A DNA stretch of 64,000 nucleotides from Auricularia sp. M13 (lineage: Eukaryota; Basidiomycota; Agaricomycetes; Auriculariales; Auriculariaceae): positions 1,426,001-1,490,000 of the forward strand of contig CM073203.1 of assembly GCA_037042915.1 (NCBI GenBank). The letters are read 5' to 3'. Below are positions 1 through 64,000 of the stretch, in pieces (within the stretch, counting starts at the first letter, position 1; each line of letters opens with the position of its first letter). A model generated the notes under the pieces. It worked only from the letters and a program-made list of their open reading frames with translations, made no database searches and was not told where the DNA came from. The translations under genes and the position numbers were made by a program.

Positions 1-33
1 AATACGATACACTAGCAACCTCATTTTCTGACT

Positions 34-243
34 TGCGCACACATAGTTGTGACTTGCGCACACATACTTCTGACCTGCGCACGCACACCCATGACCTGCG
101 CACGCATGAGGAAAAGCGTGTGTTCAGAGTTTTGGACCCTGCGCACGCAAGTGAAAACCATGCGCACGCATTTTGAAAACTGCGCACGCAAGTTGTGTGC
201 ACGCAAAATTCTGCGCACGTGTGCGCACGCACCCTGGGCACGT
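34..243 (-). repeat. 21-bp periodic TGCGCAC array I
   Basis: About ten copies of TGCGCACRCA are spaced close to 21 bp apart. The 11 bp between cores vary. The TGCGCA core is itself palindromic. Orientation is opposite to arrays II and III. Confidence 0.85.
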
Positions 244-264
244 TTTTCTAGGGGTCCATTCCGC

Positions 265-371
265 TCCATCGCAGTCGGATTAGGCAGCCAACCTACTCAG
301 ACTACATACACCCATTGCAGACACCTCTCACTCCCCCAGACCAGTGTGTAGCACTTACCTGCCCATCACAG
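265..371 (+). repeat. Dispersed repeat, copy 1 (about 107 bp)
   Basis: This segment begins at CTCCATCGCAGTCGGATTAG and ends at CCTGCCCATCA. It is nearly identical to 15456-15562, with only a handful of substitutions. It forms part of the core between the two periodic arrays. The rest of the core (372-716) shows nothing I recognise. Confidence 0.85.
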
Positions 372-730
372 TGGTGACCACCGCAGGGAGTGGGAATCTG
401 CATTTTTAGGGTCACTACAGTTCCATTCTGGCCCGAGGAGGATCCGCTGCACAGCCGTCTTCCCATCCAACTGCGCCAAGTGCGTCTCAGCGAGGCAGAT
501 CCACCTCTCAGCCTTCTTCAAGCGCGCATCGAGCCTTACCAAATCGCGGGGAATCGACAGCGCATCGCCTCGACCCAGGACCACCGCATTCGGGCACCAG
601 GAACTTCGTTCACGCCCCATCGCCAACACTCAACCTCAGACGACTGAGACAAGTGCTCGGAGAGCTTCCCGAGAGCGCTGCAAATCGCCCGATTCTCACG
701 AGAGGTCGTCGGCTAGGGACCCCTAGAAAA

Positions 731-1001
731 CCGTGCGCAGGGTCCGTGCGCATCCGTGCGCAAGAATATCCGTGCGCAGAACTTCCGTGCGCAGGGTTAG
801 AACTTTCGTGCGCATGAGTTTAACTTTCGTGCGCAGGGTCCAAATGTCCGTGCGCACTTTTCAAAATCCGTGCGCAGGGTCCTGGTCATCCGTGCGCATG
901 AAATGTGCTTTCGTGTGCAATTTTCACAATCCGTGCGCAGGCTCCTGATATCCGTGCGCAGTTTTCACAATCCGTGCGCAAAGTACAAAATCCGTGCGCA
1001 G
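731..1001 (+). repeat. 21-bp periodic CCGTGCGCA array II
   Basis: About fifteen copies of [CT]CGTGCGCA are present, regular at 20-22 bp from 785 onward and tighter (10-17 bp) at 731-785. The spacers are not conserved except for weak echoes such as GGGTCC and TTTTCACAAT. Confidence 0.9.
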
Positions 1002-1680
1002 TGTGAAAAACATCAAAAATCTTTTGAAGATGTATATCATAGATGTATTTATGGCACTGTGTGCATTGATAGAGGTGCACATCTCTAGTGTCAACTATTT
1101 TAGATAAACTACTGTGCTACATGATTTGTTCGAAATTTCACTTCCACGTTAGTACAGGATCAGAAATATTCAGCCAGCATGTTGGTTTGTGTTCTAAGCT
1201 GATTTCCTGAAGAGGCTCTAAGTAGGTACTCATAACTCAAAAGATGTTACCCTCATACAGTTATGTTATGTTAGGTTAGATTAAGCTTGCTAAGGTCAGA
1301 ACTTATGTTATTTTGGTTCATGAATTCAGGAGTAATATCCTTTGCAGCCTGAGTAACCATGATTCACTCATCTACTAATAGATTCTAAGCCCTGATCCCA
1401 GTTTGGTCAAAAAATCTCAAATGAATTGTCTGGGTCAAGGAGAGACGAGACACGTGTTTTGGGCCGTGGAGTGGACCTGGAACAAGCCAAAGTTTGTTGT
1501 GTCTGCTCCACCACCTCTGTACCACAGAGGTGCTCACTTTCCTGCATCACACCACCATCCCGTCCCTTCAGATCTTCTTGTTGATTAGATGGGTTCCAAC
1601 CTCATCCTCACCATGCCATCTCACAGAGGGACTTGCACGCCCACACCATATTATACTCAAGTTGCTAGGATGTATTTTCT
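1002..1680. other. Non-coding stretch
   Basis: AT-rich sequence without a convincing coding region. ORFs here are short and unlike known proteins. Confidence 0.5.
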
Positions 1681-1681
1681 G

Positions 1682-1770
1682 TAGTTTGGACTAGTGGTTA
1701 ACATGTACATGTTCTTAATGGATTCGAAACACCCTCAGTTCAAATCCAGTCATAGACATCCATTTTGTGG
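1682..1770 (+). repeat. tRNA-like (SINE-type) internal promoter remnant
   Basis: TGGACTAGTGG at about 1687-1697 resembles a pol III A box (one mismatch at the Y position) and is followed by TTAAC. About 40 bp downstream, AGTTCAAATCC near 1738 resembles a B box. This spacing fits a tRNA gene or a tRNA-derived SINE. I could not fold a complete cloverleaf, so a functional tRNA is unlikely. Confidence 0.3.
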
Positions 1771-1946
1771 CACTCTACCTGTGTTTACTACATTCTGTAG
1801 TGTATTAACAAACTGCACTTGAGCAGTCAATTGCAACAAGACTTATGGAAATTGTTGGTGTTTGTTAATGAACTTCAATGAGTTCAATCAAGTCGCCTAA
1901 ATGTGCCAAAGTGAAAAAAATAATGCAGTTGTGCTTTATACAGAAT

Positions 1947-2185
1947 CCGTGCGCAACACACAAAATCCGTGCGCAGTGTAAGCATGTCCGTGCGCATGTC
2001 TACCATGTCCGTGCGCATGATTCTAACATCCGTGCGCAGGGTCCAAAATGTCGTGCGCACAAAATCACAATCCGTGCGCAGTCCTCCTTCATCCGTGCGC
2101 ACAGATTTACAATCCGTGCGCATGATTTCAACTTTCGTGCGCAGTGTGAAAAATCCGTGCGCAGTCCGTGCGCATCCGTGCGCAA
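1947..2185 (+). repeat. 21-bp periodic CCGTGCGCA array III
   Basis: Thirteen copies lie at about 1947, 1967, 1988, 2009, 2030, 2051, 2072, 2093, 2114, 2135, 2155, 2166 and 2176, with almost exact 21-bp phasing through the first ten. A short reverse-oriented cluster (TGCGCAC, GCGCAC, TGCGCAC) follows at 2358-2388, immediately upstream of the retrotransposon gag region. Confidence 0.9.
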
Positions 2186-2396
2186 CGTGCGCAACATGCG
2201 CGCGGAACTTGAAACCAGTAATTTGACAATATCTTGGCCAGTTTTTAAGGTTTGATAGGTTTGTGCACACAGACATGTGCGGGTAGGTGTAAGCTACTGG
2301 AATGACCTTCAACAATCATTCTAGGATGTCTGAACAGTCTTCTAGGGCAGGATTACTGCTGCGCACGGACCTCGCGCACGTGCGCACGGTTTTCTC

Positions 2397-3353
2397 GTGA
2401 CCCGTCGGCTAGCTCTCGTCGAAAGGGATCCACCAAACTCTCCTCAAGTTTCGCCGCTAGCAACACCACCAGCAGCCGCGACATTTGAGATAATTTCCCC
2501 GGAATCTCAGTCGCCGGAAAACCAAATTGAGCAGCTCGTTGACGAATCGTTCTTCGAGCCTTCCCAATTCGACACACCGTTGGAATCGCCAGAACTCCCG
2601 TCTATCGCGGATTTCCTTGAGCAGTTCAACGACAACGACCTTTTCTCGCTCACACGCGAACCAGAAGACCCTCAAACGCAGCACTCTCCGCGCGCTTTAT
2701 TCGAGCAATCGCCACCGCGCTCGCCGAGCCCGCAAATCGAACCGCAGATCTCTCGCGCACCGTCTCCAGCGCCACCGACTGTCAAAATGTCGACAACCAC
2801 CATGCCTCTTCCAAACGACAAGTCCGCCCCGCGATGGGACGGCGACTATCACACGCTTACTCAGTTCCTTCTCGACTACAAGCGCGTCGCCGACGCTGCG
2901 TCATATACGGATTATCAAGCCATCAAGGCTTTCATCAACTATATTCCCGAGTATCTGCGCGGGGATGTACAGAACTACGAGGAATTCAATCCTCCTCGCG
3001 ATCCCAAGCAGCCTGACGTGGATCCGAAGGGAGACTGGAATGCGTTCAAAACGCGGCTCTTCAAGGATTTCCCACGCGCGGTGCAGCACGAAGGCTACAC
3101 GCACCCCGAATTCTGGGAGTTTTCCGCGAAGAACTTCAATCGCAGCCTCAAAACGGAGGATGAGCTCGAGAGCTTTGCGCGAGAACTGAGACGCTACACT
3201 ACCTTGCTAATCCGCGACGGGAACCTGTCCGCGGGTGACGCGGGTTCGGTATTCGAGGAGATACTGTTCAACAATCACGGTGAGCCTTTCCGAAACGAAT
3301 TGCACAGGCAGCTAGGTCGAAAAAAACACCTATACGGTGGACGAGGTGTTTGA
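2397..3353 (+). pseudogene. gag (capsid-like region) of the gypsy element
   Basis: About 318 codons are open. The N-terminal part is rich in Pro, Ser and Glu and probably disordered. From about residue 140 there is a capsid-like segment (PRWDGDYHTLTQFLLDYKRV... and LRGDVQNYEEF) of the kind found in basidiomycete gypsy Gag proteins. No ATG was required for the open frame; the first in-frame ATG useful as a start is near 2787. The frame is lost at a run of seven A residues (3320-3326): the downstream reading continues one frame over. This looks like a one-base indel rather than a programmed shift, because the shift needed is +1. Confidence 0.75.
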
Positions 3354-5133
3354 AGTCGCGCGAGAGTTTGTAAAGTACGACAAGAAGAAGAAGTTCTTCT
3401 TGCCCGAACTCGCCGCACTCGTCGCGAACCGCGACGTCCTAGCTCTAGCGACTGCAGCTTCCACGAGCAGTTATCCCGCCGAGTTGGCAGCCACGCTCGC
3501 CCGTCTCTCGCTGCCACGTGAGCCCATGCTCGCCGCGATGACGGCACAAGCCTCGTTCGTGAGCACGCCCGCGCCTGACCCGAACGTCGCCATAATGCAG
3601 CAGGTTTTGCAAAGCCTGCGGAACCTGACCGCGACGATCGCGACTCAGTCAGCAAACGCTGTGAACGGAAACGCAGGTCAGAACTCACCTCGCAACAACG
3701 GCGGTGCACCGCGCGCGCAGCGCTTCTCCCGAAACGACGGGAACGGAGGCGGCTGGGGACCTATGGAAATGTCAGGCGAGATACGGTGCTATTACTGCGG
3801 CGGCCCGCACATGCAGCCCAGCTGCGAGATGCTGAAGACGGACCTAGCGCGCGGGCGTTGCATTCGCAACCAAATGGGCTACGTCGTTTTTCCCAACGGA
3901 GACCGCATCATCCAGTCGAGGGAGATGACGGCCGCTCAACGTGTCGACCATTTCAACAAGATCTACCCGGAATTTGAGCAAAAGGCGAGATCGGGCGCGG
4001 CAGCAGCAATGCTGGTGCACGTTGCGGACTCACCGACATTGCCAACGTTTAACAAACCGACGTTCGAGTCCAGGGAAGCTGAGGAGGCGTGGCAGGACTT
4101 TGCCAAGCGCGAGGTGTTCGCCTACGAACAGAAACGCCAGGAAGTCGAAGGGACGCCGCGTCGCGAGGGGCTGCGCAGCCGCAACCGGTCAGTCGAGCGC
4201 AAGCAAGAGAGCACGCGACGGGACGGACCAGGCAAAGACAAGGGGTCCAACGGGGAGCCCAAACGCACCGTACGGTTTGAGGAGAAGAAAAAGGCTGAAG
4301 ATTCTGCAAGTGCCGCGCGGCGCGCGTTTCCGTCAGCCACGATCGAGGAGGTCGAGGATGATGACGCGCCCAAGCCTCGCCCAAGCCTGCCAGCACAGCA
4401 GGAGCGCCCGCAGTACAAAATCCAGTCACCCTTGGAAACCGAAGGACTGGGAAAGCTGATCAGCGAGCGCATTCTCAATACGAAGGTGGTGCTCACCGTC
4501 AACGAAATTCTGGCCCTGTGCCCGAGCGTGCGGCGCTACTGGAAGGACAGTAGCGCGTCCAGGCGCATCAGCGTCAACCTTATCGAGGACGGCGGTGCGA
4601 GCAAGGTCGCGCAGGACGGCAGTGCGCAAGTGTTCCGGTACCGCGTGCTGGGAGAGGAAGACGTCTCGCGGGATCAGATCTCTGCCGAGCGAATCCTGCC
4701 TCTCCGGTACCTGGATTGCCGGATCGGCCGGATAGAGGCCGAGGGTGTCATTGACGGCGGCGCGCAAATTGTTATCATCAGCCAACGATTGTGGGAGAGC
4801 ATTGGCAAGCCCATCGACCCGACGCACATTATGAAGCTCGAAGCTGCCAACAACACTAACTCGCGCACTCTGGGCCTGCTGGCCAATCTGGCCGTCAACA
4901 TCGCCGACATTGAATTACTGCTCCAGGCGCACGTTGTCGAGGACGCTCCGTTTGACCTGTTGCTCGGACGACCCTTCTTCACGCTCGGCCGTACCATCGA
5001 GGAGACGCGCGCGCAGGGTGACTCGTTCATCACCATTCACAACCCGAATTCGGATCTGGCGGCTAAGATACCAACGAAGGAGCGCAAAGTCATACCGCGC
5101 CCGCCGCCGATGTCTCAGCAGCCGGGTTTTTGA
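3337..5133 (+). pseudogene. gag C-terminus, zinc knuckle and aspartic protease of the gypsy element
   Basis: This continues gag in another frame; there is no ATG at its 5' end, as expected for a frameshifted continuation. A zinc knuckle of form CX2CX3HX4C occurs at 3789-3827 (CYYCGGPHMQPSC). A charged linker follows. A retropepsin-like domain is near 4720-4985, with DGGAQ in place of the usual D[ST]G motif start and a later FDLLLGRPFF flap-distal motif. Whether DGG is still catalytic is uncertain. The frame ends at TGA 5131-5133, directly after a GGGTTTT heptamer. Confidence 0.8.
5124..5133 (+). promoter_or_regulatory. Candidate -1 ribosomal frameshift site (GGGTTTT then TGA)
   Basis: In the protease frame the codons read CCG GGT TTT TGA. 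The heptamer G GGT TTT (5124-5130) fits the X XXY YYZ slippery rule, and a -1 slip would enter exactly the frame that encodes reverse transcriptase. A downstream stimulatory RNA structure was not verified. An ordinary indel could produce the same picture. Confidence 0.4.
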
Positions 5134-7112
5134 GGAGGGAAGGACGCGGCGATGTCAGGCAGGCTGAGTCGCCTGCCGCGTACCTTCCCGAAATTTTCTT
5201 TGGCTTGGCTCATCATATTCAGGACACGGTTTCAGATTACAAGTGCCCCACGAACGCGCAACTCATCAGGCGACCCCTCATCCAGCTCACCCTCGCTACG
5301 GCTCTCTACGGTCTGATACGTATCTCGACGCTTGTGTTTGTCAACTACCGCATGCTCGCAATGTTTACGCTCATTGTGGGCGCGTTCTTCTTGTACGACT
5401 GCGCGACGCGCTCAGCAACTCGCGACGCGCTCTTCACGGCGTCGATCGGCTTCATTCAGGTGAAAGACAGCTACGATACGGTCAACGCTGAGGCTTTCGA
5501 GACGGATGACGACACGTTTTTTGTGTACATCCAGCCTGAAGCGCTCGCGCCGCCTGAGAACGCGGCAAATTGTGTCTCTCAGTTCACTACGGGCGCTCAG
5601 CAGCCAAACGGAGCTCGAGCTGCTTACTTGGATCGCAAAATGGAGTGCGACCGTCGCGAGACTCACGATGCGACACCGGCGCGCGTACCGTCAGGTCTGA
5701 AACCAGACAGCGGCCGCCCGAAGAAACCATACAAACCGGTTGCGAAGAAAGTGAAGCCAACATCGGACCGTATGCCTGAGGAATATCAGGTGGTGCGTAA
5801 CCGACCCGTGGATTGCATGAAGGATCTGCCAGAGTTGCCCGCGCATCCGCCGAATTGGACACCGCACACGGAACACCTTACGCGCGAGCAGATGGATGAT
5901 TTCCGCTTGGTCAAAGACGGGTTCTTATGGCCGGAGGAGGTCAAACTGTTCGAGTTTCTCATCGATTACCATCAGGACGCTTTCGCTTGGAATGAACTCG
6001 AACGGCGACGCTTTCGTTCGGACTACATCCCTCCGATCAAATACCCTGTGGTACCTCACGAACCCTGGGCTGACCGCAATAGGCCTATTCCTCCGGGCAT
6101 TCGCGACGAACTGATCAAGCTGCTCAAGGCGAAAATCGACGCTGGCGTATACTAGCCGTCGAGTTCATCTTACAGATCCGGCTGGTTTTGCGTTGTCAAG
6201 AAAGATGGGAAATCGCTGCGCATCGTTCACGACTTGCAGAAGCTGAACAGTGTCACCATACGAGACGCGGGGACGCTGCCATCGCCTGACGAGTTCTCAG
6301 AGAACTGTGCAGGACGGACATGCATTGGAGCGCTCGATCAATTCAGCTCCTTTGACTTACAACTGGTCGATCCCGCCTCGCGCGACTATACGACATTCCA
6401 GACGCCTATAGGACCGTACAGACTGGTGTCGTTACCCATGGGATGGACGAACTCAGTCGCAGTACAGCATGGGAACCTGACATTCATTCTCGCGCCGGAG
6501 ATACCTGACCACATCCAAGCCTTCATCGACGACGTACACCCGCTCGGCCCGAGGTCTTATTACTACAACGACAATGGCACGTTTGAGACAATTACTGGAA
6601 ACGATGGCATACGGCGGTTCATCTGGGAGTACGCCGGAATGTTCAATCGCGTCGTGCAGCGTTTGAGGCATGCAGGGGCTTCGATCTCAGGCAAGAAGGC
6701 ACATATATGCGTCCCAGAGACGGTGGTCACAGGCTATCATGTCTGCTACGAGGGTCGCAAACCGCTGCAGCATAATACGCAGCGCGTAGCTGACTGGCCA
6801 GCTTGCGAGAATCAGTCGGACGTACACGCATTTCTAGGCACCGCGGGTCTCTCTCGCATATGGATCAAGGACTTCGCGCTCATCACCAGACCGCTCACTA
6901 CGCTCATCAAAAAGGACGTCCCGTTCGAATTCAGTGACGACTGCCATGCGGCAATGATCGCGCTCAAGGAGGCCGTCGCCTCGGCGCCCTGCTTAAAACC
7001 CATCGATTACCGGTGTGGGCGCGAGGATATCCTAGCCGTGGATTCCTCGGTGATTGGGGTAGGCTTTATTCTCCTGCAGCTTGGGGAAAAGGGCGAATGT
7101 TACCCTTCGCGA
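5130..7112 (+). pseudogene. reverse transcriptase and first half of RNase H (gypsy pol)
   Basis: One frame runs from the slippery site to the insertion point, broken by TAG at 6153-6155 inside RT. Upstream of the stop lies the typical N-terminal RT stretch (YPVVPHEPWADRNRPIPPGI); downstream are VHDLQKLN, the FDLQLVD region (usually FDL-D-R type) and the catalytic FIDDVH motif near 6521-6538. Thumb and connection follow, then the start of RNase H (ILAVDSSVIGVGF near 7030-7070). The ORF is cut at 7112 by foreign sequence. The stop plus insertion make this a clear pseudogene. Confidence 0.9.
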
Positions 7113-9506
7113 TCACCAACTCCTAAGTCGGTTCCTCAGTGGGGAGGGTCTTCAGATTGGACAACCCGGTTTGTTCCGAGAAAGCTCTCCGTAACCTCCC
7201 GAGCATACAAGATGACCACACCACCGTCGTACCCCCTTCTCTCACTAAGATTGAAGATCACAAACACTAGTTCTTTGATTACCTCAGCTGTATGGCACGG
7301 GCATTGAGTCTCTCCCTTGAATTTTGTCTTCAATTGTGACATTTGCATCAGGGGATCAAGAGTACATCCAATTGCCGCCTAAGCCACCCGAGGCTCCGTA
7401 TAACATGAACAGCCAAGTAAATAAAACAGCCAAATGCTGGGTGCATAGCAGTCCATAGCCCGATTCAAAACCAATTCAAAATACCCTGTGCTACCAGCGC
7501 ACAGCGCCGCTTGGACTTGACTGGACATGCTTCATTGCAGGAATATCCCATGCTCGCCACAGGTCGATATATTTCAACCTGAGATACTCTTGTGCGCTTT
7601 ATGTGCCCCCACACAATATCATCTCAACCAGCATGCTCTGAACGACTGGTCTCCCCTTTCTTGGGACGGAAGTTCAGGTGCGACGAGCACTAGCAGCCTA
7701 GGACGGGTTCGCTGCACCGTGACTGTCATCAGGGGCATTCTTGGGTGCAACGAGGATGTTACAATGTCTGACCATCGTCTATATATATTCCGCCGGAGGC
7801 ATGGAACTGGAAACTTGAAAGTGCATCAAAGCCAGGAGAATTCAGCGTGGTTCGGCAGACAGTCACACGTCCGTGCGGTACTTATTCAGCTCATCCTAAA
7901 TAATGGCCATATTGCCCAAACACAACTTTCATGTCCGCCAGTCTAATACTTAAATGTATTACCATCGTAAAACATTTGGAGCCTGCAGGCGCGCCGGACG
8001 TCAGCTACATCACACGAGAACCAATGATGGTGAGCAGATCGAAATATGTTGACGCTAGACGCGTCGGATTTACACTGGCAGAAGGAGTTCATACATGCGT
8101 TGGAATCAATGGGCCCGTCGCGAACATTGCACATCTGGTTTACTCGCGTTTGATCGGTAATACTTGGCGGGCCGCGGGCGAGCAGAGAGAACCGCTCGCC
8201 CGCGGCCCGCCAAGCGCAGACGAATCGCAATGATCATTATCCTCGGGCAAGGCGAAGATGGCATGGTACTCAAAGCGGGAGGCCGAGGCGGGATATCAGG
8301 GCAGTGCAGTCAAGTCCTACAGTCCATAGAAATTGTCCCCGTAATACACAGTCAAACGAGGGTTGATCTGTGCCAAACTAGACAAGGTGCATCATGACCA
8401 CTCAGATAGTGACTGACAAAAGCTAGGCTGCACAGTGGAGGGCAGACGCAGATTGCCTACAATAACACTGCGTTAGACCAGTGCGCACAGTGTCTGGGCG
8501 TGGTTTCCAGTAGCAGGAAGCGTTCGCCTGATCGCAAGAGCCAGATGCTGGGTCTGCAGAATCATGAGATTAATGTGTTACGATATCGAGCCCGTCATGA
8601 TTAATGTACCACATACGGATGTGTCTGAGCTCCCGACTCCGGCACCTGGTAATCGTGGCGCTGGGATGGCAGAGCAGGATGCACCGATCGCGAGCCAAGT
8701 GAAGCTTGAAGAGCAGGTATAATGGAACGACTGTCTGCCATTAAGGCTTGCGAAGGAAACCAAGGAGCACCGAGAGCCAGATAGAGCGGGGTCCTGCAAT
8801 ATCGAGACTGATGTGCACCATTGACCGGGCGGCCGAGAGATTGAGCAATATGGAGGAGCCAGTACTTGTCAACTAGGAGTTATTGCAGCTCGCAGAGTTC
8901 CAGCACAAGCATTCCATCTCAAAAGTTAGCAGCAGCTCCAGGATTGCTACGGAGCTCGGTTTGGGTAGATGCACTGGTTGAAAATGACCGCGTATAGTCG
9001 AAGACAGAATCCAGACTTGGACAACGTAAGTGCGAGGGTGGGGGAGACGCTAGGCACTACACATGGCGGTCAAAGCAAGCACGTTGGATGGAGTTCGGCC
9101 CGGGACCGCATTACTTCCGACCTTTGATTATCGAGAGATAATCAATGGTCGTACGGAGTGTGCGCCGCAGGTAGGTGTGATGTGAGCGAACAAATTAATA
9201 CCGTGTGCACTCGTCGTGCGGAGTTAGCTCTATCGTCTGAGGAGTCGACCTGCAAATCTTCCTTGCAACCTACACCTGTGATGGCAAGCCGGACTCCTCA
9301 TCGGTGTAGTCTCCTGCCTGCCAGTGTATGCAAGATGCAGAACAACTCCTCCACTGTGCGCAACGACGTCACGCTGCTCAACCCGTGCAAATTTGCGATA
9401 CTTAGACGAGGCCATCACAGTAATTGCGAGACGCGGCTCGCGTACTGCACCGTTCTATGCAACTGGGACGTCCCTTAGGAGGCGGTGACTGCCGCTAGCG
9501 GCGCTA
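7113..9506. mobile_element. 2.4-kb insertion inside the RNase H domain
   Basis: The RNase H reading stops after CGA at 7110-7112 and resumes in the same codon phase at 9507 (CGA again). Near its ends the insert has TCACCAACTCCTAAG (7113-7127) and, on the opposite strand, TCACCGCCTCCTAAG (ending at 9488), a 13/15 inverted match typical of terminal inverted repeats. The right copy lies 18 bp inside the junction, next to the 12-bp palindrome GCCGCTAGCGGC (9491-9502). No transposase or other recognisable protein is encoded, so it is probably a non-autonomous or decayed DNA element. Confidence 0.6.
8163..8214. repeat. Perfect 21-bp GC-rich inverted repeat (hairpin)
   Basis: The arm 8163-8183 (core GGCGGGCCGCGGGCGAGC) is exactly complementary to 8194-8214, with a 10-nt loop AGAGAGAACC. 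It sits inside the insertion in the gypsy RNase H gene. Confidence 0.9.
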
Positions 9507-11423
9507 CGATATGATAGCATTGCGTGGAACGAGCGGGAAGCCCGCTACTCTCAGCCGAAACTCGAACTCTATGGGCTCTGGCGAGCGCTACGCGCAGTTC
9601 GCATCTGGATTGTTGGTCTGCCGTTGCTCTCAGTAGAGGTCGACGCAAAGTTCATAAAGGGCATGCTCAACAACCCGGACGTCCAGCCGAACGTGGTCAT
9701 TAACAGGTGGATCGCCGGTATCTTGCTATTCAATATCAAGCTCGTACATGTCTCAGCGGACTTGCACAGAGCTGCCGACGGTCTCTCTCGGCGACGATCT
9801 TCGCCGCTTGACCCTCGCGAGACGGACGATCTCGAAGAATGGCTTGACTCTGCACTAGGATTATGGGCGTCAGCATGGTTAGACAGACCCGCACGCTCCT
9901 TGCCACCGGTAGGACGCTCAGGAATTGCCATTGCTTACCCAGAGGTTTCTCTACCGAGTGAGTACTACAAGTGCCCCGCGGATGGTCCGCTGGCCAGAAT
10001 CTTGGCGCTGTCTCTCGACAGCGATCCTGGCACGCCGGAACAATCCGTCGTTGTGCCGCCACGAACAGAGCATTTGCGGCGAAAAGACCTGGAACTACAG
10101 GAGATCTTTGACTTTCTGAGCACGCTGGAACCTCCGATTTACTGGCCAAAGGAGCATCTGCACACTTTTATTCATCGCGCCAAGAGGTTCTTCATCCACG
10201 ACGATTGACTCTGGTGCCGGGACGATGGTGGAAGGCACAGACTGGTCGTCATTACCGCGGCCAAGCGCATGGAAATCATGACATGTGCACACGACGATCT
10301 AGGGCACAAGGGTGCCTGGCCCACATGCGCGCAGATCCGCACACAATTCTGGTGGCCGGGACTTGAGGCAGACGTTCGCTGGTATTGCGCAACATGCGAC
10401 GCGTGCCAGCGTAGGCAGACATTCAAATTACACATTCTGCCAACTGTTGCGGCTGTCGCAACTCTCGTCCAGAAGTGCTACATGGATACGATGCACTTGC
10501 CGGCTTCAAACAAATACAAGTACGTAGTACAAGCCCGGTGCTCGCTTTCAACGTACCCAGAATGGAGAAAACTCGTCAAGCAGACCGGAGAAGCGATCGG
10601 CCGCTTCATTCTCGAAGAGATTCTCTGCAGGTGGGGCTATTTGGCGGAAATTGTCACGGACAACGGTACACCCTACATCGCCGCTCTCGAATGGTTAGCA
10701 ACAAAGTACGGCATTCGGCATATCAAGATCAGTGGCTACAATTCGCAGGCTAACAGCGCGGTGGAATCCAAGCATTACAGCGTCTGAGAGTCGCTCGTCA
10801 AGATATGCGACGGTGACATTTCCAAGTGGTCTCAATACATTCACCTGGTGTTCTGGGCCGAACGCGTGACTATACGCCGGGCAACCGGGATGTCGCCGTA
10901 CTATATGGTACACGGCGTGGAACTCGTTTTACTGCTGGATCTACAGGAAGCCACCTTCTTAGCTGGGCCAATGCAGCCGTACATGTCCACGACGGATCTC
11001 ATCGCTCTCCGCGCGCGACAGCTCGAGCGGCGGACGGAGGACCTCGAAGATGTCCGCGCGAAGGTACGGGACTCACGCTGGAAAGACTGGGAGGAGTTCA
11101 TGCGCAGGCACGCGCACACGATCAAAGACTTCAACTTCGCGCTGGGGAAACTTGTTCTGGTTCGAAACACCCGAATTGAGCACGACCTTAGTCTCAAGAA
11201 GGTCGAAGATCGCTATTGCGGACCTATGATTGTGGTCAAGCGCAGGATGGGCGGCGCTTACACCCTGGCCGAACTCGACGGAACTGTTTCAATGCTGCGC
11301 TGCGCGGCGTTCCGCGTCATTCCGTATTATCCGCGCTGGGAACGCGAGTATGACGTGTCAGGAATACTAGAAGAAGCTCAAGAGCAACTGAAGCTCATCG
11401 ACAAGATCAACAACAGCAAATGA
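9504..11423 (+). pseudogene. RNase H remainder and integrase (gypsy pol)
   Basis: The frame resumes with NEREARYSQPKLELYGL and the RNase H region through HRAADGLSRR. An in-frame TGA at 10206-10208 follows. Integrase has an HHCC zinc-binding module (10290-10410, ending CATCDACQRR) and a D,D,E core: YMDTMHLP, IVTDNGTPY and NSQANSAVESKH. A second TGA (10785-10787) lies just after the catalytic Glu. Both TGA codons stand where relatives of the family usually have Arg, so CGA to TGA transitions are the simplest explanation. The C-terminal part to 11423 has a chromo-like or GPY/F-type tail that I could not define further. Confidence 0.88.
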
Positions 11424-11587
11424 CCAACTTTCTTGGCAACTCAGTGTACAACATCCTTCTACCATTAATCTCTCCAACCACAAGTTTCTCACCAACTTTT
11501 ATCTCTGTTTTCCTATGGACTACTCCTTCTCAACCACAGGGTGGACTATGACAAAAATTAACTAATAAAATTCACACAGAGGAGCAC
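11424..11587. other. 3' flank of the gypsy element
   Basis: Short non-coding stretch between the integrase stop and the hAT-like element. No LTR start was recognised. Confidence 0.5.
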
Positions 11588-11595
11588 GAGCGGGA
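11588..11595. repeat. 8-bp target site duplication, left (GAGCGGGA)
   Basis: GAGCGGGA here is repeated exactly at 13128-13135, directly outside the ends of the 1.5-kb element. Confidence 0.85.
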
Positions 11596-13127
11596 TAGGG
11601 TTCTGTGTACAATGCCACGTTTTAAACACGGGTTAAAAAACAGTGTTTAAAACATTGTTTTAAAACAGACGTCCGAAAATTGGCTGTTTAAAACCAAAAT
11701 ACAGTTCAGTTGCAGGACCTCTGAGACATGTGTTGGAGGCACAGATTTTGTCTTTGTGCCATTTCCCGCTATATCCTAGCAGCCTCCATTGCTGGTAGCA
11801 TATGAGTTAGCTGCATCTCGCATCTCACACAGGTGATCAGTGAGAGATTCGTTCAACTGCAGGAGCTGTCTCAGTGCTGTAAGTAACTAATTAGCAAGAT
11901 CTCACAAGAGAACAGCATTCTTCCAGTGCCCAGACCTGAGAGTGTTGTTAAACATCTAGTATAGAAAGTGGCTCATTCTGACCTATATTCTCACAGGTAG
12001 AAGTTTACAACATTACATCGAGCATTAAAGTTTCAAGTACCATGCATTGCCAATCATACCGGCAGGTATCTGTGATATCCTAGGGTATGAGGAGGTACAG
12101 TGGAGGACATGGAGATTCGAACACCCCGATTTTTTACTCCAGTAAATTTACAATTCCACAACATTGGGTAGTACCTTCCTCCCACCAATGACATGTGTTG
12201 ATGACAAGTAGCCAAACTTTAACGTGGTGGTGGATTGATGTCGATTGCATTACTCTGTCACGAGGTGCAGCAGCAAGACTGATATGACTATATGCGAATT
12301 GCACAGCCCGGCAAATTTCATCCAAGCCAGGTAGCACTGAGACCTGTTGCGCATTGGTAAATGAGAAGGTACACTACATGAATACACTCAAGGAATCTCA
12401 TTTGCAGACTGCTTCATGGCTCAGAGCCATGACAACTGTGAAACACAGAATGCGCAAATTTTGTATACACTCTCAAAGCTCAACTGATTAGCTTCTGGAC
12501 ATGGCACTTGCGGGTCACAATCCATGTCTATATATCTCGTTGTTTGCAAGGTATCATGACCTGAGACTCTGTCTAGAGCAGATTGCGTAGTGTTCAAATT
12601 TTGCGCAGTCTGTGTTTCACAGGTGTCGTAGCTCTGAGCCATGAAGCAGTCTGCAAATGAGATTCCTTGAGTGTATTCATGTAGTGTACCTTCTCATCTA
12701 CCAATGCGCAACAGGTCTCAGTGCTACCTGGCTTGGATGAAATTTGCCGGGCTGTGCAATCCGCATATAGTCATATCAGTCTTGCTGCTGCACCTCATGA
12801 CAGAGTAATGCAATCGACATCAATCCACCACCACGTTAAAGCTTGGCTACTTGTCATCAACACATGTCATTGGTGGGAGGAAGGTACTACCCAATGTTGT
12901 GGAATTGTAAATTTACTGGAGTAAAAAATCGGGGTGTTCGAATCTCCATGTCCTCCACTGTATGCCTGGGCAAATTTGACTGGAAGGTTGCTTTTTCTAA
13001 GCTTGTCTCGATGTTTCTAATGCATTACATAAGCTGTGTTTTAAACACTGTTTTAAACACCTGTTAAATAACGGGTTGGTTAAAAAACATGTTGAGAATA
13101 GCTCGGGCATTTTACACAGAACCCTAG
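11596..13127. mobile_element. Non-autonomous hAT-like element, 1532 bp
   Basis: The ends are inverted copies of TAGGGTTCTGTGTA[CA]AATGCC (20 of 21 positions agree), continuing loosely into blocks rich in GTTTAAAAC. An 8-bp duplication, GAGCGGGA, flanks both ends exactly; eight-base duplications and a TAGGG-type terminus are characteristic of the hAT superfamily. No transposase ORF is present, so mobilisation would need a helper. The middle is filled by a large inverted repeat (12096-12461 against 12597-12962). Confidence 0.8.
12096..12962. repeat. Large inverted repeat, 366-bp arms, about 135-bp loop
   Basis: The left arm 12096-12461 starts TACAGTGGAGGACATGGAG and the right arm 12597-12962 is its near-exact reverse complement, with scattered substitutions and small indels. 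The arm ends carry GTGTTCGAATC, which resembles a pol III B box, but no matching A box was found. Transcription across this region would give a long hairpin. Confidence 0.9.
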
Positions 13128-13135
13128 AGCGGGAG
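13128..13135. repeat. 8-bp target site duplication, right (GAGCGGGA)
   Basis: Exact partner of 11588-11595. Confidence 0.85.
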
Positions 13136-13144
13136 GGGACGCGG

Positions 13145-14523
13145 TTACTCCAAGTGGCAGAGATGTCCAAATCGCTGTTTGAAGTCATTGGCTTGATCCA
13201 CAAGCATTGTCACATGGAACGCGCACAGCTGTGGATCGTTGCCAAGGAGGCCGTCCACGTTCTGCAAAAGTCGCGCAACCGGGGCCTTACGTTCCTCGTC
13301 CCACTCCATGCCAGCTTCACGGAGAGTTTCCAACATCTCGCGGCGGACGCGCAGTGGCACTATAGCATCGTCAAGAACTTGCTCACATCGGTCGAAGACG
13401 AGAAGCTCTCGGCCAACGGTCTGCGGGCGCTGTCAGCCAGAAATCGGAGCGCGCGCATAGCACTCACCGTCAGAATCTCGATATCCCTCAGCTGCGAATC
13501 AATTTCGGCGATCGTGAAGAAGCCATCGTCCAGGCTGGGCCAGTTTGCGGAAGGCCACGCCGTGTTAAAAGCCGCGCAGAGCAACGGAAAGGCGAGGACG
13601 GTTTCGATCTGGTACTCTTTCATGTCCAGGAACCAGCACCACTGTTCTTTGGGCAGGTTCAAAGGCTCTCTACGAAGCAGAACGAAAGCGTCAAGCACAG
13701 CGTGCGCCACGATGTCCATCAGCGCGCCATGGCCGTTCATGTTTGCCGAACGGTACTCGCGGGCGATGACGAGAAGCTCGGGCTGGCGAATGTGGTCCTC
13801 AACGAAGGCGGGAATCTCGTAGCCCAGGTCGGGGACGTCTGCGCAATCGGCTGCGCTCGCAGTGGTATCGTCGAACGAACCTCCACGCATCCAGTGGTAA
13901 CGCAGGTCGGGCGCTGGTGTCTCGAACGAAGACAGCGAACGGAAGCCGGTCAACTTGGGTGCCGCGTTGTACTCAGGAGAAGCATGCGGGGATGCATTGG
14001 GGCAGTAGGCCGGGCCGTGGTATACGAGCCCACAGCGCGCGCAAGGAAAAGCAAAGACGGCTCGAGCCGCTGGTTGGCCGTCCGGATCGCCGGATCTGCG
14101 GGCCATCAGCGCGGGATCAATTTCAGCAATCCACGAGCTCTCAGCGTCCGGCAGCTGCTTGCTCGACGCTCATAGCGGACAATTGACGGATGGCGCGCTC
14201 GAAGTCACTGTTTCCATCGTCGCCGTGGATGGACATGGTGTCCACAGTTATGGCACTGTCAAGGCTTTCGTACATCAAAATGCTCGAAATGGGATGGCGT
14301 ACTCTGACTCGCGACGTCCGCCATATGTCATACGGAACCGACGATAGTCCTCCAGTCGGGCTGCACCCTGACGACAAGCCGTGGCACGAAAGGCTTCAAT
14401 AACATCGGGATTCAGGAACGTGGCGACGTATGCCTGGGGAATGTCCATAGAGGCTGAAGTTCGTTCTGATTTGTTCAACTTTCTCGGTTTATGTACGCGA
14501 CACGGGGGCGGTCGCGATCTCAA
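13145..14523 (-). pseudogene. Broken hypothetical protein gene
   Basis: Several minus-strand ORFs in different frames read as one decayed protein: an N-terminal piece beginning MDIPQAYVATFLNPDV (14448 down to 14275), a central piece (14106-13360) with CARCGLVYHGPAYC, and a C-terminal piece (13360-13145) beginning VPLRVRREML. The central and C-terminal pieces abut at about 13360 and need a single-base shift to join. I do not recognise the family. The hAT-like element lies 10 bp beyond its apparent 3' end. Introns could account for some breaks, but the shift at 13360 shows no splice signals. Confidence 0.4.
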
Positions 14524-14904
14524 GTGCCCCGCGGGTGTCGGGCCTGGGATTCTCCCAGGACGGTCCGGAGCATCGGACTGTATGCATGATCGGTTACATA
14601 CCGATCACTGACGCTCTGGGGCGGACACCCCTCGTCTACGGAGACTCAGTCAGCACAGGAGCACTCTATAGGTCTAGATTCGTCTCATTTATCACACTCT
14701 CAGGCTCTCTGTTTGGTCCAGGCTCTCTCAGTGGTGTATATAAGGTTTCCCAGTGTTTCTCAGTACCCCAGCAATCCAGGAGCGATTGGCTCACCCCAGA
14801 GAGTCAGAATCAGTCAGAAGTACTGATTTGCTGACATTGCCATCAAGTCTCAGCGTCTATCATCGTTCTCAGCATCTATATTAGACATGTCGGGATTGCG
14901 GCGC
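14524..14904. other. Non-coding stretch with TATA-like motif
   Basis: GTGTATATAAGG near 14735 is a good TATA box and the sequence around 14580-14837 begins TGT and ends ACA like a solo LTR, but no flanking target duplication was found. Confidence 0.3.
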
Positions 14905-15420
14905 ACACCTCGGGATCAAAAATCGGATCCATTTTCCCGAACCTGCCACAACACACTTTCTCTCGTCCTGACGACATCCGCACTGCTCTATAGCGCAAAC
15001 TAGCAGCTGTATCTACCATCATGAAGGCCAAGACGTTGTCAAAGTTGCCAGAACTGCCCGCCAATCTCGCATTTATTGCCGCTGCGCATCCTGTCGCTGG
15101 CTCCTCTACCCGGACAAGAATGACAGTAAGCAGGAGTTGAAAAACAGTGAGGCCCTGGACTGTAGGCACCGTTGGACGAAAGCCAGCCGCTGTCGTGCGG
15201 CATTGACGCCGCGTTTAGTCCGGAGAGGTTGGCACCCCACGCCGGGTCCGACGCTTGCGGCTTGCTGCTTTATGCAAGCGTCCGAAAACTTGACTTCGGG
15301 CAGTCCACAAATACATACAGCTCTGTATGCACGTATCCCGGCTCACTTGAGCTACCATAGTGAAGTACAAAGGGCACATCTGCATTCGATTTTTGGACTC
15401 GATTTTTGATCCCGAGGTGT
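14905..15420. repeat. Element bounded by a perfect 21-bp inverted repeat
   Basis: The arm at 14905-14925 (ACACCTCGGGATCAAAAATC plus G) is exactly complementary to 15400-15420. A third related fragment, ACCTCGGGA, follows at about 15431. The 474 bp between arms contain no recognised gene. This may be a small MITE. Confidence 0.45.
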
Positions 15421-15455
15421 GATGTCATACCTCGGGAAATCCCATCATGTCTATT

Positions 15456-15562
15456 TCGCTCCATCGCAGTCGGATTAGGCGGCCAACCTACTCAGACTTC
15501 ATACACCCATTGCAGACACCTCTCACTCCCCCAGACCAGTGTGTAGCACTGACCTGCCCATC
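15456..15562 (+). repeat. Dispersed repeat, copy 2 (about 107 bp)
   Basis: Near-identical to 265-371. Here it sits immediately next to the truncation point of the non-LTR element ORF2. Confidence 0.85.
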
Positions 15563-15896
15563 AGTATCCATTCTGGATGTATGCGAATGGGGTCTCCAGC
15601 ACCATGACGTCCGTGCTGGAGAGGTTCTGACGCCAAACACACTCGAGCGAACGTCGCACGATTGCAGCGATGCCACCCCACTGCTCTCTCAGATTGTCAG
15701 GCAATGGGCACGGGTTTGACACTATCGTGTAGCCTGCGGGCAGAGGCAGCAGATCGTGCTGTCCTGGCAGTAGATGCGTTTCTTGCAACAGGACTATATC
15801 ATACACCGATAGCAGGGCTCGAAACGATGTGTCTGTAAGTTTAGGTGTAGTTGGCCGTGTACATTCCATGACAGAACGCGTACTACCATCCCACAT
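15561..15896 (-). pseudogene. Non-LTR retrotransposon ORF2, N-terminal endonuclease fragment
   Basis: About 111 codons encode the start of an apurinic-type endonuclease: the motif IVLLQETHLLP and a later GGIAAIVRRSLE with TDVMVLET are typical of the endonuclease-exonuclease-phosphatase fold in L1/Tad-like ORF2 proteins. The reading ends at 15561 inside the fold; the His catalytic region and all of reverse transcriptase are missing. The start lies 30 bp after the stop of ORF1, the usual spacing in these elements. Confidence 0.75.
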
Positions 15897-15926
15897 CAGT
15901 TACATGTACTCTGGATATTCGGCCTA

Positions 15927-17174
15927 CTAATGCCTCCTGAAGGTGCGACCAGACTGCAGGGCAGTCACCAGGCATTCCGGTGGCGGCGACTGGACCGTGG
16001 AGACAGTAGTCGATGGCATGAGCCCCCCGGTCTGCCTCAGAGCGCTCTGCCATTCAACGAGCAGCATGTCGCGTTCCTCGGTCGTCTTGAATACAGCGTC
16101 AACGAAGGAGACGCTCTTCTCTGACACCATCATGGCGTAGGGCAGAGCGATGTTGCGGCAGTCCGGCAGCAAGTTGATGCTGTCGACGAGCATTGACCAG
16201 ACCTCGTTGAGCGGTTTTCCAACGATGCCGCGCCAGGGACCGAAGGAGATTGCAGGGCAAACAAGAGAACTTCCCGCCACAGCATCGTGCTCCTGCCCAC
16301 GAGCACGCTCAGTGGTGGCCGGCTCGGCGTCTGCCAGCAAGGGAGATCTGGGACACGTAACTCTGTTGCCTGTGCCGGCAGTGGTAACGGCAGTAGCGAG
16401 CGGCAGTAGGTCAGGCAAGCCGTCCCCAGACGCTGTGAGAAGCAGAAACTTTGTCTTGAGCGCCAAGACCTCTCGCTCCACAGCTGCAGTCCTGGCCTGC
16501 TCCTGCTGTAGCGTGCAATGGGTACTGAGGACCGTCTCCCCCAGGCGCACGAGGTAAGCATGGTCATTGTTGAGTGACACGCAAATTGCAGCCATCTTTG
16601 CCGAGGACGCGGGGTTGTTAGAAGCGCAGGCAGCGTCATGAGCCTCAACAGCCAGAGTATTGATCCTCGCATCAAGTTCCTCCAGCATCTTGTGGACGTC
16701 AGAGTCAGCAGGCACGGCAGCAGTCTCAGAGCAGTCGATAGCATCCACCCTGGCTGCGAGTAACTCGGCGACTTCGGCATTTGCATTCATGGCAGCAAGG
16801 AGCTCAGTGCCTGGGTGCTTGAGCTTCACGGCAGCAAGGATGCTGAAGCCATGAGGCGTGACACGGTCCACACGAGTCTGCGCGGCATTCTCGGACGGTT
16901 TGCGCTTAGGTTTCTTCCCAGGAACGATGGGCGGGGGCGCATCCTCGGGCTCTGTGGCAGAGCCAACGTCTCCGTCGTCCATAATCTGCGACATCTGCAC
17001 AGTCAAACCGGGCAACACATCAGTATCAAGCTGGCACAGCGCTTCGGCACCCCGACTCGCCTGCACAGCATCTGTGGCCAGCTGGACTTCATCCAAGTCC
17101 GGCAGCAGCAGTAGAGCGTCTCTGTCGGTGTCTCCCATGTTGGGCAGCGTCAGAAGGTCAGGAAAGTCAGCCAT
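15927..17174 (-). CDS. Non-LTR retrotransposon ORF1 (gag-like)
   Basis: This 415-residue open frame starts at the ATG at 17174-17172. It has an acidic N-terminus, a basic patch GKKPKRKPSE near residue 93, and a heptad-rich region in the middle (about 140-250: VDAIDCSETAA... EQARTAAVEREVLALKTK) that is probably a coiled coil. No zinc knuckle was seen. Its position directly upstream of an endonuclease ORF2 in the same orientation identifies it as ORF1 of an L1/Tad-like element; such proteins bind element RNA. The frame is intact although the element as a whole has lost the rest of ORF2. Confidence 0.7.
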   Translation of the reverse strand: MADFPDLLTLPNMGDTDRDALLLLPDLDEVQLATDAVQASRGAEALCQLDTDVLPGLTVQMSQIMDDGDVGSATEPEDAPPPIVPGKKPKRKPSENAAQTRVDRVTPHGFSILAAVKLKHPGTELLAAMNANAEVAELLAARVDAIDCSETAAVPADSDVHKMLEELDARINTLAVEAHDAACASNNPASSAKMAAICVSLNNDHAYLVRLGETVLSTHCTLQQEQARTAAVEREVLALKTKFLLLTASGDGLPDLLPLATAVTTAGTGNRVTCPRSPLLADAEPATTERARGQEHDAVAGSSLVCPAISFGPWRGIVGKPLNEVWSMLVDSINLLPDCRNIALPYAMMVSEKSVSFVDAVFKTTEERDMLLVEWQSALRQTGGLMPSTTVSTVQSPPPECLVTALQSGRTFRRH

Positions 17175-17198
17175 GGCAGCAAGGGCAGCAAGGGACAC

Positions 17199-18090
17199 CG
17201 TCTGTATCCCTGTCTGTATCCCTGGTAATATCTAGGGCTATATACCACGCCTCCTGGGGCCGTCAACTCCGACTGCGCTGACCCCTCTCGCTAGTCTCAG
17301 GCCACCGGCACCTTTTTAGTACAGCGCCGTCGCACAACAACAGTAAGACTAGGCACACTCGGTAGGATCGGGTGCCTGGCACTTGTTGGCGCGCTCCGTC
17401 TTCACGTGCTCGCACAGGCAGCGGGACATATGTTGTCCACCAACTTCAATGCAGGCGAGGTCCTAGAGGCTGCCGTCCCAGCCGGACAAGCACAGGCGGC
17501 ACCAAGGATCCAACATGCGACACAGTGCAAGGCTCCTGCCTGCAGGTACACGGCTACCCAGGCAATCACATAAAATGTGGTAATTTGGCCGATTAATCTG
17601 CTTAGGTCTTTGCATAACAATTCTCACGTCTTTCCGTGCAAACACAAAAATCGTGTCTTCCAAAGACCTCCGAGATGTTATGGCTATGACGCCACTCCGG
17701 ATTAAAAGACCGAGTGCTATTGGTAAGCAGAAAAGCATGGCACAAAAACCCGCGTCCTGCTCAAAGGAAGCCAAAGATAAGACCTGGAAACCAACAGTGA
17801 AACAAGTTGTAAAAGAATATGTGTCTAAGATGCTCTGCGCACTGCGAAATACCGAGCACTTGTATCGCAAATGATAACCCTGCTGAGTATTGCCGGAGTC
17901 ACTCGGCCAGTGAGCCCGTGTTTGGCCCCACCGCAAGACGATGCCGTGGTCATTCGATTACAACATTTTCGTCTTTGCTCCGCAGACCTAATATGCGTTC
18001 AAGTTGAACACACGGGAGGTGATCTGCAAGATACATTTCTTGTAATCTGTGATATCACATCTTTCAGGTAATCAGATGGGTAGCCATGTA
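17199..18090. other. Non-coding stretch
   Basis: Probably the 5' untranslated region of the non-LTR element near 17230 and then unclassified sequence. A degenerate relative of the 18094 tandem unit (GCAAGGCTCCTGCCTGCAGG) is at about 17526. Confidence 0.4.
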
Positions 18091-18091
18091 A

Positions 18092-18205
18092 CCAGGCTCC
18101 CGCCCACAGGTAGTCAGGCTCCCGCCCACAGGTAGTCAGGCTCCCGCCTGAAGGTAGTGCAAGGCTCCCGCCCGCAGGTAATCAGGCTCCCGCCTGAGGG
18201 TAGAG
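18092..18205 (+). repeat. Tandem repeat, about 23-bp unit, five copies
   Basis: The unit CAGGCTCCCGCC[CT]NNAGGTA occurs five times (about 18093, 18115, 18138, 18162 and 18184), spaced 22-24 bp. Confidence 0.85.
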
Positions 18206-18519
18206 CAACACTTCCATCTGCAGATACACCGGGCAATCATAGCGCAAGGCACCCAGACAGAACAACGGTTGAGACCACCGCTGCCACAGCAACAGTATGC
18301 TCGCCGCCATCATCTTCAACGGCCAGCCAGCCATGAGCACCGTCGAGCTGTAAGGTGTTCTTCTGGCACTTGCCGCTCCACTTGCCCACGTCAAGCATGT
18401 TGTTCATGCGGTACCATGGCACCCGGTTGTCCTGCGCGCTGGCGCCAACGCAGCCATAAAGCACGAGCCCCGCCTGCTGCTGCACCTTGCGCGCACGCGT
18501 GTGGTGGGCCCGCACCACC

Positions 18520-19069
18520 TCATTCGTGCGCACTGCCCGTACAGGCGCGCCTCGCCGGCGGTTGTCGTACGATCCAGACTTCTGCGCCCACCTTCGTGAA
18601 TAGCAGCGCAACTGCAAGCCAGATGCCTTGCGCCGCGCCAGACACGAAGACGAGCTGACTGCGCGCGCCAGAGAATTCGCCCCATACCATGCCGACTGCG
18701 TTTATGCTCGACGCTTGACATATGCGCTCGATTCCGAGTTCGGCAGCCGCCCAGCGCCTGCAACGAGTTCCACGACACGACAACATTGAGGTTGTGTGTT
18801 TCGACGACATAGTGGCCTGGGTTGGCGATGGCGGCGAGGTGGATGACGGCGTTGCAGCCGCGGAAGCCCTCGAGGACTTGGTTGTAATCGCGAATGTCAA
18901 GTTGCATGAAGTGGAACCACTTGTCCTTGCTTGTTGTGTCTTCGGGAACCTGCGGTGGCTCGATCGGTGGCACCTTGTCCAAGGCCACGACGCGGTGTCC
19001 GTGGGCAATCGCAATGTGCACGACGCGCTGGCCGAGGTTGCCGCTTGCACCAGTAACTGCGATCTTCAT
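18520..19069 (-). pseudogene. Chimeric dehydrogenase remnant: epimerase N-terminus joined to a ketoreductase fragment
   Basis: From the ATG at 19069 the product begins MKIAVTGASGNLGQRVV, a Rossmann nucleotide-binding loop of the extended SDR (NAD-dependent epimerase/dehydratase) family, followed by LDIRDYNQVLEGF and VIHLAAIANP. Around 18755 a one-base shift is needed to continue (AELGIERICQASSINAVGM). After about 18665 the sequence no longer fits an epimerase: LVFVSGAAQGIWLAVALLF looks like a new Rossmann start of a classical SDR, resembling 3-ketodihydrosphingosine reductase. No further catalytic motif follows. It reads as a rearrangement product, not a working enzyme. Confidence 0.6.
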
Positions 19070-19666
19070 CGAGCAGCGTAAGACGAAAGTCGAGACGGAC
19101 AGGAACGGCGCGCCACACTATCGCGCTTTCGGAATAGTCGACTTGGTCAAGAGTCGGATATGAATCCTTGATGATGGCCAGGGGACAGTCCGAGAAGGTG
19201 TGGGAATCTGGATGTTTGTAACGAGTAGCACGAACAACCCAGCTCTTCCGTGACCACGGCCTGCCGGCTGAGAGGACCTGGTCGGCTTGGTACACGCCCC
19301 TGCTGTCGTCACCAATCAGCCAAATCAGTCCGTCGCAGTGCAGCCTTGCGGCACGCGCAGGGCGTATGTCTGCTAGGCGAATGGACGGATTGACTGAAAG
19401 TGGGTTGTAAAGCCGGTCAACGTAGCCCAGTAAAATGTGTACAGTCTCGGGGTCGTCCCATGCTATTTCAGGCGTGGAATACACCGCGGAGGCGTCGCTC
19501 CAGAGAATGCGATAAGACAGTTGAGTCATCCTGAGACCGAAGCAACCAGGCAAGTCCGGACGCGCCTGGTTCAGAGATCCAAGACAATCTGTGGCCAGAT
19601 CCACAGAGTACCGCTTATCAACGCTCTTGTCGACGAGGATAGTTGATAGGACGTGATGCCAGGCCA

Positions 19667-19674
19667 CTGCGGAC
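19667..19674. repeat. 8-bp target site duplication, left (CTGCGGAC)
   Basis: Exact copy of 20122-20129, adjoining the MITE ends. Confidence 0.9.
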
Positions 19675-20121
19675 AGGCCCCCGGCTTATCCCGATAGCGC
19701 CCTCATCCAAAACTGCACACATGAGGGCACTTTGGAGGTCTCACGTTTCATCCAAAACTCCACACGTGTGGGCCCAAATTGCTGTGATGTCTCATCCAAA
19801 ACTCCACATGAGGGACCCGATTTGGGAGGCCATCACAGCACCTGAACATCATGAGAAAACAGAATTCTCCAACATACTGGACTGAGCTTGTATTGGTTGG
19901 ACAATATGAGTATATTGGTGCCCTCTCATGCAGCATTGACTGGGAAAGGGCTATTGGCAGCAAAATAACAGCCTCCGGACAGCCTCCGGACTTATTGGAG
20001 GCATTCGGGAAGAGCCGAGCTCTCATTCAAAACTCCACACCTGGCGCTGAATTTGGTAGATTATACTCCACACCTGGGCGGCCTTCTGGATGAAGGCTCA
20101 GATGGCATAAGCCAGGGGCCT
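19675..20121. mobile_element. hAT-like MITE, 447 bp
   Basis: The ends are inverted: AGGCCCCCGGCTTAT at the left and ATAAGCCAGGGGCCT at the right (14 of 15 paired). The perfect 8-bp duplication CTGCGGAC points to a hAT transposase. Inside, CATCCAAAACTCCACAC and variants recur at about 19707, 19749, 19795 and 20027, like hAT subterminal repeats. It has no coding capacity and interrupts the FunK1-like gene. Confidence 0.85.
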
Positions 20122-20129
20122 CTGCGGAC
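20122..20129. repeat. 8-bp target site duplication, right (CTGCGGAC)
   Basis: Exact copy of 19667-19674. Confidence 0.9.
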
Positions 20130-20602
20130 CTATTCGGCGGGTTCTTGTCCTTGACCAAAGCTGTTGTCTGACGACGTTGACCGTCCGCATACCATGAATT
20201 GGAAACAGGCGCTGGTATGGCAATTATGTGCGGCTGGGCATTGTTGTACGCATCAGGGTGATGGGACAGGTATGTGCCAGAGTGGTTGACGAATACAATT
20301 TGCTCTTTGTCAGGACATGCAGTACTCATCAGGTTCAAAAGGTTGCATGCGCTTCCCAAGCCAAAAGACGGTCGCTTCACAGCTCGAATACTTGATGAGA
20401 ACCGCGACGCCTCAGTGGATGTACACTGTGGGTCTATCACTTCTGGCCAAAAGAATGCAGTCATGAAGCTCCGCACAGACATTTGAACGCGGTTGTTTCC
20501 ATCGACATTGGACGCTACGCCCGTATCGCATGATGTCGACAAAGATGGCTCTGAGGAGCCTAAACCATCAGAGCGAGCAGTAGTGCGACTCATTGACAGC
20601 AA

Positions 20603-23472
20603 GGCCCTGTAGTGGGAAGGTAATACTATGCCGTCAGGGTTTGGTAGCCTGCGCGGTGGAGTGCGGCACGGTGACAGCAGGGGGGATCAGTACCGAGAGC
20701 TCATAGCATGCGACTCTATCTGTTTTGTCAACAAACAGAGCACCGTGCTCAGGGGAGATTCCCAAACAGTGAACTGCCCGACATGCAATTGGCACATCGG
20801 TTAGGCGCCAGCGCCCAACGCCCACAGCTCGTGCAGTGCAAACGCACAGCATATGATGTAGATGCCAGTGCCCGACCCTCGCCCGCCCGTTCGTGCTTAG
20901 GGCAGTCCCATACAGCGAACTGCCCAACACATCAGCAAATCTGGCTGTGTATTGTAACTCCGTATGACGGCATATAAGGCCGATGTTCCATATGATCCAC
21001 CGCAACATCAGTGATCAGAATCATGGGGCCTTATGTTAGTTGGTCAGCAATTGACAACCTCCATAAGGCTCATAATCTCCCATAAGGATTGTGGCGGTTT
21101 GCATTGTCTTTAATGCTCACTCGAGCTCCCAAGCCATTATGGATGGCCAGGTGGCTCACAGACGTTGGCATTATCTACTCAGGCTTTGCTTGCAGGTAAG
21201 GGTATGTGTCACTACACAACAATGTGCCATATATCACTGGCATAACAGTCTTGCTGGCCACCGTGCACACAGAAATAATGAAATAATAAGCTGTATTGGA
21301 GACGACTATATACACCCCATCTACTGTAATACGACAGTGCACCTCAGCGTCGTACGCGATGGGGGCTGTAGTGCTGGTCGGAACGCAGGCGGGCAGACTC
21401 GATACAGCGTCAGCGTCAATGCACGAAGACGGTGGTCGAGGTACGTACCATATACAGGTAGCCGCTTGCGGTCGGGAGGCGGTGGCCACGACGTTCTCGT
21501 CGGCGCTGTGAGTCAGGAGGCGTTAGTCGGCGGCGCGAGCAGAGAAAGCGCGAAACTAACGGGTTAAACAACAACGGGCCCATGGTACGATGCGCCCGCG
21601 GCTCAAGTCTAAGGGGGAGTGTCAGCGGCGAAGGCGGAAGAAATAGCGCCAAGGTGTGCGCGCACCTGAGATGCTGCACCGTCCGGCGTACAGGAGCGCG
21701 GAAGTGAGTGGAGGGGCAGCTGCACGGCAAAAAAAGAGAAACTCGTCAGCAGGCGCCAGCAGAAACGGTGTAAAACTTACTGTATGGACAGCAACGAACA
21801 GTTTGTACGACCTGAAATGAAAGCGTTAGCATCGTCATTGGAACGGCAGAACGGCACAGCAAGCAGGACTTGCCACCGCGCACTTGACGAGACACGCAGT
21901 CAGTCTCGTCGTGCGTCGCACAGGAACAGGATCTACGGTAATAAATTGGATCAACAAGCGTTGGACATTACAAATAATAGAACTGGCGACCTACCTCTCA
22001 AACACGGTGTCTGACCTGTGCACCGTGCACGGCTCGACATTAACATTTCTCCTGCAGGGCACAACACGTTAGATTATCACGTCAGCATATGTGCTGGACG
22101 TACCAACGGGTTATAACCGACAAACATCTAGCCGGTGCAAAGAAACTGAGCGCGAGAGGCTCAGCCTACCTAAACCGGGCCCTTCAGGCTTAAACACTCT
22201 GGAAATGTTGGATTGGTATGACAAATAATTTTAGCACAATAGGCAGGCCAAGGGCTGCATACCGAGAATGCGAACATGGGAATTGTCTGCTGTCGCTGGT
22301 CATGGTCCCAAAGTCCCAGTACTCAATGCAGAGCACGCATAGTTCATTGCCGCTGCATGTGGGTCAAGGTGTGTGAGGGCGGCTAGTCAGTGCATCTGCG
22401 GGCGCGTTGAGCATCGAGGGGAGAGGGCAAGGTGTGTTTAAACCCCGACTCAACCACCTGGCTGTGCTTGATCAGGTTGCCTCGCCCCAAGCGTTCGCAT
22501 GGCACACAACTGAGAGCCAGCACTCTCTATAAGTACCCCCGGTTCCCTCTCCGCCGAGGTGACATAGTGGCCGACGCGGCCGCGGCGCAGGCGGGAGCAT
22601 GCTCTGCTGCGAGCGGCTCAGCCAGTGTAGTACACACGCACTATCCATCAACACGCTCCCCGTGTCACTCCCCCGTTGCCGCTGCCCGACAAAGCTGCTC
22701 ACGCTCGCGCCGGCGGGTGCAGCACAGCCAAGCTCGTCGACGTCGCGGCGGCGCGTGTTGTCGAGGCGCTGTTCGTTGCAGCTGCCGAGATTACGCATAC
22801 GTCTTCCTCTTCGTCGGCGGTGGTGGGCGCGGTGACGCTCAAGACCGGTGGCATGCTCCTGATGCCCGTCAACGTCGGCCCCGCGTCGCCCGTCCGCCAA
22901 CGTGATCACGCCAGCCCAGGCAGCATCAGCCGTCCGCGCAGCAGGAGCAGCCGCAGCCGCTCCGCCTCCGCCTCCCAGTCCCACCGTATGGGCATCGACC
23001 GCGACACCGAATAGACGTACGACGACGACACGGACGCAGAGAGCAAGCTGGAGTCCGTGCCCGAGCACCCAAGATGCCGGCAAGCATCTCCAGATCGCAG
23101 TGCACATCCCCACCGTCCGGCTCCCTCTCTGCCGCCGTGATGCACAGGCTGAGTAGCTTGCAGCTGAGCGCACTCACACCCGCAGCAAGCCTTGAGCGCG
23201 CCCAGCGCGCGCCCTGGTGGTGGCGGATGCGGCGTAGGTTGGGCTCAGCCTCGCCTTGTTTCTGTCGCCCAGCTCGTGAGCTCTGTTCCTACCGCATGCT
23301 GTGCATGAGTCCCTTCGGCGCATGTTGCGAATTGGAGGGACCATGGACAGCTTCGGGCATGCACTACGAAGCGACCTGACGCTGCCCACACCCTCTCTTG
23401 CTCGAGCTTGCTCAGAGAGGTGTATCACGCCAAAGTAAAACAAACGATAGGTAGAGAAAATGGTATTGCAGA
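20603..23472. other. Long stretch without a supported gene
   Basis: ORFs on both strands are short, overlap and look like shadows of GC-rich sequence, especially 22430-23440. A repeat related to 30235-30330 lies at about 20780-20890. Within 20750-20935 the block CCCANACAG[TC]GAACTGCCC occurs twice. CATAAGG or its complement recurs at 20980-21090. Nothing was identified with confidence. Confidence 0.5.
20780..20890 (+). repeat. Dispersed repeat shared with 30235-30330, copy 1
   Basis: CATGCAATTGGCA followed by GGTTAGGCGCC, ACGCCCACA, CACAGCAT and GCCCGACC in the same order and orientation as at 30235-30330. The copies are diverged. Confidence 0.6.
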
Positions 23473-25328
23473 CTAATCAACATCCTCGATATCCATGTTG
23501 CCAGCTTCTGCTCTAGCCGCTGTCGCCGCTGCCAGTGCTGCTGCTACTGCTGCTGCCGCCGCGTTCTTGCGGCGCTTTGCTGCTGTGTGGAAGTAGTTCA
23601 ACGAGCTCTCCGCGGTCAACACCTGAGCGGGGCCGGCAGGAAAGATCTTGCGATTCCACCACTTGAGCAACTGGGTGACATTGACCTCCTCGTCCGGGTG
23701 GGTCAGTAGGTTGTAAACAGAGCCGTAGAATCCGGTGACGTCTGCAGTTGGGTCTGTGGGAGAGAATGCGCCAGACGCAGATAGAGCGAAGCGAAGCTGC
23801 ATACGGTCAGCGCTCAAGCATACTGTACTCGCCCGACCATAGGTTCAGTCACGGGTCACAGCCCTGACTGAACTGAACCAACTGGCCGTGACGTCACGCA
23901 CATTTGAGCTGCGCGAAGGTCGGCCGCACCGGCGCTTATGGGTGAAAATGGCTCTGAGATGTGGTCGGTGACCTCAAAGGCCGTTCTCAGCCTGCCGCAA
24001 CCTGTAAATACGATGTCCTGTGCCCATAAGCTGCAATTCTACCTCGCTGACATACTTTGAGCAGGCAGTTGTGCGAGAAACCCTCAGTTCAGTCACATCC
24101 CATCTCCGGTTGAACTACTGAACCGACGGCCCATTTGTGTCACGCTGAGATTGACTGAACCTATGGTCGGGCAAGTACAGTATACAATGCAATGAAAACT
24201 CGCCTGAGCCGTGACGTAGGCGATGGAGCCCACGGTGACCTCGTCCATGCCGTGAATGGCGGCGTTACCAGCACACGTGGTCACAGCCTCCTCGATGTTC
24301 TCTTTGTCTGCAGACGATGGTGACGTGAAGATGTGCTTGTAGCACTAATGGAAGATGTTAGATTAGAGACTGAGAAATGCAGAAGCGTACCATGATGAGC
24401 AGAGGGTTCATGAGGAAGCCTTCCCAAGGGTCCCGTTCAAGGAATGAGGGATCGTTGTCGATGTCCTTGTACATGCAGCGCGGCCAGTTGTCTCCTGCGA
24501 CCTTGATCTTGCGGTTGAGGAGCTTGAGGCGATTTCTAATCACCATTGTGAGTTTGAGAACTATCTGGTGGCAAAGCTCACGTACTCTTCAGACCATTGG
24601 AGAGAGGCCGGAGTGAGGAGTTTGGCAGTCAGAGGGTGCTTGTACCCGCGGTCAACCTTCTGCGTGAGGGACTTCTCCTGCACGCCATACTGTCTCTCAA
24701 TCCAGGCGGGAACTCTGGCCTTGATTGAGTTGGTATCGGCTTGCTTGGCCTTTGCGCGGCCGCGGTCGATCTGCGAAGGCGAATGATTAGCAAATGCAAT
24801 GACTTCTAGATATGAGACATATGTGTTCGCAGATGGAGCTTGCCTTGGTCGCATCAGTGAGCGCGTCAGGTGCGGCACTGCGAAGCTTCTTGTACAGTGG
24901 TCGCCACAACGTCACCCAACGACGTTGGCTGTACACCAAAATTATCATCAGCAACCAGGCACAAAAGCAATTGAACGTGCTTACTTTCCCACAAGCAGGT
25001 CCCAGAGCTTCTCATTGCCGTCTTCGTCGTCCTTGAGGTCCTCTTCGAGCTGCATACCCTCCTCCATGATCTTGCCCGTCGGGTCGGTAAAGTTGTGAAT
25101 GCGCGTGTAGCCTCGCCCATAGTGCTCCCAAGGGTTGCCGTTATCCCCAGTGCTAGAATGATATGTATCATAAGAAGCTGGAAGATGTGTATAAAGGAGG
25201 ATGTATCTGACGACGCACCGTTTCGTCTTGCCAGTTTTGGTGAGCTTGGGGGCAATGTTCTTGAGCCGTGCTGGGCGTGGAAGCTCGGGGACATCAACAG
25301 TGCTGGTAGGAGAGGGGTTGCTGGGCAT
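23473..25328 (-). CDS. DUF6698 family protein (seven exons)
   Basis: Exons on the minus strand: 25328-25219, 25152-24985, 24928-24844, 24770-24586, 24535-24391, 24344-24204 and 23796-23473, joining in frame to 385 residues. The product carries the conserved blocks I associate with DUF6698, an uncharacterised family common in Agaricomycetes: YKHPLTAKLLTP, NWPRCMYKDIDND, DPWEGFLMNPLLIM, CYKHIFTSPSSADKEN, AAIHGMDEVTVGSIAY, LRFALS and LLKWWNRKIFP. A long Ala-rich helix and an acidic tail end the protein. Introns 3 and 6 use GC donors (AAG|GCAAGC and CAG|GCGAGT). Intron 6 is 407 nt because it holds a MITE. Function is unknown; the gene diverges from a transposase 290 bp away. Confidence 0.8.
23823..24180. 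mobile_element. 358-bp MITE inside intron 6 of the DUF6698 gene
   Basis: Terminal inverted repeats of 28 bp, CTGTACT[CT]GCCCGACCATAG and onward to TTCAGTC, lie at 23823-23850 and 24153-24180 with one mismatch. TA flanks both ends, consistent with a TA target duplication (Tc1/mariner-like or similar). Further internal GTTCAGTC/GACTGAAC motifs point both ways. Without the element and one TA the intron would be 47 nt, the normal size here. Confidence 0.85.
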
Positions 25329-25618
25329 TTTTGTCGAGGGAGCGTCAATGCGAAGGGTGCTGCAACTCAGTCCATATTGGCCAGGCTTTTATACCCCGTC
25401 TTCGGCTGTTTGCGATGTTTTGGCTGCAAAACAAAAGGCGTAGGATGACCAGAGAGCACGGAGTGATCCGTGGTCTTTGGGGGTCTGCGGACTCTGAGGG
25501 AATGGGTCATCTTGAATCCCAGATTGCCCCCCGCGCGACTTCGGCTCTTTCCGGAAGCGCGTCTCATCGTCGCGTCGTGTAGCGCACGTCCGCTCAACAC
25601 ACGCGTGTACATTCAGAA
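25329..25618. promoter_or_regulatory. Shared divergent promoter region
   Basis: These 290 bp separate the start codons of the DUF6698 gene and the transposase, so they must hold both promoters. TTTTATACCCCG near 25387 is a possible TATA-type site for the minus-strand gene on its complement. Confidence 0.4.
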
Positions 25619-28600
25619 ATGCGCGAGCGGTGTAGATGTGGGAAGAACTACTCCCCTGCCCAGCTGTTACAACACCAGAGGACCTGTGGGCCCCGCAGAA
25701 AGAAGCTACAAGCACTCCTCGACCGCCAGGCTCATAAGGCATCCCGTGACGCAGCATCTACCTCGCGCAACAAGAAGCGGGCTCCAACGCACACTCCTTC
25801 ACTACCTGCAACGCCTTTCAGGTCTTCTGCCCTCGAATCTGACGACTCTGAGCATTTCCCGGTGCGTATCCCACTACCTGCTGCTCGGCGCAGCCATCTC
25901 ACCAAATGAATTAGATCGACACATCTACTGTGCTCAACAACGACACAGAGATAGAGCTTGCTACACAAACAGCGGCTCCGGAGCTTCCATCTGTCCGTCA
26001 TTGCACGCATCACCGTATTCCGCGCAAGTTTAGGGACATCGTTCCCGAGCCTTTGCCTCCTGCTCAGCCTGCAGTATCTGGAATACAGCGTGTTATCCTT
26101 CGCGTCTGTGAGCCATTCAAGACAGCGGCCAACGCTTTTGGACTCTTTCGTGTCTTTCGTCGCCAACCCGAGTCTGATCCGAAACAGCGTACCCTGACTG
26201 CTGAATGTGTGGCACTGTCAGAGCCTGTGCTCTCTGCAGGTTGGGCTCCCTATCCCAATCGCAGCGCCGCATTGTTCAATCACTGGTTTTGGAACGATGG
26301 CCTGGCTAATAAATCTCGGGAAAGCCGCGCTTCGCTGCTCGATGTTATCCTTGACCCTCGCTTCGTGCTCGACGATCTCCGCGGAATCAACAGGACAAAT
26401 TTGGACAAAGAGGTCTCTGGAGACTTGGGTGGCTTTGGAGACGGCTGGCTGGCTGAGACCCTGACCATTAACATCCCTGGCGGCAAGGGGATGCGTGCGG
26501 CCGATGTCCCCGGGTTTCAGTTTCGCCCGATCGTACCATTGCTACGGACTATCCTCAGCACAAGCCCTGGCGTCGAAACGGACTGGTCTTGGACGCCGTC
26601 CACACTCATGCATCGAGCAGCAGACGGGAGTGAGACCCGAGTCTCAGGCGAGGTCTACAACTCTCCCCGAACACAGCGCCTTCACGACGAAGTCCAGCGC
26701 CTACCGCGCGAGGCCGGAGACGAAATGGAGCGACGAGTTGTCTATCTCATGCCCGGCTCAGATGGCACACATCTCGCTCAGTTCGGTAACGCCAGTGAAT
26801 GGCCGGGGTTTCTTGGCATCGGAAACCAGAGCAAGTATGTTCGGACAAAGCGCGACTCGCACGCTATGCACCACTTTGCTTCATTCCCGAAGGTATATCG
26901 CACTGAGCAGTTTCTCGGGCACTCAGCTGACGCCCATGCAGATACCTGACAGCCTGAACGATGAAATCAAGTGCATGAACGTCAAGAAGTCGGCTAAGAA
27001 GCAAATCCTCACTCAATGCCGTCGAGAGTTGATGCACGCAGCCTGGGCCAAGATCATCGATGGTGACTTTCTTCATGCATACAAATACGGCCTTGTCCAC
27101 ACCTGTCAGGACGGCGTCGAGCGACGATTCTTCCCGAGGTTCTTCACGTACACCGCCGACTATCCAGAGAAGTGCACTTCGGGGCGATTTGACGTTTTCT
27201 CTGTCTCACTAACCAAATCCAGGATGCTTATCGCAACACTCCGCGAGAATGGTGAATGCCCGTGCCCGAAGTGCGCCGTCAAGAAAAGCGATGTCCATCT
27301 GGTCGGGTTGGCAACAGACAGGGCAACGCGAATACAGAGTGCACGCGAACACAGCAACACCTGGACTAGAACTATATCTCAGGTCGGCGAATGGATCCGC
27401 AAGGGAGTATGCGGCTTGACTAGTGTTCTTGTCGAGAACAAGCTGAAACTGCATTCGTGGGTTGCTGTCCAGGTGAGGGAGGGGCTGCTCCTGCGCATAC
27501 AGTTCTTACAATCCGCGCAGAACGCTTTCTCGGTGCTGCGAGAGATTGACCCAGGATTCTCCATATTTAAGCTATTCGCGCCCGACCTGCTTCATGAGTT
27601 TGAGATTGGCGTTTGGAAGGCCGTATTAATGCATCTGCTCCGCATCCTCCAGTCTGTCGGCCCCCATCTGCTCGAGGAGATCGATGAGCGGTACGTCTCG
27701 AACTCACATCAGTGAGACCGCGTTACGGCTCACATACTGTGCCATGCAGTTTCCGTCTAACTCCAGTATTTGGGCGATTTTCCATACGACGTTTTGCCAA
27801 CAACGTTTCCGAACTGAAGCAGCTTGGAGCGCATAATTTTGAGGACATTCTGCAGGTCTTGCACATCCATCTCGCATCCGATCGCTCAAGCTGATCCTCC
27901 ATAGTGTGCGATCCCCGTTTTCGAAGGGCTCCTCCCGGAACCGTTTAATACGCTCGTGCTCGACCTCCTTTACACCCTCGCAGAATGGCAGGCACTAGCC
28001 AAGAGCCGAATCCATACCGAGTCGACCTTGAAGGACTTCGAGAAACTAACGTCTCAACTCGGCGACGAGCTGAGGCGCTTTGTCAACGAGGTCTGCCCAA
28101 ACTTCAGTCCGAAGGAGTTGCCGCGCGAGAAGCAGGCGAGGGTCCGACGCGATGCTCGCAAGGGACCTGCGCAGCAGGCGCCGTCCGCGGAACAAGGCCC
28201 AAAGGAGAAGACATTCAATATGAACACCTACAAGACGCACTCGCTGGGCTACTATCCCGCATTCATCCGTGAGTGCGGAACAACCGAGTCTTATTCAACA
28301 CTGTTGGTGAGTGCGCTTTACTGCAACTTCGGCTGATTTTGCTGAGACGGCCTCTCGCAGGTTGAGAACTCCCATCCGGAACTCAAAGCGCGCTACAGGC
28401 GGACGAATAAGCGCAACGCGTCTCGCCAGATGGGAGAAATCGAGCGGATCCAATCCAATACGCGCCACATCATCCATTCGATGGAGGCGACGCGTTTATC
28501 GGCGACTGAGCAAGGCGTTGACGAAGATGGGATCCTGCCCACTGCTGAGGAGCATATCACCATCAGCAAACGGCAGCGTCCTTGCGAAGCTTATGATATC

Positions 28601-29654
28601 GGCGACTGGTGTGACCAACATGCGTCCGATCGCGCAGTGAAGGTCAGCAGTCAGCTTGCACGGTCGTGAAAGCTGAGCGGACGGACCAGGACTTTGACGA
28701 CAAGCTGCGGGATCATCTACTCAATAGGCTGCGCCTGGTCGGATTCGACGGCGATGAGACTACTTATGACACTCGCGCCCGTCTTGAACTCGATATCGAC
28801 CAGAACCGCATGTATCCGCACAAAACCATGGGCGTCAGTTACACGACATACGACGTAAGGCGCGGGCAGGATATCATTCACGTCGGCACGGATCGTGTCG
28901 ATATCATGCTACGTTCCTGCGAGGACGGACCGCCGGCACACCCGTTCTGGTACGCACGCGTGCTCGGCATATACCATGCAAGCGTGCGCGACATTGGGCC
29001 GCAAACGAAGACGCGGGAATTTAAGCCCATGTTCTTCTTGCATGTGCGATGGTTCGCGCGCGACAGTGACGGCTTGGAGGCGGCGAAGCGGCTGACGCGG
29101 GTCGGCTGGGACAAGGCGAACGAATACGGCTTCGTGGACCCAGACCGAGTCCTGCGCGCGTGCCATATCGTCCCGGCGTTTGCGCGCGACAAGCCTCGGC
29201 GCTCGCTCATGCTGCGCCAGGTAGTACCAGATTATCACTGGTACTACGTGATGCGGTACGTTTTATAACACCAGCAGCCAGGCGTTTACTGAGCGACACG
29301 GTTGCCAGCTGGTCCGATCGAGACCTTTTCCACAGGTCGAGGGGACGCGCCATTGGCCACATCGAGGCCGAGCAAATCGCAAAACCCGACGATGCGGTAC
29401 CGGCGACGCAGGCCAACGCCGGCGTTCTGTTTTATGAGGATGCTGAGCAGGATCGCGGTGACGCGAACGATGACGAGGCTGCAGGGGACGACGACGAGGA
29501 AGACGAGGCAGCCGATGCAGATGTCGACGACGATGACCCCATGGAACTCGACGAGCCTGATGAGGACGAGGACGAGCTATCGGATCCCAGCGACACGGAC
29601 TCGCAAAACCTGGCCATGACAGACGATGAACGAGATCTCGATTTTTTCGATTAG
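25619..29654 (+). CDS. Plavaka-type (CACTA superfamily) transposase, ten exons, apparently intact
   Basis: Exons: 25619-25861, 25915-26892, 26942-27171, 27223-27472, 27521-27690, 27750-27855, 27905-28306, 28361-28642, 28690-29255 and 29309-29654; all nine introns are 47-59 nt with GT-AG ends, and the joined frame is open for 1190 residues. The N-terminus has a Cys/His finger (C5, C7, H19, C23). Family blocks follow: PRKFRDIVPEPLPP, LMPGSDGTHLAQFGNASEWP, RRELMHAAWAKIIDGDFLHAY, FFPRFFTYTADYPEK, CPCPKC, FAPDLLHEFEIGVWKAV, FGRFSIRRFANNVSELK, CAIPVFEGLLPE and FNMNTYKTHSLG. The Asp of SDGTHL and of PDLLHEFE probably belong to the DDE/D catalytic core. The C-terminus is very acidic. It would cut and paste its own element; the terminal repeats were not found. 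Confidence 0.85.
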
Positions 29655-31020
29655 AATCTATATAGTAAGACACTGAGGTGCTGTCAGACAGCCGGAAATG
29701 GGAGCGGCAAGGGCAAGAGGCGTACTGTGACAGTAATGATGACACTGGCAAGCCAGTCGAAAGCCTGAGGTAGCAGTCGAAGCGGAATGCGCACAGCCGG
29801 CGGGCTGCACGTATATTGCGTCCACGGCGCGCAGCACTCCGCCCCGACTACTACAGGCTTCGACAGTTCGTGTAGCCGCGGCCGAGCGCAGTCATGGCGG
29901 CTTGCGGCGCGTCGAGTGGAAGGAGAAGAACGACAGTACTGCTCCCGCCACTGCCCACCTCCGCTGCATTAGTACCGGCATTGACAAGGCCGGTGGAGAG
30001 CCATAGGGCAATATGACCGACCCTGTGTATTCTGGGTTAATTATGTGAGGGCATGGTCAACCCGTATGCCCTTATGGCATGCTCGCATTTATTGCAGGGA
30101 CAATATGGGTGAGCCGCTAGCCTTTTGACGCTCACAGATGGCCTTGCAAAGCCTTGCGAACAGCCGGAACAATCGCGCCGAACTTGTGAGCTCCGCACGG
30201 CTTTAAGTTCTTCGGCCGGATTCCGTGATGCATGCAATTGGCATCCGCAGCGATTAGGCGCCGGCACCCGACGCCCACATCTGGGCAGACCATGCACAGC
30301 ATTTAGACGCCGTCGCCCGACGCCCGCTCGCTCGCTCGCTCGGACCGGCACGACCCCAACGACCCATGCACATTCTTTCAGTTCCAGTCCAAGGTTATTC
30401 CAACCAGCCAGCAGGGCCAAAACGACCGTTCAAACCGCACTTGATTCATTTCGATTCCAGGGGGAGCAGAGCCAGGGCGAAGATGTGGGAATGGGGAGTG
30501 AGATGGTGGGGGACGGGGAGGCTATATGACATACACTCGAGAGCCAGAGCCAGAGACCGGAAAAAAAGGAGGACGAGACAGACAGACAAACAAAACAAAA
30601 AACATAATACTGTAGTATCCTAGAGTTTTGGAGGGCGGAACACGACAGCGGGAAAGGCATGATATGATGTAGACGATAGCACGATGGATGAGTATGAGTA
30701 TGACGACGACACTGTGACTAGATGAAGAGGGAAGATAGGAGAAAACACTGGGAGATGGGAAAACACTGGGGAGATGGGCGATGAGTGGGGGAGGGGGCGC
30801 CTGCCGGGCGGTGGGCGGCACGAGACTGGAAGACGAAGGCAGAAGGCGGCGAGTGGGGGGACGGCAGGGCGCGGGTGGTGGTGGTGGTGGTATGGGCGCG
30901 CAGCGCGGGCCTGCGGCAAAGGCGGGAGCGATGGATGAAAGGAGGACATAGATGGAGCTGGCATAACGGACGAGAGACGAGACGAGAGGAAATGGTTTCG
31001 GTTTCTTCAAGTTGCACGAC
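29655..31020. other. Intergenic, repeat-containing
   Basis: No supported gene. 30235-30330 is the partner of the repeat at 20780-20890. GC-rich, G-run and (CTCG)n-like tracts at 30325-30345 and 30780-30900 generate many spurious ORFs. Confidence 0.5.
30235..30330 (+). repeat. Dispersed repeat shared with 20780-20890, copy 2
   Basis: CATGCAATTGGCA, GATTAGGCGCC, ACGCCCACA, CACAGCAT and GCCCGACG occur in the same order as in copy 1. Confidence 0.6.
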
Positions 31021-32461
31021 CTACGAGCGCGACCTGCATGATGGTCAATCTCGGGCCAGCGAAAAGAAAAGCAGGACGATGGCCGCGCACTTCTTGGTTT
31101 GCTTCTTCGCCGCCTGCTTCTTCGCCGCCGGACGCTGTCTGTCGATCTCGCGCTCCTCGGCGGTGACGCAGGCGACCGCGGCGAGCTGCTCCGGCGTCCA
31201 GGTGTCCTGGATCTTGATGCACTTCTGGGTGCGCAGCTGGTGACGGCGCATCGCGTCCGAGCGGCCCGTAATCTCGCTGCGCGGGCCCCAGCGCGGTCAG
31301 ACAAAACTGGAGTCAGCGCTGGCAGCGGGCGCACCTGTGGCACACGGGGCACACGGCCTTCGCGTCGGTCCTGCACGACGCCGCCTGCTCGTGCCGCTGC
31401 TTCTCCGCGATCCTTGCAAAGGTCTTGCTGCAGAACCCGCACGTGCGCTCCGGCACGGGCTCCTCGCCCTCGGCGTCGCTGACGTCGACGGGCGCGGCGG
31501 GCTTGGAGCTGGACACACGGCGCGTGCCGCGCACGGGGCGGCCGGAACGCGAGACGGCGGCGGGCTTGTACTCGCCGTCGTTGTCGCTCTCAACCTCGGG
31601 CTCAGCCTCACTCACACTCGCCTCAGCATACTCCTCATCATCATCGCGCGCGCTGCCGCGGCGGCGCTTGCTCTTGCGGTCGCCGCCCGACGACGGGCGC
31701 TTCTTGCTCTTGCTCTTGCTCTTGCTCTTGGGCGCGGCGTCGTCGGGCAGGTCGGTGTTGAGGGTAGAGGACGGAGAAGGAACCAGACAGTCGTCAGAAA
31801 CCAGCTCGGGCTCGGAATCGAGCCCGGCGTCGTTCACACCATCCTCAGCGGCCACGACATCCTCAGAGACAGCGAGCTCGGGATCTAAGATATGAGTTTG
31901 CGGGGCAGCAGCATACGGGGCGGGGCGCGGCAACGAACAGTCAAGCAGGGCATTAAGACCTTGAGGGGTGCCGCCGATGTCGGCCGGGTTGATGCACGCG
32001 GGCTGGTCGTAAAAGTCCGGGCTCTCAAAGACGGGCGCGTTGAACATGTTGAAGCTCATATAGGACTGGGGGGCGGTGCTGCGGGCGAGAAGGTCCATTG
32101 GGGTCGGGATGGGCGCGGACACCGGGCCGCCGTGGTGCGTTGCCGGCGCCGGCGCGTACGGGACGGCGGGCGCGGCCGCGTAGCCGACGGCGACGGGCGT
32201 GGCGAAGACGGTCTGCGGGTCGACACACTCAAGGCCCAGGTTGTTGTAGAAGCCGAACAGATCGAACGGCTGGGGCTGGGATGCCACCGGGAAAGCCGAC
32301 TGTAGCCCGTCAGCGTGCATGCCGCGTGCAGCGAGGGGCCGCGGAGTGCGCACCAGATAGTCTTGGGGGCCGCCAGCGAGCTGGCGGTCGTCGTCCAGGA
32401 ACGGCGAGGCCGTCGGGCTGGCGCAATCCGGGGCGCTGAACGTGCGTTGAAGGCCGACCAT
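31021..32461 (-). CDS. C2H2/C2HC zinc-finger protein, probable transcription regulator
   Basis: Exons 32461-31335, 31276-31091 and 31033-31021 join to 441 residues; the start is the first ATG (MVGLQRTFSAPDC). Most of the protein is low-complexity and Pro/Ala-rich. A basic KSKSKSKSKKRP stretch and KSKRRRG are likely nuclear localisation signals, flanked by acidic segments. Near the C-terminus are two zinc modules: CGFCSKTFARIAEKQRHEQA ending in C (about 341-363) and CPVCHSEITGRSDAMRRHQL continuing to C (from 371), the second split by intron 1. If the last intron is not used, the protein instead ends at 31045 with a hydrophobic tail. The precise regulator family is not recognised. Confidence 0.75.
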
Positions 32462-34675
32462 GGCAGCGGGCAGGTCTTGGGTCTTGGCGGGGGGCGGGGC
32501 TGTCTGGGACAAACAGCGGGCTTATAGTTATTGGGGGTCGTGGTGACCGGGAAAGAAACGCGGCAGGCGGCGGACGAAATAAGAGCCCCGCCCATCGCGC
32601 CCGCGCCGGTCCCGCCGCATGACTCGCCTCGGCCTCGGAATCTCGGCCCGTCCGAGCCCTCGGTCCCGAGGAGACCCACAGTCCAGCCCCACCTCCTCCC
32701 CAGCGCATACAGTCTGCCTCTTGCTGCTGCTCTGCGCGTCCCGACCCACCACCGAGCGTTGTTTGCCAGCCCCATATGCCGCAGTCGCGACTTGGCTGGC
32801 AGGCGGGAGCAGAGAAGCCGGGCCGGCACATGTTGATGCCCTCTCTCCATGTGCTCGAGGCACATTCTCCGCCTCGACCACGCCCTCCAGGAAGTGTTTT
32901 CGCCAGGGCAAAGGGCTCAGGAGCTCGGCGCTCGGAATGGGTGCCCGCTCGGCACGGAGCGACCGACACATTCCGCCGGCCGTGTCTCACGACTTGGTCC
33001 GTGCCTTTGTCCTCAGCCGCGCCTTTGAACAACGCGCCTGCGCGCCTGCGCGCCTGCGCCTGCCTGCCCACAGTACAACCACGCGCCGGGATATCCTATT
33101 ACACTCATACAACGCGCCCATTGTATGCGCTCCATCTCCCAGTCAACAACAGCCCATTGTACGCTGAACTGTGAAACGCACAGGTCTGAACCCACAGCCA
33201 GAACCAAGGTCGAAGCACCACGGCCCACCCATTCGACGTAATTCTCCGCCCTTCCACGAAACGCGTGACGGCGTTATTTTCCCCAGGAACGCGGACGCTT
33301 GGACGCTCCGAGCATCTGCGATCGCGCTTCCCACGCTCCGACCATCGGCGCGTGGGAAATGACGTCCTCCAACGCGCGAAAAGCAAAAAAAAAAAACGCC
33401 TCTGTGATCGACGCGGCGGTGCGGCGCGGCGGGCGTGCAGATTGCATTATCTCGCGCCAGCTATCAGCGCGCCCGCGGCGACACAGGCCCCCTCCAGCTC
33501 TTCCTATGCCGCGCGAGCACCCCGCGCTGCGCTGCGCCTGCTGCGTGGTGGATGGGCGGGAGGGCGCAGCGGAGGCAGAAACGCGCTATGGCACTCCGAC
33601 CCGCGGCCATCACCGGCGCGTGTGTTCGCGTTTCAGGGATCAGATCTCATCCAGGAGCCTGTGGGTTGCGGTTACAGAGGCGCAGATCGCTCCTGCTGTT
33701 CGACAACGCATGATGCATATACACGTTGTATGCGATGGCGCAGCTAGGCACTCGGACTCGGCGGCCTGGGGTTATCTCGCGAAGCGCACTACTCGACCGA
33801 CTGGACGGTGAGCCGGTAATTTGAATTTCCAAGCTGCCTCCCGCCTGCTCGACTGCGAGGGTTCTCGAGGTGTACGTTACACGTGGCGCTGCCTGGACCT
33901 CCGGCCTCCGCCAAAGACGATCTGTGTCCCGCTTGCAGCCTCCTGCGTCCTTCGAAGTTCGGCCGACTGGGTGCGCCCTGCTCGTTGACTTCCCACGTGA
34001 CGACGCGCCGACGCCAGATAACGTCAACGGTCCATAAGCCCGGCAGCGGGAAAGATTCCAGCTGCAACTTGTCGACCGAAAAAGCTCTTGCTGGACCCGC
34101 GGCGGGCGGGGTTTCCGGTTGCACCAGCATGATAATGCACTGGCAGGACGTTCGCGCGGGTTTGTTTGCTGTCACTTCGCAAACTCTGAGTCGCCTTCTG
34201 TTCAGCGCTGCTATCAATATTATTCCGGGTGCAGACGACTTCCAGAGCCTCACCGCGCGCGCGCATCCCGTCCTCGATACAGCGTCCTACAACGCCCGCC
34301 GCGTCCAGTCACCAGCTTCGCCGCCTAGAGCTGCTCCCTGCCCACGTCGCGCCCTCCGCGGGACTTGCAGCACTGGACGCGCACCGACGGGTACAAAGTA
34401 AGGGTCGTGGGCTCCTGCTTGTATTCTTCGTCCTCTGCGCAACTGAAAGCCAAGGGTACGGCTGGGGCCGTTTACTCGCTTGTTACGAGGTTTGGCCCTG
34501 TCTTGGACTCGACGTGCGGCTTGAAACGCCCCAAATAGCTGCCGAACGCCTGGCCTGGGGCTGCTCATTGACACTGCTGTTTATTTCGCTATGAGTGCTC
34601 GCTGTCAAGACACCGCACAGTAAGTAGTACCGCGCTCAGCCTCTCCTTTCCTACTCGTCAGACGGCTGCACGCTC
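32462..34675. other. GC-rich intergenic region
   Basis: This holds the upstream region of the zinc-finger gene. Many overlapping ORFs in all frames lack family motifs. CGCCTGCG is repeated four times at 33037-33063. No gene is supported. Confidence 0.5.
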
Positions 34676-35938
34676 CTACGCGCTTCCGAAGAAAGACCTC
34701 AACCTGTCGTCCAGCCAATTCACGTCGTCCTTGCTCTGGCCCGGTCCTAATCAAAGTTCAGCCCTCCGCTCTCGGGACACCGCTTTCACACTCTGCAAAG
34801 CTCACCTCCAGCCCAATGCCCCCAAATCGAAGGGAACGCTTCCATCGTGCCTATACCCGGACGCATGTTGGCAACTTCAATTTCAGAGTCCTCAGGTCTG
34901 TGTTTCATGTTAGCCATCGACTTAAAGCTGCACGCGAGGACTCACGGGAAGTAAAGGTCTGTTTTGCCCGGAAGAACCAGAGCTCTGGCCTTGATGCCCT
35001 GCATGGCCTTTGCAAAGTCTCCGTCGTACGGTTCCTGGTCTGAGGCGTCGCCAGCCTGCCATGTATGGAGCATCACAATGAGATTTTCTGGGTCTGGTGG
35101 CGTCAGCAGTGTCACAACCCGTGCCACCTGCCACTCGAAACCCTACCCTTGGAGCAAGCCCAGGCTTCCCAGAAGTTGACCATAAAGTCCTCCAAGTTCT
35201 TGAACCCCAACGCCGTCTCGTAGAGCTTCTCCCGATAGAAGGCCTGGCTGAAACCCCAGCCAGCATACCCCCGACCAAACGCCTTGAGACCTACAGTCGC
35301 CGATTCTGTAGTCCAGGGACGGTAGTCCCCAGCTTTCAGAAGTACTTCCCCCTTGGCCGACCCGGCTGATGATGCGCCTTTGGCAGCCAGCAGGGCTGAC
35401 TTGACGCCTTCGAGGAAGACCTGATTGTGCAAAGATGTCTTTGCAGCTCCGCAGAAAGGAACGATCAGATCCATGAAGTCAGGGTACTGAGTGGCCCATT
35501 GGTACGTCTGGGCAGCACCCATCGACCATCCGAGAACGGCACGTGCATGCTTGACGCCGAGGTGCTTCGTGATCAGTTCATGCTGAGCGCGCACGTTGTC
35601 GTAGAACAAGACATCAGGAAATGGCCTGAGGCCTGGAGTATTGGATGGCGATGAAGACTGCCCGTTCCCAAAAAGCGCAGTGATGATAATGAAGTACTTC
35701 TTGGGGCTCAGCGTCTTGTCCTCTTCAATGAGCCACTCGTTGTCGGAGATCACTATGGATGCTAAGCCAGGAACATCGTACATTCCTAAGTACACGTACG
35801 TCCCGAATACCAAGTAGGGTATATGATAGCAGGGAGATTAGAGTCTCCCATAGTCTTGTACGCAATAAAGGCATCGGGTATAATCTCGCCGGATCTCAGC
35901 ATGAAATCGCCGAGCTTGTAGGTGCTGTAATCCGCCAT
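34676..35938 (-). CDS. MetX-like alpha/beta hydrolase (homoserine O-acetyltransferase family)
   Basis: Five exons: 35938-35800, 35752-35147, 35093-34946, 34897-34806 and 34746-34676, giving 351 residues. The fold is recognised from IAYKTMGD, DNEWLIEEDKTLSPKKYFII, ALFGNGQSSSPSN, the nucleophile elbow LGWSMGAAQTYQWA, LPGKTDLYFPPEDSE and IPSIWGHWAGG-like end (here FPSIWGHWAGGPGQSKDD). Predicted triad: Ser123, Asp294 and His325. Members of this family transfer acyl groups to homoserine or act as uncharacterised hydrolases; fungal paralogs of this length are often not true homoserine acetyltransferases, so the substrate is open. Soluble, no signal peptide. Confidence 0.85.
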
Positions 35939-36683
35939 TCTGCTTCAGAATGATGCAGATGAGAGGACCAGTCGAGGTCGAGACGAGTCCGTCCTGTGCA
36001 AGTTGTCTCTGCTCCCGTGTGAATGGGCTGGAGTGCGATTGCTAAGCTCCTCATATTCTAGGGGAGCGCGTGACTCTAAGCGGCCGCTCTCGACGGCACA
36101 CGCGGAGTCCCGCAAGGAGGCTCAAGGGCCCGATGTTCTCAGCCGCGCGTTGAAGCGCCTACTCAACTAGCCATGATTCGCTTTTATGGCACTTCAAGTT
36201 CAGGCGCAACTAGTGACACGCTCGTGATAACACGCACTGTTGATTACTTTCCGCTTAAGTTGCTTGCTACACCACTTGTTCTAGTCTTGTTCTTCACAGA
36301 GACCAACCTCTTGATCCATCTTACCATCCAGTCTCTCCTAAAGGGCGTCAAAGCAAAGATATCGCAGCGTCCCTTCAAGTTATTGCATCTATGCTAGTTC
36401 GCTCGGGACCGCGCAAGAACGGCATGCAAATTGACAAAACGAGAGGCCCTTCATTATCAATAATAGTGCGATAGGACAGTGGCGCCAAGCAGGGTACAAG
36501 AAGACCGATGTAGGCCGAGAGCGAGGGGGCGGTGGCACAAAACAGGAAATGTAAGAGACAGCCAGCAGAGAAGTGGTCCGTGAGCGTAGTCAGAATGTGC
36601 AAGTGAGCGTGCGTGCGTGCGTCCGCGAAGTCCCAAGATGATGAGAACGTGTCGTGATGGGCGTAAGTAATTCAACCCGCGAA
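35939..36683. other. Intergenic
   Basis: Promoter side of the hydrolase and 3' side of the glucanase. No further gene seen. Confidence 0.6.
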
Positions 36684-39578
36684 TCATACGCACGGCGGCG
36701 GGATGGGTGCGCCAGGAGCAGTCCACGCGTCGGGGTACGTACAGCCCTGGATGGGGACTGCGGCAGGCGCAGTGTCCTGCGGGTTCGCCCACCCGTTCAG
36801 CGTAGCTGTCGCCGGCGGCGTGATGGTCGGCGGCGGGAGCGTGTGGATCGTGCCCGTGGGCGTGTACGTCGGGAACGCGATGTTATCGCCCGGGACCTGG
36901 TCGAGCTGTGTTGGCGGCCACGGCCGGATCGTTGCGAGCGCTGCGGCGTCGATGGTGCCAGGTGCGCCCGCCCCGCCCGTCATGGACGGCGCGAACGTGC
37001 CGGGGAACGCCTGCGCGGGGTCTATGGGGACGCCGCGCGACGCGCAGTGCCCGATCGCCTGCCGCGGGTCTGTCGGCATCCAACCGTTCTCGAGCCCGAG
37101 CGAGTACGACCACAGCGGCGCCTGGACCTTGCCCGTCCGTAGTGATGGCCCGATCTTCCATGTCCTGTTCATCCGGCGCGTCAGCGGTCGGCGGCACGAA
37201 TGCAAAGGAAGACCTGTACCAGAAGAAGAAGTTGCGCATGCCCTCCATAGACGAGAGCGCAAATAACTTGAGCTTGTCCTTAGTCTCCTGCGGGTACGCC
37301 TGCCAGTTATCCCAGAAGGTGTCGCAGTTGGTGGTATGCTGGACGTCTCTCAAGCCCTCATTAACGAACATGCCGCCTACGTTCCGACCGCATTAGCACC
37401 CTGGCCGCATCATCACGACAATAAATCGAACATACAGTCATTATAACCAAGACTCCACTCGCCACCGGCAGTGACACCGAAGTTGCGCAAGCTGGCATTA
37501 ATGGCGTTACCCCATTGGAGGCACGGCTGGTCGAGGAACTGGTCGATATCGGGCTTGTCGCGGCCGTCGAACGCGAAGTAGTTGTGCACGTCGAGCGCGA
37601 CGCGATCCGCGCCGCTCAGCACCCCCGTCCAGCCGCCTGTGTTGAAGTGGTCGTGGATGCTGATGTACGGCCCGTTGCCCGCGCCGATGCCCGTTACGCT
37701 GCGAATCGTTGCGTATGCTTGCAGGTAGCTAAGACAAGACTCTGCGTTAGACGACAGTGTCACTGGGAGCGGGAGCTGCGAAGGACGTACAACTGCTCCA
37801 GGTAGGGCTGGGCGAGCGTAGGCTCGTTAACGATTCCGAATACTTAGCGGCGTGTCAGCTTCTCGCCCAACTCAACAAGGGCGATGCCGCACTAGGAATC
37901 AGGTCCTTGTACCTGGCAATCCGATCAGCCGATATGCATCGAACAAACAATGCTGCAAGACGCACTCAGGTTGCGAGATGAACTCCGTAATAATGCGCAT
38001 GTAGTCCAGGGAGCGCTGTGCGTTGGCAACGCCCATGACGCCGCTCATCCAGTTAATCGCGCCTGTTCTGCCGGAATGGTTCCACCCGTTCTGCGAACCT
38101 GTCACGTGCCTCGGTTAGCGCGGCCCGCATCTTCCATCTTCTCCACGACAACCAGGGAAAGTGACGCACCGGGCATGGTGTGCAAGTCGAGGTTTATGCG
38201 GATGCCGTACTTGCGCGCCCACTTGAACGCCTTGAGACAATAAGTCCAAGCAGTCTTTTCGAGGAATGGCTCCCCCGGCCAGACTTCGATCGCCCAGTAC
38301 GGGATCGGAAGCCGGACCCAGTTCAAGCCTGCGCCGGCGATATCTGCAAAGTCCTTCTCCGTCTGCGCCGGAGCCCCTGAGTTGAGCGCAGCAACACGTT
38401 GAGGTGAGCAGACGCACGATGAAAGTCTTGTAGTGATCCTCGAGCTGCTGAATACCGCCCCCCGCAGCGTCGGCGCGCATCGCCTGCGTCAGTGTCCACT
38501 CGGAGCCGTCCTGTGGCACGATCGCGCCGTCCATGTACTTCTCGTACAACGCGGGCGAGATGAAGGGTTCCAGCACTAGCCAGCCACTGTGTGTGCGGTC
38601 AATGCGATGCTCTATTAGCCGGAGAGGCCGATTGCGCTGCGTACCCAAGATTTACTCTGCGCGGGGCATCTGTATCAGTCTTCGTATGGCATGACGGGCG
38701 CCACCGCAGTCGCAGTCAGGTGCTCACCCGCGAATAATGTCTGTGGCATAGTCCCAGGTCTCGTTGAGCGCGGGGCTCCATTCCTGAGCGCGCGCGCCGT
38801 TGTTGAAGGGGTCTTTGAGATCTTCAATGAAGTAGCCGCCGAACTCGTTCTTGTATGTGAAGGAGGTGCCGTCTTCCATCTTGACGCTGTCGCCGTTGCG
38901 ACCGACGATAAGCGTTTGAGTTGTCGGTGTCTTGGTGCTGTTGCCCTTCCCGCTGCCCCCGGATCCTGACTTGTCGTCCTGTTTGGGCTTGATCACAAAG
39001 AAATACACGCAGGCGCCAGCGGCACCGAGGACGACGAGCACGGCGAGAAGCGTGAACCAGATACCCCGACTCCGCTTCTTGGGCGGCGGCTCAAAGACGG
39101 GCGCGCTGCCATAGTCGCGCTCGCCAAGCTCGTCGCGCGACGCCGCGCCGACGGGGTTGTCGTAGTATGCTGCGGGCTTGATGAGAGGCGAGCCCTGGCC
39201 GCCGTGCGGGTTCTGCGAGCCGACGTAGGTGTTGTAGGAAGAAAACGAGTCCGTGCGGCCGTCCGCGAACGCCCGACGTGGGTGCAGCATCTCGCTCGAC
39301 CCGTGGGGATCGGGCGTGCCTGGGTCCATGCGCGGCGCCGCCAACGTGTCCGACGAGTATCCCGCATACTGGTCGTACTGCTGAAAGCCAGGCTGTGGGT
39401 TGCCGTAGGGGCCCTGGTAATGCCCCGGCGGAGGGTCGTAGTAACCGCCCTGTGGTTGCTGTTGGCCGTAGTGATACTGCGACTGCTGGCCAGACTGATA
39501 AGACTGCTGAGGGTAGCCGCCGCCGCCGCCGCCATTGCCGTACCCGCTGTTGTAGGGCGGGTACTGGTGGTCAGCCAT
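36684..39578 (-). CDS. GH5 exo-beta-1,3-glucanase, type II membrane protein (copy A)
   Basis: Ten exons: 39578-38728, 38656-38645, 38586-38418, 38362-38170, 38098-37966, 37912-37893, 37842-37791, 37728-37436, 37376-37220 and 37164-36684; 786 residues. The cytosolic N-terminus is Gly/Gln/Tyr/Pro-rich; one membrane helix lies at about 171-196 (WFTLLAVLVVLGAAGACVYFF), then a Ser/Gly linker and the catalytic domain (NLGGWLVLEPFI, RLPIPYWAIEVW, INLDLHTMPGSQNGW). The predicted acid/base is Glu466 in IVNEP and the nucleophile Glu567 in GEWSLGYNDC. It should trim beta-1,3-glucan at the cell surface. Exon 2 is only 12 nt. It is a tandem duplicate of the gene at 41033-43829. Confidence 0.9.
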
Positions 39579-41032
39579 CGGGAAACAAAAACGAGACGAG
39601 GAGACGAAAGGAGAAAGAGATGCAGATCGGAGTCGGAACACACTCGGCGTCCGTTGCCCGGATATGGGCATGCATAGCCACCCGGGGCCATGTCCAGGCA
39701 CAGCCTCGTGTCGATCTTCTCGGTATTCACATTCAATGACCCGCAAATAAACAACCCCGGAGCGCCAGATTACACCTCTCCGCTGCCGTTTCCATCGACG
39801 ATTCACCCCAACGCTATCCCGGGTCCATTCCGCTGACGGTTTCTGTACTGTAAGACTCAATGCCATTGGACGAACCTCACTCACTGCAGAGATGCCGAAA
39901 CTGTGATATCCGAGGCAAACCTCTGCGTCAAGTGAACTAGGTCATGCCGAAGGGTGCTGGAATGCCGTTCTGGTACCGGCTTCTTATGCCCGAGTGAACA
40001 GACTGTGAAACAGTTCTCGCGCAGAAGAAAACTGCGAACATCTGAAATCTTTGGGACCGGTCGTTCAAAACACCGGTTATACGAAAAGACAGCGCAAGAC
40101 TGTTGAGCTTACAGCCTTTCTTCTTTTTCTTGGCCGCATCAACTTTTTGTGAAACGCGAAAAGAGTCGTCCCAATTGGGACGCCAAACACCGGCGATGCA
40201 AACTGGAGCTCGGCCGATGCACCGGCACGCCGTCCAGCAGCGTCCAGAGGTACTTTTGACCGTCCTGCTCGTCTCTGTGTATGCCAAGCATATGAGATGT
40301 TCATATTTCAGCGTTATAAGTAATCCTCACCAAAAATTGCGAGTGAGACCCGAGCAAATTGTGCGGAATGCAGTTGGCACTGACTAGAGCTAGTTGAAGG
40401 ACATGCCGAGCCAACGGGCAGCATCTCAGCATACGGGATACATCCTTCGGTCCTATTGAGAGGTTCCACGGACTTAGGGTCGCCCAAAGGTGTGTCCTGA
40501 GCCTCTGCCAGGAAAACCTGACTTGGGAGCTATTCTTGGCGTGTTTGACGGTGCAAAACGGTGTTTGGCGTCCCAATTGGGACGACTCTTTTCGCGTTTC
40601 ACAAAAAGTTGATGCGGCCAAGAAAAAGAAGAAAGGCTGTACAAAACTTTCCGCGGAGCGAGTGCCGCTGCAGAATAGTTTCCTGCTGCGCAACAGAACA
40701 TGGGCAAACATCAAGGACTCAAACAACATCGCACCGCACTGTAGAAACCGTCTGCCACAGCCCACGCCGTCGTATTGAGAGTGGAGATAGCCGCGAGACC
40801 TTGAAGCATTGTGAGGAGCGTCGGGAGACGATCTGAATAAGTGATAAATATGTGAACAATCAGGTGGCGACAAAACTACAACAGCAACTAATGTAGTGTA
40901 ACAGACAGTCAGCGAAGGTATGTATGTATGTGCGTGTGCAGGTGTGTGGGCGGGTCTAAAGCAACAAAGTCCCAAAGCAGGTTAACAAAGCAATAAGCAC
41001 AACAGATCAAATGTCCGGGGAAATGTCCATGA
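39579..41032. other. Intergenic between the glucanase duplicates, with a long inverted repeat
   Basis: Holds the upstream region of copy A, the 83-bp inverted repeat (40110-40192 and 40559-40641) and the 3' region of copy B. No gene is supported. Confidence 0.7.
40110..40641. repeat. Perfect 83-bp inverted repeat with 366-nt loop
   Basis: The arm 40110-40192 (starting TACAGCCTTTCTTC, containing TCCCAATTGGGA) is exactly complementary to 40559-40641. The loop shows no gene. Confidence 0.92.
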
Positions 41033-43829
41033 TCATGCGCAAGGTGCGGGTACCGGCGCGGTGGGCTCCGTCCACGGATCAGGGTACTGGCATCCCGCGA
41101 TAGGCACTGCAGCGCCCACCGTGTCCTGAGGGAACGCCCACCCGTTCATCGTGGCAGTAGCGGGAGGCGTCATTGTGGGCGGAGGGAGCGTATGGATCGT
41201 GCCGGTGGGCGTGTACGTCGGGAACACGATGTTGTCCCCTTCCACCTGCTCGAGCTGCGTCGGCGGCCATGGCCTCACCGTCGCAATTGCCGCAGGGTCA
41301 ACCGTGGTGGGGGCACCCGCACCGCCGGTCGCAGAAGCAGCAAGCGTACCGTCAAATGCCAGCTTGGGCTCCAGCGGGACACTGCGCGCGGCGCAGTGAC
41401 CAATCGCCTCACGTGGGTCCTTCGGAATCCACCCATTCTCAAGGCCGAGCGAATACGACCACAGCGGCGCCTGCACCTTCCCTGTTCGGAGCGACGGGCC
41501 AATCTTCCAGGTCCTAGTGAAGACGCGATGTGAACCCGTGAATTGATAAAGGATGGAGGATGGCGATGAGACGCACCAGAAGAAGAAGTTACGCATGGCC
41601 TCCATGGACGACAGCGCAAAGTTGCGAAGATCCGCCTTTGTCTCTGGCGTGTACTCCTCCCACTTGTCCCAGAACGTATTGCAGTTAGTCGTATGCTGAA
41701 CATCATGCAGCCCGCCATTGACAAACATGCCACCTTGGCTCGTTTCAGTCTCTCCCGCAACTTCGAAGCAGGGAGAATGCACGCACAATCGTTGTACCCA
41801 AGACTGAACTCGCCGCCCGACGTGAAGCCAAAGTTCTGCAAGCTTGCATTGATCGCTTCGCCCCACTGCAGACACGGGCGGTCGAGGAAGCTCGCGATGT
41901 CGGGCTTGTCATTGCCGTCAAACGCGAAGTAGTTGTGCACGTCGAGTGCGAGACGGTCCGCGCCCTGCAGGAAGCCCGCCCACTGTCTGCTCGTGAAGTG
42001 GTCGTGAATGCTGATGATTGGCCCATTGCCCGCGCCATAGCCAGTTATCCCGCGGATCGTAGTGTACGCGTGGAGGTAGCTATATCCGCGTCAGCGGCTG
42101 GTGCGAAGGTGCCACGAGAAAGTTGCGAACAATTGCTCGAGGTACTGTTTCGGGAGGTACGGCTCGTTGACGATGCCGAATACTGAACGCGCGTGAGAAC
42201 AGTCCGATAAAGCAGCAGGTCAAGACTGCTCACTCGGGACGACATCTTTATATCTGCAATGCGGAATGTGAGTGCAAATCCGTTCGGTTCTGAATATACG
42301 ACGCACTCGGGTTGAGAGATGAACTCGGTGATGATCCTCATATAGTCGAGCGAGCGTTGAGCATTCGCGACGCCCATGACGCCGCTCATCCAATTGATAG
42401 CGCCAGACTTGCCCGAATGGTTCCACCCGTTCTGCGAGCCTGTTCCACATCGTCAGCAATGCATCTCCCGACTGAGAAACGGGAGCGCGAACCGGGCATG
42501 GTGTGCAAGTCAAGGTTGACCCGAATACCGTACTTGCGTGCCCACTTGAACGCCTTGAGACAGTACTCCCAGGCGGTGTGCTCAAGGAACGGCTCGCCCT
42601 CCCAGACCTCGATCGCCCAGTACGGTATCGGGAGGCGCACCCAGTTCAGCCCGGCGCCAGCGATGTCGGCGAAATCCTTCTCGGTCTATGCGGCAGCGGC
42701 ATGAGCAATAAGATAAGCAGCTGTGGCGGAGACACGCACGATGAAGGTCTTGTAGTGGTTCTCGAGCTGCTGGATGCCGCCGTCGGGACCGGTGTCAGCG
42801 CGCATGGCCTGCGTCAGCGTCCATTCAGAGCTGTCGAGCTCAACCGTCGCGCCATCACCCATGTACTTCTCGTAGAGCGCCGGCACGATAAAGGGCTCGA
42901 GCACCAGCCATCCGCTAGTTTTTGGCTGTGAGCAAGACGAAGATCGCCGGCGCGCCAATCACGGTTGTGCTTACCCAAGATTGACGCTGAGAAGGAAACC
43001 GTCAGTTTCTGGTCGTCGAGGGGGGAGACGAGCGCCCTCACCCGCGAATAATGTCCTTCCCGTAGTCCCACGTCTCGTTGAGTGCAGGGCTCCACTCTTG
43101 CGCGCGCGCGCCGTTGTTAAACGCGTCCTTGGGGTCTTCGATGAAATAGCCGCCGTACGGATTCTTATAAACAAATGTCGTGCCGTCCTCCATCTTGACC
43201 TCGTCGCCGTCGCGGCCGACAATGAGCTTCTGGGAGTGCGGAGACTTGGTACCGTTGCCCTTGGAACCAGCTGCGCCACCCGACGCGCCGTGCCCATGAT
43301 GCGGCTTGACCGCAAAGAAGTAGACGCACACTCCGACGACGCCTCCCACGCTGAGCAAGCAGGTCAGGAGGAACCAGAGCAGGCGCCGCCTCCTCTTTGG
43401 CCGGGCCGGGTGGTCAGGAGTCGCGTCGTACAGCCCGAGCCCGGACGCGGTCTTCCCCAGCTCGCCGCGCGACGCAGCGGCCAGCGGACTGTCGTGGTAC
43501 GCAACGGGCTTGATGAGAGGCGTGCTCTGGCCCGCGACGCTCTGGCTGCCGATGTAGGTGTGCTGAGACGAGAACGAGCCGGTGTCGTAAGGCAGGTCGG
43601 CGCGTGGACGGAGCAGCGGCGCGGCGCTGGGCGTGCCAGGGTGGTCGAAGGCGGGGCTCGCGAGCCCGTCGTTTGAGTACGCGGCGTACTGTCCATACGC
43701 GGTCTGGTGCTGGACCGGCGTGTCGTAATTCCCAGCAGACGGCTGCGGGCCGTATGGGTGATTGGGATGCGACTGCAGTGGGCGTTGATAGTCCCCAGCA
43801 GCGTGTGATGGGTATCCTGGGTCGGCCAT
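41033..43829 (-). CDS. GH5 exo-beta-1,3-glucanase, type II membrane protein (copy B)
   Basis: Ten exons: 43829-43042, 42986-42975, 42914-42740, 42685-42493, 42439-42307, 42253-42234, 42182-42131, 42079-41787, 41733-41577 and 41513-41033; 767 residues. Exons 4-10 and the 12-nt exon 2 have exactly the same lengths as in copy A, while introns differ. The membrane helix is at about 150-174 (WFLLTCLLSVGGVVGVCVYFF). Predicted catalytic residues are Glu447 (IVNEP) and Glu548 (GEFSLGYNDC; the Trp after the nucleophile in copy A is Phe here). The role should match copy A: cell-wall beta-glucan processing at the outer face of the membrane. The cytosolic tail has diverged most. Confidence 0.9.
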
Positions 43830-44930
43830 GGAGACGAGGGACGGGACGGAGGAGAGATAAAGGAGGTTGAAAACTCCGGGCCTGCAGGTAGTATTAGTAG
43901 TTATGTAAATACCGGTGACGATCCCCACGTGCTGCGCAAAACATTGCCTCATGGCGATCCGGACTTCGCCTATCTTCGCATTGCGCTGCGTGTAGATGCG
44001 ACGTATCCAGCATTTTCTCTACATGGTTTATGTACTCTCGCACACACGGAGGGAGATTTTCCGTTGTCTTCTTCCAGCTAACAATCTCACTCCCACGTAA
44101 GTTTTCCGTCACCTTTGGACCAGATCTTGGCACGTCGCAAGTCCATCTCAAGGTCCCGGGGCTATCTGCATCTGCGAAATGGCGCTGTCGCTTTCCCGCA
44201 GTTAATGAATGGGAACTGTTCCGTACGTCCCGGCGTGAACATGCAGCTTAGATCTACCTTCAATGCCTCTCTGGCAGTGCCACCGGTCCTTCCGTGGACT
44301 GTATTGTGTATGCTGCGGATGGTTCGTCCGACATGATCACACGCAGTGCTTTACTTAATGCTAACAGTCCTGGCTTGAATCGGGAAACACAGGCCAATGT
44401 CAAAATACCACAGCTCGATACTCAACTGTTGATATGAGCTGGCAGTAGAAACGGGAAATGATACGGAAGCACGAGCGCTTTGCACACAGAACTTGAAGCC
44501 CTACAAATGCAAATGCAGCGTCGGCAGGCGAGGCGCAGATTCATAGCTGGCAGAACGGCGCACCGTCCAAGGTCCTTCTGGCACTTCTCGACGAGGAACG
44601 CAGGCAAATGGGTTTTAATGCGCTCATCGTTCTCCGATTCCGCCAATTGCTTCTCAACGGCGGTGAAAACCAAGATCGCTGGTAGACCTGCCAGCTGCGG
44701 GTACGGTGCTGCAGTATGTGTGGAATAAGGCGAGCAGGCAGTTGCGGTGGTACAACACCCACGAATAATTAATTATGTGCTGCAGTGCTATGGTGATGAT
44801 GATACAGTGCCAAAAAAAAAATGAACGCGAATCACGAGTCCTGGGCCAGAGACACCCTGCCTGATGGAGCCGACGCCGCCGGGAACGCGAACGAGAATAC
44901 CGCGTACTATGACGGCAATCGCGATCACAG
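43830..44930. other. Intergenic
   Basis: Promoter side of glucanase copy B and 3' side of the Cys-rich gene. Short ORFs only; no support for a gene. Confidence 0.6.
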
Positions 44931-45610
44931 TTAGGCCAGCACATTGGCCGTGACGAGGAGGGCGACGGCGATCAGCCAAGCGCGTGCTTGGCCAGCCAGC
45001 GCAGCGCTGTTCGACGGCGTGTCCGTCGGTTGGCTCTCCGAGTCACTTGTGGGCGTTGACGCAGACGAGTCGGTCAACATGGACGTGGACGTTGACGACT
45101 CGGAATTGGAAGCGGGCACAGAGGTGTCGTTGCCTTGGCCGGGATAGCTCAGGCGCGGGAGCGCCACGCCGCGCGACTGGCAGGCGTCGACAAAGGCTAC
45201 ACAGGGGTCAGTCAGGGGAGAAAGGAAACGGAGCAGGGTTGGAGACGGAGACAGACCGTCGAGCTGGACCTGCTGCAGGGCGTAGTCCGTGGCGTTGCCG
45301 TTGCCGACGCAGACGCCGCAGTCGTACAGGCCGCGCTCGTACGGCTCCGTGCACGAGCCTGGCGCGCGCCGAGTGAGCACGGGATCACAATTATGAGCTG
45401 GGGCGGCGTGACGCACATTGCACGGTGACGGGCATGCAGGCCTGCACCGAGCTCAGCGCTGGCGAGGTCGGGGACGGGGAGGGTACGCACGTCGATCAGC
45501 TTCTGGCTGGCGTCGCAGACGGCCGTGCAGTCGGCCGGGACGTCGACGGCCAGTACAGCAGCGGCAGCGGCGGCGGCGGCGGCGAGGGCGAGGCAGAGCA
45601 GGCGCTGCAT
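44931..45610 (-). CDS. Small Cys-rich secreted, probably GPI-anchored protein (copy 1)
   Basis: Exons 45610-45491, 45441-45417 (25 nt), 45358-45257 and 45196-44931 give 170 residues. An Ala-rich signal peptide (MQRLLCLALAAAAAAAAAVL) precedes a domain with regularly placed Cys: ADCTAVC, ACMPVTVQCSCTEPYERGLY, DCGVCVGNGNATDYAL and FVDACQSRGVALP. A Ser/Thr-rich stretch and a hydrophobic C-terminus (AWLIAVALLVTANVLA) suggest a GPI anchor. The gene at 49716-50505 has the same exon pattern, including the 25-nt second exon and ACTAATPEC in the matching place. The function is unknown; a cell-wall or surface role is likely. Confidence 0.78.
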
Positions 45611-45830
45611 GGCAGACAAAGAATGGAGGTTTTGAAGAAAGAGCGGCTGGGATCTTTGAGCTGGGCAGAAAGCCTTGGCCCTGCGCGGCGGTTCATCGGA
45701 ACGGCCGATCCGGACTGTCCATCCGTGTCTGGGGGCTACGATCCATGTTATAATCTGTAGCAAAGCCCGGAGGAGAAAAAAGACAAGAGACAAAGCAGAA
45801 ACGCGCCCGGCGAGGAATTGCAGCTCCGCC

Positions 45831-46785
45831 ATGGCCACCTCTTCGCTGCTAGACACGATCGAGCTCTTCGACCACATCGGTGCGCACTATGCACTCCCGC
45901 GCCTCGATTGCGCCGCGCCCGCGCCCGTGCTCGCTAGCGCCATCTGCCATCTCTTTGCGCTCGTCGAGGTGCGTCTGAGGCTGAGCAGCGTGCAGCAGAC
46001 GTGTAAACGCGTTGCAGACCGCGTTTAACGATGCCGCGCGGGCGCTGGACGTCGATTTGACGCGTTTGGAGCGCGTTCGGACGCGTACGGAAGCTGAGTT
46101 TGTCTATTCGACGGCGACGGAGAAGTCGCCACGACGCGTCTACGTCCCCGAATACGTGGATTCGAGTCCGTTGTCGTCGCCCCCGCCTGCGACGCCCACC
46201 AAAAGCCCCCTTGCAAGCAAGATGGCTGCACCGTTCTCATTGGGCAAGACGGTCGAACCATTCGCCGCACAGCCATACACATGGCCGCCGTCGCCGCCGC
46301 GCTCCTCATCGTCCGCGTCGGTCTTTGGACTGTCCTCTGTCGACTGGGACGATTGCGACACCGACTACGAGTCGGACAATGACAATTCTGGTACATCTAA
46401 TGCCCCGAGGCCTGCGATCGTGCCCAATCGCACCTTCTCCGTCCTGCACGCGCCACACATGGTCCCCCAGCCCAGCGGGACGTCCTCCCGCCCGCCTCCG
46501 CCTCCGCCTCCTCCGCCGCCGCGCCTCTTCAGCGACTGGAAGCCCCGCCGAGTCAGCGCGCCTTCGTCTGCTCCCAGCTCGTCCATTCCTCGAAAACGGC
46601 CGCGGCCGCTCGCACAGCGCCGCTCTGCGCCCTCCGCCAGCACTCTCCCTGCCAGCAGCACGACGGAGCCGCGGCGCGCGGCGCGCGCGTCCAAGACGAA
46701 CGCGCAGGCCAGCTGGTCGTGGCTCGTGTCCAAGCGGCGCAAGACGGAGTCCGGCGCGCTTCAGGCTCAGGCTGACGACGGCTGA
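45831..46785 (+). CDS. Hypothetical protein, disordered and basic C-terminus
   Basis: Exons 45831-45968 and 46018-46785 join to 301 residues. The first 80 residues (LLDTIELFDHIGAHYAL, LTRLERVRTRTEAEF) look helical; the rest is Ser/Pro-rich with a run of Pro (PPPPPPPPPPRLFSDWKPRR), basic patches (PRKRPRPLAQRR) and SWLVSKRRKTE near the end, suggesting a nuclear protein. I do not recognise the family. It diverges from the Cys-rich gene with 220 bp between their starts. Confidence 0.6.
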
Positions 46786-47238
46786 AGGGCTGCTGCTGCA
46801 CTTATTCTGCCACTAACTTGCTCGAGTGCGCCGTGTTGAAGGCAGACTGTGATCGTGTGTTTTCTCTGCATCTAGTTGTTTCGTGTCTTATCTGCTATGC
46901 TCTACCGCTGCTGCCTGCTCCTGTTATGCCGTATTCGATTGTTGCCATAACCAGTTATATCACGCATATCATTTCACCTGCCATCCGAGTCCGCAATCCG
47001 AGAGCAAGTCTCGCGGATCTACCTACTTACCTACCGCAATATCTGTCCAGCATGTGCTTATATAATTGCTCATCCCGAGCGGCCTCAGCGGCCTCACGGG
47101 CGACGTCAGCACGGCCGAGTCACTGGTTCCAGGCAAACCAGCAAACACACAACTCAGTCAGCATATGTCAATGCTGGGCGTTCAGCGCTCAGCGCTCAGC
47201 GGCCAGACGTGGCCGCATGCGCGCGCGCCTACAGCGAG
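46786..47238. other. Intergenic
   Basis: AT-richer spacer; AGCGCTCAGC is repeated around 47180-47200. No gene seen. Confidence 0.6.
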
Positions 47239-47297
47239 TATAAAACGTCGTCTGCAAGTGCTGACAAAGCTCCCGCATCCCACTAAGCTGAGAAACC
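47239..47297 (+). promoter_or_regulatory. Core promoter of SDR copy 1 (TATAAAA, 59 bp before ATG)
   Basis: GAGTATAAAACG is followed by TGCTGACAAAGCTCCCGCA before the start codon. The inverted paralog has GAGTATAAGACG and TGCTGACGAAGCTTCCGCA at the same relative place, so the promoter was duplicated with the gene. Confidence 0.65.
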
Positions 47298-48360
47298 ATG
47301 AACCCGTCCTTCCGCTCTGAAACTACTGGCGACGAGGTGGTCAGTGCATTCCATGACCAAGTCAAAGACCGCATCTGTGAGCAAGACCCCCGCCTTTTCG
47401 AGGTTAGATAGCACACATGAAGCAGTCCTCATCACGGGTCCGACGCCCAAGGGAATCGGCGCCTCGACAGCGCGCGCCCTCGCCAAGGCCCAGCCGGCAG
47501 CGATCATCCTCGCAGGCCGCACGCCGTCAAGCTTCCAGTCCGTCGCGGACCAAGTGACGACGATCAGCCCGTCGACGAAGGCCATCGTCGTCCAGCTGGA
47601 CCTCTCCTCGCAGGCCTCCGTGCGCAGCGCGGCGGCGACGCTCCTCGCAGACCCGGCCGTGCCGCACATCGACGTGCTCATCAACAACGCGGGCATCATG
47701 GCGACGCCGTACGGCAAGACCGCGGACGGGATTGAGCAGCAGTTCGGGGCGAACCACATCGGACACTTCTTGCTCATCTCGCTCCTCCTCCCCAAGCTGC
47801 TCGCCGCGCCCGCGCCACGCGTCGTGAACCTCACGAGCAGCGGCCACCGTCTCGCGCGTAACGAGCTGTTCGCGGACTACAACTGGGCGCAGACGCCGTA
47901 CGAGCCGTGGGCCGCGTACGGCCAGTGCAAGCTCGCCAACATCCACTTCACGACGGAGCTTGCGCGCCGCTTCCCGCAGATAAAGGCCTACGCCGTGCAC
48001 CCGGGATGTACGCTGCCTCTTCCTGCACACTGGATATTGGTGTGAGCACTGACACATTGAACAGCCGTTGCTACGGACCTGCTGCGGTACATCACGCCCG
48101 AGCGCGCCGCCGAGCGCGAGGCGCTCATTGCAGTCGCCTGCGCCGACCCGCACTGGGAGTCGATGCGGCGCAAGACCGTCGAGGAGGGCTGCAGCACGAC
48201 GCTCGTCGCCGCCCTCACCCCAGTCATTGAACCGAACGGGGCGTATCTGAGCGATTGCCAACTGGGAAACCCGACGGCTACGGCGAGGGATGCCCAGGCA
48301 GCGAGGAAGTTGTGGGACCTGAGCGAGAAACTGGTCGGTGCTGCGTTTGGCGCGAAGTAG
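47298..48360 (+). CDS. Short-chain dehydrogenase/reductase (copy 1)
   Basis: Exons 47298-47376, 47426-48007 and 48065-48360 give 318 residues. Classical SDR features: nucleotide-binding LITGPTPKGIGAS near residue 29, DVLINNAGIMATP, LTSSGHR, and the catalytic YGQCK pair Tyr191/Lys195, then HPGSVATDLLR. The C-terminal FLSD-like segment (LSDCQLGNP) resembles fungal retinol-dehydrogenase/WW-domain-oxidoreductase-like SDRs. The substrate is unknown; NAD(P)H-dependent carbonyl or alcohol conversion is expected. The paralog at 51158-52236 lies on the other strand and has identical exon lengths (79, 582 and 296 nt), so the two are a recent duplication. Confidence 0.9.
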
Positions 48361-48558
48361 ATGCGTGGATGTAGACAGAATCCAATCTTAAGTATTGATT
48401 CGATTGTGCAACAGGCCAAGATATCGCGCTATCCTCGAAGCGGCGGGTGAATCATAAGAGACTGCTTGCGGTGTTCACTTCCTATTGTACATTTGACACG
48501 TTCCTGCACTGGCTCAGTCGAAGAAGGATGATCGGGAAGGACACACCTTGTACTCCAT

Positions 48559-49425
48559 TTATTTACCCTGCGCAATCTCGCGTTCCTTTGCCATCATGGC
48601 CTCCCACTCGCGACGCTCCGCCTCGAGTTGCTCGTCCCTGGACGGCGACTGACCGTTCGCATCGCTCGCGGCTTGCTCTTGCTGATGTTGTCGCTGGCGC
48701 GCAGCAAGAGCATCCCGTACTGGCGTTGGAGATTTCTCTTGCGGATGAGGATTCTGTCCGTTCCGAATGGCGTCCCACGACGATTGCGCCGCAGTTGCAC
48801 CTGGACCCGCGCCTTTGCAACTTGAGCATAGCGTTAAATGTAATAGCGGCCAGATACCCTCACCCGCAGCCTCCTGCCATCGCTGTGGTATTCCTGGTGC
48901 AGAGTCTGGTTCTGAACCAGGGACCGGCTGCATAGATGCAGCCTTCAGACTGCGCATGACCGCTCGCTGGAAGTCGTTGGCGTTGTCCAGCGATCGCACA
49001 AATCTGAAACGCGTGTAAATTACGCAAAAAATGCACGATCCAGCCGCTGAGCACACAAACCTTGTTTCCCTGTACAGCTTGGGAACGATGGGCAAGAACG
49101 AAGTCATGATGGCCGTGGCGACGACGAGAACGCCAGTCACCGGCCACGAGTACGGCGGCTTGCGGTACTGTCTAGCGTACATAAAGGATGCAGCTCCTCC
49201 CAGAGCGCCTCCGACTTTCTAGGGGTACTGTGTGTGAGTGTGCTGTGGGTGCCGTTGAACACGTTGCCGACGCACAACCATCTCAACCTGGCGCCCTCGG
49301 TCGTTCAAGAGTTGGCGCATGTGCTCGGAACCCAGTTCATAATCATGCTGCGTAATCTGGCCGGCGTCGCGCGCGGCCTCGAGGCCTTGTTGAAAGATTT
49401 CGTAGGATATCGGTGCTGGGGCCAT
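48559..49425 (-). CDS. Small single-pass membrane protein, unknown function
   Basis: Exons 49425-49288, 49218-49061, 49003-48864 and 48812-48559 give 229 residues. The start is the ATG at 49425 (MAPAPISYEIFQQGLEAARD). A Gly/Ala-rich stretch (KVGGALGGAASFMYARQYRK) precedes one membrane helix (VTGVLVVATAIMTSFLPIV). The C-terminal half is hydrophilic and Gln/Glu-rich (ARQRQHQQEQAAS; EAERREWEAMMAKEREIAQGK), likely helical or coiled. No signal peptide was seen; an organelle membrane is possible. I do not recognise the family. Confidence 0.65.
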
Positions 49426-49669
49426 GGTCAAGTCGAGAACGCGGACTTCGAACAGCGCGTCATCACTTGACTTTCTTCTTTTCGCTGGAATCTACACGGT
49501 TTCAACAGCCACATACGCGGTCTGTACAACCTCCTGGAACTCTGAAGACAAGCTTGGCAGCATTTTACACGAATTGCCGCATGAAGCTGTTACACACGTG
49601 ACCGTGTGTCAAGTAACATTCGCCTCGACCTGGGCGTCCTGCTAATAGGCTCCATCCGATCACAAAACA

Positions 49670-49715
49670 CTTATAAGAGCCTGACTCGAAGGTTAGTTCA
49701 TTTACCCCTCTCGCT
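49670..49715 (+). promoter_or_regulatory. Core promoter of Cys-rich copy 2 (TATAAGA)
   Basis: CACTTATAAGAGCCTG lies about 45 bp before the start codon. Confidence 0.45.
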
Positions 49716-50505
49716 ATGCTTTCCCCCGCCCTGTTCCTTGTTCCTCAGCTCCTTAGCTTAATATCCGTCGCCCTCGCAGTGCAAGTCTTCATCCCCGCTG
49801 ATATCCCCGCTCAATGCGTCGCGCCATGCAACAACTACAAGAGAGTAATATCCGTGCGCAACCTTTTCTCATCTCCTCTACGTGTTGAAGCCCTGACGGC
49901 GGACGCAGGCATGTACTGCAGCCACACCGGAATGTACGCCGCACCTCACCTATCGAGGGGCACTTCACGCTGATCAGCGCGTCCTCAGGCCTGTGCACGC
50001 TTGAGGTTGAGCATGCCGGTTTTTCCTGCTCGCGTTGCGTGGCGACGAAGGCGACCTACCCTCAACAACAACGCGAGCTCAACGGTTCGCACTTTCACCT
50101 ATCTCCGCCTTTCAGATCCATTTATCACTTTCCCTCTCAGCATTTATCGCGGATTGCAAACTCGCCGGCCATCCCCTCCCACCAATGGCCTTCCCAGCGC
50201 CCACTCAGCTTGGGACCGTCGCGCCGACCACTGCACGACCCACCGCCACGCGCCCCGCGTCTTCTTCCATATCTACGCCCGATCTGGCCAACAGTGGCGC
50301 GGGTGTTGCGACTTCGGGAAAGACGCTGACGATCCCCGCAACGACTCGACGAGCTACTGGCAGCTCTCGCTCGTCGGCCTCACGCGCGCTGCCCACTGCG
50401 AGTCAGGTCATATACCACAACTCTGCTGCGTCTCCCCGGAGATGTGTCAACTTAGCCTTGCTTATTGTGGGCCCTCTCCTCGCTGCAACTTTGCTCGAAT
50501 CGTGA
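49716..50505 (+). CDS. Small Cys-rich secreted, probably GPI-anchored protein (copy 2)
   Basis: Exons 49716-49844, 49909-49933 (25 nt), 49989-50084 and 50141-50505 give 204 residues. A signal peptide (MLSPALFLVPQLLSLISVAL) is followed by AQCVAPCNNYKR, ACTAATPECLCTLEVEHAGF, SCSRC and FIADCKLAGHPLP, the same Cys plan as copy 1 at 44931-45610. A Ser/Thr/Pro-rich linker and a hydrophobic tail (LALLIVGPLLAATLLES) suggest GPI anchoring. Sequence outside the Cys positions is strongly diverged, so the duplication is old or under relaxed or diversifying selection. Confidence 0.75.
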
Positions 50506-51157
50506 CAGTTGTAGAGAGTGTATCCAGACCACTTTCTTTATTTACCACGGTCCTTTCAGCTTTACGATAACCTTAAACTAATATTCCAATGGTCGCCCAA
50601 ACGACAGCTCGTTCGTGTGGATAAACCGGTGCCTATACTGCAAGTACAACTCGTCCCAGAGAGACCGTAAGTCAAGCAAGAGGGAACGCAAGCTGTGTTA
50701 CGCAACAAAGACTCGCTTCTCTTGCGCAAGCGCCACCGAAACCACCGCGTTTCGATTTCGGATATTTCACGTAGTCGTCCTGAGGTGGATTGCGCTCCAT
50801 GATGCTGTTGCAGGGGACACCGCTCAAGTAGTAAGTGACAAGTGGGAAACGAACTGTCGCATTATGTTTGTATGTGTTGTTTCAACTTTCCTCTTCCGTG
50901 AGCTCCCTTGCGTTCAATTTGGACGCGACGCATGCTCCACAACTATCCACGCAGAGCGGCAACAAATGGTGGGTACATATTCTGTCAACCGCTCTATTCA
51001 GAGCAGGGGAACGTACTGTACTCTACCAGTTGACTCGCAACAGTATCTCGCCACCTCTTCGTGCGAAATCACAGACTTGAGCCTCAACTGATCTAGGCTA
51101 CAGGGCGACAATTTCTTCTTGAACATGAAGCATTGCTACCAGGACTTCATCATCGCC
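50506..51157. other. Intergenic (convergent 3' ends)
   Basis: Spacer between two convergent genes. No supported gene. Confidence 0.6.
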
Positions 51158-52236
51158 CTAATTGGCGCCAAACTCAGCACCGATAAGTTTCTCGCTCAGC
51201 TTCCACAACTTCCTCGCAGCTTCGACGTCCTTAGTCGTCTCCTTTGGATTTCCGATCTGGCAGTCGCTGAAGTATGCGCCGTTCGGCTCGATGTTGGGCG
51301 TGAGTGCGGCGACGAGCGTCGTGCTGCAGCCTTCCTCGACATTCTTGCGGCGCATCGACTCCCAGTCCGGGTCGGCCTTGACGATCGCCATGAGCTTTTC
51401 GCGCTCGCTCGCGCGGTCGGGCGTAATGTACCGCAGCAGGTCCGTGTTGACAGCTTTGAGTGCAACATCGCTGTCAGCTGCATATGACACGAGGACAGGA
51501 CGCGGACGCGGACGTACACCCTGGATGCACTGAATAAGCCTTGATCTGTGGGTAGCGCCTGGCCAACTCCGTCGTGAAGTGCACATTGGCGAGCTTGCTC
51601 TGGCCGTACGCCCTCCAAGCGTCGTACGGCGTCTTCTCCCAGTTGTAATCTTCGAACATCTCGTTCCTGCCCATGCGGTGGCCACTGCTGGTCAGGTTGA
51701 CGACGCGAGGCTCGCGCGCGGCGAGCAGCTTTGGGAGGAGGAGCGAGGTGAGCAAGAAGTGACCGATGTGGTTCGTCCCGAACTGCTGCTCGATCCCGTC
51801 CGCGGTCTTGCCGTACGGCGTCGCCATGATGCCCGCGTTGTTGATGAGCACGTCGATGTGCGGCACGGCTGGGTCTGCGAGGAGCGTCGCCGCCGCACTG
51901 CGCACGGAGGCCTGCGAGGAGAGGTCCAGCTGGACGACGATGGCCTTCGTCGACGGGCTGATCGTCGTCACTTGGTCCGCAACGGACTGGAAGTCAGCCG
52001 GCGTGCGGCCGGCGAGGATGATGGCTGCTGGCTGCGCCTTGGCGAGAGCCAGCGCCGTCGATGCGCCGATGCCTTTGGGCGAGGGGCCTGTAATGAGGAC
52101 TGCTCTCCCGTGAGCTCCACCATCCTGCATGATCTAGATGCTGCGGGGTTTACTTACAAACTCGGCCTTTGACTTGGTCGCTGAATGCTGAGACAACCTC
52201 GTCGCCAGTAGTTTCAGAGCGGAAGGATGGGTTCAT
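51158..52236 (-). CDS. Short-chain dehydrogenase/reductase (copy 2)
   Basis: Exons 52236-52158, 52099-51518 and 51453-51158 give 318 residues. It matches copy 1 closely: MNPSFRSETTGDEVVSAF, LITGPSPKGIGAS, DVLINNAGIMATPYGKTADG, LTSSGHR, YGQSK (Cys in copy 1 is Ser here), HPGSVNTDLLRYITPDRAS. All exon lengths equal those of copy 1, whereas introns (58 and 64 nt) differ. Function as for copy 1: NAD(P)-dependent oxidoreductase of unknown substrate. Confidence 0.9.
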
Positions 52237-52310
52237 GGTTCGTGGTCTCGAGTTCTGCGGAAGCTTCGTCAGCAATGACACGAGCCGTCTTATACTCACC
52301 GTAATAGACG
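52237..52310 (-). promoter_or_regulatory. Core promoter of SDR copy 2
   Basis: On the minus strand GAGTATAAGACG (TATA at about 52294-52289) and TGCTGACGAAGCTTCCGCA precede the start, mirroring copy 1. Confidence 0.6.
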
Positions 52311-52888
52311 CTCATCTCTGCGGCTGCCTAAGCCTGCCGCCTGCGGGGTCTTCTCGCCGCGCTGACGCTGGAGGCGTGGCGTTGTAATGCTGAGTCAGTG
52401 CCTGTTGTGCCTGTTAGTTCTCACAGTCTGCGAGGTAATTTTGAAGCGAACGGCGGCCGGGGAGCCGAGGCGCAACCCTCAGCAACCTCGACTTTAGAAG
52501 AGCCCAAGTCGGTCAACATTATCCAATACGTGTAACCTCGCGACACTGCCTACCTTTGCAACGCCCGGCTTAAATAACAAATGACTGGCCCTTTATTACT
52601 CTCAAGACGTGAATTCTGATTGCTAAGTCTGTCAGCATTATTGCAGATTTTAAATAACCCTAAGAACTAGTTCGCTCAGGGTATTAATATTGTCTGAACC
52701 ACGGTCCAACTCCGACAATCCGACTTGCCTAGCTTTTCGTCCCGTCGGACGCGCGTCCCCATCCGTGTGTTCGACTCGCCAGCCGTGATCGCGCTCGACG
52801 ACGCGCTTTTGACTACGCGTATCAACTCTGGCCACCGCGCGTCTCGACCCGCTGGTTTCCTTTCAATCCGCCTTGCCAGCCGCGTTCT
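52311..52888. other. Intergenic
   Basis: Promoter regions of the divergent SDR and MYND genes; no gene seen. Confidence 0.6.
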
Positions 52889-54340
52889 ATGAAGCCGCAG
52901 GATTGGGTCATCATCTTCGTCGGAACGGCTTCCAATGGTCAAAAAAGGAGCTTTGAGGTGGACATCAAAAAGTACGCGGCGGAGGTGCTAGTGCCCGCGC
53001 TGCAGGATCTTCGTAGCCCGCAATGCTGTCCGATCTGCCTCACTCAGTACGCATCACTTATCCTTCGACCGGGGTCTGAGCGCTACTTGAAAGAGCTGCT
53101 GGAGAACGAGCATGGATTGTTCGACGCTTGTGCGGCAGTGCTCTCCGAGTCGCGCACCATCGACGATCTGGTACCACTTCGCCGTGTGCTAGACAGTAAC
53201 ATTGCTCGATGCGCGACCAAGATACGGCACAAATACCTGGACCTACAGATCAACGACCCGGTTCACTGGTTCGTGAGCTCTCTCTACCAGCTCATCGTCT
53301 CCCCGTTCACCGGCGGTCCCCGGCCGCTTCTACCACGCACGTCGTTCCCCAAGTCTCGCAAGGGTGTCTGGCCAACGACTTTGGATAGCTTCTTTCCACG
53401 TGGGACGGAGGCTGGGATCTCAGCCCACGTATTCTGGTGCCACACGCTCACCACTCGTGTCTCATTTTACTTTATGGCCATGGTCCTGATGATTGCCCGT
53501 CCGACTGTCTGGCCACATGTTGTTGCCTATCCGCAACGTGTCAAACTCTTGAAATCCACCCTCGCGATGCTGGATATAGGGTGCTCAAGGCTACCCTCCC
53601 CATCTGTTGACAAGGCCGGTGTGCTACCTTCTTGGGCACCGCTGGCAGATTATCGGCAATCCGCCCTATCAGACGCGACGCTATTGCTATTCGTCGCTCG
53701 CGACGGACCCGACGCACGGGCGGAAGATGCCTCTCACTTTTACGAGGGCCACGAACGGCTAGTCTATGACAGCATCTGTGCGGTCTTCGACTCCAAAGTT
53801 GCCCTTGAGGAGGACGACCACGACACACTATTATATCACGGACTGTTCATGTCAGGCCGTATACGCATCCCGGATTCGTCTCTCCATCCGAAGCTCCTGG
53901 CACTGAAGATGAGTCGGAGTACGCCCAACGCGCGGCGGGAGTTTGCTTCGGGCTCCCGGATGACGCACGAGCTCATCGCGACGCGCCAGAAGCTCAGGAC
54001 CTGCTCTGGGCCCGGATGCACGATGGCGGCGGCTACGAGGCCAACTGATGCTGCAAAGCTGCAAGCGTGTGGGCGGTGCAAGCTCATGCTATATTGCGGA
54101 CGGGCGTGCCAGCAGGCCGACTGGAAAAACGACCGGGACCGCGCACCGCACAAGGTTTTGTGCCCCATCCTCTGTAAGCTTGCTGAAGCTGGTGCCTTGG
54201 ACGTCGATAAAACTTCTCAAGAGTTTGCGGAGGTATACGACCGCGCTGGCCTCAGCCAGGCAGAGTTTGGTGTCTTGCTTCTTTGGGCACGCACCAGCCC
54301 TGAGCTCTGCCAACCGGGCATGTATGCTCAATTTTTGTAA
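52889..54340 (+). CDS. MYND-finger protein, single exon
   Basis: The uninterrupted frame encodes 483 residues. A MYND zinc finger lies near the C-terminus (about 371-424): CSGPGCTMAAATR, then LQACGRCKLMLYCGRACQQA, DWK and HKVLC, supplying the C4-C2HC ligands. MYND fingers mediate protein-protein contacts, often in transcription repression or with SET methyltransferases, but no SET motif is visible. The N-terminal 370 residues, including a Cys cluster CCPICL near 49 and a hydrophobic stretch VSFYFMAMVLMIARP, have no family I recognise. Such MYND-only proteins are multicopy in Agaricomycetes. Confidence 0.85.
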   Translation: MKPQDWVIIFVGTASNGQKRSFEVDIKKYAAEVLVPALQDLRSPQCCPICLTQYASLILRPGSERYLKELLENEHGLFDACAAVLSESRTIDDLVPLRRVLDSNIARCATKIRHKYLDLQINDPVHWFVSSLYQLIVSPFTGGPRPLLPRTSFPKSRKGVWPTTLDSFFPRGTEAGISAHVFWCHTLTTRVSFYFMAMVLMIARPTVWPHVVAYPQRVKLLKSTLAMLDIGCSRLPSPSVDKAGVLPSWAPLADYRQSALSDATLLLFVARDGPDARAEDASHFYEGHERLVYDSICAVFDSKVALEEDDHDTLLYHGLFMSGRIRIPDSSLHPKLLALKMSRSTPNARREFASGSRMTHELIATRQKLRTCSGPGCTMAAATRPTDAAKLQACGRCKLMLYCGRACQQADWKNDRDRAPHKVLCPILCKLAEAGALDVDKTSQEFAEVYDRAGLSQAEFGVLLLWARTSPELCQPGMYAQFL

Positions 54341-54489
54341 TGCACTTTGCGTGTTGTCGCTCCTATAACCTGTTCTAGTCACATCTTGCTTAGATCACTT
54401 GTGTTACATTACAATTCTGCGACGAATTCGAGCAGCTGTCGGCAATAGATTTGATGTATCATTCACCGAGCTTCCGGCCAAATACATTG
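54341..54489. other. Intergenic
   Basis: Short 3' flank of the MYND gene. Confidence 0.6.
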
Positions 54490-55194
54490 CTGCCATCGGC
54501 GTTCCCGAAGGCGCCACCGGAAAATCGCCGAAAAACGCGCGCGCGACCCGCCGCGACCAGTCGCGTCACCGCGCGGCCGTCGCGCAAGCTACACCCTTCA
54601 AACCTCGGCAACGAGGTGGCGCAATCATTATACGACGTCCAAGAGCGGGATTAGGGCTGCCATCCGGTACATATTAAGTTGCAGCAATTACCCTCCCACA
54701 CGGCTGCAGCGGTTCAGCGCCGCGGGCGTCGAGCAAGAGGCCAAGAGACTGCATGCAATGTATTCCTAACACCATAATGCACCCATTTGACACCTTATTG
54801 AGCACTATGTCGTGTTCAAAGGCTCCCGTGGTACGGCCGTGCTATGTGCTGTCTCAAAAGGCCCAAGGAGGACATGGGCTGGCCGATTAATTCAGAACAG
54901 CCTCTGGACAATTCATAGCCATCATGTACCTATGTGCTCCTGGTCTTGGATCCGCCATAACTGCCCTGGATGAGCCAGGAGTAAAATGCAGCTGAAATTG
55001 ATAGGAAAACTAAGTACAGCACACCGTCCTTGATGCAGCTCAGATACGCCGTCTGGTGACCATGCAACCCTGCTCCCTACGTTTGCAAAGCGTAGCTAGC
55101 GCGACGGTCGTGCGGTGACAGAGACGGCAGCGGCGCGTCGCGCGCGCGGTTTTCGGCGATTTTCCGGTGGCGCCTTCGGGAACGCCGATGGCAG
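54490..55194. mobile_element. 705-bp element with 58-bp terminal inverted repeats
   Basis: The left end (54490-54547) begins CTGCCATCGGCGTTCCCGAA; the right end (55137-55194) is its complement with one mismatch in 58. Similarity continues less perfectly inward to about 54620 (GTCACCGCNCG, CCGTCGCGC, AGCTAC). Both flanks read TG, possibly a 2-bp duplication, which is too short to assign a superfamily. There is no ORF; it is a MITE-like element between two host genes. Confidence 0.8.
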
Positions 55195-55495
55195 TGAAGC
55201 TCCCACATCTTACTGGCCACTCAAAGGTTAAGTTCCTTTAAAGCAGACACTACTTACAGCGCGTCCTTAAACCGGCGAGCGGGCGGACCTGTGTACTTCA
55301 AGGCTAGAGCTGCTCCTCGATATTTTAAGCGTGTTACTTCTGTGCCAAGGTTTTAATTCCACTAACAATTTTCGTAGAGAATGTGGCATGGTAAAATTGA
55401 TTCGAGACCGTAGAATGGGCGAGTGTGCAATCTGGGAACAAGACGCGGAGGCGCGCGACCAGCTCCGCTCTTCCGCGTTTTCTCTGCTTTGCAAC
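55195..55495. other. Upstream region of the REX4-like gene
   Basis: The coding frame stays open upstream of the chosen start (an ATG at 55388 is possible), but the residues before 55496 look untranslated. Confidence 0.5.
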
Positions 55496-56897
55496 ATGTC
55501 CGCGCCATCGTCTAACTGGCTAGCCCTTCGCAAGGTCATTGCCCCCTCATCCTCGAGGAAACGGAAGCGCGCGCCTGGACCCACGAGCACCACGACTGAT
55601 GCGCCCAGTGCTGCCTTCGCACCTGCCACCGACTTCGTTCGAGGCCACAGTCGTATTACAGCACCCAGTACTACCAACAGCGACTCATTACCTGGCGGGG
55701 CTTTTGCTGGTGATTTTGGAAAGGCCGCATTGGCAACTCTGAGCGAGATGCGGCCGTCCAAAGGCAGCTCACTGGTTGAGATGCGCTCGCTTGTACTCGG
55801 CACATCGCCTTCGTCGAGCAAGGCAGACCCAAGAAAATACGTCGCTCTTGATTGCGAGATGGTCGGCGTCGGGCCCGACGGCGCCGAGTCCTCGCTCGCG
55901 CGCGTATCGGCCGTCGACTACCATGGCGCGGTGCTACTCGATGTGTTCGTCAAGCAGCGCGAGCATGTGGCCGACTGGCGGACGCACGTCAGCGGTGTAC
56001 GCGAGAGCGACATGAAGCACGCGAAACCGTTCGACGAGGTCCAGAAGGAGGTCGCCAAGCTGCTCGAGGGACGCATCTTGGTCGGCCATGCGCTCAGCAA
56101 CGATATGCAGGTGCGTTCTCCGCCTTCGTTCGCTTAGACAACAGTCAGCTATACTCATGATAAGTAGGCGCTGCTGCTTTCGCATCCTCGACCCCAGACG
56201 CGCGACACGCAGGCGTATTGCGGCAAGCTAAAACTGGCCGGGAGCAGACCATCGCTCCGCAATCTCGCCAAACTGCATTTCGGGCTCGATATACAGGAGG
56301 GAGAGCACTCATCGGTGCGCATGACGCTGTCCGAGACGCCATCTGTGACACTGAACATTCATAAAGGTGATCGATGCCCGCGCAGCAATGGCTATCTATC
56401 GGTTCCACTCGAAAGCCTGGGAGCAGCTCGCAAAAGGACACACGCCGACAGGCCCGACGGCTGCCGAATCTACAACTACTCTTGAAGTTGCGTCGACTAC
56501 TGTACCTTCAACAGAATCGGCAGCAAGCAGTCCAGCGACGAAGAAACGCAAACGCGACCCCACGGCTGCGCCCAAGGACGGCATCGTGCTCCACCTCGCC
56601 GGTTCCGATGATGAAGGCGACACTCAACGCGAATCCAAGCGCGCGAGGCCCACGCCCGCACCGAAAGCGAGCGCGGGTAAACCGCTCAAGGCCAAGATTA
56701 AGACAAAGACGAAGACGAAGATTAGCTCGGGATTATCGACCGTCGTACGCGGGGGCAAGGGCGACAAGCGCTCCGTTACCGCAGGTCAGGCTGCTGGCAA
56801 GAAATCTACAGGTGGAGGAGGCGGTGGCGGCGGCGGCGAGAAGTGGTGGGAGACCCTTGGTGGAACCGCGAAGGGGAGTGTACGGGTGCCTATGTGA
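55496..56897 (+). CDS. REX4-like RNA exonuclease (DEDDh family)
   Basis: Exons 55496-56110, 56168-56314 and 56367-56897 give 430 residues. A basic, Ser/Thr-rich N-terminus (SSSRKRKRAPGP) precedes the exonuclease: VALDCEMVGVGPDG (Exo I), GHALSNDMQ (Exo II), LRNLAKLHFG and HSSVIDARAAMAIYR (Exo III with the catalytic His and Asp). The C-terminal tail has alternating Lys/Thr (KAKIKTKTKTKIS), a Gly run and EKWWETLG as in fungal Rex4 proteins. It should act in the nucleolus in rRNA processing. The start at MSAPSSNW was chosen because the preceding frame lacks family similarity. Confidence 0.88.
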
Positions 56898-57171
56898 GTC
56901 GTGGGTTGTGGAAGCTAGCTTGTCGTCAAGTCGTAGACAAAACACAGGAACATATCGGGTCTGTGACGCATCTCTGCTGCAGATGAGGTCCCATGCAACG
57001 CATAGGCTCATCCTTGTTAATGGGGTAGCCATGGCTCTACTGTTCGGTCGGTTTCCGGGCATTGAGAGCTTTTGACTTTCGAATGGGCTCGGTTCGCTCG
57101 CATCGCATTTGTTCACTCGTTGTCTGACCGATCTCAAACTGATCTCAATCCTTCGAACAATTCACCTCGGT
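56898..57171. other. 3' flank of the REX4-like gene
   Basis: No feature seen. Confidence 0.5.
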
Positions 57172-57687
57172 CTACTGAGCGGCATTGCTAGGAATCAGCA
57201 GACCAGTTCTTGGGTTGCCAGTGGGACGGACGTACATATCACGCTGTTTAGCTCCACGTCGGGCCCTCCACAGATACTCCGCATGAAATATCGAGCAGGT
57301 GCCGGTATCAAACGGAATTTCCATGCGAGAGCGTGAGCGGTTACCCACACACGACCCGAGCACAATGCACAGCGACGTCAGACATGGCGCCGCGGGCAGC
57401 ATCGCACCGTGACTCTGGGGCCAGTACCACTCGTCCAGCGTCAAGTGCTCCAGGTGCATGTACACAAGAGACGCGCTCAGAATATCCGCCCCTAGCCTCG
57501 ATTCCCGTCGTATGCAGACGGTATTAGAATCGCTATGAATCTCGGAGTAGGCTGCCCGCACGGACATTGATTCTACACGAACGCATGCGTGCAAGATGCT
57601 TCCAGCGTCGTCGAATTGGTCGTGTACTAAGGCTTGCCAGCTATGTAGGCAGAGCGAATCCCTGTGCTTGCCCCTGCAAGCACTCAA
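57172..57687 (-). CDS. Possible F-box/LRR-type protein fragment
   Basis: A 171-codon ORF contains LEHLTLDEWYWPQSHGAM and APCLTSLCIVLG, reminiscent of the irregular leucine-rich part of fungal F-box proteins. There is no F-box in the ORF, and flanking exons were not found. It may be a fragment or a chance ORF. Confidence 0.25.
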   Translation of the reverse strand: MSACRGKHRDSLCLHSWQALVHDQFDDAGSILHACVRVESMSVRAAYSEIHSDSNTVCIRRESRLGADILSASLVYMHLEHLTLDEWYWPQSHGAMLPAAPCLTSLCIVLGSCVGNRSRSRMEIPFDTGTCSIFHAEYLWRARRGAKQRDMYVRPTGNPRTGLLIPSNAAQ

Positions 57688-59060
57688 CAGACCTTTTTAC
57701 CTAAATCCTCACACAGCAAGCCTGGTTGACGTTTACCTATCTACACGACGAAGAGCCTTGCAGCGTTTATGAAACACGCTACCCTCAATGCTTCGCCAAA
57801 TATTTCCCTGCTGGGAAGTCTCCGGGCCTGCTAATATGAAAGCTAGCTCGCATCTCAGGGTATCATATCGCGTATGATAGACGCGAAACCTGTTAGGCCG
57901 TGCGAAAGCTCACGGGCCTAAACCGCATCGAAACGCAAGGGAGAACGAGGGCTGTCGAGATGTGAGCGCTCCGTGAACGTCGCACGATATACACGTTCTG
58001 AAGACCTCTTGCTCACCTGCAGCCTTTTCGCCGTGTTATGGTATAAAGGGGGCGTGGACAGCGATCCGTCATGCGTCAAACGTCAGGGAGACTAGATAGG
58101 ATCAGTTTAAATACGTCAATATGTAAGCAGCGACGGTCTTGTGGTCGCTGGTGGCCTCAACAAACCACATTTACTTTTGTTTCACTGGCAATGGCGGCCG
58201 GCCCAAAAGTCACACGGCGGCGAGAGCGCTCCAGGGAAATGACTGTTGACATTGAGCCTAGCGCTCAGGCTGGTGCCTTTGCCGCTCAGGATGGAGGCCG
58301 AGGTGCAAAAACGAGTAACATTGCGCAATCGTCCGAAGTCTACCGGATGGGAATGTCCAGATCAAGGACACCAGAAGGATTGCGTTGTACTGGGATTAGC
58401 TGGTGCACCGCCGCTTATGGTTGTCCGCAATGGTCATTTCACCGGAAGGAACATCTGCATCCCTGGGAGCTAATGGCGAGGTCGACGGGCATTGGCAGCA
58501 CCGTCTGCTAATCGTAGAACCGTAGCGTATAGTCAAAGCTTGGCAGAGCGCTCGAAAGACGTCTAAGTGCATGCGTCGCAAGTAGATTCTGCCCCTGCTC
58601 GGCATGGCGTAGCGGCAGCGAGCGCCACAGAGGCAGCAATCCAGAACACTTGCTCATTGTAACGAGGGTGGCACAGGATTCGGGGCCAGTCTGTGCAAAA
58701 AGAGTCTTGTTTGCGCCATGTCTCGATTCTGGACGAGTTTGCATTTGGCCGGCAGACTTCGCTTGTTCCGGTCGATTCCCACCGTACACGGGCACAGAGA
58801 GCCTATGCGAACGAAGCCCAGGCTTGACGGGCATCTCCGCGGTGGAGAAGCAGGCATGGTGAAGGTTCAGGAATCCCGGAAAACCGACAAGTGTGCATTA
58901 CGCGAACGAGGAAAGCGAGATGAACAAAGCACAAGATGCGCTATTGGGCTATCCAGCCTAGCCGCGGAGTCATGGCATATGGAGCTGTGGAGTGCTGCCG
59001 AGTCCGTATCTTTCCCAAGGTCCAGAGACAGCCAAAAGAGGGCGAAGAGGCAACTCGGTC
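57688..59060. other. Intergenic
   Basis: TATGGTATAAAGGGG at about 58035 is TATA-like. Short ORFs lack known motifs. Confidence 0.5.
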
Positions 59061-59884
59061 TCACACCACCGACCATACCGCCGCAGAAAGACCTATGGCG
59101 CATGCTAGCGCCCAAGCGCTCAGTCTAATCCGGGATACTGCGGAGCCTGTCGGCGTCGGTGAAGTCTCCGATGGCGAGGGAGTGGAAACAGAATTAGTGG
59201 GAGGAGGCGTCGGGAACGTAAGTGTCCCGCTTGCAACGTCGCAAAATTTCTGCACGAGGCTACGGTTGAGTGTCCTGCGGTCGGTCACAGGCAACACGCA
59301 CTTGTGCCAGTTCCTCGGAGCCAGCAAGGTTGTCCGGACATTGTGTGAAGACACAGTTCACCATCGCCTTCTCGAACGTAGTCCTGCAGAATGCCATTAC
59401 TGTAAGGGGCTGTGGCGACTATGCGTCAACGAAACTTCGCGTACGTTGACCTGTTCCCAGAGCAGTAGCAGCCGACATCGACAACAGAGTCGCAGTTGGA
59501 CTCGTCAACTGAGACCTGGAGACAGTTGGCGACTGTGAATCCATCCATCAATTCTTGCGTCATAGACGGCTGCCCCCCAAGGGATGTGAAGGCCCACATA
59601 CCGCAGGACGACACACCGTCCAACGAGGGGAACAGGGTCGTGCTCGACGCCGCGCCAGTGGTGGTCACAGTGGTGATATTCGTTTCAGAGGCACTGGAGG
59701 TAATCGTGCTTCCAGAGCCAGACGGAGCGCCAGTGACAGTGCCAGATGGTCCAGAATGCGCGCCGGTGGATGTCGTGTCAGTCACAGCGGGCGGTGTCAG
59801 GCTGGGCGTCGCCAGCGTCCATGGCAGCGCGAGCAAAACGAGCAGCAGATACTGCACAGCTTGTATCGAGCTGAGCAGCGACAT
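59061..59884 (-). CDS. CFEM-domain GPI-anchored protein
   Basis: Exons 59884-59445, 59383-59302 and 59249-59061 give 236 residues. A signal peptide (VQYLLLVLLALPWTLA) is followed by a Ser/Thr/Gly-rich stretch, then an eight-Cys CFEM-type domain: SSCGMWAF, ANCLQVSVDESNC, DVGCYCSGN, FEKAMVNCVFTQC and AQKFCDVASG. The CDSVVDVGCYC segment holds the usual Asp region that in some family members binds haem. A Pro/Ser/Thr linker and a hydrophobic t­ail (AWALACAIGLSAAVW) indicate a GPI anchor. Likely located in the cell wall or plasma membrane. The order of signal peptide, linker, CFEM, anchor is somewhat unusual, as CFEM commonly follows the signal peptide directly. Confidence 0.8.
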
Positions 59885-60859
59885 GTCGGAAGGGTTCGGA
59901 CCAGAGCGTCAGAAAATCGGCCGTCGCCGACCGAAACCCGACACGCAGGCGTCTTCTCCCAGCGGCCTCCAACGCGGCCAGTGACACTCCCACGTAGTGC
60001 AAATATGGTATAATTTTCTCATTTCGAAAGTGTGACTCCAATTTCTCAGTCTCGCTTGACCAAAATCCGCACGAGACGGGAGGATAAACGCGAAATTCCA
60101 GCGAGAAGGACATCTCTCACCGGGGCGTGATCTTCACATGCGTTGCTTGCTAAGCTTCAGTGAGGTAAGCATACCATTACCGTCTTACGAGGGCCGAATT
60201 GCTCATCTGTCATGGAGTGTCGACGAGCTCGCGATCCACAGCGCAATTTGAATTCTTCTCAAGCACTCGAAGCTACTATCTACTCACAGCTTACTGGGCG
60301 CAGCTAAAGAGAAGCTCTCATATATCACCATCCTATTATAAGTACCGTCCCGGTTGACTCAATACGCCGGCGATGCTCTGACATATTCGCCGTTCGGTCT
60401 TAACGCGATCGAAGACCTCCCAAATTCAGTCACTTAGCGATCGTGGCCTGCAACATTCGCCCTGTGTTACTAGGGTTAGTGCCTCCTCATTACTCAGGAA
60501 GAACGCCGTGTTCCCCATGTAGTACGCCCAAACTTCCTCCTAATCACCCGCCCGCTGCAATTTATGGGAGGGAAGGTCACCTGCTCGCAACAGCATTCCT
60601 GAGAGAGTTATCTCTATCGCACGAAGCGCTGAGGCGGGGTGCAGCGCGCACGAGGCGGGGACTGCTTACTGCAGTACTGGCAAACGTTCAATTGCCGCGG
60701 CGCACACAGGCTGGCAATCCACGCCGCCCGTTCAGAATTCGAAGGCACACTCAATACACGGCGCATCGGACACACATCTCACGCCAATCTGAAGGCGATG
60801 ATCCTCCCTGCCCGTGCTCTCACCTCGGGAATGGCTTTCCATAGTCGATAAGAGTGTGA
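59885..60859. other. Intergenic
   Basis: TATTATAAGTACC near 60335 is TATA-like. No supported gene. Confidence 0.5.
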
Positions 60860-61372
60860 TTATCGCATCCTTCGCACCTTCCCAATATTACCGCAGCAGC
60901 ACGCACCGGCCGCGCTACCGTAGCAGAAAGAATGCCCCCTTTTCGTCACTGACGACGTCATTTTTTGGACGCGCTCGAGATTCTCTGCCGCATCCAGGCC
61001 GCACATATCTGAAACTTTGTAGCAGGACCCCGAAGCGCACTTTGTGAATAGGTGCCGCGACAGGACGTCCTCTAAGCGAGCTTCAAATAACCTGTTGTGG
61101 TCGTCGATCATACTCCTGAGTTTTTGTGGGAGTCGCAGCTTGCGCAAAAGTTTGAGCAAGCCGTCCGGCGTCGCGGCGGTCTCGACTCGAATCGGCCTGG
61201 TTCCAGTTCTGCCGAGTGAAGAAGAAACAGCACCAGCCGGCTGAGAGCTCAGTATATCGCAAAGATTACGAGGTAAGGGAATCTCTGCATCTCCACGCAA
61301 GCTTGTATTGCGGCAGCTCTGGGTGCTCGCTGAGCACGGCATCCCCAGACGGCTTACATAAACTGCAAGCAA
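60860..61372 (-). CDS. Hypothetical ORF, weak support
   Basis: 170 codons; the middle part (LLKLLRKLRLPQKLRSMIDD HNRLFEARLEDVL) looks like real amphipathic helix, but neither family nor clean exon borders could be set. It might be one exon of a longer minus-strand gene extending to about 61726. Confidence 0.25.
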   Translation of the reverse strand: MLAVYVSRLGMPCSASTQSCRNTSLRGDAEIPLPRNLCDILSSQPAGAVSSSLGRTGTRPIRVETAATPDGLLKLLRKLRLPQKLRSMIDDHNRLFEARLEDVLSRHLFTKCASGSCYKVSDMCGLDAAENLERVQKMTSSVTKRGHSFCYGSAAGACCCGNIGKVRRMR

Positions 61373-64000
61373 ATCGACTGCGCTAAGTTAGCGTGCAGTG
61401 TTCGCTGCAGGCTGCTGCAGTACTCCACGGCTCTTTCAGACGCGGAAGAACCAGAAATGGGGCATGGAATGCATATGGATTGCACCACAGCCTGAGGAAT
61501 CCCGCGGGCGCCGCACCGCACCTCTAACTTGCGTGCCGATATTCGAGAAACAAGATCCAACTCCCACCAATGGCTCTCCTCGCAGTGGCATGAGCGCACG
61601 TTTCAGGGTTCCGGCAAGCGTGATAAGCCTGAGACTCGGGCGGGTGTCTAGAATCTGCCGCGGAGAAACTCTAAGTCTTGACTGAGGGATGCCGCGCCAG
61701 AAGTGCGATGACGTTACTTCTACCATCTAATTCCCGAGTCCTGCTCTCTCTTCTCGGCTGCGCCGTTCATTCCAGTTACAGGTCACCCGCCGCACCACGG
61801 GGCCGACGCCCGGCCTGGCTGCCGCATCTCAGTCAGTCGCGCCGGCGGCCGTCGACGTACCACAGGCTGAAATAATAATTCATGACTGTACAGCGCGAAG
61901 CCTCGCATGCGCAATAATACTGTACCTTACAGTAGCTACAGTATCATATGATAGTACGACTGTTGCGTCCCCCCGGCCGCGGGGAACTCCGGCGCAACTT
62001 GAAGATCGAAATTCAAAGTCGCGATCGAAACGGTGTGGGAGTCTGCACGCACGACCGGTGCAGTCAGAGTCTCACTCCTAAAAAGTCATACTGTATCAAC
62101 TATCATATGCAATGATTGCAATCCATTGCAAAATTGCTGACTGAGTAAGAACGGCAATTGAGAAGCAGAGGTCAGGATCGACGCGTGGATTCCGGGCCAC
62201 GATTAGCATCACTTACTTACTAAACAAACTCCCGCGGCCCGGCAGCTTCGAATGAGGCCCCTAACAGTCATTTGAGTAATAAAGAGTTGGAAGTAGTTAC
62301 GACGCACCGTCCCCGTGCAGCGAGAAGCCCTCAGATTACAGATTAGACTGATGATCATCCCATGAGTTGGTTATAGTTACACTTATGCTTTGGCATGTCA
62401 GAGGTACAGTAAGTATAGGAGCTCTTGCCAAAGCGCGATCGCGACTTGGAAGAATTCGAAGGACGTCCCCGCCGAATCTGGAATCTGGATGCCGAAGACG
62501 CAAGAGGAGACTTGGACTTAGGCACACTCGCTCAACAAAGTACGTCACGACCCACGATCATCATCAACTTCTGTCAAGCACTACCAGGCACACGCGCTGC
62601 CGGATACGTATATGGAGGTTCCCACCGAATCTCATCGCGCATCGGGCATCTCGTACTTTACCGCATTCATGCATTCCATCATCCATTCCCCAAGTACAGT
62701 AACAGTAAGAACCGGTACTGTACTCAATCTGCATCTCGCGATCGGGCCCGACGCGCGCTGAGGGGCCAGGCACGGCGTGATGATGCAATCCAGCAGCCTG
62801 AGCGTTCGTCGTTGCAGTGGCTGGCGAGGTCCTCGGGCACTGCAGGTCAGATGAACGATGGCCAGGCGGTCAGGCGCCTCGAGTCGCGGACGAGCTGACG
62901 TCGATGACTGGAACTCAGAGCTCATCTGGCCAGGCGACGACGACGACGGATAGGGGCTGCGCAGAATTAGATCCGCGAAGCAAGGGGGATTTGCACGGCA
63001 CTCAACTGCGCGACCGGAACTGACAGGAAGGACAGGGTTTTCGAACGCTTGCTTATCTCAGTCTCAGTCTGGTTGGTTGGTTGCCGGCTCTGATTTATGC
63101 ATACGCATATGCATACTGTAATTGTTGCTGCTTTGGGTATGGTACAGTATGGTGGGTGTGGGTATGTTGGATGAGATGAGATAGACCGGGGATGCGCTCA
63201 ATCCGACGCGAGAGATGTACTTATTACAGTGTAGTCGATCTATTTCCGGTCATTATCATTGTGTATGTAATGGATACTGTACTTACCTCCGTTTGTTCGC
63301 TCGCGGTTGATGATGACGACGGTAGGTAATTTAATCAATAATGAGAGTCTGGAGCGATGCACGCTCACAGGTGTTTCTTTAGTCGCCGGCGAAAGCTGTC
63401 AATGGGGAGCTGCCAGAAGCGGGCTGCGCTCTAACTGCGCAACAGGTATAATAAGTAGCCGTATGTATGTAATGAAAGATCATATCTTACACCTGCTGCG
63501 CCCACGCCGATGTCTATTTTCTGCGCAACAAACGCAACAGAAATCCGCTGGAGAACGAGAAGTTAACAAGCAACTTGCAGTAGTTTCAGCAGGGCAATCC
63601 GGAGCCGAGTCCTAATAACAGCAAAGGAAACGTCGTCGCTGGCCGTCAGCTCCCGTAGGTAGAGTATTCCCGGTGCAGCGACGCGGATTATGTATGCATT
63701 ACTTATCGAGCGGACGATGCGGTGGGAAGCTGGGACAGTATGAGTCAGGACTGGATTTGAATGAAATCTCCGGGCGTCGGGCCCGCGAAGCATCAGATTC
63801 AGAAATGTGGGGTACTTGCATCCGTCAGGCCGCGGGATCACTGGTGACTGGAGACGGGTTGCGGGTTGCGCGTCGCGGGCGGCTGCGCAGAGGTCACGGT
63901 CTCATCATGGGAAAGGATGCGACGACTCGAGCGGTGCGGCGATTTGGAGGTGTTCGATCGCGCGAGGCTGCTGTTTGTCCGTGCGCGGCAATTGGTGAGG
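61373..64000. other. Terminal stretch without supported gene
   Basis: AT-richer sequence with recurrent TACTGTAC/GTACAGTA motifs (about 61917, 61940, 62085, 62720, 63115, 63140, 63275), several near ATCATATGAT palindromes. These may be decayed MITE ends. No coding region is supported up to the window end. Confidence 0.45.

Follow-up and report, generated by a model that had tools for sequence, protein, structure and literature searches.

Helically phased arrays at the ends of two neighbouring, probably Mutator-like transposons mimic a foldback element in Auricularia sp. M13

A 64-kb window of the Auricularia sp. M13 genome (the whole stretch of DNA analysed here) opens with two arrays of the motif TGCGCA facing each other across several hundred base pairs, which raises the question of whether positions 34–1001 form one mobile element. 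The window contains TGCGCA 81 times (37.7 expected), and 0/100 shuffles attained this count; nine sites lie at 34–227 and 14 at 734–1000. The earlier note had read the two arrays as the arms of a foldback transposon. We instead put a probability of roughly 70% on the joint reading that 34–1001 is the junction of two non-autonomous transposons of Mutator-like (MULE) type, members of related families that inserted independently and are opposed to one another within a Ty3-like retrotransposon, and that the arrays are putative protein sites. The features of the region are presented in Table 1.

Table 1 Features at and around the junction (window coordinates).
Feature	Position	Strand	Remarks
End of a family-2 non-autonomous transposon	1..257	-	Outermost letter at 257; the rest lies upstream, beyond the window edge
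Subterminal array of family 2; box TRCGTGCGCA when read from 257 inward	34..227	-	
Family-2 outer terminus TTTTCTAGGGGTCC	244..257	-	Arm of the 14-bp inverted repeat; 48 exact genomic copies
Putative 3' end of the retrotransposon 5' LTR	258..368	+	Left part of the supposed core
Putative leader and start of the coding region, same retrotransposon	369..716	+	Right part of the supposed core
Target site duplication GTCGGCTAG	left 708..716, right 2404..2412	+	9 bp, both flanks
Complete family-1 non-autonomous DNA transposon	717..2403	+	1687 bp; occurs full-length at numerous loci
Left terminal inverted repeat GGACCCCTAGAAAACCGTGCGCA	717..739	+	19/23 identical to the right end
Left subterminal array, box TYCGTGCGCA	734..1000	+	14 TGCGCA and one TGTGCA
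Family-1 interior	1003..1945	+	No long ORF; CpG-poor
Right subterminal array	1950..2193	+	14 boxes, direction as in the left array
Outer boxes beside the right terminus	2360..2386	-	Opposite direction
Right terminal inverted repeat	2381..2403	+	Paired with 717..739
Rest of the interrupted retrotransposon	2413..11423	+	gag-like, RT/RNase H and integrase frames; Ty3-like by inference

The letters flanking TGCGCA do point opposite ways: TGCGCACG is seen in the left array and CGTGCGCA in the right one. The inverted repeat at the inner edges of the arrays (TTTTCTAGGGGTCC at 244–257 and GGACCCCTAGAAAA at 717–730) is perfect and exactly 14 bp long. The enclosed core, given before as 460 bp, measures 459 bp between the repeat arms, but its sequence is that of a retrotransposon and not of an element core. 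When the window was compared with 19 further stretches of this genome, 717–2403 reappeared as a unit (e.g. in L017, L018, L023 and L027), and 1–257 came up again as one end of another unit (e.g. in L013, L028 and L030). The range 34–1001 therefore truncates two separate elements: the right-hand one extends to 2403 and carries a second array in the same direction as its first, and the left-hand one extends upstream of the window. The duplication near the supposed foldback lies between its arms and far outside 1001 (708–716 and 2404–2412), and belongs to the right-hand element. The inverted pair of arrays, whose fate in other genomic copies had been named beforehand as decisive, is absent elsewhere: among the exact genomic copies of the terminal 14-mer, a list read by eye, the window has the sole two that lie within 10 kb and face one another. 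A single foldback transposon, in which short direct repeats form inverted arms to either side of a 460-bp core, would account for the opposed arrays and the perfect repeat at their inner edges. Its arms, however, come from two families found separately in the genome, its right arm is a complete element with its own target site duplication (TSD), the two main arrays inside that element are not inverted, and its core, which is retrotransposon leader, has an LTR end of 115 bp as the only other genomic match found. On the strength of the element limits, the TSDs and the copies across the genome, this reading was rejected as extremely improbable. No one element with two long inverted arms of short repeats was found at the locus, and the opposite arrays are evidently the ends of two neighbouring transposons, with the 14-bp inverted repeat as their common terminus.

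The longest ATG ORF within the family-1 element is 130 aa. Its ends read GGACCCC... and GGGTCAC... (GG...CC) and form the 23-bp inverted repeat with 19 identities. The interior gave 41 genomic matches, many of them full-length, at 95–99% identity, and element length was 1.66–1.71 kb in most paired copies (1.52–2.25 kb over all). Both main arrays are co-directional in the family; beside the right terminus, one or two boxes point the other way. An LTR or solo-LTR reading of 717–2403 was considered, as a gag-like ORF directly follows, and rejected because the element starts with GG and not TG and because the same unit lies at many sites with 9-bp duplications. A box-B-like stretch seen by eye in the interior prompted a search for a tRNA-derived piece, of which ARAGORN reported none, and a search against Rfam returned solely a sub-threshold miRNA match, on the right array. 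A remnant of ~50 bp (L063, C9:780936-780983), in which the right terminus is joined almost directly to the left, was assigned to family 1 by its terminus and is evidently an extreme deletion derivative.

The sequence between the two elements was traced to the host retrotransposon. Positions 254–368 and 15449–15563 aligned by blastn in direct orientation with 110/115 identities (96%), both ending in ..TGCCCATCA; the downstream LTR copy runs on without family-2 sequence at the point matching 257, and no third genomic place matching 254–368 was found. Between the two LTR-like copies lie a gag-like frame, an RT/RNase H match, an rve match and an integrase zinc-binding domain. Among the Pfam matches on these frames, Integrase_H2C2 scored over the cut-off and RT_RNaseH_2 and rve under it; the gag-like frame (2397–3353) had no Pfam match and is called gag by position only. 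Joining the flanks at the 9-bp TSD, with 717–2403 removed, produced one open frame running from the core into ORF 2397–3353. Given the repeat copy at 15449–15563 and the joined open frame, 258–368 is most simply interpreted as the end of the LTR and 369–716 as the leader plus the start of gag.

Other repeats and frames were also found in the window. These included a hAT-like non-autonomous element at 11596–13126 (TIR TAGGGTTCTGTGT, 8-bp TSD GAGCGGGA on both sides), within which a palindromic repeat with relatives in other loci is nested (~12098–12963), a 248-aa ORF on the reverse strand (13360–14106) between the retrotransposon integrase and the presumed 3' LTR end, a tandem repeat with 22/46-bp periods and a CAGGCTCCCGCC unit (18088–18208), and a frame with a Plavaka transposase match (26495–27715, E 2.9e-9).

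The family-2 end in the window (1–257) is 97% identical to L013:4839-5095, the end of a complete family-2 copy with the TSD TCGACATAC, and the same family-2 match was found in L011 from L011:4622 onward. Family-2 elements are 1.70–2.42 kb long, with insertions in some copies, and have a 23-bp TIR (18/23 identical) and, like complete family-1 elements, one array close to either end; the boxes of their right array mostly keep the same direction (110 versus 41, with 30 readable both ways). No TSD was found for the window copy. The nearest upstream family-2 fragment, L045 (C11:1407094), is in the right order and was considered as its partner end, but was rejected because the flank of L045 is unrelated to the right flank ATTCCGCTC. 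The far half of this copy was possibly separated or rearranged, through exchange between copies or rearrangement. Inside the L013 copy, a palindromic repeat of ~320 bp (L013:3872-4193), also found on either strand at many further places in the genome, is a separate short palindromic element.

We further analysed the arrays themselves. For the window copies, units were chosen by the six letters at their centre, one decayed base being allowed. The conserved box spans 10 bp and reads TYCGTGCGCA for family 1 and TRCGTGCGCA for family 2, with information below 0.7 bit on either side. Unit-to-unit identity within arrays was 0.91–0.96 in the boxes versus 0.28–0.31 in the spacers, which is the level expected by chance and bears out the variability of the spacers reported before. 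The step of 21 bp, described as near-constant, is mostly 20–22 bp, but steps close to the termini are 13, 10, 16 and 15 bp (right) and 31 and 10 bp (left); steps of 41 and 43 bp correspond to decayed sites. The right family-1 array followed a period of 10.42 bp (resultant 0.95) reached by 0/1000 random-gap arrays, the left array the same period (resultant 0.77; 2/1000), and the family-2 array a period of 10.50 bp (resultant 0.76; 41/1000, weak taken alone). Phase near 21 bp was equalled by 0, 0 and 10 of 1000 random-gap arrays (right, left and family 2, respectively). This null is compatible with tandem duplication as the origin of the arrays, against which the unlike spacers argue. With a 10.4–10.5-bp period, chance-level spacers and a shared register, proteins bound at each TGCGCA would line up on one face of the DNA, as the earlier note had proposed.

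The register is shared between the families as well. Measured from the terminus, 11/11 boxes of the family-2 copy L013 fall within 1 bp of one among 15 family-1 boxes, with 86/88 identities in the eight-letter core and 0/11 at position -3. Spacer identity between the two was 69/121 (0.57) versus 0.29 for non-matching units, the first four spacers overlapping neighbouring boxes; restricted to the seven regular units it fell to 36/77 (0.47) versus 0.35 for other units, so homology between the families is clear near the terminus and weaker towards the interior. A MAFFT alignment of 40/46 left ends (those with at least seven sites) placed a one-unit gap in family 2 and gave 100/112 core, 69/129 spacer and 1/14 position -3 identities. 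The register between the families thus holds in either alignment.

In the 46 elements for which a left terminus was found, position -3 was C/T in 547/589 family-1 boxes and G/A in 354/356 family-2 boxes. The 42 family-1 exceptions amounted to one to three per complete element, one in L063 (a tie) and five at one L025 terminus, which we take to be mislabelled as family 1 because its mutated terminus is family-2-like. The larger unit count, chosen by TGCGCA plus CG on one side, is informative only at -4, -3 and the outer positions. Phased triplets of boxes numbered 108 C-type and 66 G-type, with none in the reversed control. Those listed (100 of the 108 C-type and 66/66 G-type) sit, as judged by eye, at places of families 1 and 2; the one exception noticed was a G-type triplet at C10:2432254, which has family-2 spacers and lacks a listed terminus. 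This distribution bears on whether the boxes might be sites of a host transcription factor or chromatin protein that the elements exploit and do not themselves encode. No array-bearing autonomous element was found in the assembly (nor was a binding protein), as such a host protein would allow, but the near-confinement of the listed triplets to the two families tells against it and the existence of two box versions in two families is left unexplained, making a host origin unlikely.

To follow decay after insertion, 16 full-length family-1 copies were used of the 20 with paired ends; L012, L016, L031 and L044 were left out for insertions, deletions or divergence. Transitions in the left array affected 31/956 cells at CpG sites versus 12/3610 at other sites, an approximately tenfold difference; the corresponding counts were 25/907 versus 1/3086 in the right array and 22/414 versus 121/17028 in the interior. 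This excess fits the decay that methylated CpG would undergo. Each array nonetheless holds 29 CpG, with observed/expected ratios of 1.36 and 1.53 compared with 0.24 in the interior (1003–1945) and 1.08 in window 14001–64000. Post-insertion variation was no less in the family-1 box core (53/2704 cells) than in its spacers (31/3180) and about equal in family 2 (58/1845 versus 78/2427), and hence selection on the boxes was not apparent after insertion. As inserted boxes were kept no better than spacers, their conservation must have acted in the copied lineage and not in the dead copies. Mean identity among the 16 family-1 copies was 0.979, and one pair was identical, which suggests recent activity.

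These data also speak to the idea that the arrays grew within a transposon by slippage, as passive minisatellites that serve no binding partner. The 21-bp tandem organisation, some gains and losses of whole units between copies and the lack of excess box conservation after insertion all agree with it. Slippage, however, would copy spacers along with boxes, whereas here the spacers are at chance and the boxes 0.91–0.96 identical; the -3 difference spans units with unlike spacers, at both ends; and the CpG complement of each array has been kept despite the tenfold transition rate seen at CpG in the left one. We consider passive growth quite unlikely.

The insertion signature was surveyed in the 34 elements for which both ends were recovered (20 of family 1 and 14 of family 2). 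Excluded were 12/46 left termini without a right terminus in their stretch and right termini occurring alone (L015, L021, L026, L033). Each family occurs independently across the genome. Perfect flanking duplications were present in 24/34 elements (16/20 in family 1, 8/14 in family 2), 22 of exactly 9 bp and two of exactly 10 bp, and absent in 10/34. MULE TSDs are given as 8–11 bp in one account (PMC6446971), a range into which 22/34 elements fall at 9 bp and 2/34 at 10 bp, and the 23-bp terminal inverted repeats lie at the short end of the 14–500 bp stated there. TSDs of 9–10 bp together with GG..CC ends point to Mutator-like elements. Against this stand TIRs of only 23 bp with 18–19 identities, short where many MULEs have long ones, and the 10/34 elements with no TSD.

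Six MULE-domain loci were found in the genome (L046, L047, L048, L049, L064 and L065), with short frames in L064 and L065. Of the four loci with long frames, three (L046, L048 and L049) showed a 9-bp TSD with 14-bp termini at no more than four mismatches, which shuffles produced at 0.02 each; the same three gave no 8-, 10- or 11-bp hit and one 7-bp hit each, near chance (0.36–0.60 expected). Their left termini all start with GGA, as do the right termini of L046 and L048, that of L049 starting with GAC. No such match was found at L047, L064 or L065, and the signature is thus shared by three of the six resident loci. The L049 frame alone scored 22.5 bits for MULE, under the Pfam cut-off of 27.6, with SWIM over its cut-off. 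Among the best 120 of 133 matches to its transposase, the top relative was from Auricularia subglabra (47% identity), and those with an organism name come from agaricomycete fungi, pointing to an agaricomycete as the probable host. Family-1 and family-2 arrays and termini were absent from the 7–8 kb around each of the six loci, and no arrays were found in the three other MULEs examined (in L049, on the only side with room outside the frame). The array-bearing locus C7:2280313-2287912 has, in its L029 part, two frames of at least 200 aa, one without a match and one with a DDE_3 match, which we take to be a Tc1/mariner-type remnant. No Merlin/IS1595 transposase domain was found in the genome. 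Taking the TSDs, the GG...CC ends and the signature of the resident MULE loci together, families 1 and 2 are best assigned to the MULEs.

Mobilisation of the same elements by another superfamily, above all KDZ, gains some ground from abundance, as at least 149 KDZ matches, many of which are parts of a single gene, were found versus six MULE matches, and from position, since three KDZ matches lie 1.0–1.4 kb outside family-1 ends (C10:1809699, C7:3299619, C1:2336489). KDZ TSDs, as reported in PMC12730594, are 7 bp for Kyakuja, which has CA..TG termini, and 8 bp for Dileera and Zisupton, whereas the TSDs here are 9 bp in 22/24 and 10 bp in 2/24 cases, with GG..CC ends. Two of the three neighbouring family-1 copies (L039 and L043) have perfect TSDs, and so resemble plain insertions next to KDZ sequence; L044 has none. 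The KDZ matches near family-1 elements are probably nests of transposons. Mobilisation of the two families by KDZ or another superfamily is improbable.

Under the MULE assignment, a transposase supplied in trans would recognise the ends, cut the element out and re-insert it, a 9-bp stagger at the target giving the 9-bp duplication. The arrays would serve as landing strips of high avidity, each box, TYCGTGCGCA or TRCGTGCGCA, being read by a protein, and with boxes one or two helical turns apart many copies of it could sit on one face of the DNA. This protein would most likely be the transposase or an accessory protein of the autonomous partner, and it might assemble the ends or keep these CpG-dense ends free of silencing. 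That the boxes of the two families differ at one position throughout would be expected if each family follows its own version of the protein. The boxes and their phasing suggest that the arrays are putative sites for a sequence-specific protein, either a transposase or a VANC-like anti-silencer; by analogy, the candidates may include a transposase (as in Galileo), a TNPA-like accessory protein and a VANC-like anti-silencer. A methylation-sensitive or anti-silencing role is plausible, given a CpG-rich box and methylation-type decay. The fullest version of this scheme, in which a sequence-specific recognition or anti-silencing system of the VANC kind, encoded by an element, arose independently in fungi, has two orthogonal specificities that non-autonomous elements now parasitise, and builds a protein filament along one DNA face of the CpG-dense ends, is a tentative extension that we hold to be somewhat unlikely.

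Repeated motifs near MULE ends are already known, from Muta1 and Tm1. Muta1, a MULE of Aedes aegypti, is described with nine copies of a 12-bp repeat separated by 3–4-bp spacers (PMC5225508). According to the same source, it and other Ae. aegypti MULEs have 9-bp (or 8-bp) TSDs, short motif repeats just inside the ends and many non-autonomous derivatives, features that recall the present families, but the Muta1 repeats lie in 145-bp inverted TIRs, whereas the family-1 arrays are co-directional, with 11-bp spacers and a ~21-bp step, and occur in a fungus. The Tm1 Mutator/Foldback elements of root-knot nematodes are likewise reported with mostly 9-bp TSDs, varying numbers of a ~14-bp end motif and non-autonomous members, but with the repeats in inverted arms, unlike the main arrays here (PMC3169594). 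In the VANDAL MULEs of Arabidopsis, a short motif is repeated in non-coding parts in versions that differ between related families, and the VANC-motif units are described as evolving together (PMC5735166, PMC10398659). The arrays studied here, too, consist of a short tandem motif in non-coding parts with family-specific versions, which is a likeness of working and not of membership. VANDAL elements are stated to have absent or short TIRs (PMC6446971) and encode VANC, whereas TIRs are present here and no coding copy was found; helical spacing is marked here, and in the VANDAL papers the word 'spacing' is absent from PMC5735166 and the words 'spacer' and 'interval' from PMC10398659.

Outside the MULEs, the repetitive ends of Galileo (P superfamily) were proposed to give specificity to a THAP transposase with a short site; Galileo belongs to another superfamily and is credited with two further sites, compared with some 20–30 boxes per complete element here, which are known from sequence (PMC3688188). 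En/Spm and other CACTA elements are described as carrying many subterminal motif copies, differing between subfamilies and read by a TNPA-type accessory protein, but with CACTA termini and 3-bp TSDs (ATA in the soybean element) in place of GG..CC ends and 9 bp (PMC2613891). In a literature search of titles and abstract openings, in which few subscription papers were covered, nothing was found on these boxes or on phased MULE arrays in fungi. Tentatively, then, what may be new in a fungus is that the arrays at the two ends are co-directional, that variable spacers of 11 bp go with a two-turn step, and that the box switches at one position between families.

Two adjacent insertions can mimic a foldback element, a trap for annotation. 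MULEs whose ends bear repeats have been described from insects, nematodes and plants. The arrays described here would offer a clean case, with scrambled spacers, a sharp box, helical-turn spacing and families that stand one box position apart.
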